From the NCBI RefSeq assembly GCF_000784835.1, contig NZ_JSFH01000009.1, positions 310,001 to 374,000 of the forward strand: DNA of 64,000 bases. Reading direction: 5' to 3'. Shown here piece by piece: positions 1-64,000 of the stretch (positions within the stretch are counted from its first letter, which is position 1; each line of letters begins with the position of its first letter). The translations under genes were made by a program, and so were the position numbers. This DNA is from Thermotoga sp. Mc24. Its GTDB lineage: Bacteria > Thermotogota > Thermotogae > Thermotogales > Thermotogaceae. The notes under the pieces were generated by a model. It did no database searches. It saw nothing but the letters and a program-made list of their open reading frames with translations, and was not told the origin of the DNA.

Positions 1-1058
1 ACCGGCACCTGGTATTTGTCAGCAACGTTGAAGGCTTTCTGTGTCAGATAGAACGCTTCTTCCACGTTTCCGGGAGCATAAATGACCCTTGGAAAATCTC
101 CGTGTCCAGCGTACAGAGCCAGGTTCAAATCTCCCTGCTCCGTTCTTGTGGGAAGACCGGTCGCGGGTCCAGGTCTCTGTGCCAGATGAATCACAGCGGG
201 TGATTCTATCATTCCGGCAAGACTGAGGGCTTCTTCCATGAGGGCAAAGCCTCCACCCGATGTGGTGACAAGACCTCTCGCACCGGCATACCACGCTCCG
301 ATGATCATGTTCATGGCGGCGATTTCGTCTTCTGCCTGTTCCACCACTATTCCGAAGTTGTTCTTGTGTTGGGAAAGAAAAACAAGTACGGAAGTGGAGG
401 GAGACATGGGGTAGGAGGAGACAAAATTACAGCCTCCAGCGATCGCTCCGAGTCCCACAGCCTCTGCTCCATTCAGAAGAACCTCATTCTTTATCGATGA
501 ATCTTTTTCAACGTCGAATTCGATTTTCTGAGAGAGTTCTTGACCTTTCTTGTATCCTTCCAGCGCAGCGCGGATGTTGTCGTTCACGATGTCTTCACCT
601 TTACTGCTGAACTGTCTGGTGATCTGGTCTTTCAGAGCGGATTCATCGGCGCCGAGCAGTCCAGAGAGAAAACCTATGGCAACTGAATTCGCGTATATGC
701 TCTTTCCAATCTGTTTTGCTATGTTCAGGAAAGGTACCACGATTTTTTCTCCGGGTGATTCTTTGATGAACTCTTCCTCTCCGATGACCAGTGTTTTTTC
801 CGTGATACGATTCTTCAGCCTTTCTGTGGCCCCCTTTCCCAGGGGTATGAGCACGTCTATTCTGTCAACGAAGGAACGAACCCTTCTCGATGAAACCCGG
901 ATCTCCGTGGTGTTGTTTCCTCCTCTCACTCTCGACATGTACTCTTTGGTGGCAAACACATGGAATCCGGAGTCTTTTAAAACCCGTGTTAGGACGTTCT
1001 CGACTGTCTGTATTCCCTGTCCCGCTTCCCCACTCAAGACAATGCTCACATCTTTCAT
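1..1058 (-). CDS. 2-oxoacid:ferredoxin oxidoreductase, gamma-alpha fused subunit (KorA type), 3' part outside window
   Basis: Reading leftwards from an ATG at 1058 gives about 352 codons with no stop before the window edge, so the C-terminus is missing. The first ~190 residues have the gamma-domain pattern ([20 protein letters not shown], then [16 protein letters not shown]). After that comes the pyrimidine-binding alpha domain ([59 protein letters not shown]). This order is that of KorA-like subunits that oxidatively decarboxylate 2-oxoacids to acyl-CoA with ferredoxin as acceptor; the thiamine-binding beta subunit is expected just beyond position 1. The start overlaps the upstream GGDEF gene stop by 4 bp and has an AGGTGG ribosome site. 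The substrate (2-oxoglutarate, pyruvate or branched 2-oxoacid) cannot be told from this part. Confidence 0.93.
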
Positions 1059-2530
1059 TCTGAACCACCTCTCTTTTTGAACTTGTTTTTGTAGAGGAGA
1101 TCGTCTGCTCTCGAGAGCACTCTTTCTATCGGTATGAAACCGTCTATCTCTTCATAACCAACGGAGAATTCTATGTTGAAGGGCAAGTCTACATTTTTAA
1201 GGTTTTCTTCTACCCTTTTCAGAACACCGGCAGCGTTCTCTTTGGTGCTATCGACGAGCACCAGGAGAAACTCATCGCCACCGTATCTGAAAACAAGATC
1301 TGACTCCCGAATGGTTCTCTTAAGGACTTTGACAAATTCAATGAGTGCTTTGTCACCCATCAAATGTCCGTAAGTGTCGTTTATCATTTTCAAACCATCT
1401 ACATCCATGATCACCAGAATGGACTTCTTCTGGTTTCGCCTGAGCCACGCCATGTGAGAGAATATCCACTCGTTGAAGTAGTGCCTTGAATAAGCTTCGG
1501 TTAGGGGATCTTTCAGTGCGAGTTCGCGGTACTTCTGGTGAAGATGATATTCCCTCAGGTAGAGAGACACCACTTCCGCAAACGTATTGAGAACGCCAAA
1601 GAATGAAGGTGCTATGTTTTCATTCGACAGAAAAACCATGTGGTAAGAAGGTATGTTTTCATCCTTCAGATTCACGATGATGTAATGAGCACCTTCTTTC
1701 TCCAGTTTTTCTATTTTTTCTGTCTCTTCTCGGGATTTTCCAAAATCGAATTCCGGTATCTTCTCCATACCCATATGAAATACGGGGATGTCCCCTTCGA
1801 ATACGATTCCCCCTGTGAAAACATTACTCGCTTCTACGATCTTCTGCAGGGCCTCTTTGAGAAATTCTTCGGCTGAGATGGGTTTTCTGAAAAGGAGCAA
1901 GAGGGTGAATATGGTGCTCATGATCTTTTGAAGTTGCTGTTCGTTTGTCAGAGTTTTTCTCATGAGAAGATAGGTGCTCGTAAGGTTTCCAAGTGATTTC
2001 AAGATCTTTTTTGAAAGTTCTGAAAAGCCAAAGTAAGGACTGTCGAGGGCGATGTTTCCCACAAATTCGTCTCCAGAAAATATACCCACAACGAGGCTCT
2101 TTCTCGTACCTCGGAGAGTCTTTTCAAAGAATTTCCACATGTCGTCTGGAAAAAGTCCCCTGTCATAGTCAAGGAAATCAACCTCTAATGGATCTTTTCC
2201 AGCTCTGAACAGATATCTGGATGGAAATCTTTTTCCAAACAGATCTACAATGTGTCCCCTCGAGGCAACAAAGACCCAGTCTCCTGATGGGGTGATTCTG
2301 GAGACGCTTCCTTTTGTTGCTTCTGGAACCACTTCCATCGCGATATCCAGGATTTTCTGAAAGAACTCTTCTTCAGGCGAGTTCGGATCGAGTTTTGAAA
2401 GTCCATCAACTATGGTATCGAGGCTCTTTTCCAGCTGTCTGTAGTACTCGATCTTCCTTCTCACATGACAGAAAAGATAAAGCGCAAACACAAGAAATCC
2501 AAACGAGATAACGTAAAAGAAAACCTGCAA
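1055..2530 (-). CDS. Membrane-anchored GGDEF protein, probable diguanylate cyclase
   Basis: 491 residues from a TTG start behind GGGGG. One N-terminal membrane segment (about residues 3-23) is followed by a short coiled stretch and roughly 280 residues that look like one or two GAF-type sensory domains (inference). The C-terminal GGDEF domain has an intact GGDEF signature at 417-421 and an RESD at 408-411, five residues upstream, which fits the RxxD inhibitory site for c-di-GMP. The protein should make c-di-GMP at the inner face of the membrane. No EAL or HD-GYP domain is attached. It lies 12 bp downstream of the metallo-hydrolase gene and overlaps korA by 4 bp, so the three are probably one transcript. 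The signal sensed is unknown. Confidence 0.9.
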
Positions 2531-2542
2531 ACTATTTCCCCC

Positions 2543-3223
2543 TCACAATTCCAGCGATTCTCCCGGCTCAAGAATCACACATTCAACACTCATTTCCGTC
2601 ACTTTCTTCTTGAATAGTTCCACATCCGCGAAGATGAGTTCCCATGTTCCATAATGCATGGGAACAACCTTCTTCGGTTTTATCATCGCCGTTGCTCTCA
2701 CGGCGTCTTCCACGTCCATGACGAAATTTCCACCGATTGGAAGAAACGCTACATCCACGTTCTCTTCTCCGAGAAGTTCCATCTCCCTGGTCAAACCGGT
2801 GTCTCCTGCGTGGTATATCTTTTTTCGCTCGAGCGTGATGAGAAAGCCAGCAGGATTTCCTCCGTAGATCATACTGTCTCCATCGAGAATTCCAGAGCCA
2901 TGAACGGCAGGTGTCATCTTCACCCTGCCAAAATCGAAGAGGTAGCTTCCACCTATGTGCATGGCATGGGTCTTCACACCTTTTTTTCCGAGGTAATGGC
3001 AGATTTCGTAGTTGGATATCACCGTGGCATCGTTTTTCTTTGCTATTTCTACAGCATCCCCGAGGTGATCTCCGTGTCCGTGTGTCACGAGTATGTAATC
3101 GATCTTTGGAAGATCCTCCAATTTTACAGGACAAACCGGATTTCCTGAAATGAAAGGATCGATGATGATGTTTTTCTTTCCCTCTATCAGCACCACGGCG
3201 TGTCCCAGGAATGTGACTTTCAT
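2543..3223 (-). CDS. UPF0173-type metal-dependent hydrolase (metallo-beta-lactamase fold)
   Basis: 226 residues, full length for the small UPF0173/YtkL-like family. The metal motif HGHGDH is at 48-53. Further ligand positions are visible in HAGDTG (about residue 140) and PMHYGTWE (about 190). It should bind two divalent metals, with a cytosolic hydrolase activity whose natural substrate is unknown for the family. The ATG at 3223 follows a GGAGGTGGTAAC leader. A TATAAT promoter sits just upstream, so this is the first gene of the operon that continues into the GGDEF and korA genes. Confidence 0.9.
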
Positions 3224-3243
3224 GTTACCACCTCCTACTTTAG

Positions 3244-3273
3244 ATTATACTCTTTTCGGAAATTAACGTTGAA
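3244..3273 (-). promoter_or_regulatory. Sigma-A-type promoter for the hydrolase-GGDEF-korA operon
   Basis: On the minus strand, TTCAAC (3273-3268) is 18 bp upstream of a perfect TATAAT (3249-3244). It is about 20 bp from the hydrolase ATG, leaving a short leader with AGGAGG. Confidence 0.6.
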
Positions 3274-3363
3274 GAAGGAATATGTTCGTTGAAAAATTCT
3301 TCTTTCTGTACTGGTTTCTCTTCCAGCGTAATGTTAGAATAGATCTACGCAGATTACATTTCG

Positions 3364-3425
3364 GGAGGTGGATCCTAAGTGGAAAGCACCAGTCTTCCTC
3401 CGTAAAAAAGCAGCCTGAGGAGGTG
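3364..3425 (+). promoter_or_regulatory. Possible switching leader in front of mgtE
   Basis: CCTCC at 3397-3401 can pair with GGAGG at 3364-3368 upstream or with GGAGG at 3419-3423, which is the mgtE ribosome binding site. The two pairings exclude each other, so the leader could open or close translation. It does not match the M-box consensus as I know it. A weak -10 (TAGAAT, 3335-3340) lies upstream. Purine-rich SD sequences pair with many CCTCC runs, so this stays a candidate only. Confidence 0.35.
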
Positions 3426-3430
3426 TGAGA

Positions 3431-4771
3431 ATGAAGATCAAAGTGGAAATTGATCTTCAGGAATTGATCGAAAAAGGAGACTTCAAGACACTCAAAAGAG
3501 TTCTCGAACAACAGGATCCCGCCGACGTGAAGGAGATGATTGAAAAGCTTCCGCCTGACCTGAAAGTGGTCGTTTTTAGACTCCTTCCCAAGGATAAGGC
3601 CGCTGAAGTGTTCAGCGAACTCGAACCCGATGATCAGTTGGAACTCATAAAACTTTTCAGAGAGGAACGGCTGAAGGAGATTTTCGAATCGATGGATCCA
3701 GACGACAAGGTAGAACTGCTCGAAGAGATGCCCGCGAACGTGGTGAAGAAGCTCCTTTCATACCTTCCTCCACAGGAGAGGGAGGAATTGCTTCACATCC
3801 TGAATTATCCCGAAGATTCTGCGGCAAGGCTTGCCACCACAGAATACGTAGAGCTTTTCGAGGATATGACCGTCAGGGAAGCACTGGAAAAGGTGAGAAG
3901 AGAAGGAAAGAAGAAAGAGAACATCTACTCTCTCATGGTGATAGATAGAACAAGAAAACTCAAGGGAACCGTTGAGCTCAGAGACATGATCGTTGCCGAT
4001 CCCGATCAGAAGGTATCGGAAATCATGAACAAGGATCCTGTTTTTGTTCACGCCACTGATGACCAGGAACTCGCGGCGGAACTCATGAAGAAATACGACC
4101 TGATCATACTACCGGTAGTTGACAGCGAAGAGAGATTGATTGGTGTGATCACCTTTGACGATCTCGTTGACGTCATCGAAGAAGAGGCAACGGAAGACAT
4201 ACAGAAGATGGCCTCAATGAGTGTTACTTACACACCCTATTTCCACACTCCTGTATGGAAGTTTATTTTGAAAAGATCCCCATGGCTTGTGGCGCTTCTT
4301 CTTCTTGAAAGTATAAACAGCAATATCATATCAGGCTATGAAAAGTTCCTCGCATCAATACCACTGATAGCAGCCTTTATTCCAACGATGATGGATGCTG
4401 GAGGGAACATTGGTTCTCAGATATCTGCTCTCATAATAAGAGGAATGAGTTTAAACGAGATAACCGCAAAAGACTGGTGGAAGGTTCTGCTGAGAGAATC
4501 TCTGATAGGTTCTATCTTAGGTTTTATTCTTGCGGGTGTTCTGTACCTGAGGGCTTTTCTGATCTCTTCTGATCCCACATTGAATTTCGCCGTTGCAACA
4601 GCCTTACTCGTAGTAATTCTGTATGCAAATATCTTGGGCGCGCTTCTTCCCTTCATCGCCCGTATCTTCAAAATTGACCCGGCCTTCATGGCAGGACCGC
4701 TTCTCACCACGATCGTCGACGTGACAGGCATCATGATATATTTCTACGTGGTGCACAGTTTCTTGAGTTGA
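3431..4771 (+). CDS. mgtE: Magnesium transporter MgtE
   Basis: 446 residues from the ATG at 3431, seven bases after AGGAGG; a GTG two codons earlier is too close to that site. Domain order is canonical. A cytosolic superhelical MgtE_N region lies at about 20-120 (repeats such as LPPDLKVVVFRLLPKDKAAEVF and LEEMPANVVKKLLSYL). Two CBS domains occupy about 130-250 (including VSEIMNKDPVFVHATDD). A five-helix membrane domain starts near 270 with the conserved GGNIGSQ. It is an inner-membrane, Mg2+-gated Mg2+ channel. The N-domain and CBS pair normally close the pore when cytosolic Mg2+ is high. It starts a + strand run with two hydrolase genes. Confidence 0.96.
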   Translation: MKIKVEIDLQELIEKGDFKTLKRVLEQQDPADVKEMIEKLPPDLKVVVFRLLPKDKAAEVFSELEPDDQLELIKLFREERLKEIFESMDPDDKVELLEEMPANVVKKLLSYLPPQEREELLHILNYPEDSAARLATTEYVELFEDMTVREALEKVRREGKKKENIYSLMVIDRTRKLKGTVELRDMIVADPDQKVSEIMNKDPVFVHATDDQELAAELMKKYDLIILPVVDSEERLIGVITFDDLVDVIEEEATEDIQKMASMSVTYTPYFHTPVWKFILKRSPWLVALLLLESINSNIISGYEKFLASIPLIAAFIPTMMDAGGNIGSQISALIIRGMSLNEITAKDWWKVLLRESLIGSILGFILAGVLYLRAFLISSDPTLNFAVATALLVVILYANILGALLPFIARIFKIDPAFMAGPLLTTIVDVTGIMIYFYVVHSFLS

Positions 4772-4783
4772 AGAGGAGAGACC

Positions 4784-5704
4784 ATGGTTAAGCTGATAAT
4801 CAAGTTTGGCTTGATAATAATCTCTTTCGTTGTGTTGTTTTCAAATGCCCTTCTGGGGCTTCTTTTCTTTTTCTTACTCTCTCTTCCTGTGGTGAGAAAC
4901 GCTGTTTTGGGAAGACTTCCGATAAAATTGAAAAAATCGGTAACGGGCAATGTTTACACTTACGAATACAAAAATGGCCTGAAAATGGACATATATTATC
5001 CATCTGTGAAAAGAAAGAGTTATCCGTTCGTGCTTTTTGCACACGGTGGTGGATGGATCTCCGGATACAGAAGGCAGCCCAACAACGTTTCGTGGTACAG
5101 ATTTCTCAATGCAAACGGTTTCGCTGTGGCGACATTTGACTACAGATACGGTTACTTTCATTACATCGAAGATATTCTGGAAGATCTGAAAAGTGCTGTC
5201 TCTTTCCTGAATGAAAACAGGGAGCATCTGCTGATTAAAAACCTGAATCTCATGGGACTTTCAGCGGGAGGGCACCTTGTTCTGTACCACGCGATGAGAT
5301 CTTCGAAGGAAGGAAAAAAAGATTTCGATGGTCACGTGGTAGCCTGGTATGCTCCCTGCGATCTTCTCGACCTGTGGAGCATGGAAACATCCTCTCTCTT
5401 CGCGAGGTTCTCTGTTGCAACGACGTTGAAGGGACTTCCCGTACGAAAGAAAGAAGATTATGTGTTCTACTCTCCTGTGACCTGGGTGAACCCGAAGGTG
5501 CCTCCCACCATGCTGGTTCACGGCATGAAAGACGACGTTGTGCCTTACATCTCATCTGTTAAAATGTATAAAAAACTCAGAGAAAACGGTGTGCAGGCAA
5601 AGCTGAGGCTTCATCCGAAGGGGAAACACGGTTTTGAGTTCGTTCTGAAAGATCCTTTGACGGTGAAGATCCTCTACGAAACGGTATCGTTTTTGAAGAG
5701 GTGA
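4784..5704 (+). CDS. Membrane-anchored alpha/beta hydrolase, HSL/esterase type
   Basis: 306 residues, 12 bp after mgtE. A hydrophobic N-terminus (about 3-35) acts as an anchor or uncleaved signal. The catalytic domain has the oxyanion HGGG at 87-90, a GLSAG nucleophile elbow with Ser160, an acid in GMKDDVVPY and a histidine in KGKHGFEF. This is the complete Ser-Asp-His set of carboxylesterases of the hormone-sensitive-lipase/BD-FAE type. It probably hydrolyses short acyl or aryl esters; the substrate is not evident. It lies 4 bp from the next hydrolase gene, so the two are probably cotranscribed. Confidence 0.88.
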   Translation: MVKLIIKFGLIIISFVVLFSNALLGLLFFFLLSLPVVRNAVLGRLPIKLKKSVTGNVYTYEYKNGLKMDIYYPSVKRKSYPFVLFAHGGGWISGYRRQPNNVSWYRFLNANGFAVATFDYRYGYFHYIEDILEDLKSAVSFLNENREHLLIKNLNLMGLSAGGHLVLYHAMRSSKEGKKDFDGHVVAWYAPCDLLDLWSMETSSLFARFSVATTLKGLPVRKKEDYVFYSPVTWVNPKVPPTMLVHGMKDDVVPYISSVKMYKKLRENGVQAKLRLHPKGKHGFEFVLKDPLTVKILYETVSFLKR

Positions 5705-5708
5705 AAGT

Positions 5709-6659
5709 GTGTTCGAACACGTAAAGGTGCCTTCCGATTATTCCCTCGGATACGTTCACAGGACAAAGAATGTCCGGATTTCCATTTTGAAGTTCAAATC
5801 GACCTATCCAGACGCGGAAAAAGGAACAGATCCTGTGGAGGTGTACATCTTCTCACCGAAGAGGAAAAAAGTGGGGTCGGTGATGATACTTCAGGGACTT
5901 GGAAGCCGAAACGTTCTGTATCTTCTTCGGATGGCTTACTATCTTTCCAAAAGGAAGATAGAGGCGATAGTTCCTGTTTTGCCGGGAAACTTCATCCGCG
6001 TAGCGCACGGTTCTGTGAGCGGGAAGGACTATTTTTCCTCCGACCTGGGAAAGATGACCAGGTTCTGGGAACACGCTCTCACAGATCTACTCAGTCTTTT
6101 GGAACTTTTGAAAGTTAAGAAGATGTGGCACGAGAGGAACTGCCTCTTCGGGTACTGTCTTGGTGGGATGATCGCTGTTTTACTCAACGCGATGAGCAGC
6201 GATTTCAAAAAGACGATCATCATGATGGCTGGTGGTGACTTTGCCACTCTGTTCTGGAAGTCACCCACTCTGTCTTTTGTGAGGCGTGAGTTGAGAAGTG
6301 GAAAGGGAGAAGAACACGGAATGACAAATGAGAAAAATTTCTACGACACCTACAGAAACGATCTGGAGAGACTGAAGGAATTTTCCTCGGTTCAGGAAAT
6401 GTTGAATTCAAACATACATCCTCTTTTGAAGCTCGATCCGCTCGCTTACGCGAAGTTCGTGGATACCTCGCGGATCGTGATGATGGAAGCGATGTTCGAC
6501 AAAGCACTTCCAAAGAGCACAAGAGACATTCTATGGGAGTACCTTGGAAAGCCCAAAAGGATAAGGGTTCCATCAAGTCACGTGAGCTGGCTTCCGTTCC
6601 AGATGCTCGCTGCCAGGTACATAGTGAAGCTTCTCAAAGAACAGGGCGCTGAGGATTGA
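5709..6659 (+). CDS. Alpha/beta hydrolase with a cysteine nucleophile elbow (dienelactone hydrolase/PHA synthase-like)
   Basis: 316 residues from a GTG at 5709 with AGAGGTG upstream. The nucleophile elbow reads FGYCLGG with Cys150 where most relatives have Ser. Cys at this place is typical of dienelactone hydrolases and polyhydroxyalkanoate synthases. The end of the chain has a His in SSHVSWLPF that fits the catalytic histidine of PHA-synthase-like proteins. No membrane segment is seen. The last 87 bp overlap the 3' end of the convergent arginase-fold gene. Function is not assignable beyond an acyl-transfer or ester-cleaving fold. Confidence 0.78.
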   Translation: MFEHVKVPSDYSLGYVHRTKNVRISILKFKSTYPDAEKGTDPVEVYIFSPKRKKVGSVMILQGLGSRNVLYLLRMAYYLSKRKIEAIVPVLPGNFIRVAHGSVSGKDYFSSDLGKMTRFWEHALTDLLSLLELLKVKKMWHERNCLFGYCLGGMIAVLLNAMSSDFKKTIIMMAGGDFATLFWKSPTLSFVRRELRSGKGEEHGMTNEKNFYDTYRNDLERLKEFSSVQEMLNSNIHPLLKLDPLAYAKFVDTSRIVMMEAMFDKALPKSTRDILWEYLGKPKRIRVPSSHVSWLPFQMLAARYIVKLLKEQGAED

Positions 6660-7295
6660 GAGATTGATCTTCTCGCTTTCTTTTATCTTCCAGAATTCCA
6701 GCGGATCCGGTTCACCGCAGATATCCAATCCCAGAATCTTTCTCAAGGGAATGTGACGTAGCACGTTGAGGAGTTCTTCCAGTGAAACTCTTCCTCTTTC
6801 CCAGCCAGTTATTCCGATATTCAGAACATCTTTGTCAACACTCAGATACACCGGATATCTTCCAAAAAGTTTCAGGATCTTCTGAGGATCTGTTTCGGAG
6901 TAAAACACCCTGTGGATCTTTTCCTGCTCCTGAGTGCCTACAACCACAACTTTCACCAGGTGTTTCAGTTTCAGAGCTTTTCTGATCCAGCTGTCGCAGG
7001 TGAGAAACTCCTCCTCTCTGGCATCGAGGTGATTGTCGAACACAACCAGTACGAAAGGCCTCTTTATTTTTTTGATGATGAGGTAAGTGAGGTGGTGAAA
7101 CTCTCCATCCCCCAGAAACGTTACTCCCGGGTGTGGAGGAAGGATGTTTTCAATTTCAGGGATCTTTTCGGGAAGAACCATGTACCTGACACCTTCGATT
7201 CTTTTAAAAAACACAAACTCAGCGAGTGATTTCAGAGTCCGCTGTTCTTCGTAAACTCCGTTGAAATCGAGGATGTGGATCTGAGGAGATCTCAC
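6573..7295 (-). CDS. Divergent arginase/agmatinase-fold protein
   Basis: 240 residues, shorter than typical ureohydrolases (about 300). Metal-binding motifs of that superfamily are present: GDGEFHH (62-68) in place of GGDHS; FDNHLD (86-91) in place of DAHxD; SVDKDVLN (152-159) in place of SxDxDxxDP; and GLDICGEPDP near 200 where ExNP is usual. The His and Asp ligands expected for a two-Mn centre are therefore all there, while the segments that bind guanidino substrates are unlike arginase or agmatinase. The GTG start at 7295 has GGAGG seven bases upstream. It lies 12 bp downstream of the amidotransferase gene. The substrate is unknown. Confidence 0.72.
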   Translation of the reverse strand: MRSPQIHILDFNGVYEEQRTLKSLAEFVFFKRIEGVRYMVLPEKIPEIENILPPHPGVTFLGDGEFHHLTYLIIKKIKRPFVLVVFDNHLDAREEEFLTCDSWIRKALKLKHLVKVVVVGTQEQEKIHRVFYSETDPQKILKLFGRYPVYLSVDKDVLNIGITGWERGRVSLEELLNVLRHIPLRKILGLDICGEPDPLEFWKIKESEKINLSILSALFFEKLHYVPGSEHLERKPAHVT

Positions 7296-7307
7296 ACTAG
7301 CACCTCC

Positions 7308-7991
7308 TCAGTTTTCCACCATCCTTTCCAGAAGAGACCTCAAAAGTCCTTTCAGGACTTTTTCCTCCCTCTCTGCTGTTTCGAGAAGAACCCTGGGATC
7401 TATCTTCTTCTCTTCGAGTTCACTCCTGTATGCCTCTATCCAGCGTTTCATGGTCCTGGCTCCTACCTCTATATGAAACTGAAGACCCACAGCCTTTTCA
7501 TAGACGAACCCCTGGTTTTCGTACTTTTCGGAAGTAAAGACCCTGGTTGCTCCATGTGGAAGATCGAAAGTGTCTCCGTGCCACTGGAACACCAGCAGTC
7601 TGTCCGGAAATTTCCCGAAGAATCTATCGTCGGAGACCTTTTCGACGAAGAACCAGCCTATTTCCTCTCCGTTTTTTCCCCTGTAGACACTTGCACCAAG
7701 AACTTTGGCGAGCATCTGAGATCCCAGACAGATTCCAAGGAAGGGAATTTCTTTCTTCAGAGTCTCTTCTATCAACTGGAATTCGTATTTCAGGAAAGGG
7801 AATTTCTCTTCCTCGTAGGCCCCCATGTAACCTCCAAGAAGCACCACGAGGGAGTACTCTTCGAGAGGTCTTTCAAGTTTTTCTCCTTTTGGAGTGTCCA
7901 GGTATTCGAAACCCCAGTTCTTCTCCTTGAAGATATCTTCCATCATTCCAAGGTCCTCTATCTCGACGTGTCTAATAGCGAGCACCTTCAC
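7308..7991 (-). CDS. Class I glutamine amidotransferase-like protein (GMP synthase-related)
   Basis: 227 residues from a GTG at 7991, seven bases after AAGGAGGT. A longer reading exists but would begin upstream of this ribosome site. The triad is complete: Cys88 in FLGICLGSQ, and His173 and Glu175 in LQFHIEV. A free-standing domain of this size resembles the GMP-synthase-like or gamma-glutamyl-hydrolase-like (PuuD) groups; no synthetase domain is attached or adjacent. It starts one base after the stop of the upstream membrane gene. Confidence 0.85.
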   Translation of the reverse strand: MKVLAIRHVEIEDLGMMEDIFKEKNWGFEYLDTPKGEKLERPLEEYSLVVLLGGYMGAYEEEKFPFLKYEFQLIEETLKKEIPFLGICLGSQMLAKVLGASVYRGKNGEEIGWFFVEKVSDDRFFGKFPDRLLVFQWHGDTFDLPHGATRVFTSEKYENQGFVYEKAVGLQFHIEVGARTMKRWIEAYRSELEEKKIDPRVLLETAEREEKVLKGLLRSLLERMVEN

Positions 7992-7992
7992 A

Positions 7993-8787
7993 TTAGATAC
8001 CTCCTTCAAGATGAATACTGAAGACACCGTCTTTCAGGTTGAAGAAGAGATCAGGATTGAGATCCGACTCGACAAGGTTCTCGATGGTCTTCAGAAGAAG
8101 TCCGTCTTTCTTATCGATGAAGTAAGAGATCCCGCCGGGTACTCTGAACAGAACTTCCAGAACGCAGTCTTCTGCCTCGAAGTAAAGCGGGACGTTCATC
8201 TTTTGAAAGCCGAATCTTATATTCAAAACACTGTCTCTTGTTTCAATCCGTGTGAACCTGTTTTCTTCGAATTCGCCCTTCACCGTGAAAGCACCTTCTT
8301 CAAATGAAAGTTCAAATGTATCCCTCGGTAGCTCGACCTCCACCATCTTTGGCCCGAGTTTTTTCCAGAGAGAACCCTTCACGATTAGATTTGAACCGAC
8401 TTTTGATACTTCTATTCCGCTTGACGTGGACACCCTGAGCTCTTCACCCTCGATGAACCTGACAGTGAATCCTCCACTTCTGAACGAAATTCTATTCACA
8501 CCGGTGAAAACCTGATATTTTCCAGGTGTCGAAACATACTCGTATGGCCACACAAGAAGCAGTATCAGAAAAGCGGAAAAGACTCCCACGCTCAGGAAGT
8601 ACAACCACTTTTTCTTCACGCTGAGGTAGATGAAATAAATACCGAAAGTTATCAGCATCATCGGCCAGAAGAGACCAAGATTGTGAAATATTCTTGTGAA
8701 GAATGAAAGAGAGAAAAGATCCAGAAAGATCGTTGTAAGGAGCAGAACTCCCAGGAAAATGAGAAATATACCAAATATTATCTTCAT
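7993..8787 (-). CDS. Membrane protein, LiaF/DUF5668-like N-terminus with beta-rich tail
   Basis: 264 residues. Three or four membrane helices fill the first ~90 residues. They are followed by a hydrophilic, beta-strand-rich region (DUF4097/adhesin-like pattern) likely to lie outside the membrane. It overlaps the PspC gene by 4 bp, and PspC plus LiaF-like proteins often act together in envelope-stress sensing (inference from family context). No enzymatic motif is visible. Confidence 0.65.
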   Translation of the reverse strand: MKIIFGIFLIFLGVLLLTTIFLDLFSLSFFTRIFHNLGLFWPMMLITFGIYFIYLSVKKKWLYFLSVGVFSAFLILLLVWPYEYVSTPGKYQVFTGVNRISFRSGGFTVRFIEGEELRVSTSSGIEVSKVGSNLIVKGSLWKKLGPKMVEVELPRDTFELSFEEGAFTVKGEFEENRFTRIETRDSVLNIRFGFQKMNVPLYFEAEDCVLEVLFRVPGGISYFIDKKDGLLLKTIENLVESDLNPDLFFNLKDGVFSIHLEGGI

Positions 8788-9167
8788 TTTTCATCTCTCC
8801 TCAGAAGAAGGAGAACACCAAAGATCACTAACAGAACGGCAAGAACCACCTTCCATGCCACACCGAAGAAGATTGGGAAAAAAGCGGACGCGAGAAAGAC
8901 GATTCCCAGAAAAATGAGAAGCCCACCGACTAACACTTTCAACCCTTCTGCGTTTTGAAGTGGTTTTTCTTCGCTTTCTGTTTTCACCTCTTCTTCAGGT
9001 ATGATCAACCAGGCGATCATGTAGAGCAGAAGACCCGCTCCCCACGCGAGTGTGATGAGAACCCAGATCAATCTTACGAGAGTCGGATCGACGTTGAAGT
9101 ACTCCGCAAATCCTCCACAGACACCCGCTATGATCCTGTTCTTTCTGGACCTTTTGAGCTGTTTCAT
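8784..9167 (-). CDS. PspC-domain membrane protein
   Basis: 127 residues from the ATG at 9167, six bases after GGGGGG; the ATG two codons earlier touches that site. Residues 3-60 form a PspC domain (RKNRIIAGVCGGFAEYF, then a helix ending in LIIPEEE). Two further hydrophobic helices fill the C-terminal half. PspC proteins sit in the inner membrane and sense or buffer envelope stress. It is the first gene of a four-gene minus-strand run with the membrane protein, amidotransferase and arginase-fold genes. Confidence 0.85.
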   Translation of the reverse strand: MKQLKRSRKNRIIAGVCGGFAEYFNVDPTLVRLIWVLITLAWGAGLLLYMIAWLIIPEEEVKTESEEKPLQNAEGLKVLVGGLLIFLGIVFLASAFFPIFFGVAWKVVLAVLLVIFGVLLLLRRDEK

Positions 9168-9188
9168 AAGCATCCCCCCTTTCAGAAG

Positions 9189-9197
9189 ATTTTAACA
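9189..9197 (-). promoter_or_regulatory. Extended -10 promoter for the PspC operon
   Basis: The minus strand reads TGT-TAAAAT (9197-9189), an extended -10 about 20 bp from the PspC ATG. No good -35 is seen. The other half of this 88-bp divergent gap must hold the zwf promoter, where only a weak TAGACA is visible near 9208. Confidence 0.45.
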
Positions 9198-9255
9198 TAA
9201 AAGAAATTAGACATCCCTTATTTTATGGTAAAAAATTTATAAAGAAGGTGAGAAT

Positions 9256-10746
9256 ATGAAATGCAAACTGGGGTTAGAGAGATGTCCAGATGATATCCTC
9301 CGGTGTTTCCCCAGGATTGAGCAATCCTTCGGAGTGGTGATTTTCGGTGCTTCTGGTGACCTCACAAAAAGAAAGCTCATTCCCGCTTTGAACAGGTTGT
9401 TCGAGGCAGGTATTCTGCCCGAACGCTTTTTCGTTCTCGGTGCGGCACGAACGAATATGGATGATGAAGAATTCAGATCCAGATTCGAAGCTCATCCCGA
9501 CTTTTTGAGACATTGCAGTTACATCAGCGTGGATTATCAGAATCTTGAGAGCTTCAAACCGTTGAAAAACACCGTTGACGATCTCATGAAGAAGATCGGC
9601 TCCAGTAACCTGATCTTCTACCTTGCTGTTCCACCGGATCTGTACATTCCTATTTTGGAAAATCTCTCGAAGGCTGGATTGAACAGGAAACCCGCGCGCG
9701 TCGTGATTGAAAAACCGTTCGGGAAAGACTTGGAGTCAGCCAGAAGATTGGAAGATACTCTTCAGAAACACTTCCAGGAAGATCAGATTTTCAGAATTGA
9801 TCATTACCTTGGAAAAGAAACCGTTCAGAACATACTGGTGTTCAGATTTGCCAACTTCATATTCGAGGAGATCTGGAACAACAAGTTCGTGGATCACGTT
9901 CAGATCACGATGGCCGAAGACATAGGAGTCGAACACAGGGCAGGATACTTCGAAAACGTTGGACTTCTCAGGGATATCTTCCAGAACCACATGCTTCAGG
10001 TCCTCGCATTGATCGCTATGGAACCTCCTTCTTCTTTCAATGGAGAAAATTTCAGAAACGAGCGGGTGAAGCTTCTCAGATCGATCAGGCCGTTCCCTGT
10101 AAAGGAACTGGAAAACTGGATCGTCAGAGGGCAGTATGGAAGAGGAGTTGTAAATGGGAAAGAAGTGCCAGCTTACAGAGAGGAACCGGGTGTGGCCAAC
10201 GACTCGAACGTGGAAACCTTCGTTGCCATGAAACTTTTCATAGACAACTGGAGATGGAGTGGAGTACCTTTCTATCTGAGGGCTGGGAAGAGGCTTCCCA
10301 GGAAGATAACGGAAGTCGCTGTTGTCTTCAAGAGGATTCCTCACTCTATCTTTGCCGGTGTACCTTCCGATAAACTGGAACCAAACACAATAGTCTTCAC
10401 CTTGCAACCAAACGAGGGAATTTCTCTTGAGTTTCAGGTAAAAAGGCCCTGTCCCGGCATGTTTCCACAGCTTCTCAGTATGGATTTCAAATACGAGAAT
10501 TACTTCGGTGTGAAACTACCAGACGCTTATGAGAGGCTTCTTCTGGACGTGATACTTGGAGATGCCACGCTCTTCATGAGAAGAGACGACCTCGAAGTTT
10601 CCTGGGAACTTCTCGATCCCGTTCTGAAAGCCTGGGAGGATGACCCCGTTCGTTTCTCTCTCAATATATACCCAGCGGGAACGTGGGGACCGAAGGAAGC
10701 CGATCTCCTCATAGAGAGGGACGGTAGAAAATGGAGAAAACTGTGA
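9256..10746 (+). CDS. zwf: Glucose-6-phosphate 1-dehydrogenase
   Basis: 496 residues, the usual length. The NAD(P)-binding [11 protein letters not shown] is at 31-41, the EKPFG loop at 152-156, and the active-site RIDHYLGKE at 180-188. It oxidises glucose 6-phosphate to 6-phosphogluconolactone in the cytosol, the first step of the oxidative pentose phosphate pathway. The first 22 residues, with two cysteines, extend beyond the core family start. The ATG has AAGGTG upstream. The 3' end overlaps the lactonase gene by 16 bp, so both steps are made from one message. Confidence 0.97.
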
Positions 10747-11393
10747 TATACCTGCTCGAAGATGGGTACGTTGATTTTGCCGTCGAGAAAATTCATAAGA
10801 AAATGAAAAAGCTTCTCGAAGAAAAGGAGAAGATCTTCGCCGTCCTCGCCGGCGGGAGAACCCCCCTTCCCGTTTATGAGAAACTGGCAGAACAGAAACT
10901 CCCATGGAATCGCATTCATTTCTTTTTGAGCGATGAGCGGTATGTATCTCTCGACTCTGATCAAAGCAATTTTAAGAACATAAACGAGGCACTTTTCAGC
11001 AGAGCAAAGATCCCTTCCAGTAATGTTCACTACATTGACACTTCCCTTTCCATTGAAAAAGCCTGCGAGAAATATGAAAGGGAGATAAGATCGATCACCG
11101 ACCAGTTCGACCTCGCCGTTTTGGGGATGGGTCCCGATGGCCATGTTGCGTCCATATTCGATCTTGAAACGGGAAACAAGGATGTCTTTGTGACCTTCAC
11201 TGACCCTTCTGGTGACCCTGAGGTTCCCAGAGTCACCCTGACGTTTCGTGCACTGAACACATCGCGGTACGTACTCTTTCTCATCAGGGGAAAAGAAAAG
11301 ATAAACAGACTAGCGGAAATTCTAAAGGAAGAACCTCTTCCTGCCTACTTTGTGAGGGGCAAAGAGAAGACCGTCTGGCTTGTGGGAAAATAA
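10731..11393 (+). CDS. pgl: 6-phosphogluconolactonase
   Basis: 220 residues, the normal DevB/Pgl length. It has the family pattern [15 protein letters not shown], then [21 protein letters not shown] and a LFLIRGKEK end region. It hydrolyses the lactone made by the zwf product. The start ATG overlaps the 3' end of zwf, so translational coupling is likely. The product is expected in the cytosol. Confidence 0.96.
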
Positions 11394-11401
11394 TTCGGAA
11401 A

Positions 11402-11430
11402 TTGAAACTTATTCCAGTATGTGGTATTAT
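11402..11430 (+). promoter_or_regulatory. Strong sigma-A-type promoter for the peptide-type ABC operon
   Basis: TTGAAA (11402-11407), a 17-bp spacer, and TATTAT (11425-11430). It lies just after the pgl stop and places the RNA start near 11437, which rules out upstream in-frame start codons for the first permease gene. Confidence 0.8.
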
Positions 11431-11460
11431 TATGAAAAAAGAGAAGCGAGGTCGAAGGTT

Positions 11461-12324
11461 GTGATCTCTGAGAAAGTCTTCAAGCCAGTCTTCAAACTGT
11501 TCAGACGAAGAACGGGTGTTTTGGCTTTTGTTGGAATGATCATTCTTTTGTTTTACATCTTTCTGGCCATCTTTGCTCCTGTTCTTGCCCCCTACGATCC
11601 CACTGTGCGAGTGGGAAGGTCTTTGCAACCTCCTTCAGAGAAACACATATTCGGTACCGACAATCTCGGAAGGGATGTCTTCAGCAGGGTGATCTATGGC
11701 TCGAGAATCGCTCTGATGGTGGCGTTCCTTGCCGTTGCCATAGCGTCCACGATAGGTATTCCCCTCGGTTTGATTTCTGGATACGTTGGAGGGGTTTTCG
11801 ACCGTGTTTTAACCCTTGTTATGGATGCTGTTTATTCTTTTCCGGGTCTGATTCTTGCCATAGCGGTTGCGGCAGTTTTGGGACCTGGAATGATGAACAT
11901 AGCCGTTTCGATCGCCGTTGTCTATGCGCCCACGTATTTCAGAGTGGTGAGAAACCAGGTTGCGAGTGTGAAAAACGAGCTTTACGTGGAAGCGGCAAGA
12001 GCACTCGGTGCGAAAGATTGGGAAATTCTGGTTAAATACGTGCTTCCCAACGTTTTTCCATCGATTGTGGTGGTTCTCTCCATGAACCTCGCTGATGCGA
12101 TCATGACAGAAGCGGGTCTCAGTTTCCTTGGGCTTGGAATAGCCCCTCCCACTCCGGACTGGGGATTCGATCTCAGCAACGGTCAGAGGTTCATCTTGAG
12201 CAGAGCCTGGTGGGGTGTGTTGTTTCCTGGACTTGCAATCATCACTTCCGTTCTTGGTTTTTCCATGTTCAGTGAAGGGTTGAGCGAAATTCTCAATCCG
12301 AATATCGAGGAGAGAAGCAAATGA
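11461..12324 (+). CDS. Peptide/nickel-type ABC transporter permease (DppC/OppC family)
   Basis: 287 residues from a GTG at 11461, eight bases after GAGGT and about 24 nt into the transcript from the promoter at 11402. It has a first helix near 25-45, an extracytoplasmic loop with FGTDNLGRDVFSR, four to five further helices, and the EAA loop (EAARALGAKDWEILVKYVLPN) that contacts the ATPases. The C-terminal GLSEILNPN is typical for DppC. It forms the pore with the DppB-type protein encoded four genes later. In Thermotoga, transporters of this family carry oligosaccharides as often as peptides, so the substrate is open. Confidence 0.93.
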   Translation: MISEKVFKPVFKLFRRRTGVLAFVGMIILLFYIFLAIFAPVLAPYDPTVRVGRSLQPPSEKHIFGTDNLGRDVFSRVIYGSRIALMVAFLAVAIASTIGIPLGLISGYVGGVFDRVLTLVMDAVYSFPGLILAIAVAAVLGPGMMNIAVSIAVVYAPTYFRVVRNQVASVKNELYVEAARALGAKDWEILVKYVLPNVFPSIVVVLSMNLADAIMTEAGLSFLGLGIAPPTPDWGFDLSNGQRFILSRAWWGVLFPGLAIITSVLGFSMFSEGLSEILNPNIEERSK

Positions 12325-13292
12325 AGGTGCTTGAACTGAAAAACGTGAGTGTGAGATACAAAACCGGAGAAAGAACTGTGAACGCCGTCGAAAAAGTCTC
12401 CTTTCACCTAGAGAAAGGTGAAACCCTGGGTCTCGTCGGTGAATCCGGCTGTGGAAAGTCTACCCTCGGTTTTTCCATAATGCGGCTTCTTCCAAAAGGA
12501 ACAAAGATTGATGGGAGTATAAAAATTGAAGGAATAGATATTTCATCTCTTTCGGACGAGGAAATGAGACAGATAAGAGGTTCAAAAGTTGCGATGATTT
12601 TCCAGGATCCGATGACGTCGCTCAATCCGATTCTCAGGATAGAGGATCATTTTGTAGAGATGATCCTCACCCACAGACCCGAACTGAGTAAGGAGGACGC
12701 CAGAGAACTTGCAGCGAAGGCCTTAGAAGATGTCGGGATAAACAGGAACAGACTGAAGGATTACCCGTTTCAGTTCAGCGGTGGAATGAGACAGAGGGTG
12801 ATGATCGCCCTCTCCATAGTTCTCAATCCCGCTGTTTTGATCGCCGATGAACCCACTACATCTCTGGATGTGATAGTTCAGGCTCAGATAATGGAACTGC
12901 TTGAGAAGTTGACGAAAGAGCACAGAACCGCCATGATTCTGATCACCCACGATATGGGACTGGTCGCGGAAGCCGCAGACAGAATAGGGGTGATGTACGC
13001 AGGGCACCTCGTGGAACTCGCATCGAAAGAGAGGATATTCACCAATCCTCTTCATCCATACACCGTTGGTCTTCTGAGGTCTATTCCGAACACGGACGTG
13101 AACGATAAAGAACTGAGATACATTCCAGGCTCTCCTCCTGATCTTTCGAATCCCCCTGAAGGTTGCAGGTTCGCTCCAAGATGTGAGAAGGCAATGAAAA
13201 TTTGCTGGGAGAAAGAACCACCGGAGTTCGAAATAGATGGAACGCGCGTGAAATGTTGGCTTTACGGAGGAGATCAAAATGGCACTGATTGA
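12321..13292 (+). CDS. Peptide-type ABC transporter ATP-binding protein (DppD/OppD family)
   Basis: 323 residues. Walker A is GESGCGKST, the signature FSGGMRQR, and Walker B LIADEPTTSLD, with a switch His in ITHD. The C-terminal oligopeptide/dipeptide extension has the Cys pattern C-x6-C (RFAPRCEKAMKIC), which in relatives can hold an Fe-S or structural site. The ATG overlaps the permease stop by 4 bp. It pairs with the next ATPase. Confidence 0.95.
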   Translation: MKVLELKNVSVRYKTGERTVNAVEKVSFHLEKGETLGLVGESGCGKSTLGFSIMRLLPKGTKIDGSIKIEGIDISSLSDEEMRQIRGSKVAMIFQDPMTSLNPILRIEDHFVEMILTHRPELSKEDARELAAKALEDVGINRNRLKDYPFQFSGGMRQRVMIALSIVLNPAVLIADEPTTSLDVIVQAQIMELLEKLTKEHRTAMILITHDMGLVAEAADRIGVMYAGHLVELASKERIFTNPLHPYTVGLLRSIPNTDVNDKELRYIPGSPPDLSNPPEGCRFAPRCEKAMKICWEKEPPEFEIDGTRVKCWLYGGDQNGTD

Positions 13293-14256
13293 AGTGCAGA
13301 ACCTTAAAAAGTATTTCCCTGTGAAACAGGGACCGATAGATGTGCTTTTGAGAAAACCCAGGAAGTTTGTGAAAGCGGTGGATGGTGTGAATTTTCAGAT
13401 TGATGAAGGAAAGAGTCTGGGGCTGGTGGGGGAGTCGGGATCCGGAAAAACCACAACGGGAAGAGTCATTCTGAGACTTGAAGAACCCACCGATGGCAAA
13501 ATCATTTTTGATGGTAGAGATATCACAAAACTCTCAAAAGAAGAAATGAGGAAGCTGAGAAAAGAAATGCAGATCATCTTTCAAGATCCAATGGCCTCTC
13601 TGAATCCATATATGAGGGTGGGAAAAGCCATAGAACACGCCCTTGAAATTCACGGAATCGGAGACAGATCGTCGAGAAAAGAGATGGTGCTTGAGATGTT
13701 GAGGAGAGTGAATCTGGAGCCCGCGGAGGATATCTACAGAAGGTATCCGAGGGAGCTTTCCGGTGGCCAGAGGCAAAGAGTTGTCATTGCCCGTGCTTTG
13801 ATTTTGAAACCCCGTCTGGTGGTGGCAGATGAAGCGGTGGCTATGCTCGATGTTTCCGTGAGATCGCAGTTGTTGAGGCTCCTTCAGGAACTCAGAAAGG
13901 AATTCAACCTCACCATGCTCTTCATCACACACGACCTCGCTACGACCAAATACGTCTGCGACGAAATCGCGGTGATGTACCTCGGAAAGATTGTGGAGAT
14001 CGGTGATTTTGAGGACATATACCTCAATCCAAAGCATCCTTACACACAGGCTCTTATATCCGCCGTACCGGAACCTTCTCTCAAGAAGAAAAAGAAGTTC
14101 ATCCCTGAGGGAGAAACACCAAACCCGATAGACGTGCCATCTGGTTGTAGATTCCACCCGCGCTGCCCTTACAGAATGGATATCTGTATGAAAGAAGAAC
14201 CTCAACTCAAGGCTGTGGAGGAAAATCATAAGGTGGCATGTCATCTTTACAACTGA
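13279..14256 (+). CDS. Peptide-type ABC transporter ATP-binding protein (DppF/OppF family)
   Basis: 325 residues. Walker A is GESGSGKTT and the signature LSGGQRQR. Walker B reads VVADEAVAMLD, with Ala where most relatives have Pro after the catalytic Glu; the Glu itself is intact. The C-terminal FHPRCPYRMDIC Cys block matches its partner. It overlaps the previous gene by 14 bp and has GGAGG at 13266-13270. It makes the heterodimeric motor with the preceding gene product. Confidence 0.94.
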   Translation: MALIEVQNLKKYFPVKQGPIDVLLRKPRKFVKAVDGVNFQIDEGKSLGLVGESGSGKTTTGRVILRLEEPTDGKIIFDGRDITKLSKEEMRKLRKEMQIIFQDPMASLNPYMRVGKAIEHALEIHGIGDRSSRKEMVLEMLRRVNLEPAEDIYRRYPRELSGGQRQRVVIARALILKPRLVVADEAVAMLDVSVRSQLLRLLQELRKEFNLTMLFITHDLATTKYVCDEIAVMYLGKIVEIGDFEDIYLNPKHPYTQALISAVPEPSLKKKKKFIPEGETPNPIDVPSGCRFHPRCPYRMDICMKEEPQLKAVEENHKVACHLYN

Positions 14257-14271
14257 AGGGAGGTAGTGGGT

Positions 14272-15777
14272 ATGAAAAAGTTAGTCTGGTTGTTTCTGAT
14301 CTTAACAGTAACGCTCTCCTTCGCGGCAAAAGACATCATCGTGGTGGGTACAACGGACAAAATCAGAACTCTCGATCCTGCCAACTGTTACGATTACTTT
14401 TCTTCAAACATCCTTCAAAACGTCATGGTTGGACTGGTTGATTACGAAATAGGAACCAGCGTTCTCAAGCCCGTTCTGGCAGAGAGATGGGAAGTCGATG
14501 AAACAGGAACGGTTTACACGTTCTATCTGAGAAAGGATGCAAAGTTCGAGGATGGAACACCCATCGATGCACACGTCTTCAAGTACTCTTTCGACAGGGT
14601 GATGAAACTGAATGGAGATCCGGCATTCTTACTCTCTGATGTCGTCGAAAAAACAGAAGTGGTGGACGACTACACCTTCCGTGTAACTCTGAAGTATCCA
14701 TTCTCTGCGTTCGTTTCCGTCCTCGGTTACACCGTTGCGTATCCGGTGAATCCGAAGGTTTATCCAGCTGATTCCTTCTACGAAGGTATCCCGTCAGCTT
14801 CTGGTCCATACAGGGTCAAGGAATGGATCAGAGATGTGAGAATCGTTCTCGAAGCGAATCCGAACTACTTCGGTGAAAAACCAAAGACAAAGACCATCGT
14901 GATCAATTTCTATGAGAACGCTTCCACACTCAGATTGGCACTCGAGACGGGAGAAATCGATGTCGCTTACAGACATCTCGACCCCAGAGATGTTATCGAT
15001 CTCGAGGGAAGAGAAGACATCGTCGTTTACAAAGGTAACAGTCCACAGATCAGATATCTGGTGATCAACGTCACACAACCCCCGTTCGACAACGTGAAGG
15101 TGAGACAGGCACTCGCCTATTCGGTGAACAGAGATGTCATAGTTGAAGATGTGTTCGTGGGACTTGCAAAACCACTGTACTCGATGATCCCGGAAGGCAT
15201 GTGGGGACACAAGGATGTTTTCCCTGAAAGAGACCTAGAAAAGGCAAGAGCGCTCCTCAAGGAAGCTGGCTACGATGAGAACAATCCCCTCGTGATAGAC
15301 CTGTGGTACACACCTTCACACTACGGAACGACAGAAGCGGATGTCGCTCAGGTGCTGAAAGAGTCGTTCGAAGAAACCGGTGTCATAAAAGTGAACCTGA
15401 AGTATGCGGAGTGGTCCACCTACGTGGAGTACTTCCTGAACGGAACGATGGGTCTCTTCCTCCTTGGATGGTACCCCGATTACCTTGATCCGGATGACTA
15501 CGTCTGGCCGTTCCTCAGTGAGAGTGGTGCGAAATCCCTCGGTAGCTTCTACTCGAATCCTGAGGTAGAAAACCTGATGATAGAAGCGAGAAAACTCACC
15601 GATCTGGAAAAGAGAACAGAGATCTACTACAAAGTCCAGGAGATTCTTGCAAGGGATGTTCCTTACATACCGCTCTGGCAGGGAGTTGCAACCTGTGCAG
15701 CGAAAAAACAGGTGAAAGGAATTCTGCTTGAACCCACACAGATATTCAGATACTACATACTCTACTGGGAAGAGTGA
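14272..15777 (+). CDS. Periplasmic solute-binding protein, family 5 (peptide/oligosaccharide type)
   Basis: 501 residues from the ATG at 14272, seven bases after GGGAGGT. A signal peptide (KKLVWLFLILTVTLSFA) is followed by the family 5 fold: LDPANCYDYFSSNILQNVMVGL, YTFYLRKDAKFEDGTPIDAHVFKYSFDR and VRQALAYSVNRDVI. It is soluble or tethered outside the inner membrane and hands the ligand to the permeases. It is encoded inside the operon between the ATPase and the second permease. A strong hairpin follows, probably to raise its share of the mRNA. Confidence 0.94.
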   Translation: MKKLVWLFLILTVTLSFAAKDIIVVGTTDKIRTLDPANCYDYFSSNILQNVMVGLVDYEIGTSVLKPVLAERWEVDETGTVYTFYLRKDAKFEDGTPIDAHVFKYSFDRVMKLNGDPAFLLSDVVEKTEVVDDYTFRVTLKYPFSAFVSVLGYTVAYPVNPKVYPADSFYEGIPSASGPYRVKEWIRDVRIVLEANPNYFGEKPKTKTIVINFYENASTLRLALETGEIDVAYRHLDPRDVIDLEGREDIVVYKGNSPQIRYLVINVTQPPFDNVKVRQALAYSVNRDVIVEDVFVGLAKPLYSMIPEGMWGHKDVFPERDLEKARALLKEAGYDENNPLVIDLWYTPSHYGTTEADVAQVLKESFEETGVIKVNLKYAEWSTYVEYFLNGTMGLFLLGWYPDYLDPDDYVWPFLSESGAKSLGSFYSNPEVENLMIEARKLTDLEKRTEIYYKVQEILARDVPYIPLWQGVATCAAKKQVKGILLEPTQIFRYYILYWEE

Positions 15778-15782
15778 ACTCC

Positions 15783-15803
15783 GCCGCCCCTTCCCGGGGC
15801 GGC
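15783..15803 (+). terminator. Intercistronic hairpin after the solute-binding protein gene
   Basis: A perfect 8-bp GCCGCCCC/GGGGCGGC stem (15783-15790 with 15796-15803) has a 5-base loop and only TTT behind it. It looks more like a leaky terminator or 3'-end stabiliser than a full stop, since the DppB gene begins 17 bp later. Confidence 0.7.
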
Positions 15804-15819
15804 TTTCGGAGGTGCCGTG

Positions 15820-16827
15820 ATGTCTCTTAAAAACTACGTGATAACAAGAATTCTCCTCGCTGCCCCCATGATATTCATCCTTCTGGCACTCATATTCCTG
15901 GTGCTCAGGATCATACCCGGGGATCCGGTGCTCGCTATTCTCGGAGGGAAAGCACCGAAGGAGGTCATCGAACAAAAGAGACACGAACTCGGTCTCGATA
16001 AACCTATCATCGTCCAGTTTTTCGATTACATCGGAGATCTTCTCAAAGGTGACCTGGGAAAATCTACACTGACGGGAAGACCCGTTTGGGAAGAAATAAA
16101 GGAGAGATTTCCCGCGACTTTGGAGCTGACACTCTTCGCTTTCATCGTAGCCGTTCTCATAGGCATCTTCTGGGGAAGCTTCGCTGCGTACAAAAGGGAC
16201 AGTGGAGTTGATATAGGTGCCAGGATGTTTTCAATGGTGATGTACGCGGTTCCGGTTTTCTGGTTCGGTTTGATGATGCAGTACATCTTCGGAGTTATCT
16301 TGAGATGGCTTCCCGTTGGCGGACGATTGTCACCCACTATGAATTTGAAAGTGATAACGGGTATCTATTCGATAGATGCGCTTTTCACAGGAAACTGGGA
16401 AGCGCTGAAAGACGTTTTCGAACATCTCTTACTTCCGGGACTCACGCTCGGCCTTGTGATCTCCAGCGTCTTTGTCCGTATGGTGAGAAACAACACCGTT
16501 TTAACACTGGCCCAGGATTTCGTGAAGGCGGCTCGTGCTCGCGGTTTGAAGGAGAGGGTGGTTCTGTTCAGGTACGCCCTGAAAAACGCTCTGGTACCCA
16601 TCTTCACGATGATGGGATTGCAGTTCGCACTCCTTCTGGGAGGTGCGGTCCTCACAGAAACCACTTTCTCATGGCCCGGTCTTGGAAGTTATCTTGTGAT
16701 GAAGATCAGGTACAGGGACTTTCCTGCCATACAGGGCACGGTCGTTTTCTTCGCTTTGATCGTGGTGGTGATAAGCATTCTCGTCGACGTGATCAACGCT
16801 CTGATAGATCCCAGGGTGAGATATTGA
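15820..16827 (+). CDS. Peptide-type ABC transporter permease (DppB/OppB family)
   Basis: 335 residues from the ATG at 15820, seven bases after GGAGG; a GTG one codon earlier is possible. It has the N-terminal helix of the family (LLAAPMIFILLALIFLVLRIIPGDP), the loop beginning GLDKPIIVQFFDYI, and the EAA motif (KAARARGLKERVVLFRYALKN) near 230. It ends with INALIDPRVRY, typical of DppB. It completes the five-gene transporter. Its position at the 3' end after a hairpin predicts lower expression than the binding protein. Confidence 0.94.
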   Translation: MSLKNYVITRILLAAPMIFILLALIFLVLRIIPGDPVLAILGGKAPKEVIEQKRHELGLDKPIIVQFFDYIGDLLKGDLGKSTLTGRPVWEEIKERFPATLELTLFAFIVAVLIGIFWGSFAAYKRDSGVDIGARMFSMVMYAVPVFWFGLMMQYIFGVILRWLPVGGRLSPTMNLKVITGIYSIDALFTGNWEALKDVFEHLLLPGLTLGLVISSVFVRMVRNNTVLTLAQDFVKAARARGLKERVVLFRYALKNALVPIFTMMGLQFALLLGGAVLTETTFSWPGLGSYLVMKIRYRDFPAIQGTVVFFALIVVVISILVDVINALIDPRVRY

Positions 16828-16830
16828 AAA

Positions 16831-18122
<1,292 letters not shown>

Positions 18123-18185
18123 TCATCGTTTCATTTAACGCTTTCGTGAAATTTGACTCAAGAGGAAATCGTTGCAAAAAGTAAA

Positions 18186-18203
18186 AGGGTGCGGAAGCAC
18201 CCT
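18186..18203 (-). terminator. Rho-independent terminator after the thioredoxin-like gene
   Basis: An AGGGTGC/GCACCCT stem with a 4-base loop is followed on the minus strand by TTTACTTTTTGC. It begins 4 bp past the gene stop. Confidence 0.85.
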
Positions 18204-18206
18204 CTT

Positions 18207-18866
18207 TCATTTAACGAGCAGAACACGGAGAGCGCCTTTTTCCTGAAGGGTCTTTGCAACATCTGGCGAATCCGTCACGTATATCCTGTCTCTTCTCACT
18301 TCGTTCGGTACGGTATCCACTTTCACAGCGTTTTTATCTTTTTTCAGAACGAAATCTGCGTCTTCTTTGGAAATTTCGATGATCAACGGCTCACCCACGA
18401 ACGGATCGTCTTTCTTCAGGTAGGTCTGGAAGTCTTCTTTCAACTCCTGAGCGACGTATTTCAGAATCTTTATGAAGTTGTCTTTGTCCACGTAGCCAGG
18501 AAGGTATCCCAGACCTTCTTTTCCCTTGAAAAAGAAAAACGTAGGCGTTCCTCTCACACCAAATCCAGCGAAGAGATCCCTGTAGCTAACCGATTCCTCT
18601 CCCAGAACTTCCTTCGCAAAGAGTGTGGTTTTTTCATCTGTGGCGTACAGCTCAACGAAGACGAAGTTTGGAATCAGAATTTCCTGGAAATCTTCTTTCG
18701 GGAATACTTCTTTCTTGAACAGATTACAGTAGTAACAGGTTGGACTCGAGAACATCATGATCAGCTTTCTCTGGGTGATGTTTGCGAGTCTGTAGGCATC
18801 ATCTAAAGTGAGGGCCAGTGAGATCACACTCAAAGCCAAAATCGCGATGATTAAGAACCTTTTCAC
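18207..18866 (-). CDS. Exported thioredoxin-fold protein
   Basis: 219 residues. A signal peptide (about 1-20) leads into a thioredoxin fold with a CYYC redox motif at 44-47 and a cis-proline in GTPTFFFF near 110. The ~60 C-terminal residues are an extra charged segment of unknown role. It should work as a thiol-disulfide oxidoreductase on the outside of the inner membrane. It is 15 bp downstream of a CcdA-like gene, whose product would pass electrons to it from cytosolic thioredoxin. Confidence 0.85.
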   Translation of the reverse strand: MKRFLIIAILALSVISLALTLDDAYRLANITQRKLIMMFSSPTCYYCNLFKKEVFPKEDFQEILIPNFVFVELYATDEKTTLFAKEVLGEESVSYRDLFAGFGVRGTPTFFFFKGKEGLGYLPGYVDKDNFIKILKYVAQELKEDFQTYLKKDDPFVGEPLIIEISKEDADFVLKKDKNAVKVDTVPNEVRRDRIYVTDSPDVAKTLQEKGALRVLLVK

Positions 18867-18881
18867 AGTACCATCCTCCCA

Positions 18882-19532
18882 TCAGTATGTGATGAACCTT
18901 CCCGTGAGAATGAGCACTCCAACGAGAACGAGTGAGAGAGAACCCACTACTTTGAGAACATTCATCCACACAGGTTTTTTGAAACTGACGCGGTTCAAAA
19001 GTCTGTTGACGAATCCTCCCATCAGTATGAACGGAATCGAAATACCCAGAGAGTAAAGGAAAAGAAGTACTCCTCCCTTCACCGGTTCTCTTCCACTCGC
19101 CACTATCGCGAGGATACTCCCCAGTATAGGACTCGAGCAGGGAATCCACACGAGTCCCACACTACCACCGAGTAAGAAACCATTCAGGAATCCTTCCCCT
19201 TTGTAGCGCCACACGTTGGGATTCTTTTTCATCTTCACAAGTTCAACATCGAACAGGTAAAACAATCCAAAGACTACGAGAGCAAGCCCGGAAATCCACG
19301 TGAGTATGTAAGTAGGAATGAAATTTCCAAACAGTCCAAAAAGGACTCCTATGACTGAAAAGAGAGAAGATATTCCCACGAAAAAACCTATGATCTTCAG
19401 GAAATCTCCTTTCGAGGCAAAGAGTACGCCAAGAAAAGCGGGGATCAGGGGCAGGACACACGGACTGAAAAATGCGAGAAAGCCATATCCGAGAGCCATC
19501 CAGTAACTCACTTCTGCGACGGCGAAACTCAT
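18882..19532 (-). CDS. CcdA/DsbD-type membrane thiol electron carrier
   Basis: 216 residues from an internal ATG at 19532 with GAGGAG upstream. About six membrane helices are present. The two conserved Cys-bearing motifs of CcdA are SPCVLPLIPAFLG in helix 1 and WIPCSSPILGSI in helix 4. These two cysteines form the transmembrane redox pair. With the thioredoxin-like protein downstream it makes a minimal system to reduce disulfides outside the cell membrane. No cytochrome c biogenesis genes are nearby, so that role is not supported here. Confidence 0.9.
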   Translation of the reverse strand: MSFAVAEVSYWMALGYGFLAFFSPCVLPLIPAFLGVLFASKGDFLKIIGFFVGISSLFSVIGVLFGLFGNFIPTYILTWISGLALVVFGLFYLFDVELVKMKKNPNVWRYKGEGFLNGFLLGGSVGLVWIPCSSPILGSILAIVASGREPVKGGVLLFLYSLGISIPFILMGGFVNRLLNRVSFKKPVWMNVLKVVGSLSLVLVGVLILTGRFITY

Positions 19533-19576
19533 GTTCTCTCTCCTCTTCATTTTTTCTACTGAAAAAGTCCAAAATA

Positions 19577-19582
19577 ATTATA
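19577..19582 (-). promoter_or_regulatory. -10 element for the ccdA-thioredoxin pair
   Basis: A perfect TATAAT on the minus strand lies about 45 bp upstream of the ccdA start. Its -35 region falls within the preceding terminator hairpin and matches poorly. Confidence 0.5.
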
Positions 19583-19593
19583 ACACAGAAACA

Positions 19594-19612
19594 CCCCCTC
19601 ACAGCGAGGGGG
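19594..19612 (-). terminator. Terminator after the CBS-ACT gene (end of liv operon)
   Basis: A 7-bp CCCCCTC/GAGGGGG stem with a 5-base loop is followed on the minus strand by TGTTTCTG, a weak U tract. Confidence 0.65.
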
Positions 19613-19620
19613 CTAACGAT

Positions 19621-20268
19621 TCAGTTTGAATGGTAGTACAGAAGCTTCACATCGATTTCATCGAGGGATTTCACGAACTTTTCATGGTCGATGTTTTCCA
19701 CCCTGAGTGTGGCAAGGTAAGAATCCTTCCCTTCTTCGAAAAGTGTTGCGATGGAGATGATGTTCCCGCCTGCTTCGTAGATTCTCTTTGCCACTTCGAG
19801 AAGTTCACCCGGTTTGTCTGGCATTTCCATTGTGTACCTTATGGTTCCTTCCCTCTTGGTTCCGAATATCTCTACGAAGACCTTGAAGATATCAGTCTGT
19901 GTGATGATTCCAACAAGATGTCCCGCATCGTCAACTACGGGGAGTCCACTTATATCCTTCTCCTCCATTATCCTTGCCGCGTCTTCTATCGGTGTGTTTT
20001 CGTTCACTGTGACGACATCTTTTGTCATGATCTCCTCGATTTTGAGCTTGGAAAGAAGATAGTGGAGTTCCCAGATGTTTAGTGTCGTGGCTTTAGAGGG
20101 AGATGCGTAGAGAAGGTCCTTTTCTGTCACGATACCGACGATCTTTTCATCCTTCATCACTATGAGGCGTTTGATTTTGTTCTGTTTCATGAGTTTGAGG
20201 GCCTCAGAAAAAGAGGTCTCTGGAGCGATGGTGATGGGATTTCTCGTCATGAAATCCTTGACAAGCAT
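19621..20268 (-). CDS. CBS-pair and ACT domain protein (AcuB-like)
   Basis: 215 residues. Two CBS domains (about 7-60, starting VKDFMTRNPITIAPETSF; and about 77-135, with IMTKDVVTVNENTPIEDAARIM) are followed by an ACT domain (about 140-215, MPDKPGELLEVAKRIYEAGGNIISIATL). Such proteins bind adenine nucleotides through CBS and amino acids through ACT. Placed 12 bp after livF, it may sense branched-chain amino acids and adjust the transporter or related metabolism (inference). Confidence 0.88.
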   Translation of the reverse strand: MLVKDFMTRNPITIAPETSFSEALKLMKQNKIKRLIVMKDEKIVGIVTEKDLLYASPSKATTLNIWELHYLLSKLKIEEIMTKDVVTVNENTPIEDAARIMEEKDISGLPVVDDAGHLVGIITQTDIFKVFVEIFGTKREGTIRYTMEMPDKPGELLEVAKRIYEAGGNIISIATLFEEGKDSYLATLRVENIDHEKFVKSLDEIDVKLLYYHSN

Positions 20269-20280
20269 GTTTTCCCCCCT

Positions 20281-21000
20281 TTATGCAACACCGAGATAGG
20301 CCTTTCTGACCATTTCGTTGTCCAGAAGCTCACTGGCTTTTCCTTCGAGAACGATCTGTCCAGTCTCGAGGACGTAACCGTAGTGGGCAACCTTCAAAGC
20401 ACCGAGGGCGTTCTGTTCCACCAGGAGAATGGTGGTCCCCTCCTGGTTGATCTTCTGGATGACCTCGAAAACTTCGGAGACCAGGATGGGAGCAAGTCCC
20501 AGGGAAGGTTCGTCCATCATCAGAAGCTTTGGCCTGCTCATCAGAGCTCTTCCGATTGCAAGCATCTGCTGTTCTCCACCGGAAAGAGTGCCTCCGAGCT
20601 GTTTCAGCCTCTCTTTCAACCTCGGGAAAAGCGAGAAGATCCATTCCAGGTCACGTTTTATTCCTTCTTTGTCCTTCCGGTTGTACGCTCCCATCATGAG
20701 ATTCTCATAGACGGTGAGTTCCGGAAAGATTCTCCTTCCTTCGGGAACCAGGGCTATTCCCATTCTGTTTATCACGTGGGCTGGCTTGTTTGTTATGTCC
20801 TGGCCGTTGAAGATGATCTTTCCTTTCTGCGCTCTCACGAGTCCTGCTATCGCGGAGAGTGTTGTGGTTTTTCCCGCACCGTTTGCTCCGATCAGCGTTA
20901 CGATCTGACCTCTCGGGACTTTCAGGTCTATTCCCTTGATGGCGTGGATCGCACCGTAGTAAACGTGGAGAGACTGGACTTCAAGGACGATGTCAGACAC
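20281..21000 (-). CDS. livF: Branched-chain amino acid ABC transporter ATP-binding protein LivF
   Basis: 239 residues, canonical LivF length. Walker A is GANGAGKTT, the signature LSGGEQQM, and Walker B LLMMDEPSLGLAP. It starts at a GTG that overlaps the livG end by 8 bp. It powers import together with LivG. Confidence 0.95.
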   Translation of the reverse strand: MSDIVLEVQSLHVYYGAIHAIKGIDLKVPRGQIVTLIGANGAGKTTTLSAIAGLVRAQKGKIIFNGQDITNKPAHVINRMGIALVPEGRRIFPELTVYENLMMGAYNRKDKEGIKRDLEWIFSLFPRLKERLKQLGGTLSGGEQQMLAIGRALMSRPKLLMMDEPSLGLAPILVSEVFEVIQKINQEGTTILLVEQNALGALKVAHYGYVLETGQIVLEGKASELLDNEMVRKAYLGVA

Positions 21001-21847
21001 TCTCCCACTCCCTTCCGAGGTACGCCTCTATCACACGTGGATCGTTCTGAATCTCCTTCGGCGTTCCTTCCGCTATGATTCTACCGTAGTCCATCACTAT
21101 GATTCTCTCACAAATTCCCATGACCACTTTCATATCGTGCTCTATGAGAAGCACCGTTAGGTTGAAGTCCTTTCTGATCTGTTTTATGAACTCCATGAGG
21201 TCCTCTGTTTCCTTCGGGTTCATACCTGCGGCGGGTTCGTCCAGCAAGATCAGCTTTGGTTCCGTTGCAAGGGCTCTGGCTATCTCCAGTTTTCTCTGCT
21301 CTCCATACGGAAGCGAGGAAGCCTTCTCGTACATCACCTTTTCGAGTCCTACCCTCTTGATGAGGTCTTTGGCTCTTTCCACCATTTCTTTTTCTTTCTT
21401 CAAATATCCGATTTTCGTGACAGCCCTCCAGAACCAGAAACGTCCGTGGCCCTTTCTCGGTTTTCCGTGCTTCACAAGAATTCTGTCTGCATCGGGATTG
21501 GAGAGAACGTGGTGCTGAGCCACAAGAACATTTTCGAGAACGGTCATGTCAGAAAAGAGCCTGATGTTCTGGAAAGTCCTTGCGATTCCAAGGTGTGTGA
21601 TCTGGTACGGTCTCAACCCCGTGATATCTATATCGTTGAACACGATTCTTCCCTTCGTAGGGGTGTATATACCCGTTATCACGTTGAACACGGTTGTTTT
21701 TCCCGCACCGTTTGGTCCTATGAGTCCGACGAGTTCTCCTTCTCTGATCTCGTTGGTGAAATCGTCCACCGCTAAGAGTCCACCAAACTGCATTGTCACA
21801 TGATCCAGAAGGAGGAGAGGTTTCTTGGAAAGATCCGTGACCGTCAT
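20993..21847 (-). CDS. livG: Branched-chain amino acid ABC transporter ATP-binding protein LivG
   Basis: 284 residues, longer than the ~255 of most LivG. The extra stretch is a basic, aromatic insert around 125-150 between the Q-loop region and the signature, a variant seen in some LivG. Walker A is GPNGAGKTT. The signature is LPYGEQRKLEIARALA (LivG lacks the usual LSGGQ), and Walker B is LILLDEPAAGMNP. It overlaps livM by 4 bp. Confidence 0.94.
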   Translation of the reverse strand: MTVTDLSKKPLLLLDHVTMQFGGLLAVDDFTNEIREGELVGLIGPNGAGKTTVFNVITGIYTPTKGRIVFNDIDITGLRPYQITHLGIARTFQNIRLFSDMTVLENVLVAQHHVLSNPDADRILVKHGKPRKGHGRFWFWRAVTKIGYLKKEKEMVERAKDLIKRVGLEKVMYEKASSLPYGEQRKLEIARALATEPKLILLDEPAAGMNPKETEDLMEFIKQIRKDFNLTVLLIEHDMKVVMGICERIIVMDYGRIIAEGTPKEIQNDPRVIEAYLGREWESV

Positions 21848-22914
21848 TTCTCTTCACCACCCTTGCGACGAGCAAAGAGCCATCTGTAAAGGTTGTTCCA
21901 GGTGAGTTCTTCCCTTCCCATGATACCCCTCTGCCAGAAGATCATCACAAGGATAAAAATGGCGGATATCACGAGGATCCTCATTCCCTTTATACCGGGA
22001 ACGTGTATGCCGAAGAACGTGAAAGGCTCTTCCAGATCCCTGAGCCACTCGAAGAGTATGGCGAAGAGAGCGGCTCCTATGAGCGAACCCGATATGCTGC
22101 CGAGTCCACCCAGAACTATCATGATGAGAACGTAGAAGGTGAGCATGGGACCGAGTGTGGTCGTTCTGGGATCTATCGTGGTGAGCCAGTGCGCGTAGAG
22201 CGAACCAGAAACACCCGCAAAGAAGGCTCCTATGACGAAAGAGAGAAGCTGATGTTTGAAAACATTTATTCCCATGGCTTCGGCTGCTATTCGGTCTTCT
22301 CTGATGGCCTTCAAAGCCCTTCCGTAGCTACTGTTCACAAGGCTTGCCATGAACAGAACCGTTACAAACAGCCAGCCGTAACACCACCAAATATTTGAGT
22401 ATTCCGGAATTCCCTTGAGACCGAGAGGGCCGTTTGTGATGCTGATGGCGTTGAGGGCGATGATCCTTATCACCTCTGCGAACCCAAGGGACGCTATCGC
22501 GAGGTAATCACCGGAAAGCCTCAAAACCGGCCACCCTATGAAAAAAGCGAAGACGGCTGCCAGAACACCGCCTGCCACTGTGGCGGTGAAGAAGTCGGTG
22601 TGCGCGTTCGCAAGCCAGGGAACGATCGGCTCTATTATGAAAGACATCGCTTTCTGCTCTGGTGAAAGTGTGAGAAGAGACGCCGTGTAAGCACCTATCA
22701 GGATGAAACCGGCGTGTCCAAGAGAAAAGATACCCGTGATACCGTTTATCAAGTTCAAACTCACCGCCATGATACCGTATATGGCGATGAGCCTCACTAC
22801 TCTCAGCTTGTAGCTGTCCATGTATCTATCGGCCAGATAGAGAAGAAGGGCCACGAAGATCAGGAAAACAACCGTGAGAATGAAATTCGTTCGTGCAGAT
22901 AGTTTCTTCTCCAT
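21844..22914 (-). CDS. livM: Branched-chain amino acid ABC transporter permease LivM
   Basis: 356 residues from the ATG at 22914, eight bases after AGGTG; ATG at 22920 or GTG at 22923 would be too close to it. It has eight to ten membrane helices, the family motif NGITGIFSLGHAGFILIGAY near 60, and the EAA-like loop (GRALKAIREDRIAAEAMGINVFKHQLLSF). It forms the heterodimeric pore with LivH. Its start lies at the livH stop. Confidence 0.95.
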   Translation of the reverse strand: MEKKLSARTNFILTVVFLIFVALLLYLADRYMDSYKLRVVRLIAIYGIMAVSLNLINGITGIFSLGHAGFILIGAYTASLLTLSPEQKAMSFIIEPIVPWLANAHTDFFTATVAGGVLAAVFAFFIGWPVLRLSGDYLAIASLGFAEVIRIIALNAISITNGPLGLKGIPEYSNIWWCYGWLFVTVLFMASLVNSSYGRALKAIREDRIAAEAMGINVFKHQLLSFVIGAFFAGVSGSLYAHWLTTIDPRTTTLGPMLTFYVLIMIVLGGLGSISGSLIGAALFAILFEWLRDLEEPFTFFGIHVPGIKGMRILVISAIFILVMIFWQRGIMGREELTWNNLYRWLFARRKGGEEK

Positions 22915-22919
22915 CTTCA

Positions 22920-23819
22920 TCACACCTTTTCCACGATTTTTTTACCGAGAAGTCCTGAAGGTTTGACGAGCAGTATGACGATCAGAATGATGAAAGCGAA
23001 CGCGTCCCTGTAACCCATAAAAGCCGGAAAATAAGCTGCGAGGAATATCTCAATGAGACCGAGAAGAACACCACCGAGAACAGCTCCGGGGATCGAACCT
23101 ATTCCTCCAAACACCGCCGCAATGAAAGCCTTGAGACCTGGCATGAAACCCATGTAAGGATGTACATTTGGAAATCTCATTGCCCACATGATCCCACTCG
23201 CAGCAGCGAGTGCCGAACCGAGGGCAAACGTAAAACCGATGACGGCGTCCACGTTGACACCCATGAGAGCAGTCGTTGGAATATCCATGGAAATCGCTCT
23301 CATAGCCATACCGATCTTCGTTCTGTAAACGATGAAGAACAAAACTATCAGAATGACGACGGTGATGAAAATCACGAGAAACGTGAGGAGTGGTATTCTG
23401 GCTCCCGCTACAGTCAGTACCTTGTTCAGTATGGTCCTGTCCTTGAAGACCTTCAGAAAAGACTTGGGAATGGCACCGAACACGACCACAGCGAGACTCT
23501 CAAGGAAGAAAGAAACACCGATAGCGGTGATAAGAGCGGAAATCCTGGGAGCGTTTCTCAGAGGTTTGTAAGCAACTCTGTCTATGAGAAAACCCAATAG
23601 CGCTGCTCCGAGGATCGCTACGATGGCAGAAAAAAGTGGATTCAGAGAAAGAAGAGTAGCAGCGTAGAAGGCGAAGTAAACACCCATCATCATAACATCG
23701 CCATGGGCGAAATTGATGAGCCTCAGAATACCATAAACCATGGTGTAACCAATCGCTATGAGCGCGTACAAACCTCCGAGCATGATTCCGTTGAAGAGAT
23801 TCTGGAGGAAGAATACCAC
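22920..23819 (-). CDS. livH: Branched-chain amino acid ABC transporter permease LivH
   Basis: 299 residues, normal for LivH, from a GTG behind GGAAGGTG. It has the motif GIMLGGLYALIAIGYTMVYGILRLINFAHGD near the N-terminus and an EAA-like loop (GMAMRAISMDIPTTALMGVNVD). Eight membrane helices are predicted. A hairpin separates it from the binding-protein gene upstream. Confidence 0.95.
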   Translation of the reverse strand: MVFFLQNLFNGIMLGGLYALIAIGYTMVYGILRLINFAHGDVMMMGVYFAFYAATLLSLNPLFSAIVAILGAALLGFLIDRVAYKPLRNAPRISALITAIGVSFFLESLAVVVFGAIPKSFLKVFKDRTILNKVLTVAGARIPLLTFLVIFITVVILIVLFFIVYRTKIGMAMRAISMDIPTTALMGVNVDAVIGFTFALGSALAAASGIMWAMRFPNVHPYMGFMPGLKAFIAAVFGGIGSIPGAVLGGVLLGLIEIFLAAYFPAFMGYRDAFAFIILIVILLVKPSGLLGKKIVEKV

Positions 23820-23850
23820 TCTTTCACCTTCCTTTCTTCAATCAAAGAAA

Positions 23851-23873
23851 GCGAAGCCCCTGAGGGGCCTCGC
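23851..23873 (-). terminator. Intercistronic hairpin between livJ and livH
   Basis: A 10-bp stem (GCGAGGCCCC/GGGGCTTCGC on the minus strand, one G-T pair) with a 3-base loop is followed by TTTCTTT. It should partly terminate and so raise the ratio of binding protein to permease, as at 15783. Confidence 0.75.
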
Positions 23874-23897
23874 TTTTGCTTGTTTTAATGGAAATTT

Positions 23898-25010
23898 TTA
23901 CTTGAGATCATCAGGATTGATGACAGCCTCAAAGTCAACTGAACCGTTCTTCACAACGTTTACAACGACGGATTTGATGGCGTCTCCGTTCTTGTCGATG
24001 TTTATGATACCGCTGGCACCGTTGAAATTCTCTGTTTTTCTGATCTCTTCAGCGATCTTTTCCCTGTCAAAGCTTCCTGCCCTTTCGATCGCGTCGAGAA
24101 GCACCATGTAAGCATCGTATCCGAGAGCGTTGAGCGCAGCTGGTTCTTTTCCGTATTTCTCCTTGTACACTTCAACGAACTTCTTTGCAACAGGGTTGCT
24201 GGCTGCCTTCGGATGGTAGTGTGTGGTGAAGAGGAGTCCTTCCACTGCTTCTCCACCGATTTCTATGAGTTCCGGTGCGTCTGCACCATCACCTGCCAGA
24301 ATGTAACCGGTGAATCCAAGCTGTCTTGCCTGTCTGGAGATGAGGGCGATCTCCGGGTAGTACCCTGTTATGTAGATTGCATCCGGGTTGAACGACATCG
24401 CAACGGAAAGCTGTGCGGAAAAGTCCTGATCACCGCTTCTGAAGAGCACGCTCTTCACCTGTCCGCCGAGTTCAGTGAACTTGTCTTTGAAGAAATTAGA
24501 GAGTCCGACGCTGTAGTCCTGCTCGACATCCGTGAACACAGCTACTCTTTTTGCACCCAGATTTTTGTAAGCGAATACTGCCATGGCTGATCCCTGGAAC
24601 GGGTCGATGAAACAAACCCTGGATACGAACTTTCTTCCCTGTGTTACGAGTGGATTCGTGGAGGCAGGAGTCACCATAGGAACTTTGTTCTCTTCTGCAA
24701 TAGGTGCTACGGCAAGAGAATGTGCACTGGCCACTTCACCGATTATTGCGAGGACCTTTTCTTTGTCAATGGCTCTTGCTGCTGCGTTCGCTGCTTCTGT
24801 TTTTTCACTTCTGGTGTCGAGGAGAACGAGTTCTACCTCTTCTCCCAAAACTGTTGGTTTCTCTTCGTGAGCGATCTGAATTCCTTCCCACACCATTCTT
24901 CCAAAAGCGGAAATACCACCCGTCATTGGAAGAATCACAGCGATCCTAACGGCCGAGAAAAGACTCAAAACCGTAAATACAAGAAGAACCGTTACCAGTA
25001 CCTTCCTCAT
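23898..25010 (-). CDS. livJ: Branched-chain amino acid ABC transporter substrate-binding protein
   Basis: 370 residues. A signal peptide (RKVLVTVLLVFTVLSLFSA) leads to a type I periplasmic-binding fold: ILPMTGGISAFGRMVWEGIQIA, GEVASAHSLAVAPIAEENKVPMVTPASTNP and ALGYDAYMVLLDAIERA. It binds Leu/Ile/Val or a related amino acid outside the inner membrane. It is the first gene of the operon, directly behind a strong promoter and a GGGGAGGG ribosome site. Confidence 0.95.
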   Translation of the reverse strand: MRKVLVTVLLVFTVLSLFSAVRIAVILPMTGGISAFGRMVWEGIQIAHEEKPTVLGEEVELVLLDTRSEKTEAANAAARAIDKEKVLAIIGEVASAHSLAVAPIAEENKVPMVTPASTNPLVTQGRKFVSRVCFIDPFQGSAMAVFAYKNLGAKRVAVFTDVEQDYSVGLSNFFKDKFTELGGQVKSVLFRSGDQDFSAQLSVAMSFNPDAIYITGYYPEIALISRQARQLGFTGYILAGDGADAPELIEIGGEAVEGLLFTTHYHPKAASNPVAKKFVEVYKEKYGKEPAALNALGYDAYMVLLDAIERAGSFDREKIAEEIRKTENFNGASGIINIDKNGDAIKSVVVNVVKNGSVDFEAVINPDDLK

Positions 25011-25048
25011 ATCTCTTCCCTCCCCTCACAAGAATGATTTTTATAAGT

Positions 25049-25077
25049 ATTTTACAGGCTCACCATAAAACGGTCAA
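25049..25077 (-). promoter_or_regulatory. Strong sigma-A-type promoter of the liv operon
   Basis: On the minus strand, TTGACC (25077-25072), a 17-bp spacer, and TAAAAT (25054-25049). The livJ ATG is about 39 bp downstream. Confidence 0.85.
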
Positions 25078-25093
25078 GAAATCCTTTTGAATC

Positions 25094-26350
25094 TTAATGC
25101 AGATTTTTCTGGGGGTTAATGTTTGCCTTTTTCAGTTCTTTCTCTGATTCCGAGAAAATCTTTGCTATTTCTTTCTCAGGCAGTTTTATTCCTTTTCCTG
25201 CATATTTACTTTCGACGTACAGCTCGGTCAAACCTCTAAAGTGTCGAAACTTTTTCCCGGATATCAACTCGTACGGAGTGAGATGTTCCTTCCCTGGAAA
25301 ATATTTCCACCTCAGGAAGAGGTACGCGTCTTCTAACGTGTGTATTTCTTTCCGTTCAGTGCGATGTTCCTTTTTTTCAACATCTTCTTTTTCTTCCTCT
25401 CTCGATTCTTCCGTTTCAATTTCTTCGCTCGACGTTTTCAACGTTCTAAGGAAGAGCTTCAAAGTGGTGTGGAAGAACAACAAAGCCACGAAAAGAGAAA
25501 CAACGGTTAGGATCCATCTTACCAAATTCCATGAAGGATTTCTTTCGATTTCAACGATAGTTACGGAAGCGGAAGGAGTGGACGAAAGCATCTGACCTAC
25601 TGGTGTGAGTTCTGGAATTCCTACGTCGAGGTTCACGTTCTGAACCACCATGTTTACAAACAACACGAACAGATAAAAACTGACCACAAAAACACCGAGA
25701 GCAGCAAGGACATAATGTGACACCTTTAAATTCATTCGAAACTCTTTGAAGAAAACAGCAACGAGTAGCACCACACCTGCCACAGCGACCCAGAAAATGA
25801 CTTCCCAGAGAAGTTTCATGGCAGAGCTTCCACTCTGGGTGAATTTTTCTATCACGACCACAACGTTCCTCACCATCTGTTGAACTGATACACCACTTTC
25901 TGGCTGATGCGTTTCTGGAAGAAGGAATGGAAGTCTGAATTCTGGAACAAAAGCCAGGAGTGGAACCACAGAAGCGTAGAGGAACTTCTTCTCATAAAGG
26001 AAAAAGAGGGCCATAGTTCCGGAGGCAAAAAGGAATGAAGATGGATTTTTCTCAAATATCAACGAAAGCACGAAAAAGAAGACCAGCGAATACACTTTTG
26101 ACCTTTCACTTTCGAAGTCTGAAAATACAAGAAAGAAAGTAACTATGAGAGATGCGAAAATCAAGTCTTTTTCTTTTGAAAGTATCCAGAGGAGGATCCC
26201 TGCGATCGGAAGAACGATCAAGTAGGCTCTGGAGATTCTCTTTAATATCGCTGCTACCGCTGAGCCTGAAAGGAGCCACAGAGAGTAGATGTTGATATCT
26301 TTCATCAGAACCAGAAGTAAAGCGCTACCAAACAACACATCATGGAACAC
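25094..26350 (-). CDS. Multi-helix membrane protein with DUF4129-like tail
   Basis: 418 residues from a GTG at 26350, eight bases after GGAGGT. The first ~140 residues are hydrophobic (about five helices). Two more helices lie near 185-235, and one near 285 follows an extracytoplasmic loop. The cytosolic tail (310-418) has a Glu/Arg-rich linker and then DAYLFLRWKYFPGKEHLTPYELI, which resembles the C-terminal DUF4129 region found next to MoxR/DUF58 systems. No transglutaminase catalytic triad is seen. It overlaps the DUF58 gene by 11 bp. Confidence 0.65.
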   Translation of the reverse strand: MFHDVLFGSALLLVLMKDINIYSLWLLSGSAVAAILKRISRAYLIVLPIAGILLWILSKEKDLIFASLIVTFFLVFSDFESERSKVYSLVFFFVLSLIFEKNPSSFLFASGTMALFFLYEKKFLYASVVPLLAFVPEFRLPFLLPETHQPESGVSVQQMVRNVVVVIEKFTQSGSSAMKLLWEVIFWVAVAGVVLLVAVFFKEFRMNLKVSHYVLAALGVFVVSFYLFVLFVNMVVQNVNLDVGIPELTPVGQMLSSTPSASVTIVEIERNPSWNLVRWILTVVSLFVALLFFHTTLKLFLRTLKTSSEEIETEESREEEKEDVEKKEHRTERKEIHTLEDAYLFLRWKYFPGKEHLTPYELISGKKFRHFRGLTELYVESKYAGKGIKLPEKEIAKIFSESEKELKKANINPQKNLH

Positions 26351-27578
26351 TTTCTACAACCTCCTGAACGGTCATGTTCTCCCGCACTCCTCTCACGATC
26401 ACGTGGTTCTCTTCGAGTAGCTTCACCTTTTCCAGAAGATCGAGGAGATCTTTCCTCATGAGGAGATAGCTCCTGAAAGGCTTCGTGTTTGGATCGCGTA
26501 AACCGTATGGTATGACAAATACTATCAATTTTGAAACCTGAGACCTCACTCTGAGAAGTAAGGGAAGCTCCTGCTCCGTCAGGTGTACGCAGAAAAGGAG
26601 AACAGTATCTGAAGGATCAAATACGACCGTCTCCAGGACACTCTTCGTATCGAAACGAGGATTGTCCGTTCCTCTCACGGTAGCGAGCAGTTCAAAATCC
26701 ATCACCCAGTCTCGATCGTGATTTTTCCAGATTTCTTCACCTATGACTGTTAATTCCACAGGTGTGTGACGTTCTTTCAGGTCTTTCACCACGCTCGCTA
26801 CAAACCGCACCGCTTCATCTTCGTAGTACCTCCTCAGTTCTTTCCAGACTTCTCCCAGCTGGACATCTTTTGGAAGGTTCAAATCGAGAAAAATCTTCAC
26901 CCTTCCCAGTGCGGTGTGATCGTGTTCTTTCACGAGCAACCTTCCATATCTCGCGGAGGCCTTCCAGTGTATTCTGTTCATCGGTTCTCCGTTGTAATCT
27001 CTGAGTCCCTTCAGCATCGTGTTGTCGTCGAGAAGCCTCTGGGGACTTTTTCTACCCGGCAGGAGCTCTTTCAGGGCCTCTTTGTAGAATTCGATCGGCA
27101 CGTACTCGGGAAAAACGATCACCTCGTCCTCTGCGTTGAACTCCTTTTCCACAGAAAAAGTTGCGAACGTGTCTTCGATTTTTATGGAAAATCCCTTCAG
27201 GATCTTTCTTCCACGTGTTCCAAACGAGAAAATGAACACCAGCTTTTCCGAAGAAGATGGTCTCAGAGAAATTTCTTCGGTATCTTTTTTGAAAAACCTG
27301 ACGGGAGAAAGACTCGGATTGAGTTTCATCGAAATCCGCAAGAGGCCGGAATAGCTGATCTCGTAGATCATCTCTGCTTTTTCATCCACGAAGAGTCTGG
27401 TTTTTGTGATGTGCCTTTCTATCTTTATTTTTGGAATGGCTTTCAGAGTCAAGAAGAGATCCAACCACCTTGTTGCGGTAAAGAAAACCATCAGAAGAAA
27501 AATGTTGTTCTGTGTGAGGATCCATACTGCAACGGAAAAGATTGTGAGAATCACAAGTGGTTTCTTCCTTACCCTCAT
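26340..27578 (-). CDS. DUF58 protein, MoxR-associated
   Basis: 412 residues. Two short N-terminal membrane helices (about 8-45) precede a cytosolic part. The DUF58 signature lies near 215 (NRIHWKASARYGRLLVKEHD). The region after it resembles a von Willebrand A fold (KIFLDLNLPKD), but the MIDAS DxSxS is not clear. DUF58 proteins work with MoxR ATPases in assembly or folding of membrane or secreted complexes. It overlaps moxR by 4 bp. Confidence 0.88.
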   Translation of the reverse strand: MRVRKKPLVILTIFSVAVWILTQNNIFLLMVFFTATRWLDLFLTLKAIPKIKIERHITKTRLFVDEKAEMIYEISYSGLLRISMKLNPSLSPVRFFKKDTEEISLRPSSSEKLVFIFSFGTRGRKILKGFSIKIEDTFATFSVEKEFNAEDEVIVFPEYVPIEFYKEALKELLPGRKSPQRLLDDNTMLKGLRDYNGEPMNRIHWKASARYGRLLVKEHDHTALGRVKIFLDLNLPKDVQLGEVWKELRRYYEDEAVRFVASVVKDLKERHTPVELTVIGEEIWKNHDRDWVMDFELLATVRGTDNPRFDTKSVLETVVFDPSDTVLLFCVHLTEQELPLLLRVRSQVSKLIVFVIPYGLRDPNTKPFRSYLLMRKDLLDLLEKVKLLEENHVIVRGVRENMTVQEVVESVP

Positions 27579-28492
27579 TTGACCACCTTCACGCGGTCGA
27601 GAATTTCTCTCACTATATCCTCCTTTTTCTCCCTTTTGAGTTTGGACTCCGCAGACTGGATCACTCTGTGGGGTATCACGTACACAGCGGCTCTTTTCAC
27701 GTCGTCTGGAAGGACAAAATCTCTCCCATCCATGAAAGCGAGAGCCATGGAGAAGTGCATGAGGGCTATACTTCCACGGGGGCTCATGCCCAAAAGAAGC
27801 GACGGATGATTTCTTGTGGCACTGGCTATATCGACGATGTATTTCTTCACTTCATCACTCACAAAAACATTCCTCACCTTTTTTTGAAGTTCTGAAAGCT
27901 CATCAGGGTTCATGACCGGTTCCAGCTGACTTATGGGATGTTCTTTTTCCTGGGATGTGAGCATCTGAATCTCTGCTTCTTCATCGGGATACCCCATCTT
28001 CACGCAGATCATGAAGCGGTCGAGCTGAGCTTCCGGGAGGGGGAAAGTCCCTTCGTACTCGATTGGGTTTTGTGTAGCGATCACGAAGAATCTCTCAGAA
28101 AGCTTGTGTGTGATTCCATCCACAGTCACTTGACCTTCTGCCATTGCCTCAAGGAGCGCAGATTGTGTTCTCGGTGTTGCCCTGTTTATCTCGTCCGCGA
28201 GGAGAACATCGGTGAACACGGGCCCCTTTTTAAAGACAAAGTCTTCTTTCTTTCTATCGTATATGTACAGACCGGTAAGATCTGTCGGAAGGAGGTCCGG
28301 TGTGAACTGAACCCGTCTGAAATCCACTCCAAGGGATAGCGCAAGGGCTCTTGCAAGCATCGTCTTTCCAACTCCTGGCACATCTTCCATGAGAACGTGC
28401 CCTTTTGCAAGAAGCGCTGCGACAACAACTTCGATGGCTTCTCTCTTTCCTTTTATCACCTTTTCGATGTTGTTTATCACCCGCTCTATCAA
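27575..28492 (-). CDS. MoxR-family AAA+ ATPase
   Basis: 305 residues if started at the TTG at 28492, eight bases after GGAGGG. A longer ATG start at 28522 would be essentially leaderless given the promoter. Walker A is GVGKT, Walker B LLADEINRA, and sensor 1 ATQNPIEYEGTFPLPEAQLDRF, typical for MoxR/RavA. It is the first gene of the moxR-DUF58-membrane protein operon and is likely a chaperone-like ATPase acting on that complex. Confidence 0.93.
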   Translation of the reverse strand: MIERVINNIEKVIKGKREAIEVVVAALLAKGHVLMEDVPGVGKTMLARALALSLGVDFRRVQFTPDLLPTDLTGLYIYDRKKEDFVFKKGPVFTDVLLADEINRATPRTQSALLEAMAEGQVTVDGITHKLSERFFVIATQNPIEYEGTFPLPEAQLDRFMICVKMGYPDEEAEIQMLTSQEKEHPISQLEPVMNPDELSELQKKVRNVFVSDEVKKYIVDIASATRNHPSLLLGMSPRGSIALMHFSMALAFMDGRDFVLPDDVKRAAVYVIPHRVIQSAESKLKREKKEDIVREILDRVKVVK

Positions 28493-28529
28493 CCCAGGAT
28501 CCCTCCAGAATAGTGTTTGCATACTTCAA

Positions 28530-28559
28530 AGTATACCAGTTTTTCTATCAAATTCTCAA
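28530..28559 (-). promoter_or_regulatory. Promoter of the moxR operon
   Basis: On the minus strand, TTGAGA (28559-28554), an 18-bp spacer and TATACT (28535-28530). The predicted RNA start near 28523 abuts the ATG at 28522, which favours the TTG start at 28492. Confidence 0.7.
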
Positions 28560-28596
28560 TTTTTAGAATACACGTTGAATTTTAATGCAGAAATTT

Positions 28597-28616
28597 CACC
28601 AGTACTGGTGTATAAT
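28597..28616 (+). promoter_or_regulatory. Palindromic operator candidate abutting the aminotransferase -10
   Basis: CACCAGTACTGGTG (28597-28610) is a perfect 14-bp palindrome that directly touches TATAAT (28611-28616). No good -35 is present upstream, so the site may be where an activator or repressor binds. The aminotransferase start is 36 bp beyond the -10. Confidence 0.55.
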
Positions 28617-28651
28617 TCTTCAGAAGAAAAAATACCCCAGGAGGTGTTGTT

Positions 28652-29887
28652 GTGAATCTAGAAGACAAGATCTCAAAGATAGGCCGAAACATGAAATCCT
28701 CCATCATCAGGGAAATTCTCAAATTTGCTGCGGACAAAGATGCCATTTCTTTCGGAGGGGGAGTGCCCGATCCTGAGACTTTTCCGAGGAAAGAACTTGC
28801 AGAAATCGCAAAGGAAATCATAGAGAAAGAGTACCATTACACCCTTCAGTACTCCACAACGGAAGGCGATCCCGTTCTTAAACAGCAAATTTTGAAACTT
28901 CTGGAGAAGATGTACGGTATCACAGGACTCGACGAAGACAATCTGGTATTCACCGTTGGATCCCAGCAGGCACTGGATCTAATTGGAAAACTCTTCCTCG
29001 ACGATGAGAGTTACTGCGTCCTCGATGATCCCGCATACCTCGGAGCCATAAACGCGTTCAGACAGTACCTTGCGAACTTCGTGGTGGTCCCGCTCGAAGA
29101 CGACGGAATGGATCTCAATGTTCTGGAAAGAAAGCTTTCCGAATTCGACAAAAATGGAAAAATAAAACAGGTGAAGTTCATCTACGTTGTTTCGAACTTC
29201 CACAACCCAGCGGGAGTCACGACTTCTCTGGAGAAGAGAAAAGCGCTCGTCGAAATCGCAGAAAAGTACGACCTCTTCATAGTAGAAGACGATCCCTACG
29301 GTGCTTTGAGGTACGAAGGAGAAACTGTGGATCCCATCTTCAAGATAGGTGGACCAGAAAGGGTGGTTCTTCTCAACACGTTCAGCAAAGTCTTGGCACC
29401 GGGTCTCAGAATAGGGATGGTGGCGGGAAGCAAGGAGTTCATCAGAAAGATCGTTCAGGCAAAGCAGTCTGCGGATCTGTGCAGTCCCGCTATCACTCAT
29501 CGTCTCGCTGCCCGTTATTTGGAGAGGTACGATCTTCTCGAGCAGTTGGAACCCACCATCGAACTCTACAGAAGAAAGAGAACGGTGATGCTCAACGCTC
29601 TTGAAGAGTACTTCTCCGACATACCAGGCGTGAAATGGGTGAAATCGGAAGGTGGTCTCTTCATCTGGCTCACCCTTCCCGAGGGTTTCGACACCTGGGA
29701 GATGTTCGAGTACGCGAAGAGAAAGAAGGTGTTTTACGTTCCTGGAATGGTTTTCAAAGTATACGACGAGCCGAGTCCCTCTATGAGGCTTTCCTTCTGT
29801 CTGCCGCCAGATGAAAAGATCGTTGAAGGGATCAAAAGGCTCAAGGAAGTTGTCCTCGAGTACGGCAAGGAAAAAGGTCTTCTGTGA
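28652..29887 (+). CDS. PLP-dependent class I/II aminotransferase (2-aminoadipate/aromatic type)
   Basis: 411 residues from a GTG, seven bases after AGGAGG. Fold type I aminotransferase: ISFGGGVPDPETFP, LQYSTTEGDPVLKQQI, FHNPAGVTTSLEKRK, EDDPYGALRYEG, and the PLP-binding lysine in NTFSKVLAPGLRIGM. The pattern fits the LysN/KAT II-like MocR-related subgroup that uses 2-oxoglutarate and various amino acids; the exact donor is not clear. It is followed 11 bp later by a phosphate acyltransferase gene, which suggests amino acid breakdown through an acyl-CoA. Confidence 0.92.
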   Translation: MNLEDKISKIGRNMKSSIIREILKFAADKDAISFGGGVPDPETFPRKELAEIAKEIIEKEYHYTLQYSTTEGDPVLKQQILKLLEKMYGITGLDEDNLVFTVGSQQALDLIGKLFLDDESYCVLDDPAYLGAINAFRQYLANFVVVPLEDDGMDLNVLERKLSEFDKNGKIKQVKFIYVVSNFHNPAGVTTSLEKRKALVEIAEKYDLFIVEDDPYGALRYEGETVDPIFKIGGPERVVLLNTFSKVLAPGLRIGMVAGSKEFIRKIVQAKQSADLCSPAITHRLAARYLERYDLLEQLEPTIELYRRKRTVMLNALEEYFSDIPGVKWVKSEGGLFIWLTLPEGFDTWEMFEYAKRKKVFYVPGMVFKVYDEPSPSMRLSFCLPPDEKIVEGIKRLKEVVLEYGKEKGLL

Positions 29888-29898
29888 GGAGTGATAGA

Positions 29899-30783
29899 AT
29901 GTTTCTGGAAAAACTGGTTGAGATGGCTCAAGGAAAGGGAAAAAAGCTCGCAGTTGCGGCTGCGAACGATGATCACGTGATAGAAGCTGTCTGCAGGGCT
30001 TGGAAAGAGAGAGTGTGCGAGCCCGTTCTGTTCGGTCCAGAGGAAGAGATCACCAGGATCATCGAGGAACTCGTCCCTGAATGGAAGACGCCCCAAATCG
30101 TAGATTGTCCCCCAGAAGAAGCGGGAAGACTCGCTGTGGAGGCCGTTTCAAAGGGAGAATGCGATTTTCTGATGAAGGGAAAGATAAAGACAGGAAATTT
30201 GATGAAGATCTATCTGGACGAAAGGTACGGACTTCGAACGGGAAAAACGATGGCGATGGTGAGCGTGATGGAGATACCCGATTTCCCGAGGCCTCTCATA
30301 ATCTCCGATCCCGGTATGCTGATAAGCCCCACTCTGGAACAGAAGGTTGACATGATAGAACACTGTGTTCGAGTGGCAAACGTCATGGGTTTAGAAACAC
30401 CGAAAGTTGCCGTTGTCGGTGCCATAGAAGTCGTGAATCCAAAGATGCCCATCACGATGGAAGCGGCCGTTCTCTCGAAGATGAACCAGAGAGGGCAAAT
30501 AAAAGGGTGTATCGTCGATGGGCCCTTCGCGCTGGACAACGTTGTGTCGGAAGAAGCGGCGAAAAAGAAAGGGATACAAAGCCCTGTGGCGGGAAAGGCC
30601 GACATCTTGATACTGCCAGATATAGAGGCGGCGAACATTCTGTACAAAGCTCTGGTTTTTCTTGCTAAAGCGAAATCCGCATCTATCATTCTTGGTGGGA
30701 AAGTCCCTGTAGTTCTCACATCACGTGCAGACTCGGAAGAAACGAAGTTTTATTCCATAGCCCTCTCGGCGGTCTTCGCTTAG
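29899..30783 (+). CDS. ptb: Phosphate butyryltransferase-type enzyme
   Basis: 294 residues from the ATG at 29899 behind AGGAGTG. It belongs to the PTA/PTB family (KGKIKTGNLMKIYLDERYGLRTG, SDPGMLISPTLEQKVDMIEH, VDGPFALDNVVSEEAAKKKG). The short length and these motifs favour Ptb over Pta. It interconverts an acyl-CoA and acyl-phosphate, so with an acyl kinase elsewhere it would conserve energy as ATP from 2-oxoacid oxidation. It overlaps the convergent nucleosidase gene by 4 bp. Confidence 0.88.
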   Translation: MFLEKLVEMAQGKGKKLAVAAANDDHVIEAVCRAWKERVCEPVLFGPEEEITRIIEELVPEWKTPQIVDCPPEEAGRLAVEAVSKGECDFLMKGKIKTGNLMKIYLDERYGLRTGKTMAMVSVMEIPDFPRPLIISDPGMLISPTLEQKVDMIEHCVRVANVMGLETPKVAVVGAIEVVNPKMPITMEAAVLSKMNQRGQIKGCIVDGPFALDNVVSEEAAKKKGIQSPVAGKADILILPDIEAANILYKALVFLAKAKSASIILGGKVPVVLTSRADSEETKFYSIALSAVFA

Positions 30784-31433
30784 AAGACACACTTTTTCAG
30801 AACGTCGAGGAGGATCAGGTTGGAGAGGAAGCCATATCTCTCGTAGTTTTTTCTGAACTCTTCTTCCGTTTCCTTTCCACATATGTCAACGATCGTCTTT
30901 ATGGCGAGGAACTTCTTCTCGTTCTCGTGGCACACTTTTGCCACAGCGGCGGAGTCCATATCGACACAGAGGGCTCCCGTTCTTCTTTTTATCTCCTCGG
31001 CTTTCTCCTTCGCTGTCACAAAGGCGTCTCCGCTTGCTATCAGTCCTGTCTTGATTTCTCTGTTTGAATAAGCGATCACCTTGTCTTCGAGATCTTCACT
31101 GCCCGAGACGATGATTCCTTCATCACCAAGGGCCGTTTCGAAATCGTACTCGACGTAGGAATCTCCTATCACGACATCCCCAACTTCAACACCTTCCAGA
31201 CCACCGGCGTTTCCCGTCAAGAAAACAGCATCTATGTTGAACCTGTCCAGAAAAGCCTGAGTAACGAGCGCGGCCTCTACCTTCCCGATGAAACCGTAGC
31301 TCACGACCACCTCGTTTCTTCCTACAACTCCCCGCTGGTAGTATCTTTTCAAGAGACGTCCTTTTTCCAGGACTTCCATCTCTTTAAGCATGGGTTCCAC
31401 TTCTATCTTGAACACACCGAGAACCAGGATCAC
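30780..31433 (-). CDS. Nucleoside phosphorylase-fold protein, MTA/SAH nucleosidase-like
   Basis: 217 residues from a GTG at 31433 behind GGAGGT; a longer reading lacks a ribosome site. PNP_UDP family layout: GNAGGLEGVEVGDVVIGDSY, GLIASGDAFVT, and VDMDSAAVAKVCHENEKKFLAIKTIVD. The general-acid Asp (IVD) is present. The ribose-binding pattern, normally ExE in MTA/SAH nucleosidases, is DxD here, so specificity may differ. It likely cleaves a methylthio- or other purine nucleoside. A terminator separates it from ferritin upstream. Confidence 0.8.
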   Translation of the reverse strand: MILVLGVFKIEVEPMLKEMEVLEKGRLLKRYYQRGVVGRNEVVVSYGFIGKVEAALVTQAFLDRFNIDAVFLTGNAGGLEGVEVGDVVIGDSYVEYDFETALGDEGIIVSGSEDLEDKVIAYSNREIKTGLIASGDAFVTAKEKAEEIKRRTGALCVDMDSAAVAKVCHENEKKFLAIKTIVDICGKETEEEFRKNYERYGFLSNLILLDVLKKCVF

Positions 31434-31455
31434 GTTCCCACCTCCAGATGAGAAA

Positions 31456-31474
31456 AAGGGGCGCAGTGCCCCTT
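31456..31474 (-). terminator. Terminator after ferritin
   Basis: An AAGGGGC/GCCCCTT stem with a 5-base loop is followed on the minus strand by TTTC. It touches the ferritin stop and lies 23 bp before the nucleosidase start, so readthrough must feed the nucleosidase or it has weak own transcription. Confidence 0.75.
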
Positions 31475-31968
31475 CACTCTCTCTGTCCAAGATACCTGTC
31501 GAGCTGGAAGATCACAGACATCTGACCATTTGCCTTTTCTAAAAGATCGAGGATTTCTCTCACCTGGTCTTCTTCTTCCACCTGCTCGTCAACGAACCAT
31601 TTGAGGAAACTCACGGTGGCGTGATCTTTCTCTTCCAAAGCGAGTTCCAGGATGTTGTAAATCGACTGGGTGACGAATTCTTCGTGTTTCAGAGCCGCTT
31701 CAAAGGCGTCTTTTATTCCGTTCCAATTCGAAGGTGGCTTCTCTATGGCTTCGAGTTCGACCCTTCCTCCTCTTTCGTAGATGTATTCGTAGAACTTCAT
31801 CGCGTGAGTTAGTTCTTCCTGCGCTTGCTTTTTCATCCAGTGGGCAAAACCCTTGAATCCTTCAGCATCGAAGTAAGTTGCCATCGAAAGATAGAGATAG
31901 GAAGAGTAGATCTCCCTGTTCAACTGATCGTTGAGCGCTTTTCTCACTTTTTCTGAGATAACCATCAT
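31474..31968 (-). CDS. ftn: Non-heme ferritin
   Basis: 164 residues from the first of two adjacent ATGs (the second, at 31965, has the better spacing to GGAGG). Ferroxidase ligands are visible: Glu in NREIYSSYLYLSM, the EELTHAMKFYEYI helix with Glu and His, and Glu and Gln in the DEQVEEEDQV region. It forms a 24-subunit cytosolic iron store. No heme-binding Met typical of bacterioferritin is evident. The promoter carries a direct repeat that may be an iron or redox operator. Confidence 0.96.
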   Translation of the reverse strand: MMVISEKVRKALNDQLNREIYSSYLYLSMATYFDAEGFKGFAHWMKKQAQEELTHAMKFYEYIYERGGRVELEAIEKPPSNWNGIKDAFEAALKHEEFVTQSIYNILELALEEKDHATVSFLKWFVDEQVEEEDQVREILDLLEKANGQMSVIFQLDRYLGQRE

Positions 31969-31986
31969 CTCACCTCCTACTGTACA

Positions 31987-32015
31987 ATTCTACCACTTGC
32001 CACACTTTTGCCACA
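31987..32015 (-). promoter_or_regulatory. Ferritin promoter with direct-repeat operator candidate
   Basis: The minus strand has an extended -10, TGG-TAGAAT (31995-31987). Two exact copies of TTGCCACA (+ strand, 31997-32004 and 32008-32015) lie 11 bp apart, one helical turn, over the spacer and -35 region. The same repeats are within 50 bp of the divergent pilin-like gene start. Confidence 0.45.
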
Positions 32016-32049
32016 TTTTTCTGTTAATAATCGAAATGGAGGTGAAATT

Positions 32050-32550
32050 ATGAGGAATGGTTTCACGATCGTGGAGCTTTTGATAACTATAGCTGTTCTT
32101 CTCATCGGAATACTCTTGGTTCTGGGATTCACAACGAGAACAATTGTTGCCACTGTTCAGTCGTTTACCACGATCGAGTTAGCGGACGATCTTTTGAAGG
32201 CAGCGATGGAAATAAGAAAGGAAATCCTGAAAGCTGGACCTAGAGCGGATCAGATTTATTTTGATCCGGAGAATCCTGAAAAAATTTCTTTCCTTGTGAA
32301 TGTTCCTTTCGGTGGAGAAAAGTACTATTCCAGGAACTACACATACACTATCACATTTGAAAAACCGGACATCAAATTGTACATCTTCCAGGAAGATTCG
32401 AACAGCACAGATACGAGGATACTCGTAACGGATGTTTCAACCTGCACATTTTTGGCGGGTGCCGGTACTGTCTCCTTTGTTATAGGAAAAGAAAAACACA
32501 ACATCGAAAGAACCTATTTCATGAGCGTAGCCCTTCCCAATCTGAAGTGA
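32050..32550 (+). CDS. Prepilin-like protein (class III signal, Glu5 present)
   Basis: 166 residues from the ATG at 32050 behind GGAGGTG. The leader MRNG is followed by FTIVELLITIAVLLIGILLVLGF: a Gly-Phe cleavage site, Glu at +5 and a hydrophobic helix, the mark of type IV pilins and pseudopilins. The rest is a soluble domain with no recognised family. A prepilin peptidase elsewhere would be needed. It is 13 bp from the next pilin-like gene. Confidence 0.82.
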   Translation: MRNGFTIVELLITIAVLLIGILLVLGFTTRTIVATVQSFTTIELADDLLKAAMEIRKEILKAGPRADQIYFDPENPEKISFLVNVPFGGEKYYSRNYTYTITFEKPDIKLYIFQEDSNSTDTRILVTDVSTCTFLAGAGTVSFVIGKEKHNIERTYFMSVALPNLK

Positions 32551-32563
32551 AGGGGTGATCTTT

Positions 32564-34408
32564 ATGAGGAATGGTTCCATTCTTGTGACCACTGTGATAA
32601 TTCTGGTCATCGTTTCCGTTCTGGGAATCTCTGTGTTCTTCGCGTTCAATCAATATCGTGAAAATGTGGGATTGACCGCTCAGAGACTGGAGGCTACTTA
32701 CAGAGCTTCAAATATCCTGAGTCTCGGTGTTGCCTGTCTAAAAAAGCACTTCGGTTTTTCAGGAATGGAAATCAACTGGTCCACTGGAAGTGTGACATGG
32801 TTTGATGATTTCAGAAAGAGAGTTCTGCTTCAGTCAGATGGAGATGCCTGGGAGAATGTTTTCTCATTGCTGGACACAGAAAAATACTACAATCTTTCTT
32901 CAGACATCGATTTCTCTACTGAAGCATCAAAATTGGGATTTTCTAACTTTGAAGCAGTAGCCATTCCGTTCGAGAACAACCCGTTCTTTGCTCTGCTTGT
33001 TGTAAGAGCACAAGTCGGAAAGGCTGTGGTTTACAAATACGCTGTTCTTTCTTCAGACTTTCTGAACAAGTACGCGTATTTCACAGAAAAAGAAACAAGA
33101 CCGGATGGAGATAAGATATACTTCATCACCCAAGATATTATCGATGGGCCTTTCAGATCCAACGATGTGATACACGTGGAAGGAAAGCCTCTTTTCAAGG
33201 GAAGCGTGGAGTTCAAGGATATCGATATCGATTTGGAAGCAGGAGAAGGCCCAAGGTACGAAAATCCGCCTCCGAAGTATCTGACTGACGAAGACATACA
33301 GAAATACAACATAGAAAAGATAAAAGACTATTACGCGAGAGAAATCGAAAGGATAGCGAAGCCAGCGTCTGAAGTTGTTCTTTCGAGTGAACCAGTGGGG
33401 ATCGAGCTTCCGTCAGCTATGATCGTTGAAGAAAAAGAAGGTTGGTACTGGTGGGGAGAATATCAATGGAGATACTACAAGAAACAGCTGGAGCCGGTCT
33501 ATATAATCGAATTCAATGCACCGAGGGGAAACAGTGGAAATGACTATCTAATAAAAGTAAAATACAAAGAAATTTACAGAGAATACTTAAGCAACAATCG
33601 AAAGGATTGGTATTTCATTCAAGAAAGCGAAGGTAGAGAAGTTAATCTTTTCCACATCAAACCCAAACCGAACAGCGATCAGTACCATCTTGTTCTCCAG
33701 GGGGAGGAAGCAAGACGACTTCTTGATCTCGACAGAAACGAGTACGATATCTACTTCAACGGTGTTATCAAAACAGACAGTGATGTTTATCTAAGAAATG
33801 CAAGCAGTCAAGAAAACCAAGAAAACATAAAACCCATGTTCGTCGATGGAAGGTACACCATCGTTGCGAACAACATCTACATAGAAGACCACATCATCTA
33901 CAACGATTACAGAGAAATTCTGGAAGAAATTGCCGATAAGGAAGGAATAAAAGGAAACTCCGATCAAAAAGTTGCACAGGTTTTGATCAGAAAACTCGAT
34001 AAGAACGGAAACATCGAAGAAGACTACTCAGAACTTTTGAAGAATCACGAATCAGACGATTTCCTCAATCTTGTGGCGTACAAGAATGTGGTGATCACCG
34101 ACAAAAAGCCCAACATGAAGATTTTCGCCAGTATATACGCTTTCACCGGAAGCTTTTATGTGAAAGATTACGATAGGGGAGATCCTGTTGGCGAGCTCAC
34201 CATTTTTGGTTCTCTTGCGCAATACGTGAGAGGAGCCGTTGGAACTTTCACTTCGGCGTGGTGGTCGAAGGATAGAAAACCCGTTGTTTTAACAGGTTAC
34301 CGTAAAAACTACATCTACGACTGGAGAATCCTCAAGGGGTTTTCTGTGTTTGGTACCCCCACTGTGCCGAAGGAATCGAACATACTCAATGTGAGAGAGG
34401 TGTATTGA
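32564..34408 (+). CDS. Large prepilin-like protein lacking Glu5 (GspK/PilX-like position)
   Basis: 614 residues from the ATG at 32564 behind AGGGGTGA. The leader MRNG is followed by SILVTTVIILVIVSVLGISVFF, so the cleavage Gly and helix are present but +5 is Thr instead of Glu. Loss of Glu5 with an outsized C-terminal domain is the hallmark of tip minor pilins such as GspK; PilX-type proteins are also large. The remaining ~580 residues are beta-rich and polar with no enzyme motif. The middle (DVIHVEGKPLFKGSVEFKD) resembles DUF4900-type regions of pilus-associated proteins (low certainty). Confidence 0.72.
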   Translation: MRNGSILVTTVIILVIVSVLGISVFFAFNQYRENVGLTAQRLEATYRASNILSLGVACLKKHFGFSGMEINWSTGSVTWFDDFRKRVLLQSDGDAWENVFSLLDTEKYYNLSSDIDFSTEASKLGFSNFEAVAIPFENNPFFALLVVRAQVGKAVVYKYAVLSSDFLNKYAYFTEKETRPDGDKIYFITQDIIDGPFRSNDVIHVEGKPLFKGSVEFKDIDIDLEAGEGPRYENPPPKYLTDEDIQKYNIEKIKDYYAREIERIAKPASEVVLSSEPVGIELPSAMIVEEKEGWYWWGEYQWRYYKKQLEPVYIIEFNAPRGNSGNDYLIKVKYKEIYREYLSNNRKDWYFIQESEGREVNLFHIKPKPNSDQYHLVLQGEEARRLLDLDRNEYDIYFNGVIKTDSDVYLRNASSQENQENIKPMFVDGRYTIVANNIYIEDHIIYNDYREILEEIADKEGIKGNSDQKVAQVLIRKLDKNGNIEEDYSELLKNHESDDFLNLVAYKNVVITDKKPNMKIFASIYAFTGSFYVKDYDRGDPVGELTIFGSLAQYVRGAVGTFTSAWWSKDRKPVVLTGYRKNYIYDWRILKGFSVFGTPTVPKESNILNVREVY

Positions 34409-34409
34409 C

Positions 34410-34814
34410 ATGAGAAATGGGAGTCTTATAGTTGAAACTTTGATAAGTCTGTTTCTCATTCTTCTCACCGTCGTTATATTCACAACGATCATTGTGGGAG
34501 TGGCAAAAAATGTGACACTCACCGAAAAATCCATTGAAACCTTTCTTTTTACCAACTTTGCGTACGATTTTCTTTCCAAGTACGGGGTTGGACATTTGAT
34601 AGAACAAGGTGTGTACGAAGAGATAAACAGAGAATTCTGGAAAGACAAATGGAACGATCAAAATCCTCCTTTTCCTCATATTGATTCTTCGGGTTCAACC
34701 GTTGAGGATGTTGTTTTGCCCAGCAGCAGTGATGTGAAATACAAAAAAATCACGTTGAAGATAAAAATCAACGAAGGAGCTTCAATAGAGAGAATTGTTA
34801 TAATAGGGGATTAA
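34410..34814 (+). CDS. Prepilin-like protein (Glu5 present)
   Basis: 134 residues. The ATG follows the previous stop by one base, so it is probably translationally coupled. The leader MRNG is followed by SLIVETLISLFLILLTVVIF, with Ser at +1 and Glu at +5. The short C-terminal domain has no known family. Together with the two upstream genes it looks like a minor-pilin set. Its stop codon overlaps the -35 of the sigma-28 promoter for flaG. Confidence 0.78.
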   Translation: MRNGSLIVETLISLFLILLTVVIFTTIIVGVAKNVTLTEKSIETFLFTNFAYDFLSKYGVGHLIEQGVYEEINREFWKDKWNDQNPPFPHIDSSGSTVEDVVLPSSSDVKYKKITLKIKINEGASIERIVIIGD

Positions 34815-34838
34815 ATTTTCCTGCCAACTGACCGATAT
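34812..34838 (+). promoter_or_regulatory. Sigma-28 (FliA)-type promoter for flaG-fliD
   Basis: TAAA (34812-34815), a 15-bp spacer, then ACCGATAT (34831-34838) matches the flagellar sigma-28 consensus TAAA-N15-GCCGATAA at all but two positions. It sits 36 bp upstream of the flaG ATG. The genes it drives are late flagellar genes, as expected. Confidence 0.8.
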
Positions 34839-34873
34839 ATATAAATGGAAAATTGGATGTGGAGGGATCCACG

Positions 34874-35227
34874 ATGAGGATCGATCCCACGGATGGGAAA
34901 GGAAACGAGGTGCTTCATAGAGAAATAACAAGAAGGGAACTACATGTGAAAGAGAACGGATCAACACCCGTCGCTGAGATGAAAAAACAGCAGGAAGAGG
35001 ACGTTCAGAGAGCTATAGAAGAATTCTCGAAGAAGCTGGAAAAACTGAGAAAGATCTTCAGAGGAGAAGCCGAATTCAGGTACGACGGCGAATTGAACAT
35101 GGTGATCGTGAAGATAAAAGACACCGAAACTGGGGAGATCATAAGGCAGATTCCTCCTGAGGTGATGGTGAAAATCGCAAAGAGTATAAACGAACTGCTT
35201 GGGATTCTCGTAGACGAAAGGGTGTGA
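34874..35227 (+). CDS. flaG: FlaG family flagellar protein
   Basis: 117 residues from the ATG at 34874 behind GGAGGG. A charged helical region (about 35-70) is followed by the FlaG core (FRYDGELNMVIVKIKDTETGEIIRQIPPEVMVKIAKSINELLG). FlaG is a small flagellar protein encoded next to fliD in many bacteria and affects filament length. It is 4 bp upstream of fliD. Confidence 0.9.
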   Translation: MRIDPTDGKGNEVLHREITRRELHVKENGSTPVAEMKKQQEEDVQRAIEEFSKKLEKLRKIFRGEAEFRYDGELNMVIVKIKDTETGEIIRQIPPEVMVKIAKSINELLGILVDERV

Positions 35228-35231
35228 TCGC

Positions 35232-37055
35232 ATGGACCTGAGTAAAATAGCGAGCACCATAAATATGAGATATTACTCACAGCTGGGTGGTTTCCAGGTG
35301 GGGGGAGCTGTCAGCGGACTCGACACCCAGTCCATCATAAACGCTATTCTCGAAGCAGAAAGCCAGCCGCTTCAAAATCTCACAGAAAAGTACGAAAAGT
35401 ACGAGCTCATGCAAGAAGCCTACACAGAAGTGAAGACCAAACTCAGAGAGTTCAGAGATCTGGTCTACGGTTTCAAACTCAAGAGTACCGTTGTCCAGAA
35501 AACAGCCGTTTCTTCCAGTTCTATTCTTTCGGCTGAAGCTTCCTCTGTAGCCGTCACGGGTGTGTACCATGTAAAGATCGTTCAGACCGCAACTTACACC
35601 ACGTTGGCTGGAGCGAGTGAAGTTGTTCCACCTCCCGATTCAACGAAGACGTTTGGGGAACTCGATTACATGTACACACCTCAGGAAGGAACTGTAAGAC
35701 TGTACAACAACGAAACGGGAAACTACGTGGAAGTCCAGGTTCTCTCCACAGATACCATAGACGATATTGTCAACAAGTTGATCAGCGCTCTTTCATCTGC
35801 TGGAATAACTGGAAGCGTCAGCTACGATATTAACACCGGAAAGCTCAGCATCACTTCCGATAAGAATTTCTCGCTCGTTGATATCACGGGAAACTTCACG
35901 AAGGTGTTTCACCTGGATGAAGCCAGCCTGAATTACAGCGGTGGGAATTATTCTCTCACCAGTACTGCCTCTGTGAGCGGGCTTTCCACAGCGAAAACTC
36001 TCCAGCAGATTGCCACGTACACTTCAAAGACCATAATAAGTGGAAAGGTGAAGATAAACGGTGTGGAGATAGATGTGGATCAGAACGACACGTTGTCTTC
36101 TCTTATAGAGAAGATAAACGACAGCGAAGCCGGGGTTACCGCCAGTTATGATTACCATGCGAACAGAGTTGTGATCATTTCAAAGACCTCTGGTCCCGAG
36201 GCCATCACCCTGGAAGACACATACGGGACGGGTTTGTTCTCGCTTCTTGGAATAGAAAATCACAGTCTCTACGTGGGTCAGAAGGCTCATCTTCAGATCA
36301 GTATGGACGGCACGAACTGGGCGGATGTGTATTCAGACACGAATGACGTGGAGTACAACGGTGTCACTTTCCACATCTCTGGAATGACATCCGAGACGAT
36401 CACCGTTGACGTGAGAGTCGATACGGATACGATAGTTGAAAAGATAAAAGAATTCGTGGATAAATGGAACGAAACGATGGATTATCTGAACGAAAAGCTC
36501 ACAGAAGAGCCGATAACCGATAAATCCGAAGAAGAGATGACAGAAGAAGAGAAGATGAAAGGGGTTCTGAAAGGAGACGATCTGTTAGAAGAGATCTTCT
36601 CCCGTCTCAGAGGATTCATCACGTATAAAGTTGAAGGAGACATAAACTACCTCTGGGAACTTGGGATCAGCACAGGAGACATAGGAACCGGATACGAGAA
36701 CATGATGAAGGGTCATCTCGAAGTGGATGAGGAGAAACTGAGGCAGATAGTGGAAGAGGATCCAGACAAGGTGTGGGAATTCTTCGGTGGGGAGAACGGT
36801 TTTGCCACACAGCTCGACGATTATCTATGGGAACTGGTGAAATTCAACGGCAGGATCGATCAGGTCGCGGGAATAAGCGGTCGAATAGAAAGAGAACAGA
36901 GATTCCTCGCCACACAGATAGCGAGCTGGATCGAAAGGCTCTCCAAGAGAGAACAGGAACTCTGGAGGAAGTTTTCGGCCATGGAGGAAGTGATCTCTCA
37001 GCTTCAGTCCCAGGGAAGCTGGATCTCTCAGGCGTTGCAAAGTAATAATAAGTGA
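35232..37055 (+). CDS. fliD: Flagellar hook-associated protein 2 (filament cap)
   Basis: 607 residues, larger than the enterobacterial protein (~468) through bigger middle domains. The N-terminal FliD_N segment (GAVSGLDTQSIINAILEAESQPLQNL) and the C-terminal coiled region (GRIDQVAGISGRIEREQRFLATQIASWIERLSKREQELWRKFSAMEE) are typical. It caps the growing flagellar filament outside the cell and helps flagellin fold. It is transcribed with flaG from a sigma-28-type promoter and ends at a strong terminator. Confidence 0.94.
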   Translation: MDLSKIASTINMRYYSQLGGFQVGGAVSGLDTQSIINAILEAESQPLQNLTEKYEKYELMQEAYTEVKTKLREFRDLVYGFKLKSTVVQKTAVSSSSILSAEASSVAVTGVYHVKIVQTATYTTLAGASEVVPPPDSTKTFGELDYMYTPQEGTVRLYNNETGNYVEVQVLSTDTIDDIVNKLISALSSAGITGSVSYDINTGKLSITSDKNFSLVDITGNFTKVFHLDEASLNYSGGNYSLTSTASVSGLSTAKTLQQIATYTSKTIISGKVKINGVEIDVDQNDTLSSLIEKINDSEAGVTASYDYHANRVVIISKTSGPEAITLEDTYGTGLFSLLGIENHSLYVGQKAHLQISMDGTNWADVYSDTNDVEYNGVTFHISGMTSETITVDVRVDTDTIVEKIKEFVDKWNETMDYLNEKLTEEPITDKSEEEMTEEEKMKGVLKGDDLLEEIFSRLRGFITYKVEGDINYLWELGISTGDIGTGYENMMKGHLEVDEEKLRQIVEEDPDKVWEFFGGENGFATQLDDYLWELVKFNGRIDQVAGISGRIEREQRFLATQIASWIERLSKREQELWRKFSAMEEVISQLQSQGSWISQALQSNNK

Positions 37056-37100
37056 TTTTTTTTGTATGACTTTCGATTTAAAAATCGATCTTTTTAAACG

Positions 37101-37131
37101 AAGAGCAACCTCTTGAAGGTTGCTCTTTTTG
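37101..37131 (+). terminator. Rho-independent terminator after fliD
   Basis: An AGAGCAACCT/AGGTTGCTCT stem (10 bp, 37102-37111 with 37117-37126) with a 5-base loop is followed by TTTTTG. Confidence 0.9.
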
Positions 37132-37177
37132 TTTTCTAGTTACTTTGATTATTTGACTGGTACAATAGAGGCATCTA

Positions 37178-37186
37178 TGATATAAT
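37178..37186 (+). promoter_or_regulatory. Extended -10 promoter of the SARP-type regulator
   Basis: TGA-TATAAT (37178-37186) is an extended -10. A TTGACT (37153-37158) is 22 bp upstream, too far for a normal spacer. The leader to the ATG at 37245 is about 50 nt. The rest of 37132-37244 is AT-rich with no gene. Confidence 0.55.
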
Positions 37187-37244
37187 GATAGTAAAATAAC
37201 TCTAAAAAATTTCAAATTATTTTAAATAGATGGGAGGGGGGATT

Positions 37245-38294
37245 ATGAGCATTTTTGTGAAAACCTTTGGCGGGACAAAAGTTATCAAGGACAATGATAT
37301 CGTGAATGCAAGAGACTGGCCATCGCAAAAGGCGTTTGCCCTGTTCAGGTATCTCATTTTCAGGAGGAACGAAGAAGTGTCCGTTGAAGAGATCTACAAC
37401 CTCTTTTGGGAAGACATGGATGATGCATTCGCGAAATCCAACCTGAACACCACGCTCCATATCATAAGAAAAACCACCGGAATAACAAGCGAACAGCTCT
37501 TTGTGAAGAGAGATCTCTGCTGTTTCTTCCCGGGAGATGAAATCACCATAGACGCAGATATTTTCGAAGAGTGTCACAGAAAACTGATGAAAACTACGTC
37601 AGATGCTGAACGTGAAAAGCTCCTTAAGAGGATGTTCGAGATTTACACTGGGCCATTTTTAATCGAAGACATTTTCGCAGAATGGGTTCAGGAAATCAGA
37701 GAAATCTACGAATCGTGGTACTCGGATGTTCTGAAAGAACTCTTCGAATTGTACTTGTCGAGAAAAGATTACGACGCTGCTCTTGAGATGGTAAACGCTT
37801 ATTTTCAGAGAGAGCCTTACGATGAGGATATGTACTACAGAGCCATTGAAGTTCTTTTGAAAAAGGGTGATATCACGAGGGCGAAACGTGTATACGACAA
37901 ACTCTCAAGTCATCTTACGGAGATAGGGATCAAGCCTCGATTGAAATTCGAAGATTTTCTCTCCAAAAGAGACTCAGAATTCATGCTGAACGGTAACAAA
38001 GCAGTGGTGGTTGATGAAAAGCTCTTTGAAAGATTCCTCTTTCTGGAGAGTCGAAGGAGAGAAAAATCTTTTGTCATCGTCGAGGTGAAACTGACAGATA
38101 AGAGTATCAGCACTGAAGATGTCTCCCAAAGATTAGCATCTCAGCTTCGAAAGGGGGACGTGATGACCTTCTCAGACGAAACTATCCGAATTCTTTTCCA
38201 CTGTCCTGAACAACGTCGTCCAACAATAGAAAAACGTGTGGTAAATGCACTCGAGAAAATTGGAGTGAATAAAAACCAGTACGAAATTTCCTGA
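37245..38294 (+). CDS. SARP/BTAD-type transcriptional regulator
   Basis: 349 residues from the ATG at 37245 behind GGGAGGGGGG. Residues 5-95 form an OmpR-like winged helix in the SARP arrangement (WPSQKAFALFRYLIFRRNEEVSVEEIYNLFW). A BTAD helical-repeat domain follows at 100-240 (YTGPFLIEDIFAEWVQEIREIYESWYSDVLKELFELYL). The last ~90 residues (VIVEVKL ... LRKGDVMTFSDETIRILFH) resemble a GGDEF/cyclase-like fold without catalytic residues; this is a weak reading. Such regulators activate nearby genes. It is convergent with the secretin-containing set and follows flaG-fliD, so either could be its target. Confidence 0.78.
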   Translation: MSIFVKTFGGTKVIKDNDIVNARDWPSQKAFALFRYLIFRRNEEVSVEEIYNLFWEDMDDAFAKSNLNTTLHIIRKTTGITSEQLFVKRDLCCFFPGDEITIDADIFEECHRKLMKTTSDAEREKLLKRMFEIYTGPFLIEDIFAEWVQEIREIYESWYSDVLKELFELYLSRKDYDAALEMVNAYFQREPYDEDMYYRAIEVLLKKGDITRAKRVYDKLSSHLTEIGIKPRLKFEDFLSKRDSEFMLNGNKAVVVDEKLFERFLFLESRRREKSFVIVEVKLTDKSISTEDVSQRLASQLRKGDVMTFSDETIRILFHCPEQRRPTIEKRVVNALEKIGVNKNQYEIS

Positions 38295-38305
38295 AAACAC
38301 AGATC

Positions 38306-38346
38306 AAAAAATAGCGCCGCTACCTCGCATTTGAAGCAGCGACGCT
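38306..38346 (-). terminator. Terminator after the secretin/barrel gene set
   Basis: The minus strand has AGCGTCGCT and AGCGGCGCT arms (38346-38338 and 38321-38313, one mismatch) with a 16-base loop, followed by ATTTTTTG. It lies about 50 bp after the barrel gene stop. No good terminator is seen on the + strand for the regulator. Confidence 0.6.
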
Positions 38347-38397
38347 CAAAGAAATGTACTTAATGAATGTATTGGGAGAAATGGGGATAGAGAAGGA

Positions 38398-39501
38398 TCA
38401 AAATGAGTACCTCACCCCAACGAAAATTTTGTAGTTTGTAAAGTCATATGATACTCCCAAAAGAACAGTTATACTCTTACTGGGGTAATATCCTGCACTT
38501 AGAAACACCTCCCATGGTGTTTCCTCGAGTGTCCAGTAACTTCTGAAAGAAAGGCTCACAGAAAATCTGTTGAGTTTCAGATCCCCCCTACCCCACCAAA
38601 GTATTCCAGAGAATTTTGTGAGATCGAAGAGTGTGTACACACCAGCTGAGAGTGAAAGATTTCCCACACTGGTACGATCTGAAAATCCAGCTCCCAAGTA
38701 TTTGAACCGCCAGTAGATAACCCCGAGTTTCAATTCTTCTCCAAACAGTTTCGTTTCTACAAGAAGTCCATCGGGAAAAGAAGCAGAAAAATGGATGCTT
38801 TTGTTCAACCAGAGACTTATTCTGGCTTCTGGATAAGAGGAAATCAGTATGAAACTCTCTTCAGATTTTTCTTCTTCTTTACCCATGAACTTCTCAAGCC
38901 CAGAAATATCCCCCGCGACGAAAACTTTTTCTTCAGGCGGTTTTTCTACAACGAGAGCCCTGCAGAAAACGATCATTCTGTGTTCTTTCTCATCCGTTTT
39001 GAATTTGGAATAAGCAATCGGTTGAAAATCCTCTTGAGAGATCCAGATCTTTGTTCGAAGATATGCGCCGTCCAGTTTCATTTCGATATCAGATAGAACA
39101 CTTTGTTTATCCAACTGTTGTGGTGTTATCGAAAGGTACATTTCCTGCACCGTTGTCATTCCCTGTGTTACTGTAAGAATCTCCTCCCTTCCTATACGCA
39201 CAACGGCCGATTTCCCGAGAACAGTCAGGATCCAGGGTTTTGAAAGAATTCTATAAGAATCGCGTATCATGGGGAATTTCACTTTTATGGAAAGTGGAAA
39301 AAACTTCAATTCTACTGTATCACTCGAGTAGTGTATTGAACCCTCGTTGGACTCATCGGTACTGAGATAGAGCTCCTCCAGAGAGACTCTAGTTCCGGTA
39401 CTCTCTTTCACTTCTGCCATTACAAAATGATACATGATCATGGGCTCCGAAAACACCGTTGCAACAGTGAGAATCAGAAAGATCATCAGCGACCATTTCA
39501 T
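38398..39501 (-). CDS. Exported protein with outer-membrane beta-barrel-like C-terminus
   Basis: 367 residues if started at the ATG at 39501 (GTG at 39507 also possible). A signal peptide (KWSLMIFLILTVATVFS) precedes a ~190-residue domain of unknown type. The C-terminal ~150 residues alternate polar and hydrophobic/aromatic residues in repeated strands and end in VGVRYSF. The terminal Phe is the usual end of outer membrane barrels. An LolA/VioE-like N-terminal fold is possible but not shown. It starts at the stop of the secretin gene. Confidence 0.62.
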   Translation of the reverse strand: MKWSLMIFLILTVATVFSEPMIMYHFVMAEVKESTGTRVSLEELYLSTDESNEGSIHYSSDTVELKFFPLSIKVKFPMIRDSYRILSKPWILTVLGKSAVVRIGREEILTVTQGMTTVQEMYLSITPQQLDKQSVLSDIEMKLDGAYLRTKIWISQEDFQPIAYSKFKTDEKEHRMIVFCRALVVEKPPEEKVFVAGDISGLEKFMGKEEEKSEESFILISSYPEARISLWLNKSIHFSASFPDGLLVETKLFGEELKLGVIYWRFKYLGAGFSDRTSVGNLSLSAGVYTLFDLTKFSGILWWGRGDLKLNRFSVSLSFRSYWTLEETPWEVFLSAGYYPSKSITVLLGVSYDFTNYKIFVGVRYSF

Positions 39502-39503
39502 GA

Positions 39504-40667
39504 TCACTCACTTCCCTGGATTTCCGCCTTGATGAATATGTAAAGTTCTTTCTGGGAATCCTTTTTCGTCGTACCACCGAAGAAGTATCTTATGAGTGGA
39601 ATCTTGTTCAGTATGGGTACACCGGAACTGGTCTGGGCGCTGTCTTCGATGGTGGCGCCGGAAATCACAACGGTCTGACCATTTTTCAGGAAAAGTGTTG
39701 TAGAGAGTTCGTTCTGTTTTACAACGAATGCTCCGAGTTTTTCTCCTGCAAAGTGACTGACCTTTGGCGAGAGTGTAAGCTCGAGTTCTTCTTTGTCCAT
39801 CACACGTGGTTGAATGTCGATACTCACTCCAACGTCTATGGACTCGATCCTGCTCACCGCTCCCTCAGCCTCAAGGAGAACCACCTGTCTTTCTCCCAAG
39901 AAGAGAGAAGCTTTTTCTCCACTCTTCACGATGATCCAGGGGTCTGCTGTGATCTTTGCTTTCTGATTCTCTTCGAGAAGTTTCAGCTTCGCTAGGATCT
40001 GACCAAAGACATCCGTCTGAATATTGATGAGTCCTGTTACCAGACCGAGAGTAGCCGCCCAGTTCTCGTTGAATTCCTGATCAGAACCGAAGGAGTAATC
40101 TAAACTGTTCAATCCCAGCTCGTTCGAGTAATCTTTGGAAACTTCTGTGACGATCACGCTGATTTTCACCTGTGGTATCGGGATGTCTATCTTCTTGAGA
40201 TCTTCCTCGAACTCCTGCGTGATCTCTTCAGGTGCTGTGATGGTTACCATGTTGTTCTTCTCGTTGAATTTGACGTAACTCCTGTAAACTACTGGTAGAA
40301 GTTCCTGGACGTCGGCTGTGGTTATGTATTTCAGCTTGTAGGTCTTTGTAACTGCAAGGTATCTGAATGCAGGATTCGCCGGGTCCGGTGATCCCACAAA
40401 ATAAAAGCCGTCCATCTTCTTGAAAACGTATCCTCCAGGCATGAGGATCATCTTCAGTGCCTGTTCCAGGGGTACTTCGTTTAGCTCCATAGTGATGAAA
40501 CCAGTCACAGTCGTGTCCGCTATGATTGGAATTCCTGTCTGCGCGGATATATCAGCGAGAGCATCCAGAATGTAGGTGTCCTGGAATATGTTGCTCACCA
40601 GGGGTTCCTCCTGTGCCGTCATCACCGCTGTTATCAACACGAATAAAACGAAACCGAGTTTTCTCAT
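39504..40667 (-). CDS. Short secretin (GspD/PilQ family)
   Basis: 387 residues. A signal peptide is followed by an N0/STN-like domain (about 25-75), one N1-like domain (about 105-165) and the secretin core (about 180-385). The family signature VPILNKIPLIRYFF is at 350-363. The protein is much shorter than GspD or PilQ (600-900), with few N domains. Secretins form gated outer-membrane rings for type II/IV pilus or type III export; no ATPase, platform or pilotin gene is adjacent. It overlaps the Ig-like gene upstream by 4 bp. Confidence 0.88.
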   Translation of the reverse strand: MRKLGFVLFVLITAVMTAQEEPLVSNIFQDTYILDALADISAQTGIPIIADTTVTGFITMELNEVPLEQALKMILMPGGYVFKKMDGFYFVGSPDPANPAFRYLAVTKTYKLKYITTADVQELLPVVYRSYVKFNEKNNMVTITAPEEITQEFEEDLKKIDIPIPQVKISVIVTEVSKDYSNELGLNSLDYSFGSDQEFNENWAATLGLVTGLINIQTDVFGQILAKLKLLEENQKAKITADPWIIVKSGEKASLFLGERQVVLLEAEGAVSRIESIDVGVSIDIQPRVMDKEELELTLSPKVSHFAGEKLGAFVVKQNELSTTLFLKNGQTVVISGATIEDSAQTSSGVPILNKIPLIRYFFGGTTKKDSQKELYIFIKAEIQGSE

Positions 40668-42289
40668 TCCCCATTCCTCCCTTCCATCCGGAAAGACTTT
40701 CTCAAAACGATCGGTGCCCTACCGTAGTCGCACCTCGCGAGCAGTTCGTACTGTCCCTCTTCCAACACGACTGGTATGAAGATGCTGAAGATCCTCTTCG
40801 TTCCTGGAAGCACAGGATTCGTTGACGAGATCTCTTCCTGAATGAGACTTTCCATTTTCTCCGGTATTATGAGACCTTCGTTCGTCACCTGCTGAGACGT
40901 GATCCTGTTCAAACCGAAAGTGATCTTTGGCAGAAGATGATAGTTCCCCGTGTTCTCAAAGACGATGTCCGCGTAAATACCATCTTCCTTCACGGTGTAA
41001 ACCAGATCGGCGCTTGCTTCTTTAGTTATATCTTCGTCTCTTCCAGCGAACACAAGAAGATTTGCCCCCACTTCCGTCTGTAAATCGCCTTCTGTTTTGA
41101 AGACCACATCCGCGTAGTAACCTCCCGTGAAATCTTTTGGAATTCTCACGGCGACACGTACGTTCCTGGACTGTCCAGGTCTCAAGCTGAAAGAAGATGG
41201 AGTGAGGTTGATCCAGTTAGGAGGAGTACCCCTTTCTTCTTCCGGAAGGATCTCTCCGTAGAGGTCGTAAACCAGAGGCAAGATCTTTCCTTCCACCTGA
41301 AGGGTTTCTTCTCCCAGATTCGATACTTTCACTATCGATGATCGGTAAGATCCTGGAACAGCTTTGATTTCGATGTCTGCTGGATCTACTGTGATCATCA
41401 CAGGATTTGCTTCCTTCTTCTCTTCTTCGGTTTCCACTTTTTCTGAAGTTACTGTGAAGGTGGTCTCTACCACGATCGGTCTTCTTCCACCGTAATCGAC
41501 AACGGCTCTTGCGACGTATTCTCCGGGAGGAAAGAATCTTCTTGTGATCGTTCTCATATTAACCGTGCTGTCGGGGAGAACAATACCTCTTCCCCCACCA
41601 AGCGGCATCTTCGCTATTGTTCGACCTTCTTTTGTCTTTATCGTGAGTGTGCCTTTCGCGACGATGTGAACGTTGCTCTTGTTCAAAACACCGAGCGTGA
41701 AGACAAGGGCACCGTTTCCAATCTGCATCCTTATTGAAGGAATGTCATCTGATCTTTCCACTTTGAAGTAAGCGGGAAATGCTTCCACCCTCTGACTTGT
41801 TCCGGAGACAACAACTTCTAAAAAACTCGCCATCCTGTATTTGAATTCGATCTCACCATATGCTCCCTCTTCAGGGGGTCGTTGTGTCTCCCGCGATTGA
41901 GGTGTTTGGATTTCAAAGGTAACGGCACCGTAGAGTCCTCCAGAAGCACCCCTTGGAACGTTCACCGTGACGATGATCGTTTTGGTTTCTTGGGGAGGAA
42001 CGGTGATCGTGTCGGGTTCCACCTTCACCCATCTTGCGATCGAATATTTTGTGCTTCCCGGCTGTTTCAGGTCGTACGCTCCATCCTCAGTTTCTGTTAT
42101 GTCCATCACCATCGCTTTCAGTGTGATGGATTCGAATTCGCTGTCGTTCTCCAGGAAAATTTCGTAGCTGAAACTCGTTCCCGGGTTCACGGTTTTACTC
42201 ACCACAATGGGATCCATTCGAACGGAGATACCCTGCGCGAGAAAAACACTACTCATCAGAATCAGAACAATTAAACTTATCCTTCTCAT
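40664..42289 (-). CDS. Secreted Ig-like/pilus-chaperone-like protein (DUF916-like repeats)
   Basis: 541 residues from the ATG at 42289 (42295 also possible). A signal peptide is followed by two similar halves. Each has a beta-sandwich opening (VVSKTVNPGTSFSYEIFLENDSE; near 305 VPGSYRSSIVKVSNLGEETLQ) and a conserved PRGASGGLYGAVTF or PKDFTGGYYADVVF strand pair. This layout resembles DUF916/WxL-associated and fimbrial-chaperone-like Ig domains. It is encoded with the secretin and barrel protein, so it may be a structural or chaperone part of the same export system. Confidence 0.7.
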   Translation of the reverse strand: MRRISLIVLILMSSVFLAQGISVRMDPIVVSKTVNPGTSFSYEIFLENDSEFESITLKAMVMDITETEDGAYDLKQPGSTKYSIARWVKVEPDTITVPPQETKTIIVTVNVPRGASGGLYGAVTFEIQTPQSRETQRPPEEGAYGEIEFKYRMASFLEVVVSGTSQRVEAFPAYFKVERSDDIPSIRMQIGNGALVFTLGVLNKSNVHIVAKGTLTIKTKEGRTIAKMPLGGGRGIVLPDSTVNMRTITRRFFPPGEYVARAVVDYGGRRPIVVETTFTVTSEKVETEEEKKEANPVMITVDPADIEIKAVPGSYRSSIVKVSNLGEETLQVEGKILPLVYDLYGEILPEEERGTPPNWINLTPSSFSLRPGQSRNVRVAVRIPKDFTGGYYADVVFKTEGDLQTEVGANLLVFAGRDEDITKEASADLVYTVKEDGIYADIVFENTGNYHLLPKITFGLNRITSQQVTNEGLIIPEKMESLIQEEISSTNPVLPGTKRIFSIFIPVVLEEGQYELLARCDYGRAPIVLRKSFRMEGRNGE

Positions 42290-42314
42290 CCCCATCACTC
42301 TCCCATAAAAAATA

Positions 42315-42340
42315 AAAGGCGAGGGAAGCCCCTCGCCTTC
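42315..42340 (-). terminator. Terminator between the paralogue set and the Ig-like/secretin set
   Basis: AAGGCGAGG and CCTCGCCTT arms (42316-42324 and 42331-42339) close a 6-base loop. On the minus strand the stem is followed by TTATTTTTTATG. It begins 15 bp after the 42355-43005 gene stop. On the + strand it is followed by CCTTTTTT, but no gene uses that. Confidence 0.85.
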
Positions 42341-42354
42341 CTTTTTTGAAAGAT

Positions 42355-43005
42355 TTATCTCTGGCTGTTCACGTATTCTTCAAGATCTTCCACGTAGTTT
42401 CCTTCCTCGTCGATCCAAGGTTTCTGGTTTTTAAGCGTGAGTATAATTGTGCCGCTATCTCTGTAAGTGGATGCACTGTTGCACCTTTCAACATGAATTC
42501 TATTCCAGAGTTTGTAGGTCGCACCGTTATGGAGAATTTGGCTGTCAGGTACCAGTAGGGTCACGTCGTTGAGATTTGGAGCGGGTGTCCATATATCTTC
42601 TGGTATGGGAAGCTGTGGTCCGAACGCGTAGTCCACTTCGATCGTGTCGTCAACACTTGTACCCGTTGCGTATTTCAAGTGATCAAATCCACTGAATCTG
42701 ATCTCAAGATCGCTGTTGCTCTGAAGAGTTGCTGTTATACAGTTGGCAACGTAGATTCCAGGTTTTCTCACAAACCAGGTCCACTTCGTTCCTGTGAGGC
42801 TCCATTTCACCCATTGGGCAACCTGAACTTCCAAAGTCATGGGAATTTCCCATACATGCCTGTTACAACTTCCGCTCATTCCTTCACTGATAAACGCTCT
42901 TGCGTTGTCAGTATTACCCTCGTATGCGTAAACCGGTACTTCTTGCTGGGCAAAAAACAAAGAACCCACTATCAAAACCATCGTTATCAACAGAAGTCTT
43001 CTCAT
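42355..43005 (-). CDS. Secreted protein, paralogue family member 1
   Basis: 216 residues with a signal peptide (RRLLLITMVLIVGSLFFA). No known family. It shares long blocks with the next gene: EVQVAQW-(6)-TKWTWFVRKPG at 61-83 and CNSASTYRDSG followed by LTLKNQKPWIDEEGNYVEDLE near the end. Four cysteines, two in GSCNR and RCNSAS, match positions in the paralogue and may form a disulfide. The GGAGGGG ribosome site gives the ATG at 43005. It is the last gene before a terminator. Confidence 0.75.
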   Translation of the reverse strand: MRRLLLITMVLIVGSLFFAQQEVPVYAYEGNTDNARAFISEGMSGSCNRHVWEIPMTLEVQVAQWVKWSLTGTKWTWFVRKPGIYVANCITATLQSNSDLEIRFSGFDHLKYATGTSVDDTIEVDYAFGPQLPIPEDIWTPAPNLNDVTLLVPDSQILHNGATYKLWNRIHVERCNSASTYRDSGTIILTLKNQKPWIDEEGNYVEDLEEYVNSQR

Positions 43006-43049
43006 ATCAATCCCCTCCTCAATTGTTCGCGATGTAACACTTTACCAAC

Positions 43050-43727
43050 TTACCTTTCGTTGGTCACGTAATTTTCCAGATTTTCTACGTAGTTTCCTTC
43101 TTCGTCGATCCATGGTTTCTGATTCTGAAGTGTGAGATAGATATACCCGGTGTCTCTGTAGGTAGATGCGCTGTTACATTCAACTACCTTGATCCTGTTC
43201 CACAGATAGAAGGTCATACCATTGTGGAGTTCCTGGCTGTCTGTCAGCGTGTAGGAAAGATTGTTCACCTCAGGTGCTCTTACCCAGCTTTCAGGATTTG
43301 GTATTCCTTCATCGGTCATAACGGTGTAGTACGCTTCAATCTCCGGGTTGACACTGCTTGTTCCTGTGTAGGTTGGGTCATCAAAGCCGCTGAAAGTCAC
43401 CAAAACATCTCCATTGCTGGCAACGGTCCCCACGATAGCGTTTGCGTAGTAGTCTCCAGGTTTTCTCACAAACCAGGTCCATTTCGTTGCGTTCAGACTC
43501 CACTCGAGCCATTGAGCAACCTGAACCTCTGTTGTGAATTCAATCTGCCACTCAGGTTTGTTACAAGATCCATCCTTAGGGAACGCACTAAAAGCTCTTG
43601 CCAGATCGTTTGTTGCTGGCAGATTGATATACTGGCCATCCTCGTACTTCCAAACTTCGAGTGGTGTCTGTGCCAGTACAAAAGAAAACAGTGCTCCCAT
43701 AAGAACTAACCAAAGTAACTTTCTCAT
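43050..43727 (-). CDS. Secreted protein, paralogue family member 2
   Basis: 225 residues with a signal peptide (RKLLWLVLMGALFSFVLA). It is a tandem copy of the preceding product: EVQVAQW at 67-73, TKWTWFVRKPG at 81-91, an SGFDDPTY strand and the CNSASTYRDTG and QNQKPWIDEEGNYVENLE end blocks. DNA identity is high across TTTTCTCACAAACCAGGTCCA. The 44-bp gap to its copy has only a ribosome site, so the two are one message. Function is unknown. Confidence 0.75.
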   Translation of the reverse strand: MRKLLWLVLMGALFSFVLAQTPLEVWKYEDGQYINLPATNDLARAFSAFPKDGSCNKPEWQIEFTTEVQVAQWLEWSLNATKWTWFVRKPGDYYANAIVGTVASNGDVLVTFSGFDDPTYTGTSSVNPEIEAYYTVMTDEGIPNPESWVRAPEVNNLSYTLTDSQELHNGMTFYLWNRIKVVECNSASTYRDTGYIYLTLQNQKPWIDEEGNYVENLENYVTNER

Positions 43728-43750
43728 ACAAACCCCTCCTTCTACTCACC

Positions 43751-44686
43751 TTATGGTGAGGTATCGACGTACAGTTTAGAGTTGTTGATGGTGAAGGTTA
43801 TAACGCCTGCGCTGGTGTAGATGTTCGTTGACAGAGTCTTTGGAACGTTGATTTTTTGCCACAGAGAAAATCTGTCTTCCAGAAAACTGAGGTCATCAAA
43901 CCACTCTGTAGGAATCTCGTCACCATAGGCCACTTTCAGATCCACACTATCTTTTTCGTTCGAAGGATCGGGAAAATTCACGTAGATTGAAAGGTATGTG
44001 TTTGCTTCAACTTCCAGCACTTTCGCGACGTACACGCCGGGTTTCTTCACAAACCAAGTGACCTTTGTACCGCTCAGATGGATCTCTAGGCACTGCGAGA
44101 GCCTTCCTCCCCATGCGGTTTCTTCTCTCCCACTGCTGCTACTCACAACTCCATGAAGGAGAATGTAGTATTTGTTGTTCAGCCTGTTCAACCTGGTGAA
44201 ACTGTTCTGGAAGAGAAAAGAGAGAGGAACTTTGAAGATGTAGATGCTCACGGGTGGGTCAAACTCTTCCTTAAACGGAAACTGACCCGGCGCTTGATTC
44301 CCATCGGGCTCTTCGGAGAGAACGTTGAGGTGTGTTTCTTCCAGATTCCACTCATCGTCGATATCCACTCTGACGTAGAGATATTCTGAATCGTTCCAGA
44401 CGGTGACGGTTCCCACCACCGTGTCCTGACCTGCCCAGAAGCTGAAAAGTTTCTCCCCATCTCCCAGTTCGTATTCCATGTAGTAATACCACTGACCTTT
44501 TCCACGATAAGAGTTCATTTCAACAACACTCCCTGTGGTTTGTCTCTGAGCAGATGGGAGAACGAACACGTCTTCCTTGATCTCTTTTTCCCATCTTCCG
44601 AGTTCTTTGTTATACTTGTACATCGTTGTAGAAAAAGAAAGAGCGAAAAGAAAAACAATGAAAACTCCCAATCCCCACCTTCTCAC
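43751..44686 (-). CDS. Secreted protein, paralogue family member 3 with extra N-terminal domain
   Basis: 311 residues from a GTG behind AGGAGGCGG. A signal peptide is followed by an added beta-rich domain (about 55-190) with GTVTVWNDSEYLYVRVDID and THLNV, a pattern seen in various secreted surface proteins. The family domain then comes, including TKVTWFVKKPG at 207-217. Its end is shorter than in the other two and lacks the QNQKPWIDEEGNY block. It is the first gene of the trio. The upstream promoter is not clear. Confidence 0.72.
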   Translation of the reverse strand: MRRWGLGVFIVFLFALSFSTTMYKYNKELGRWEKEIKEDVFVLPSAQRQTTGSVVEMNSYRGKGQWYYYMEYELGDGEKLFSFWAGQDTVVGTVTVWNDSEYLYVRVDIDDEWNLEETHLNVLSEEPDGNQAPGQFPFKEEFDPPVSIYIFKVPLSFLFQNSFTRLNRLNNKYYILLHGVVSSSSGREETAWGGRLSQCLEIHLSGTKVTWFVKKPGVYVAKVLEVEANTYLSIYVNFPDPSNEKDSVDLKVAYGDEIPTEWFDDLSFLEDRFSLWQKINVPKTLSTNIYTSAGVITFTINNSKLYVDTSP

Positions 44687-44815
44687 GGTACCGCCTCCTA
44701 CGTTTCAAACTCTATTCAAAAGAATGAAACAGGGTTGAAATTGGAAGAAATTTTCAATGAGTGTTTAATGAAAAAACAATAAAAACTGGTAGACTTTTAA
44801 CGGGAGGTGAGAGGC

Positions 44816-45085
44816 GTGGAAGTGAAGATAGAAAAGCCCACCCCTGAAAAACTCAAGGAACTCGGTGTGGAGAGATGGCCCATCTGGGAAAAAGAGGTCA
44901 GTGAGTTCAACTGGTACTACGACACAAACGAGACCTGCTACATACTGGAAGGCAAGGTGGAAGTCATAACAGAAGATGGAAAAAAGTACGTCATAGAGAA
45001 GGGTGACCTTGTCACCTTCCCGAAAGGTTTGAGGTGCAGGTGGAAGGTTATAGAGCCAGTCAGAAAGCACTACAACCTCTTCTGA
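44816..45085 (+). CDS. Small single-domain cupin (DUF861 type)
   Basis: 89 residues from a GTG at 44816, eight bases after GGGAGG. A single cupin barrel: NETCYILEGKVEVITEDGKKYVIEKGDLVTFPKGLRCRWKVIEPVRKHYNLF. The usual HxH metal pair of motif 1 is replaced by ETCYILEG, as in the (S)-ureidoglycine aminohydrolase/DUF861-like group. The ligand is unknown. The fold and length match a T. maritima protein of solved structure. It ends 36 bp before the SRP RNA. Confidence 0.9.
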   Translation: MEVKIEKPTPEKLKELGVERWPIWEKEVSEFNWYYDTNETCYILEGKVEVITEDGKKYVIEKGDLVTFPKGLRCRWKVIEPVRKHYNLF

Positions 45086-45087
45086 AC

Positions 45088-45116
45088 TTGAAACCTTCCG
45101 GAAAGTGTTGTAGAAT
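45088..45116 (+). promoter_or_regulatory. Strong promoter of the SRP RNA gene
   Basis: TTGAAA (45088-45093), a 17-bp spacer and TAGAAT (45111-45116) set transcription to start at about 45122. It lies right after the cupin stop. Confidence 0.85.
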
Positions 45117-45121
45117 ACTGA

Positions 45122-45396
45122 TGCACCACGCTAGGCGGGGGGCTGGCGGTCCCCTGTACCCGAAATCCGCCGTACGCGGGGCCGAATTCCCACCCGAGGC
45201 TCTTCGGGTCGGGAAACGGCGTGACTCGGGGGCGGTGAAGACCGGGTCCCACGCAACGGGGCCCTGTGAACCTGGTCAGGCCCGGAAGGGAGCAGCCATA
45301 AGCAGGTGTCTCCGTGTGCCGTGGGGGAGCCCGGTCGGAGCTTTCCGATCACGCACGCCCCGGTCTGGAGAAGTCGACGGTGGGTGCGTGGTGCAT
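45122..45396 (+). ncRNA. ffs: Signal recognition particle RNA, long form with Alu domain
   Basis: The ends pair perfectly (TGCACCACGC at 45122-45131 with GCGTGGTGCA at 45386-45395). The S-domain apex has the Ffh-binding signature GGTCAGGCCCGGAAGGGAGCAGCC near 45272-45297. The ~275-nt length and 5' region fit the Gram-positive-type long SRP RNA rather than the ~110-nt 4.5S form. It is very GC-rich against the background, as expected for a structured RNA at high temperature. TTTTTCTTCT follows as a terminator. It guides Ffh/FtsY-dependent membrane protein insertion. Confidence 0.93.
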
Positions 45397-45837
45397 TTTT
45401 CTTCTGGCTACTCCCTCGTTGAAACGTTAGCCCTCATGTTCTGCATCTGCACGGTTGTGATGGTAGGCCTTTTCTCCCTGTCTCTTGCCATGAAAACACG
45501 CGCCCGCCTCGTTTACGACATCGATCTTCTAACCGACGAATTCTACGCGGTGGATTTTATGAGACACGAATACGAGGTGAAAGCCGCGGCGTCTTCTTCT
45601 GTTTCTGTCACATTGAACAGTTTGATTTTTAACGCGAACTACGATAAAAAGAGTGGAAAGATTTCTTATCTTGTGATGTTCAAGGACGGCCTGTACAAAA
45701 TCGTTCGTTTCGGTCTGAGCGGAGAGGGAAACAACTACCTGATAGAAACAAAAAAGGAAATTCACTTTTCACAGGAAGGGAAGGTATTCTCCGTAACAAT
45801 AGGAGACACTATCTATGACCTTGGGATCTCAGAGTAG
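45391..45837 (+). CDS. Prepilin-like protein starting inside the SRP RNA 3' end
   Basis: About 148 residues if started at the GTG at 45391 (45388 also possible). After MHFSSG comes YSLVETLALMFCICTVVMVGLFSL, a prepilin site with Tyr at +1, Glu at +5 and a hydrophobic helix. The first ATG downstream would delete this signal. The start and any ribosome site (GGTGGG at 45379-45384) lie in the 3' strand of the SRP RNA, so expression must come from readthrough or from an internal start. The soluble domain has no known family. It overlaps the convergent antiporter gene by 9 bp. Confidence 0.62.
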   Translation: MHFSSGYSLVETLALMFCICTVVMVGLFSLSLAMKTRARLVYDIDLLTDEFYAVDFMRHEYEVKAAASSSVSVTLNSLIFNANYDKKSGKISYLVMFKDGLYKIVRFGLSGEGNNYLIETKKEIHFSQEGKVFSVTIGDTIYDLGISE

Positions 45838-46431
45838 CCCTCTGTGTTTTATGAAGTAGTAGACGATGATCCAGCTACCCAGCATCACTTTCAGGTACAC
45901 CACCATGTTCGCCGGAACTATGAGGTTTCTTCCCGGGATTATCAGAACAACGAGGAAAAGAAAAACGATCATGATGAACTTCTCCAGAAAGTACGCTTGC
46001 GTTCTTTCGAACTTCCTCTCGAAGTTTTCAAAATCTTCCACCATGGCGATCAGAGCGAGCGCCGTTCCACCCGCAACCCCAGCAGAGAATCCACCGCCTG
46101 GACTCACATGGCCTTCGAGGGCAAGGTACAGCGATCCCACGAGGAGAAAGAACGCTATGAATCTGGCGAAGATCCTGATAGTGACGTCCGATATGCCTTT
46201 TATCTCCTCTGGAGTAGGAAGGTAGGCCATGTGGAGAGAAACTCCAAGCACTGCGAGCGAGAAAACAAGAACCTCGAAGACAGTATCGTACACCCTGTTC
46301 AGAAGGTAGATCTGGGTGATGGGATTTTTCACCACGGGGTTTTCAAAGTTCACTTGAACCTTTTCGAAACTTCCGTTCAACAGAACAACAAAACAAAAAA
46401 CAACGAAGATGGTGATCCACATCCATTTCAT
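45829..46431 (-). CDS. Antiporter subunit: MbhE-like region fused to MnhB
   Basis: 200 residues. After an N-terminal helix, residues ~48-72 read NRVYDTVFEVLVFSLAVLGVSL, the pattern of the MrpA C-terminal (MbhE) segment. The rest is an MnhB domain with its conserved PGGGFSAG near 110 and three more helices. It is an inner-membrane part of a cation/proton antiporter. It overlaps the upstream fusion gene by 4 bp and ends the long minus-strand gene train without a visible terminator. Confidence 0.83.
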   Translation of the reverse strand: MKWMWITIFVVFCFVVLLNGSFEKVQVNFENPVVKNPITQIYLLNRVYDTVFEVLVFSLAVLGVSLHMAYLPTPEEIKGISDVTIRIFARFIAFFLLVGSLYLALEGHVSPGGGFSAGVAGGTALALIAMVEDFENFERKFERTQAYFLEKFIMIVFLFLVVLIIPGRNLIVPANMVVYLKVMLGSWIIVYYFIKHRGLL

Positions 46432-47096
46432 CCGATCTCCTCCCCAAAGTATTTCTTTTTCAATTCTTCTACGAACTCCTTTTCGGTTCTGAGAAATTCC
46501 CTGAATCTCATTTTCAACTCCTCGTCCGCGAAAAGAATGTGGTAGCTCCCATCTCTGTGTAAAACGTGATTCAACTGCTCGCCTCTGTACACCCTCTCTG
46601 TGTACCTCAGCAGATCGAGTTTTTCATCCTCGAGGTAGAAGATCTTTGTTTCCAGATAACCTTTTTTGTCTTCACTGAACACTCCGCCACAGGCAACGTC
46701 CACTTTTCCATCGTTCAAAGCCTCAAGGAGATCTTCCAAAGAGGAAAACTCGACGAATTCTGATCTGTAGTCGTACTTCTCACAGAACCTCTTCAGAAGT
46801 TCGTATTCGAAACCCATGAACGCCTCTCCCAATTTCTCGAACAGGAGCCTGACGGGTGTGAAACCGATCTTCACTCGATCTCTCGATTTCAGAGCGATCA
46901 AATAAACAAGGGTGGTGAGAAGCGCTCCAAGGAGGGCCTCCGCGATGGCCACGTCGGGAGAAGAAAACAGTGTGTACAGAAGAACCGCAAGAACGCTCAA
47001 AGCCGTTCTTCCAATGACCGCGTTCAATCTTATCGGGGTGAAGATCGTGTACAGAGATACAGAGACCATCAGAATCAGTACCAGATTTTCTATCAA
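46428..47096 (-). CDS. DUF4040 (MbhD-like) helices fused to a solute-binding-protein lobe
   Basis: 222 residues from a TTG at 47096, six bases after GGAGGG and overlapping the mnhG stop. Residues 1-75 are two to three helices with SSPDVAIAEALLGALLTTLVYLIAL, the MbhD/MrpA C-terminal motif. From about 85 the chain reads GFTPVRLLFEKLGEAFMGFEYELLKRFCEKYDYRSEFVEF, then LEDLLEALNDGKVDVACGGVFSEDKKGYLE, and ends KEFVEELKKKYFG. This is the pattern of family 3 solute-binding proteins, shortened to about one lobe. I know no characterised protein with this pairing. Confidence 0.75.
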   Translation of the reverse strand: MIENLVLILMVSVSLYTIFTPIRLNAVIGRTALSVLAVLLYTLFSSPDVAIAEALLGALLTTLVYLIALKSRDRVKIGFTPVRLLFEKLGEAFMGFEYELLKRFCEKYDYRSEFVEFSSLEDLLEALNDGKVDVACGGVFSEDKKGYLETKIFYLEDEKLDLLRYTERVYRGEQLNHVLHRDGSYHILFADEELKMRFREFLRTEKEFVEELKKKYFGEEIG

Positions 47097-47329
47097 GACG
47101 ATCCCTCCGTGTACATGCGCGCTATAACGTGTGAAACGAAAGGTCCCCATACGAGAAGGAGTACCACCATGAGGATCGTTCTCGAAACGTCTTCCCAGAA
47201 GTTGAGTACAATGAAAAGGGATCCCACCGTGTCTGAAATTCCTATGAGATGGATCTTCAGAAAGAAGTCTTTTTTCAGAAGAGAAAGGAGAGTGCCGAGA
47301 AACATCAAAACCACACCGACGTATATCAT
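47093..47329 (-). CDS. mnhG: Cation/proton antiporter subunit MnhG
   Basis: 78 residues from the ATG at 47329 behind GAGGAGG; the open frame extends far upstream but only this part is plausible. Three helices with IGISDTVGSLFIVL, the MnhG/PhaG pattern, match the usual small size. It overlaps the mnhF gene by 4 bp. Confidence 0.83.
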   Translation of the reverse strand: MIYVGVVLMFLGTLLSLLKKDFFLKIHLIGISDTVGSLFIVLNFWEDVSRTILMVVLLLVWGPFVSHVIARMYTEGSS

Positions 47330-47568
47330 TCTCTGTTCCTCCTCAGAAAGTAGGAGAACAAGATGACTCCGCTTCCACCGGCGAGCAGATAGAACACCGC
47401 GACGTCTCTTGCCTGAGATAGCCCCGGAACGAGGTACGAAAGAGCGTAGATCAAAACACCGACCTTCGTCGAGAGCGACGAAATCCCCAGAAGTTTTTCC
47501 CACTGGTTTTTCCCCAGAAGCACCTGAAGAACGCTCAAGATCAACGGAGAAACAAGAAGCCATCTCAT
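47326..47568 (-). CDS. mnhF: Cation/proton antiporter subunit MnhF-like
   Basis: 80 residues from the ATG at 47568 behind GGGGGAGAG. Three hydrophobic helices and the segment SQARDVAVFYLLAGGSGVILFSYFLRR fit MnhF/PhaF. Assignment rests on size, helix count and position between mnhE and mnhG. It overlaps both neighbours by 4 bp. Confidence 0.75.
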   Translation of the reverse strand: MRWLLVSPLILSVLQVLLGKNQWEKLLGISSLSTKVGVLIYALSYLVPGLSQARDVAVFYLLAGGSGVILFSYFLRRNRE

Positions 47569-47936
47569 GTTTTTCTCTCCCCCACCTGGTGGACTACCAT
47601 GTAACCTTCCTCCGAGACTATCACCAGTGTTTTCGGAGTGAGGGTGATAGTAAGTGTTTTTTCGAGTTCCTCCCACTCATCTTTCACCGGAACTTCGTAA
47701 GCCTTTTTAGCCTCGTTGTGGAAGAGCAAAACCAGGATCGATTCAAAAACCGCTTTTGGAACGTTGTAGAAGAGTTTCAACACAAGAAAGGGAAACTTCT
47801 CAAAGTGGATGGGCCTTGTGAAGATGTACGTGACAACGCTCATCAAGCTTCCAAGTACGATTGTTGTCAGAGTCGCTTTCTGAGACAAAACCATGAAGAA
47901 AACGGTTCCCGTTATCACAGCGACAAGAAAAGACAA
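47565..47936 (-). CDS. mnhE: Cation/proton antiporter subunit MnhE
   Basis: 123 residues from a TTG at 47936 with GGGGGTGG upstream. Two N-terminal helices (AVITGTVFFMVLSQKA, LTTIVLGSLMSVVTYIF) precede the MnhE cytosolic tail ending LTPKTLVIVSEEGYMVVHQV. It starts inside the 3' end of mnhD (22-bp overlap). Confidence 0.85.
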   Translation of the reverse strand: MSFLVAVITGTVFFMVLSQKATLTTIVLGSLMSVVTYIFTRPIHFEKFPFLVLKLFYNVPKAVFESILVLLFHNEAKKAYEVPVKDEWEELEKTLTITLTPKTLVIVSEEGYMVVHQVGERKT

Positions 47937-49276
47937 GCCACCACCCCCAGAAGATAGACCCCGAGCATGGACTCGAAGTCTTCAAGCGGATATTTTTCTA
48001 TCTTCAAATTCTTGAAGAGAAAATGAACCAGAACCCCCGCACCCATTAAGAGGCAGCTTTCAAGAGCCTTTCCCCAATTTGCAAAGTAGAGTCCTATCGT
48101 CAGAGAAGCAATGAACAGAACGAGATTGTACACCCCTGGTAATTTCTTTCTTTTGAATTCAAAAGGTTTCAGAAGAAATTTCCAGAAAGAAGCCGCGGTG
48201 CCAACAAAAACAACTTCCATCAAGATCTTCTCCCATCTGTGAAGCTGTTCGAGAACCAGATTCTTCGAAAAACCCGCAAGGCCTGGAAATCCCATGATCG
48301 AAAGACTTGCCAGTGAAAGTGACAGCCACGTCCAGAAATCGAGCCTTTTCCACTTCGTCACATCCCTTTCTGGAAGTTCATCTTTCAAAAGAAAAAGCCA
48401 GGATTTAAAAATTCCATGTGCGAGGGCGTATACAGAAGCGGTGATGGGGGACGCAAGGACGATCCCTATCTGTGAAAGGGTACTGTAAGCAAGAATCCTC
48501 TTGTAATCTTTCGAAAGAAAGGCAAACAAAACACCTGAAAGCGCCGAAAAAATGGCAAAGATCTTCACCACATTCCAATTCACCACGTGTTCCAGCCGAA
48601 CGAGCGCGTACACAGCACTCTTCACAACGACACCGGATAGAACCGCTGAAACGGGTGTTTCTGCCTCCGAATGAACCTGTGGAAGCCACATACTGAAGAG
48701 GAACACACCAGCTCTCAAAAGAAGTCCAACCGCAACGAGAGCGGAGGCAAACGAATCAACCTTCAAGATGTCAGAGATCGAGAGTGTGCCGTTTTCCGCG
48801 TATAGAACACCGATTCCTATCAGGTACAAATTCATACCAACAGTCCCCAGGATCAGATACTTGAAAGCGGACCAGTACTGAATCTTCTTTTTTCCCTCCA
48901 CGACGAGAAGGAAGGTAATGAGGGATATCACCTCAACTGTAACGTATATGTTGAAAAGATCGTAACTCACGAACGCAAGGTTCAACGCTCCAAGAAGTAT
49001 CAGAAGAAGGTTCGAAAGACTGACGTTCAGGTCTTTCGTGAAGACAGCGAGAAGAACCACAGCTGTGAGGATGAGAAAGAAATACGATGTCTGATCTAAC
49101 AGAAGGTGAACGCCGAAATTTCCGGTCAAAACAAGATCGAAACGATATCCTAAAAGCATCATCGTGACTACGAAAAGAAGATTCACCAGTGTTGCCCACC
49201 AAGGAGCTTTCCTCTTCAAGAAGAAAAAGACAATCCCAAGCGATACAATGAGGAAATTGTAAACGAGAAAGATCAC
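47915..49276 (-). CDS. mnhD: Cation/proton antiporter subunit MnhD (NuoN/M-like)
   Basis: 453 residues with about 13-14 helices. The Proton_antipo_M core is recognised from LLRAGVFLFSMWLPQVHSEAETPVSAVLSGVVVKSAVYALVR, LAYSTLSQIGIVLASP and the HGIFKSWLFLL segment, which carry the Lys and His residues of the proton path. It is a proton- or sodium-translocating subunit related to complex I. It overlaps mnhC by 4 bp. Confidence 0.92.
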   Translation of the reverse strand: MIFLVYNFLIVSLGIVFFFLKRKAPWWATLVNLLFVVTMMLLGYRFDLVLTGNFGVHLLLDQTSYFFLILTAVVLLAVFTKDLNVSLSNLLLILLGALNLAFVSYDLFNIYVTVEVISLITFLLVVEGKKKIQYWSAFKYLILGTVGMNLYLIGIGVLYAENGTLSISDILKVDSFASALVAVGLLLRAGVFLFSMWLPQVHSEAETPVSAVLSGVVVKSAVYALVRLEHVVNWNVVKIFAIFSALSGVLFAFLSKDYKRILAYSTLSQIGIVLASPITASVYALAHGIFKSWLFLLKDELPERDVTKWKRLDFWTWLSLSLASLSIMGFPGLAGFSKNLVLEQLHRWEKILMEVVFVGTAASFWKFLLKPFEFKRKKLPGVYNLVLFIASLTIGLYFANWGKALESCLLMGAGVLVHFLFKNLKIEKYPLEDFESMLGVYLLGVVACLFLSL

Positions 49277-49608
49277 TCTTTCTTTCCTCCTCCTTCTCTG
49301 TCGAGCCTGTCGGAAGAAACAGAAGAGTACTTGGAAGCGATCACGCTCGCAGTGGTGACAAGGAGCGCTACGGTGGCGAACCCTATCACTATCGATGTGA
49401 TGATCAGAGCCTGTGGGACAGGGTCGGCTGAGTTCTGTTGAAACGGTATCGGAACAGCTTCCCCCTGCTTTCTGGAGATGAGGACAAAGAAGCTGACAAC
49501 ACCCGTTCCCATGATATCTAGCGAGATGATTTTCTTTATCAGATCTCTGTTGATCAGAACTCCTAAGAGTCCAATCAGGACAAGAAGAAGAGTCAACCGT
49601 TCAGCCAC
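49273..49608 (-). CDS. mnhC: Cation/proton antiporter subunit MnhC (NuoK-like)
   Basis: 111 residues from a GTG, eight bases after AGAGGTG and overlapping the radical SAM gene end by 16 bp. Three helices with SADPVPQALIITSIVIGFATVALLV match MnhC/NuoK, including the DPVPQALILTAIVI-like signature. The C-terminal tail is polar. It is the first antiporter gene in the gene train. Confidence 0.92.
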   Translation of the reverse strand: MAERLTLLLVLIGLLGVLINRDLIKKIISLDIMGTGVVSFFVLISRKQGEAVPIPFQQNSADPVPQALIITSIVIGFATVALLVTTASVIASKYSSVSSDRLDREGGGKKE

Positions 49609-50546
49609 TTCTCGATCACCTCTTTTCCAGTAAAGAAGAGAGCGTCCGCGTAAGAAAGGTCATCGAATCTGAATTCATCTCCCACTTCTACTTCTGCACT
49701 TTCGAACCAGACGAGGTAATTCTCCGGAACAAAAATCCTCGATGGTTTCAAACTTTCAATCACCTTCTTCATCGTTTTCTTCCGCACTCTGTCACCGAGA
49801 GATGGATCGAATGGCCCCGCGACCACGTACTTTCTCAGCTCAACAGGAACGTGATATCCTATTCTGATCACCTTTGTCCCCCAGCCCTCAAAAATGCAGA
49901 CTAGATCAGAACAAATATCTACCACTTCTTCGACATTCAAAGGTGTGTACTCTCCTTCTTCCATCACCCTGTGGAGTTCCGTTCCTTCAAAAACGAGTGT
50001 CGGGTGTATTCTCACCATATCCGCTCCACATTCCACGGTCCTCAGCGCGGACAGAATTTCCCCTTTTCGATCACTTCCCGGAAGTCCTACCATCAGATGA
50101 ACACTGAGAATAAATCCGTTCTTTTTGATGAGTTTGCAGGCTTTTTCAGCTTCCTCGGAGGTGTATCCTCTCTTCGACCTCTCGAGCACCTCATCCAAGA
50201 AAGACTGTACTCCCACTTCGATCATGTTCACACCGTATTTCTTCAGAATCTTCAGTTTTCTTTCGTTTATCTCATCCGGGCGCGTCGAGACCCTGATCGA
50301 CTTCACCACAGAAAATCTCTTCACGAAACTCAAGTACTCTTCCATCTTTTCCTCTGAAAGACCGGTGAACGTTCCTCCGTAGAATCCCAGTTCGTATCCA
50401 TTCGACGTTCTGGAGTACTCTTCTATGATTCGCGCGATATCATCAAGAGACGGGATTTTTGTCTGTCCCGTGGCTTTTATTTGATCACAGAAGACACATC
50501 TTTTCTTACAACCTGCGTATGGAAGAAAAATGGGAATTATCTTCAT
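49593..50546 (-). CDS. Radical SAM protein, Elp3/YgeQ-like
   Basis: 317 residues. The [4Fe-4S] motif is C-x3-C-x2-C (Cys13, Cys17, Cys20), followed by a [14 protein letters not shown] segment for SAM binding and [30 protein letters not shown], a pattern close to the Elp3 radical SAM domain. The acetyltransferase half of Elp3 is absent. The C-terminal ~90 residues are unassigned. A role in tRNA or protein modification is possible; nothing nearby decides it. It overlaps rnc by 4 bp. Confidence 0.88.
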
Positions 50547-51265
50547 GATCTCTCCTTCAAAAGTTTTTCGTAGGCGATTCTTGCGGCCTCCTTTTCCGCT
50601 TCTTTCTTCGTTCTGCCTCTGCCCGTGGCGATGGGCTTTTCATCCACCCTCACTTCCACAACAAAAATCCTGTCACCATCATTCTTTTCCGTTCCCACCA
50701 GCACGTATTCCGGAGGCACTTTGTGTTCGCTCTGGACTATTTCCTGGAGAGCCGTTTTGTAGTCGAAGAGCATTTCACCCTTCATGATCTTTTCTATGTA
50801 GAACTCGAATTCCTGCTCAAATAGCTCCTTTATCTTCTCATAGCCCTGATCGAGGTATATGGCAGCCAGAAGCGCTTCGAACGCATCGGCGAGTATGGAA
50901 TCTCTGTCACGTCCTCCAGTTTTGTCCTCTCCCTTTCCAAGGAACAAAAACTTACCAAGGTTCATCTTTCTGGAAACAAGGGCGAGAACTTCCTCACTCG
51001 CCGCTGCGGATTTCACTCGGGCCAGGTCTCCCACTTTCGCTTCCGGATACTTTTTGTAGAGTATTTCGCACACGAAGAGTTCCAGAACGGCGTCTCCCAG
51101 AAACTCCAGCTTTTCGTTCGATTCCACGTCTTTCCTTCCCGATTGATTTTGCTCGTTCGCGTAAGAACTGTGACATAGAGCTCGAAAGAGAAGTTCTTCG
51201 TTCTTGAAGTTGATTCCAGTTTCTTTCTGAAACTCCTCCACGATTTTTCTCTCACTCTCGTTCAA
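50543..51265 (-). CDS. rnc: Ribonuclease III
   Basis: 240 residues. The RNase III domain carries the signature [18 protein letters not shown] with its catalytic acidic residues, then [21 protein letters not shown] dsRNA-binding domain fills residues ~165-235 ([48 protein letters not shown]). It processes rRNA precursors and structured mRNAs. It overlaps the phosphodiesterase gene by 14 bp. Confidence 0.97.
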
Positions 51266-51815
51266 CGAGCATCACCTCTTTCAAAACATCACCTTCCAGC
51301 GAGCAAAGGTAGAATTTTTTCTCATCCGTATCGATGATACCAAAAGTCGGACCGACCTCAGATTTTGGAAGAGAAACCGATCCCGGATTCAAAAGTAACA
51401 CCCCTTCGCACCTTTCTGCCATAGGAACGTGAGTGTGACCGAAAAGAACCACACTGCATCCATGAGCCTGTGCCATACTCGCAGGATCTCCTCTTTCGTA
51501 TTCGAGCTGGTCGCCGTGAATAAGGAGCATCTTCACATCTCCCAAAAATTCCATTCCAATCCTGGGCATTTCCGGAATTTCCAGAACCCTTATGTCCACA
51601 TCCGCATCACAATTTCCGCGTATGTACTTCACACGGTGTTTCTTCAAAAATGAAGTGAGTTCCTTTGGACTGTATCCCTCGGGAAGTGGATTCCGAGGAC
51701 CGTGGTAGAGAACATCACCAAGATGCCAGATTTCATCGAAATTCTCCGCACTCTTCAAGGCTTTCTCTGTGAGAGACAGTGAACCGTGGGTATCCGATAT
51801 CACAAGAATCCTCAA
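51252..51815 (-). CDS. YfcE-type metallophosphoesterase
   Basis: 187 residues from the TTG at 51815, eight bases after AGGAGG; a TTG two codons earlier is too close. The metal-binding blocks are all present: [32 protein letters not shown] and GHTHVPM. Family members are Mn-dependent phosphodiesterases with broad in vitro activity. It begins 3 bp after the permease stop. Confidence 0.92.
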
Positions 51816-51817
51816 AG

Positions 51818-54078
<2,261 letters not shown>

Positions 54079-54087
54079 AGCTTCACC

Positions 54088-55029
54088 TCACAGCAGTGTT
54101 GCTATCATGACCGCTTTTATGGTGTGTTTTCTGTTCTCCGCCTCGTCCCAGACCCTGCTCTGTTTTCCCTCGATCACCTCGTAGGTGACCTCCTGGCCCT
54201 TCACTGCGGGGAGGCAGTGCATGAAAATCGTTTCCGATTTACCCGTCATTTCCATCACTCTCTCGTTCACCTGATAAGGTTTTAAAAGAGCCATTCTTTC
54301 CTTTTCTTTGTCTTCCTCACCCATGGATGCCCACACGTCCGTGTAGATAACATCGGCACTTGCGAGTGCTTCTTCCAGATTTGACGTGAAAGAAACGCTC
54401 CCATCGGTTTCTTTCGCGATCTCCTGACACCTTTCGAATATGTCAGATCTGGGCTTGAGTTCTTCGGGACCACACGCCACGAAATTCATCCCCATCTTCG
54501 CACAGGCAATCATGAGGGAGGTCGCAACGTTGTTTCTGGTGTCCCCCATGAAAACAACCTTTACACCCTTCAATCTTCCGAAATTCTCCTCTATGGTCAT
54601 CAGGTCGGCGAGCGCCTGTGTTGGGTGGAACTCGTCGGTGAGTCCGTTGTACACGGGAACACCGGAGTACTCAGCCAGCTTTTCCACAGTCTCCTGTTTG
54701 TAGCCCCTGAACATGATGGCGTCCACCATTCTTCCAAGGACGCGTGCGGTGTCCTCGAGAGATTCTTTCGCTCCAAGGTGTATGTCGTTCGGTGAGAGAA
54801 AGATCGGATGTCCTCCTTCTTCTGCAAAAGCGGTTTCAAAGGCGAGTCTCGTTCTCGTTGATCTCTTCTCGAAGATCATGGCGAGGGTCATTCCTTTGAA
54901 CCTTTCGGTTCTCAGTTTGGATCTGCTTTCCATCTTCACCTGCTCTGAGATATCGAGAAGGTATCTGATCTCTTCAGGAGAAAAATCAAGAAGAGTGAGG
55001 AGAGATCTCCCTTTCAGATTCACAGACAC
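54088..55029 (-). CDS. argF: Ornithine carbamoyltransferase
   Basis: 313 residues. The carbamoyl-phosphate motif STRTR (56-60), HPTQALADLMTI and the ornithine-binding HCLPAVKGQEV are all intact. It makes citrulline for arginine synthesis. It lies 3 bp downstream of purA in the gene train, with no other arg gene adjacent. Confidence 0.97.
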   Translation of the reverse strand: MSVNLKGRSLLTLLDFSPEEIRYLLDISEQVKMESRSKLRTERFKGMTLAMIFEKRSTRTRLAFETAFAEEGGHPIFLSPNDIHLGAKESLEDTARVLGRMVDAIMFRGYKQETVEKLAEYSGVPVYNGLTDEFHPTQALADLMTIEENFGRLKGVKVVFMGDTRNNVATSLMIACAKMGMNFVACGPEELKPRSDIFERCQEIAKETDGSVSFTSNLEEALASADVIYTDVWASMGEEDKEKERMALLKPYQVNERVMEMTGKSETIFMHCLPAVKGQEVTYEVIEGKQSRVWDEAENRKHTIKAVMIATLL

Positions 55030-55032
55030 ACT

Positions 55033-56226
55033 TCACACCTCCACTATATCCTCGAGTTTTTCACCTGTGGATATGTACCTTACCGGTCTTCCTGTCTCTC
55101 TTTCTATGAAATCAACAAAGCGCTCGAAGTTCTTATCTTCCAGAGATTTCCAGCCATCGAAGACTTCGTAGACAGGCTCTTTCTTTTCCAGATCTCTGAG
55201 TGAAACGAGATCTCTTCCATCGGAGTAGCGCACGCAGACCTTGATCTTTTCAAAACCGTTCAGCACGTCTGCCTTGGTCATGACCAGAGAATCGACACCG
55301 GAGATTTCAATGGCGTACCTGAGGAGCGGCAGATCGAGCCAACCACATCTTCTCGGCCGACCGGTCGTGGAACCGTATTCGTGTCCCGCTTCTCTCAACT
55401 TCTCCCCTTCCTCTCCTGTGAGCTCCGTCGGGAAGGGGCCTTCTCCAACCCGCGTTGTGTACACCTTGAAGACGCCTAAAACTTCATCTACTTCCACAGG
55501 AAAACCCATTCCCGCACTCACACCCGAGGAGGAACAGTTCATGCTCGTGACATACGGATACGTTCCCACGTCCAGATCCAGAAGAACCCCCTGTGTTCCT
55601 TCGAAGAGAACGCTCTTCTCTTCGAGGATTCTTTTCAACTGGACCGGTGAAACGACGAAGTCTTTTATTGTCTCATAAAAGGTGGAAAGATCTCCCATAA
55701 TTTTCTCTGCGGCGAAATCTACCCCGTAGATCTTCTTCAAAGAGAGGTTCTTTTCGAGGAAATATCTGAGTTTTTCTTCGTTGCCGAGCTCTGCGACTCT
55801 CACATTCACCCTCATAACCCTGTCAGCGCAAGCGGGACCTATTCCTCTTTTCGTAGTGCCTATTTTCAACACTTCGTCTATTATCCTGTCCATTTCTTTG
55901 TGCACTGGAAGAACCACGTGTGCGCTCTCAGAGATGAAGATTTCACCTGAATAATCGGGAAATTTCTCTTTCAATTCCCTCAATTCTTCTGTCAGCACCT
56001 GAGGATCCAGGAGAACACCGCTTCCTATGGCGATTCCTCTGTTTTTTGTGAAATCGGCCGAAGGGAGGAGGTGGTGTATCACCTTGAAATCTCCGTAATT
56101 CACGGTGTGCCCGGCATTCGCTCCGCCTGAAAATCTCGCCACAATATCGTGGTATCTGGAAAGATACGTTACCACCTTGCCCTTTCCTTCGTCTCCCCAT
56201 TGAAGTCCCACCACAACGCGGTTCAT
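55033..56226 (-). CDS. purA: Adenylosuccinate synthetase
   Basis: 397 residues from the ATG at 56226, eight bases after AGGAG. GTP-binding VVGLQWGDEGKGK at the N-terminus, GGANAGHTV, GTTKRGIGPACADR and TGRPRRCGWLDLPLLRYA are all typical. It joins IMP and aspartate to adenylosuccinate. The next gene upstream, purB, acts on the product, and the two are 5 bp apart. Confidence 0.97.
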   Translation of the reverse strand: MNRVVVGLQWGDEGKGKVVTYLSRYHDIVARFSGGANAGHTVNYGDFKVIHHLLPSADFTKNRGIAIGSGVLLDPQVLTEELRELKEKFPDYSGEIFISESAHVVLPVHKEMDRIIDEVLKIGTTKRGIGPACADRVMRVNVRVAELGNEEKLRYFLEKNLSLKKIYGVDFAAEKIMGDLSTFYETIKDFVVSPVQLKRILEEKSVLFEGTQGVLLDLDVGTYPYVTSMNCSSSGVSAGMGFPVEVDEVLGVFKVYTTRVGEGPFPTELTGEEGEKLREAGHEYGSTTGRPRRCGWLDLPLLRYAIEISGVDSLVMTKADVLNGFEKIKVCVRYSDGRDLVSLRDLEKKEPVYEVFDGWKSLEDKNFERFVDFIERETGRPVRYISTGEKLEDIVEV

Positions 56227-56231
56227 TCGCT

Positions 56232-57527
56232 TCACTCCTTTTCAAAGCGTTTGAAAATGTGGTCCACGTGTTTCAGGTAATAAGAGATATCGAAGAGTTC
56301 TTCGAGCTCTTCTTTGGTAACCAGTTTCTTAACCTCTTCATCCTCGAGGAGGTACTCGAGGAAGTGTTTTTCGGAGTTCCAGGTTTTCAGAGCGTTCCTC
56401 TGGACGATATCGTAAGCCTCTTTCCTCGTGAGTCCTTTCTCTATGAGTTTCAGCAGGACTCTCTGGGAGAACACGAGTCCCTTTGTGAGATCTATGTTCT
56501 TCTTCATTCTTTCTTCGTTCACTTTCATGTTCCTCACTACGTTTGTAGCCGTGACGATCATGTAGTAAAGAGTCTGTGTGGCGTCAGGAAAAACGTATCT
56601 TTCAACGGAGGAGTGTGAGATGTCTCTCTCGTGCCAGAGAGCGATGTTTTCAAGGGAAGGATTGACGTACGCCCTCATCATTCTGGAAAGTCCCGTGAGG
56701 CGCTCGCAGGTGATGGGATTCTTCTTGTGGGGCATGGCGCTCGAGCCCCTCTGACCTTCCCTGAACGGTTCTTCCACCTCGAGCACTTCCGTTCTCTGGA
56801 GGTGTCTGATCTCGACAGCGATCCTTTCTATTCCCGCTGCCACGATCGCGAGTGTGGACAGGTAGAAAGCATGGCGGTCCCTCGGAACAACCTGTGTGGA
56901 GACGGGTTCAGGTTTCAATCCCAGGTACGAAAGTGCCTTCTCCTCCACCTCCGGTGGCACGTTTGCATAGTTTCCAACGGCACCACTGATCTTACCGTAA
57001 GAAACTTCATCTATCGCCCTCTCAAGGCGTTGGACGTTCCTTTTCATCTCGGAATACCATCCGAGGACCTTCAAGCCTAAAGAGGTGGGTTCCGCGTGGA
57101 CTCCGTGTGTTCTTCCAATGGTGGGAGTGTGTTTGTATCGATTTGCAGCTTCCCAGAGCACATCGCAGAATTCTTTTAGAGACTCTAACAGGATCTTTCC
57201 CGCTTCCACAAGAGCGAGGGAATTTGCGGTGTCGAGAACATCTGACGAGGTGAGACCGTAGTGGAAGAACCTCGAGTCTTCTCCTATCATCGAGCCGACT
57301 CCTTCGACGAACGCCACCACATCGTGGCTCGTTCTCTCTTCTATTTTCTTGAACAGTTCCACATCTATCTTAGCGTTGTTCCTTATTCTCTCTGTCACTC
57401 CCTTCGGAATCGTTCCCAGTTCTTCGTACGCCCTCGTCACTGCCAGTTCCACTTCCAGCCATCTTCTGTACTTCGCTTCCTCCGTCCAGAGATCCTTCAT
57501 CGGTGACAGCGAATACCTTTCTACCAT
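56232..57527 (-). CDS. purB: Adenylosuccinate lyase
   Basis: 431 residues from the ATG at 57527, seven bases after GGGAGG. Fumarase superfamily signature GQRGSSAMPHKKNPI near 265-280, catalytic His in TIGRTHGVHAEPTSLG, and TSSDVLDTANSL. It performs two fumarate-releasing steps of purine synthesis. The 5' 158 bp are also read in another frame by the upstream membrane protein gene. Confidence 0.97.
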   Translation of the reverse strand: MVERYSLSPMKDLWTEEAKYRRWLEVELAVTRAYEELGTIPKGVTERIRNNAKIDVELFKKIEERTSHDVVAFVEGVGSMIGEDSRFFHYGLTSSDVLDTANSLALVEAGKILLESLKEFCDVLWEAANRYKHTPTIGRTHGVHAEPTSLGLKVLGWYSEMKRNVQRLERAIDEVSYGKISGAVGNYANVPPEVEEKALSYLGLKPEPVSTQVVPRDRHAFYLSTLAIVAAGIERIAVEIRHLQRTEVLEVEEPFREGQRGSSAMPHKKNPITCERLTGLSRMMRAYVNPSLENIALWHERDISHSSVERYVFPDATQTLYYMIVTATNVVRNMKVNEERMKKNIDLTKGLVFSQRVLLKLIEKGLTRKEAYDIVQRNALKTWNSEKHFLEYLLEDEEVKKLVTKEELEELFDISYYLKHVDHIFKRFEKE

Positions 57528-57945
57528 CTTTTTCCCTCCCAAACAGATCTCTTATGAACACGAGCGCAACAACAGGAAAAACAAGATAAGAAGCCGTTGG
57601 ATATTTAATACTCGCCACCTTCCACAACGCCATCGCAACGAGAAACCAGAAAAGCGATTTGAGAGGTATGTTCACGGCTTTTTTCTTTGCAAAACTGGTG
57701 ACGATCAGAGGAAAGAAAGACAGCACCAGAAACAACTCGGCTCGATCGTAATTTGTTCCTTTCAAATATTCGAACCCCTCGAGGACGAGGAGAAAGATCA
57801 GACTCACATGAAACAGGGTCTTTTCTCTCTCACTTCTGGTGAAGAAGAAAACAACGGAAGCGATAAGAGCGAGTATCGATACAAAAGTACTGTCTTTCCA
57901 GGAGAGAACAGCGAAGATCAGAGAAAGTCCCAGGCCTAACATCAT
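57370..57945 (-). CDS. Small membrane protein running into purB
   Basis: 191 residues from the ATG that overlaps the rlmD stop by 4 bp. Residues 1-138 contain about six helices and no known motif. The rest (REKDGRKVFAVTDEGSLDGG onward) lies inside purB in another frame and is polar and Gly/Ser/Glu-rich. A one-base shift would reach TAA at 57554-57552, some 25 bp before the purB ATG, and a -1 slip on the AAAAA run would reach TAG at once. The functional end is probably near residue 131. Confidence 0.6.
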   Translation of the reverse strand: MMLGLGLSLIFAVLSWKDSTFVSILALIASVVFFFTRSEREKTLFHVSLIFLLVLEGFEYLKGTNYDRAELFLVLSFFPLIVTSFAKKKAVNIPLKSLFWFLVAMALWKVASIKYPTASYLVFPVVALVFIRDLFGREKDGRKVFAVTDEGSLDGGSEVQKMAGSGTGSDEGVRRTGNDSEGSDRENKEQR

Positions 57946-59261
57946 CGATCCCCTTTCACGAGAGTCACAGCAGTTTCCACATGGTAAGTCTGAGGAAACA
58001 TGTCGAAAGGCTTCACCCTGACAATAGAATAGCCGTTTTCCACCAGCACCTTGAGGTCTCTCACCAGAGTAGAAGGCTCACATGAGACGTAAACGATCCT
58101 TTCGGGTGAAAGTCTCGCTATTTCTTTCATCGCTTCTGGACCCGCACCTGATCTCGGTGGGTCCAGGATTATCCTGTCTGCCCTTCCGCTGTAGTTTCTC
58201 AGAAAGTCCAGCACATCTTGTTCCACGTATTCTATGTTCCTTCTGCTGTTTATGTTTGCGTTCGCCTTTCCAGCTTTCACGGCGACTCTGCTGGATTCAA
58301 CAGAGATCACCCTCGCTGCCGAAAAGGAAGTCCTCATGGAAAACGTACCGATACCCGCATACAGGTCCAGCACCATCTCGTTACCCTGAAGTGATAGTTC
58401 CCTGTACACGTGATCTATCAGTTTGGATGTGATGGAGTAGTTGCTCTGGAAAAAGGCGGTCGGTGGAATTTGAAACCTTTCCCAGTCGAACTCTTCTACA
58501 ATTACACCCTCACCGTAGAGAGTTTTGTACGGTCCCCTTAGGACCACAGAATCTTTGGAGTTCATCACATGGATGATGGAGTGAATCTTTGGAAATCTCT
58601 TCAATACAGCACGAACCAGATCCCTTCCCCAGGGAAAGGATTCCGTCTTCGTCACAAAGATCACCATGAACTGGTCCGTGCTGAATGCGTACCTGATCAC
58701 GAGGTGCTTGAGCACTCCCTTCCTCGTTTCCCAGTTGTAAACAGGAATGTTGAGTACCTGAACGGCCTCTTTTACAGTGTTCAGAATCTCACCCGTGCCT
58801 TCCGGTGCCACCTCACAGTCTTTTATGTCAATCACAAAATCGGAGTTTCTCTTTTTCAACCCCAATTTTCTTCCCTGAAAATGAAACTCCATTTTCGTCC
58901 TGTAGTGAAAAACAAGATCACTCGGCTCCACATCTTCCACTTCTACCTTCAGATTTGAGCGTTCGAAAAGATCGATCAATACCTCCTTTTTGTAACGAAG
59001 CTGGGTTTCATACTTCACATCCATCCAGTGACAGCCACCGCATCTTCCAAAGTATCTGCAGGGTGGTTTTGTTCGATCTTCGGATTCTTTCAGAAGGGAA
59101 ACTACCTTTCCAAAAGAAAAATCCCTTTTCTCTCTGTAGGTTTTTATCAGGACTTCCTCACCGGGATACGCTCCTTCTACGAGAACTACCTTGCCGTTCG
59201 AAAGATGGGCAAGGCCGTAACCTCCGTTGATCATCTTCTGTATCCTCACCTGCTCCAGCAT
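57942..59261 (-). CDS. rlmD: 23S rRNA/tRNA (uracil-5-)-methyltransferase, RlmD/TrmA family
   Basis: 439 residues. An N-terminal TRAM domain (about 1-60), then the Fe-S cysteines (CRYFGRCGGCHW near 70-80 and a later Cys in DCEV), and the C-terminal SAM methyltransferase with VLDLYAGIGTFSM, ILDPPRSG and the nucleophile in VSCEPSTLVRDL. It methylates uridine C5 in rRNA or tRNA; which site cannot be read from sequence. It starts 3 bp after argS. Confidence 0.93.
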   Translation of the reverse strand: MLEQVRIQKMINGGYGLAHLSNGKVVLVEGAYPGEEVLIKTYREKRDFSFGKVVSLLKESEDRTKPPCRYFGRCGGCHWMDVKYETQLRYKKEVLIDLFERSNLKVEVEDVEPSDLVFHYRTKMEFHFQGRKLGLKKRNSDFVIDIKDCEVAPEGTGEILNTVKEAVQVLNIPVYNWETRKGVLKHLVIRYAFSTDQFMVIFVTKTESFPWGRDLVRAVLKRFPKIHSIIHVMNSKDSVVLRGPYKTLYGEGVIVEEFDWERFQIPPTAFFQSNYSITSKLIDHVYRELSLQGNEMVLDLYAGIGTFSMRTSFSAARVISVESSRVAVKAGKANANINSRRNIEYVEQDVLDFLRNYSGRADRIILDPPRSGAGPEAMKEIARLSPERIVYVSCEPSTLVRDLKVLVENGYSIVRVKPFDMFPQTYHVETAVTLVKGDR

Positions 59262-59264
59262 CTT

Positions 59265-60905
59265 TCACATCCTCTCTGGTGCGGAAACTCCTATGAGTTT
59301 CAGACCCTTTCTTAAAACGATACCCGTTGCGAGGGCAAGGTTGAGTCGCGCGTTCGAAAGTTCGGGATTCTCAGGATCCACTATCACGTGTTTGGTGTAG
59401 AACGCGTGGAAGGACTCGGCGAGCGACTGGAGATAGTTCGTGAGCCTGTTCGGTGCGAACATCTGCGCGACCTCTTTCAAAGCGGTGTTGAACATACCGA
59501 GGTTTCTCATCAGAACCCTTTCTTCTTCGTTTCCAAGCAGTTCAAGGTGTTTTCCCTCTTCAAACTTCACACCTTTCTTTTCCGCGTTGGAGAAGAGATT
59601 GTGGATCCTGGCATGTGCGTACTGAACGTAGTAAACTGGGTTGTCCATGGATTTGGCCTTCGCCAGATCGATATCGAACACCATGTGGGTATTGGGGTCC
59701 ACCATCGCAAAGAAATATCGGGTGGCGTCTCTTCCCACTTCGTCGAGAAGTTCGTCCAGAGTGACGAATTCTCCCGCTCGCGTGGACATGCGAACGATTT
59801 CCCCACCACGTTTCAGAGTAACGAACTGATGCAGTATAACGTTGAAGAAATCGTCGGGAATGTCGAGGGCTTTCATCGCTGCCTTCATTCTTGGTATGTG
59901 GCCGTGATGGTCACTACCCCAGATGTCGTAAACCTTCCTGAAACCTCTCTTGTATTTCTTGTAGTGATACGCGATATCCGTCATGAAGTACGTGTATGTA
60001 CCGTCGCTTCTCACAAGAACCTTGTCTTCCTCATCTATGAAGGCAGAGACTTTCAACCACACAGCACCGTCTTTTTCGTAAACAACGTCCTTGTTCTTGA
60101 GGAGTTTCAGCACCTCTTCGACAGTCCCATCCTCTATCAAACTCTTTTCTGAGAAGTACACATCGAACGAAGAACCAATCTTTTCAAGGGTATCTTTCAT
60201 GGAGGAGAGCATTCTGTTCAGCGCTGTCTGTTTGAAAAACTCCTCCACTTCTTCGTTCCACAGATCTTTGTATCTATCTCCGATTTCGTTCACCAGATCC
60301 CTCGCGATGTCCACGAGGTATTCCCCGCGATAGCCCCCTTCGGGAATTTCTTTTTCAACTCCGAGAAGCTGATTGTACCTTGCCCAGAGCGACTGAGCGA
60401 GAAGCCTTATCTGTTTTCCAGCGTCGTTTATATACATTTCCCTCGTCACATCGTAACCGAGCTCTTTGTAAACCTCGGAAAGCACGTCACCTATGATGAT
60501 CTGTCTGCCGTGTCCAACGGTGAATGGTCCCGTTGGGTTTGCACTTCCGTATTCGAACTGCACCTTCATTCCATTTCCAACGTTTTCTCTCCCGTACTCG
60601 TCTTTTTTCTCCAGCACGGTTTTAACCACTCCACGGAGCAGTTCGTTCGACAGGAAGAAATTTATGAAACCGGGTCCCATGATTTCTATCCTGTCAAACG
60701 AGGGATCTTCATCGAGACTTTTTACGATCTCTTTAGCTATCTCCCGCGGGTTTTTCTTCAAAGTTTTTGCGAGCTTCATAGCAACGTTGGTGGACAGATC
60801 TCCGAATTCCTTTCTGGGTGGAATTTCGACCTCGAATTCGATTTCTGAACCGTACGCTTTAGAGATGACTTCGGACACCTTTTGCCTGATCGCGTTCACC
60901 AGCAC
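59265..60905 (-). CDS. argS: Arginyl-tRNA synthetase
   Basis: 546 residues from a GTG behind GGAGG. An ArgRS N-terminal Add-1 domain leads to the class I fold with [19 protein letters not shown] (HIGH site as VGHG) and [13 protein letters not shown] in the KMSKS place. The C-terminal anticodon domain ends [14 protein letters not shown]. It charges tRNA-Arg. A 37-bp gap to the upstream gene is the largest in the train. Confidence 0.97.
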
Positions 60906-60942
60906 TCTACCGCACCTCCATGTTTCGGATTCTGCTGATCTG

Positions 60943-61773
60943 TTACCCTCTGAAGAGAATGTGTTTCACCGTATCTATCCTGTGCCTCTTTCCCTTTAGA
61001 AGATCCAGTTCGAGGTCCACGGACATTTTCACACCACAATCCTGTCGCAGAAAACCCGTCAGGTTCGGGGTGAGCGGGATAGGTGCGCTCACGTAGCTTT
61101 TCCCTCGGTAAGTTTTTCCAAGAAAAGTTCCTCTTGGAGAAACTTTGATTCCAAAAACCTCGAGACTCTGGGAACGTGCCCATAGACCTTTTTTCTCTTT
61201 CCACCAGTCGTTTTCTTCCGTTTCCAGATCGAAGTGGATGAAAGCAAAGACGTTCTTTTCCACGAGCGGCCTCAGAGCCTTTGAAGAGAGTGTGTCTTCC
61301 TTTCTGAGAACTGCGGCGTACCATTCCCCAAAATCCGCAACTGCGAACCTTTCTCTGAGGGTGTATCGATGTAACACTTCACCGTTTTCTATCACCAGCA
61401 CATCGGGAGATGTTCGAAAAGTCTCCACACCTGGAGCGACAATTGGTACGTCCAGTCCTTTCGAAATGTATCGAAGCAGATCTGTGTAAAATGGATCGAG
61501 TTTTTCAAAATTCTCTATTCTTATCGGAGAAACCCCGGCGAGGAGATTACCTGTCAGTCTTGGGAAAATGAGAAGGTCCACAAAAGGAAGATCCTCCTGC
61601 AAGATTTCCATCAGAGCATCTATGAAATCGTCCGCGGATTTGAACATCTGGTCCAGAGGAAACGCGACGCACACTACCCTTTTTACACCTTTTCTGCTTC
61701 GGTGCACTCTTGAGATTTTTCTTTTCGGGATCAACCTTTTTTTCACCATCTTCCAGAGAATGTTCTCAAACAT
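60943..61773 (-). CDS. Degenerate nitrilase (CN-hydrolase)-fold protein
   Basis: 276 residues, about nitrilase length. The family layout is visible: [15 protein letters not shown] near 63 (DLIVFPE in nitrilases), a [19 protein letters not shown] strand near 130, and [39 protein letters not shown] near 200. The Glu of the catalytic triad is replaced by Arg (FPR), the Lys by Arg (YTLRER), and the Cys site reads FIHFDLETE. All three catalytic residues therefore appear lost. Role unknown. It overlaps the next related gene by 8 bp. Confidence 0.6.
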
Positions 61774-62287
61774 CTTCGGCTTCCTCCGAAGAGAAGAAAT
61801 TCTTTTTCAACTCCAGAAAAACGGGAGCTACTCCCTCTGCCACGACCCCCGTTTGGTTTTTTGTTTTTTCGAGAGGAAAGTAGATATTGTTGTGAACCTT
61901 TCCCAGGAAATTCAACAAGACTATGGAGGCCAGAGATGTTTCCTGCGTGTGTGCCCAGAACTTTGCCTTTACAAAATTAAAATCTATGAAGTTTTGAATC
62001 TCACAGAAACCAACCACCAGTTTCGCACCGTTCTCTTTTGCAATGTAAAAGACTTCCGGGTAGAGAGCAAGATCCCCACCCACCACAAAAATATTTATGT
62101 CAGCATCTACGATTCCGAATTCGTAACCCTTCTTCCATTCCCTTCCGTTCTTTCCGATGATGAAAAATTTGCTGGTACCCACAATGGAAAATCTGGCGTT
62201 GTCTGGAATCACATCCAGCCATGATATGAAAAGGTCTATTGTTTCAAACTCCTCAAGAGATACGGGTGATCCAACCAGAATTTTCAA
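61766..62287 (-). CDS. Short degenerate nitrilase-like protein
   Basis: 173 residues. Residues ~78-115 (GIVDADINIFVVGGDLALYPEVFYIAKENGAKLVVGFCE) follow the CYDLRFPE...GA.LLV strand-helix of nitrilases but with Gly at the Cys position. KAKFWAHTQETSLASIVLLNFLGK fits the next conserved block. The N-terminal half of the nitrilase domain is missing. It lies between hisS and the related longer gene, overlaps the latter by 8 bp, and may form a complex with it (inference). Confidence 0.5.
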   Translation of the reverse strand: MKILVGSPVSLEEFETIDLFISWLDVIPDNARFSIVGTSKFFIIGKNGREWKKGYEFGIVDADINIFVVGGDLALYPEVFYIAKENGAKLVVGFCEIQNFIDFNFVKAKFWAHTQETSLASIVLLNFLGKVHNNIYFPLEKTKNQTGVVAEGVAPVFLELKKNFFSSEEAEDV

Positions 62288-62314
62288 CTTGATCCACCCA
62301 TTTCAAGTATAGCA

Positions 62315-63577
62315 TCAATCTTTTGAAACCCTTTCAGCGATGTAGTCAGCGGCGAAGTCCCGATCGATTTCAACCTGGTCTCCCGTCTCGAGGTCGCGGA
62401 GAATGACGATTCCTTTTTCCAGTTCTTCATCACCAATAATGACCGCATACCTCGATCCCATTCTGCTGGCGTGCTTAAGCTGACCGGAGAGCTTTCTATC
62501 CATGATGTCCACATCCACACTCAGGCCCTTCTTTCTCAATTCACCCGCAAGCTGGACACCATCCATAAAGGCTTTTTCACCAAGAGTTGCGATGTAAACA
62601 AGATGAACATTTTTCATCGGGATTTCTATTCCCTCTGCTTTTAAAGCGAGTATAATTCTCTCTATACCACCTGCAAAACCAAGGGCGGGTACGGAAGAGC
62701 CCCCAAGTTCCGCAAAAAGGCCATCGTACCTTCCACCACCCGCGATGGCGCTCTGGGCTCCAAGACCTTCGTGCCTCACCTCAAAAACCGTTCTGGTGTA
62801 GTAGTCGAGCCCGCGGACCAGGGTGTGATCTTCCACGTATTCGATCTCGAAAGTGTTGAGGTACTCTTTCAACTTCTTGTAGTGTGCCCTGCAGGAATCA
62901 CAGAGATAGTCGACGCTTTTTGGTGCATTCAGAGAGTATTCGTGGTCCACCTTGCAATCGAGCAGTCTCAAAATGTTCGTCTCGTAACGTCTTTTGCAGT
63001 CGTCACAGAGATTGTCCAGAACTTGACCGTAATACTCTTTGAGGGCTTCGCGATAGTTTTTCCTGCACACCGGACAGCCTATGGAATTCAGGTGAATCTT
63101 GTATTTCGTGAGTCCGAGCCTTCTCAAGAAGGTATCAACCAGCATGATCACCTCGAAATCCGCTTTTGGAGATTCGGGGCCGATGATCTCGAAACCCACC
63201 TGGTGAAACTGTCTCAATCTCCCCGATTGTGGTTTTTCGTATCGGAACATGGGACCTATGTAGTAGTATCTCTGCTGAAACCCCCTGTCTATCAGAGAAT
63301 TCTCCAGAAAAGCCCTGACGACGGGCGCGGTACCTTCTGGTCTCAGAGTGATGCTCCTTCCCGCTTTGTCCTGGAAGGTGTACATCTCTTTCTGAACAAT
63401 GTCCGATTCTTCTCCCACACTTCTAACGAAAAGTTCCGTCTGTTCGAATATGGGAGTTCTGATCTCCTCTATTCCCGCGCTTTCGCACACATTTCTGAAG
63501 GTTTCCTCGACGTACCTCCAGTACCATATCTCTTCACCGAAGATATCGTTTGTTCCCTTTATCCTTCTGTATTTCAA
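62315..63577 (-). CDS. hisS: Histidyl-tRNA synthetase
   Basis: 420 residues from a TTG start nine bases after GGAGG. Class II motifs: KGTNDIFGEE, RPEGTAPVVRAFLE, FRYEKPQSGRLRQFHQVGFE, and the HisRS-specific LVRGLDYYTRTVFE and GGGRYDGL. Three CxxC pairs (CPVC, CDDC, CDSC) occur in the insertion domain, as in many thermophile HisRS. The anticodon-binding domain closes the protein. It overlaps the trkH gene by 4 bp. Confidence 0.97.
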   Translation of the reverse strand: MKYRRIKGTNDIFGEEIWYWRYVEETFRNVCESAGIEEIRTPIFEQTELFVRSVGEESDIVQKEMYTFQDKAGRSITLRPEGTAPVVRAFLENSLIDRGFQQRYYYIGPMFRYEKPQSGRLRQFHQVGFEIIGPESPKADFEVIMLVDTFLRRLGLTKYKIHLNSIGCPVCRKNYREALKEYYGQVLDNLCDDCKRRYETNILRLLDCKVDHEYSLNAPKSVDYLCDSCRAHYKKLKEYLNTFEIEYVEDHTLVRGLDYYTRTVFEVRHEGLGAQSAIAGGGRYDGLFAELGGSSVPALGFAGGIERIILALKAEGIEIPMKNVHLVYIATLGEKAFMDGVQLAGELRKKGLSVDVDIMDRKLSGQLKHASRMGSRYAVIIGDEELEKGIVILRDLETGDQVEIDRDFAADYIAERVSKD

Positions 63578-64000
63578 CTATTCACACCTCCCCTTTCCTC
63601 GAGAAGAATCTTCACATCTCTTATGATTCTCACAATTGCGTAAAAGACGACGAGGAATTCCAGTCTTCCGAGGAACATGCCCACCGTCATGGTCCATATT
63701 ACACCCACCGGAAGATTCGGACTGGTGAGCCCCACCGAGAGACCTACTCCATTCATTGCGGAGGAGAATTCGAACATGGAAACCAGTGGATCGTATCCGT
63801 AACTCATGAGGATCAAGGTTCCCACCAGATAGGTCAGAGCGTAGACACCAAAGAAGACGAACATGTCCTTTATGATCCCATCGTCTATGGTTTTCCTGTT
63901 TTCACCTTTCCAAACTATGATCTTTTCAACCTTTCGCCTCGGTCCCATGAAATTGATGATAGATCGATATATCAATTTCAGTGTGACGAACACTCTGAAC
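63574..64000 (-). CDS. trkH: TrkH/KtrB-type potassium transporter subunit, C-terminal part
   Basis: The reading frame enters from beyond 64000, so the N-terminus is outside the window; about 141 residues are seen. MFEFSSAMNGVGLSVGLTSPNLP is the fourth pore loop with its selectivity Gly, followed by MTVGMFLGRLEFLVVFY, the typical last helix. It moves K+ through the inner membrane with a TrkA/KtrA partner that is not in view. Confidence 0.93.
   Translation of the reverse strand, partial: FRVFVTLKLIYRSIINFMGPRRKVEKIIVWKGENRKTIDDGIIKDMFVFFGVYALTYLVGTLILMSYGYDPLVSMFEFSSAMNGVGLSVGLTSPNLPVGVIWTMTVGMFLGRLEFLVVFYAIVRIIRDVKILLEERGGVNS

Follow-up and report, generated by a model that had tools for sequence, protein, structure and literature searches.

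Three tandem prepilin genes

The window analysed here, a stretch of 64,000 nucleotides of Thermotoga sp. Mc24, raises the question of which machine could be served by three adjoining prepilin genes that have no pilus motor gene beside them, and what the largest of their products might bind. The preliminary description had reported three tandem prepilin genes with MRNG leaders, one of them without Glu5, and all three could be recovered as open reading frames (Table 1). The genes X1, BIG and X3 were arranged head to tail, with intergenic gaps of 13 nt between X1 and BIG and 1 nt between BIG and X3, and each product carried the leader and a hydrophobic N-terminal helix of approximately 21 residues after MRNG. 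In the translated ORFs, position 5 of the mature protein was Glu in X1 and X3 and Thr in BIG. Among aligned relatives, Glu5 was found in 14 of 14 X1 and 12 of 13 X3 sequences (the remaining one had Asp) and in none of the 30 BIG sequences; the earlier remark that the 614-residue middle protein is GspK-like in having Thr for Glu5 was thus confirmed. GspK is the largest tip subunit of its system and lacks Glu5. Judged from the sequences, the identical MRNG leaders within the trio are nothing special, since relatives use MKKG, MRKG, MKSG, and MRG.

Table 1. Features of the prepilin locus and its surroundings in the window
Feature	Position	Strand	Description
X1	32050-32550	+	Glu5-type minor prepilin, 166 aa, MRNG|FTIVE; predicted GspJ/XcpW-type fold
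BIG	32564-34408	+	Large tip pilin without Glu5, 614 aa, MRNG|SILVT; predicted ComZ-like, pilin fold with inserted beta-solenoid
Hypervariable block of BIG	33407-33697	+	Residues 282-378; antiparallel strands before the main solenoid run; 34 to 193 residues among 30 relatives
Second variable stretch of BIG	34151-34300	+	59% identity to G091; loop length changes
X3	34410-34814	+	Small Glu5-type minor prepilin, 134 aa, MRNG|SLIVE; GspI/PilV-type place inferred, family matches weak
Short secretin	39504-40667	-	387 aa; Pfam Secretin E 1.1e-37; partner proposed in the preliminary description
Large SRP RNA	45126-45391		RF01854, 191 bits
Fourth prepilin	45391-45837	+	Glu5-type, MHFSSG|YSLVE, GTG start; weakly ComGF-like

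Apart from a weak DUF4900 match in BIG, X1 was the sole member of the trio recognised by Pfam (N_methyl, 21.4 bits against a cut-off of 21.2). DUF4900 matched 20 of the 30 BIG proteins and was not found mentioned in the literature searched; BIG had no NCBIfam match. Weak similarity to the PilX_N and PilV models could be observed in the trio. In the X3 family, the GspI model matched one of 13 members (E 0.002) and the ComGE model five of 13 (best E 0.0028), all of them weak matches; judged by size and position, X3 would take the part of GspI. Searches of PDB sequences with the three trio families and with the large pilin of G093 (see below) gave no good relative past the pilin N-termini. A search of the plasmid collection gave no match, and neither promoter patterns (7 against 5.9 in shuffles) nor terminator patterns (5 against 3.8) were in excess.

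Pilus machine of the genome

Among machine-type genes, the window holds only the short secretin, in agreement with the earlier statement that no pilus motor or major pilin gene is near. A motor or major pilin hidden in the window was rejected as a possibility, as these genes were placed elsewhere, on contigs C4, C7, C9, and C11. PilB, PilC, PilD, and the major pilin, for which a genome search had been proposed, were all found outside the window, together with PilT and a second, large secretin. The genome thus carries one type IV pilus machine unlinked to the trio, consisting of PilB, PilT, PilC, PilD, PilQ, and PilA. Two proteins scored above the T2SSE cut-off and were read as PilB and PilT from their length and context, while one PilC and one prepilin peptidase (PilD) were detected. 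The two secretins of the genome were the PilQ beside PilC and the short one in the window. PilM/N/O/P were assigned by their position between PilC and PilQ, three of these ORFs having no convincing Pfam match. PilQ itself (L012, 7437-11294) had 1285 aa, a length well above that of usual secretins, and gave Secretin_N and KH-like matches along an extended middle portion.

The major pilin PilA stands alone, away from the trio. A complete pilus locus with minor pilins of its own, the case held earlier to speak against a tip role of the trio, was not seen, and in an N-terminal scan PilA was the only Glu5 prepilin in the 50 kb surrounding the machine genes. The rest of the genome was covered with two pilin profiles, which detected PilA and X1 and missed X3 and the fourth prepilin; these genome-wide searches, insensitive to diverged members, revealed no further pseudopilin.

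Predicted structures and comparison with known tip systems

The AlphaFold model of BIG, based on a 16-sequence alignment, had a mean pLDDT of 86 and a pTM of 0.84. The modelled topology consisted of a helix (residues 4-60), strands (129-166), an inserted part (167-589), and a last strand (600-613), and the insertion was predicted to be a beta-solenoid placed between the penultimate and the last strand of a GspK-like pilin domain. Both structure programs returned ComZ (6QVI) as the best PDB match, with a VIA Z score of 15.6 over 322 residues, and ComZ was the sole Foldseek match below E 0.001 (4e-7). The superposition was loose (rmsd 11.3, TM 0.24/0.28), which indicates that the domain angle in the model either differs from that of ComZ or is mispredicted. 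The second neighbour of the model was FfIBP (4NU2; Z 13.0, 195 residues, rmsd 3.4). A PDB sequence search with the 30-row BIG profile did not contain 6QVI at E values up to 10; since sequence searching does not connect the two proteins, the likeness of BIG to ComZ is one of predicted fold and falls short of showing common descent.

The X1 model reached a pLDDT of 87. Its structural matches were XcpW (Z 10.8, rmsd 3.4, 114 residues), TTHA1219 (Z 10.7), EpsJ (Z 9.9), and GspJ (Z 8.8), and the top ten rows consisted of GspJ-family chains, entries containing one, or Thermus TTHA1219. X1 is therefore predicted to have the GspJ fold.

The published background drawn on here came from four papers (PMC6561018, PMC5637354, PMC4029938, PMC12024867). 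ComZ is proposed to act as the DNA receptor at the tip of the competence pili of Thermus, and its binding of DNA and of PilA2 has been measured. It carries Gly at position 5 and a GspK-like pilin domain with a solenoid inserted between the penultimate and the last strand; FfIBP is reported in the ComZ paper to be closest to this solenoid, which turns into antiparallel strands towards its end (residues 301-362). The ComZ-PilA2 system of Thermus thermophilus (with PilA1 and PilA3) shares with the trio a pilin of very large size that lacks Glu5 and has a GspK-like domain. The likeness extends to a predicted FfIBP-like solenoid before the last strand, to small pilins with T2SS-like folds adjoining the gene, to the thermophilic host, and to natural transformation, which has been reported in the genus Thermotoga. 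However, no sequence similarity could be detected, and Thr takes the place of Gly at position 5. The leader of BIG is clean and short, whereas ComZ was not called a PilD substrate. The trio comprises three genes rather than five and lies away from the major pilin, and BIG has two variable stretches. DNA binding is a measured property of ComZ and a putative one of BIG.

The GspI-GspJ-GspK complex (XcpV-XcpW-XcpX) likewise has three subunits of which the largest lacks Glu5, and X1 models as GspJ/XcpW. The insertion of GspK is described as alpha-helical and lies between strands three and four, in contrast to the predicted beta-solenoid before the last strand of BIG, and X3 corresponds to GspI by position and size only. 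The PilV/PilW/PilX minor pilins of type IVa pili have in common with the trio the small Glu5 pilins and a PilX-like member without Glu5. In contrast to those systems, nothing resembling PilY1 was noticed among the neighbours of the trio, and the receptor domain would be fused into the pilin.

Conservation of the gene set

The conservation of the set was evaluated in 41 loci, namely the window and the stretches L048-L087, by an N-terminal scan for a leader, Glu5, and a charge-free helix. Sixty-three Glu5 prepilins were found in 117 kb beside BIG, against six in 946 strand-kb elsewhere; the majority of these six distant candidates look like real pilins. Within 1.5 kb of BIG, two Glu5 prepilins were present in 23 loci, one in 17, and none in one, so that 40 of the 41 loci had at least one; several loci stop at contig ends. 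The excess of 63 prepilins near BIG over six elsewhere indicates that the arrangement of the trio is more than chance. Families differed in gene order (X1-BIG-X3, BIG-X1-X3, or small pilins ahead of BIG), and the partners were retained throughout. A PilA-like gene adjoined the set in three of 40 loci (L073, L074, and L082).

In the window, the scan returned four Glu5-type candidates: X1, X3, the fourth prepilin, and a candidate at 46428, which sits in a membrane protein and is an evident false positive. A looser scan of the window gave eight candidates. Besides BIG and the three Glu5 prepilins, these included four judged false, namely three without Glu5 and, again, that at 46428. In three related loci of one family (L057, 6248-6814; L060, 8211-8516; L080, 8339-8815), a gene between a small pilin and BIG encoded a helix of prepilin type that lacks Glu5, for example MDITLSG|LIAS.

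Across 103 Thermotogota genomes, BIG was detected in 45 by a single-sequence search and in 62 by the 30-row profile, 40 of the latter at E 1e-60 or better. The loci obtained from the relatedness search are largely contigs that were also taken from these genomes, and the two sets of counts overlap and are not independent. PilC was present in 101 of the 103 genomes, compared with 62 for the BIG profile, which indicates that the trio is not obligatory for the Thermotogota pilus. In family f10 (G035-G055), BIG was absent from all 21 genomes and PilC was distant (best E 5e-15, whereas almost every other genome reached approximately 1e-29 or better); these genomes may rely on another kind of pilus or secretion machinery.

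Proposed tip complex

Considering the ComZ-like model of BIG, the GspJ-type model of X1, and the single unlinked pilus machine, X1, BIG, and X3 probably form the minor-pilin tip complex of the only type IV pilus of this genome, with BIG as a ComZ-like cap; the probability of this reading was put at roughly 0.78. The earlier proposal of a minor-pilin tip complex with a large Glu5-less subunit of the GspK class is thereby supported by predicted fold, by conservation, and by the presence of the machine in the genome. Sequence or prediction supplies the trio and its conservation, the absence of Glu5 from BIG, the pilus machine, and the folds, and we infer how the tip assembles, where it sits, how it is processed, and what it binds.

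In an order modelled on GspIJK and ComZ-PilA2, PilD would trim the short leaders of X1, BIG, and X3, after which the three helices would come together within the inner membrane to make a starter resembling GspI/J/K. BIG would cap the end of the filament and, as it lacks Glu5, would need no subunit above it. PilB and PilC would then add PilA subunits beneath the cap, and the filament would exit via PilQ with the solenoid of BIG foremost, exposing BIG as a receptor for DNA in natural transformation, for a surface, or for both. PilQ, encoded beside PilC, would be the natural secretin partner of the trio.

The GspJ and GspK-class folds could also belong to the tip of a type II secretion pseudopilus instead of a true pilus. 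This is very unlikely, as the second T2SSE gene encodes a PilT-like ATPase, the minor pilins of Thermus with T2SS-like folds belong to pili, and no further pseudopilin appeared in the profile searches, within their limited sensitivity.

Relationship to the short secretin

The short secretin, which the preliminary description had placed approximately 6 kb away as a possible partner of the set, lies 4.7 kb beyond the end of X3. The trio, this secretin, and its neighbours could constitute a separate secretion or pilus system, as suggested by their distance of less than 5 kb in the window and by a weak phylum-wide association among the matches listed (odds ratio 3.1, p 0.014, genomes taken as independent). 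For these counts, BIG was required to match at E 1e-60 or better, and the short secretin was a short open frame distinct from the long PilQ, a few being partial. Among the matches listed, the short secretin occurred in 58 of the 103 genomes and the full or near-full large pilin in 40; 29 genomes had both, 11 had the pilin only, and 29 had the secretin only. The secretin was kept in all seven genomes of the genus, including G093, which lacks BIG as do 28 further secretin-bearing genomes, and in G090 the two genes were located on different contigs. Moreover, the secretin is encoded on the strand opposite to the trio, and the genome has one PilB and one PilC for any such system. Secretin partnership was consequently rejected as the main reading on the distribution across 103 genomes, the two genes being only loosely associated, and a separate system of this kind is considered very unlikely.

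The secretin belongs to a conserved block of secreted proteins (38398-44686, complementary strand), which also encodes what may be an outer-membrane barrel (38398), a protein of 544 aa carrying Ig-like domains, and three small secreted proteins that are related to one another, including two tandem copies about half identical to each other. The block was kept in five congeners and may represent an envelope system of its own.

Sequence variation and possible exchange of the tip

The neighbouring genes are named here rubrerythrin, ferritin, FlaG, FliD, FtsA, FtsZ, and aminotransferase, which we take them to encode from sequence and gene order and from named Thermotogota relatives. From the aminotransferase gene to fliD, the window and G091, a related species, shared approximately 95% nucleotide identity, which fell to 54% at 33401-33550 and to the value given in Table 1 for the second stretch. 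Both low-identity stretches are located inside BIG, with 70-90% identity between them. For residues 282-378, dN was 0.33 and dS was saturated, compared to 0.010 and 0.15, respectively, for residues 1-126. As saturation of silent sites coincides with the variable block, imported sequence explains that block better than positive selection, which was set low as a cause of the variation in BIG. The trios of G091 and G092 were nearly identical, yet the two genomes differed by as much as a third towards the left end of the region compared, which would be expected after transfer of a segment. Reading the two topologies side by side, rather than from a superposition, the variable block of BIG appears to lie in the same place as the solenoid end of ComZ.

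In G093, a genome of the same genus, identity to the window was 23-46% over the trio, the level of unrelated sequence, between flanks of 85-95% on the left (79% in the last interval, which straddles the boundary) and 87-94% on the right. The cassette at this place (L115, 4453-7242, between ferritin and flaG) consisted of a 220-aa ORF, an ORF of approximately 99 aa (MSLIE, no evident leader), a 452-aa pilin, and a 170-aa Glu5 pilin; two of its ORFs had no Pfam match. The 452-aa pilin lacked Glu5, matched DUF7305 (E 1.8e-19) with weak bactofilin and ice-binding matches, and showed no BLAST similarity to BIG. Its relatives could be found in 12 other genomes of the 103, mostly as partial or weak matches.

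Tentatively, the site between ferritin and flaG/fliD could be a tip slot, at which the machine is kept and the tip is exchanged, either by recombination at the solenoid end or as a whole cassette. If this is true, the pilus would be re-targeted by swapping its cap, similar to the exchange of phage tail fibres. The exchange of tips, partial or complete, at one fixed site would be the surprising part, and the tip variants would provide a natural series for studying how a pilus tip picks its ligand.

Possible ligand of the tip

DNA uptake and surface attachment appear about equally likely as the task of BIG. BIG may be the DNA receptor of natural transformation and the counterpart of ComZ, with X3 or X1 as the counterpart of PilA2, a reading to which we give somewhat less than an even chance. 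Its closest fold is that of ComZ, for which the binding was measured in Thermus, and two Thermotoga strains are reported to be naturally transformable. A published table of competence genes includes the motor, secretins, peptidase, major pilin, ComEA, and ComEC; minor pilins are absent from it, and its authors call the genes scattered. The trio would be the obvious missing part of this Thermotoga list, which has no minor pilins and no DNA receptor at the tip, and ComZ-like tips would then extend beyond Thermus. However, fold likeness shows no ligand, and the ectodomain of BIG is acidic (pI 5.1, net charge -18), which is unfavourable for DNA binding. A hypervariable part would also be unexpected if DNA were bound unspecifically, although the DNA-binding lysines of ComZ lie elsewhere, being described between its two domains.

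A tip adhesin whose distal end is diversified by recombination, with polysaccharide, mineral, or other cells as its target or phage escape as its benefit, is a tenable reading that we hold with slightly more reserve. It could account for the two drops in identity within BIG, the saturated dS of the hypervariable block, the wide range of block lengths, and the different cassette of G093 at the same site. The block is Trp-rich in several lineages, with 5 Trp in 97 residues here, although many relatives have no such enrichment (0 to 1 Trp). A sugar-binding face formed by a Trp-rich block was considered; it would hold in the window and some relatives and fails in others; the sum of W, Y, and F in the block was 19, not above that of the best 97-residue stretch elsewhere in BIG. 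A loose match of BIG to tapirin, a beta-helix protein of Caldicellulosiruptor, was obtained, but its Z score of 7.1 is within the chance range. No description of Thermotoga tips or minor pilins was found in the literature searched, mostly open-access papers. One deletion could test what a Thermotoga pilus grips.

Fourth prepilin

The fourth prepilin noted in the preliminary description proved to be real, having both Glu5 and a leader. All five congeners checked carry it at this position, with 58-94% identity; nothing in these comparisons linked it to the trio. Among family models ComGF came out best, with E 0.0019, well short of the cut-off. The gene overlaps the large SRP RNA by a single base, its GTG start beginning on the final nucleotide of the RNA.
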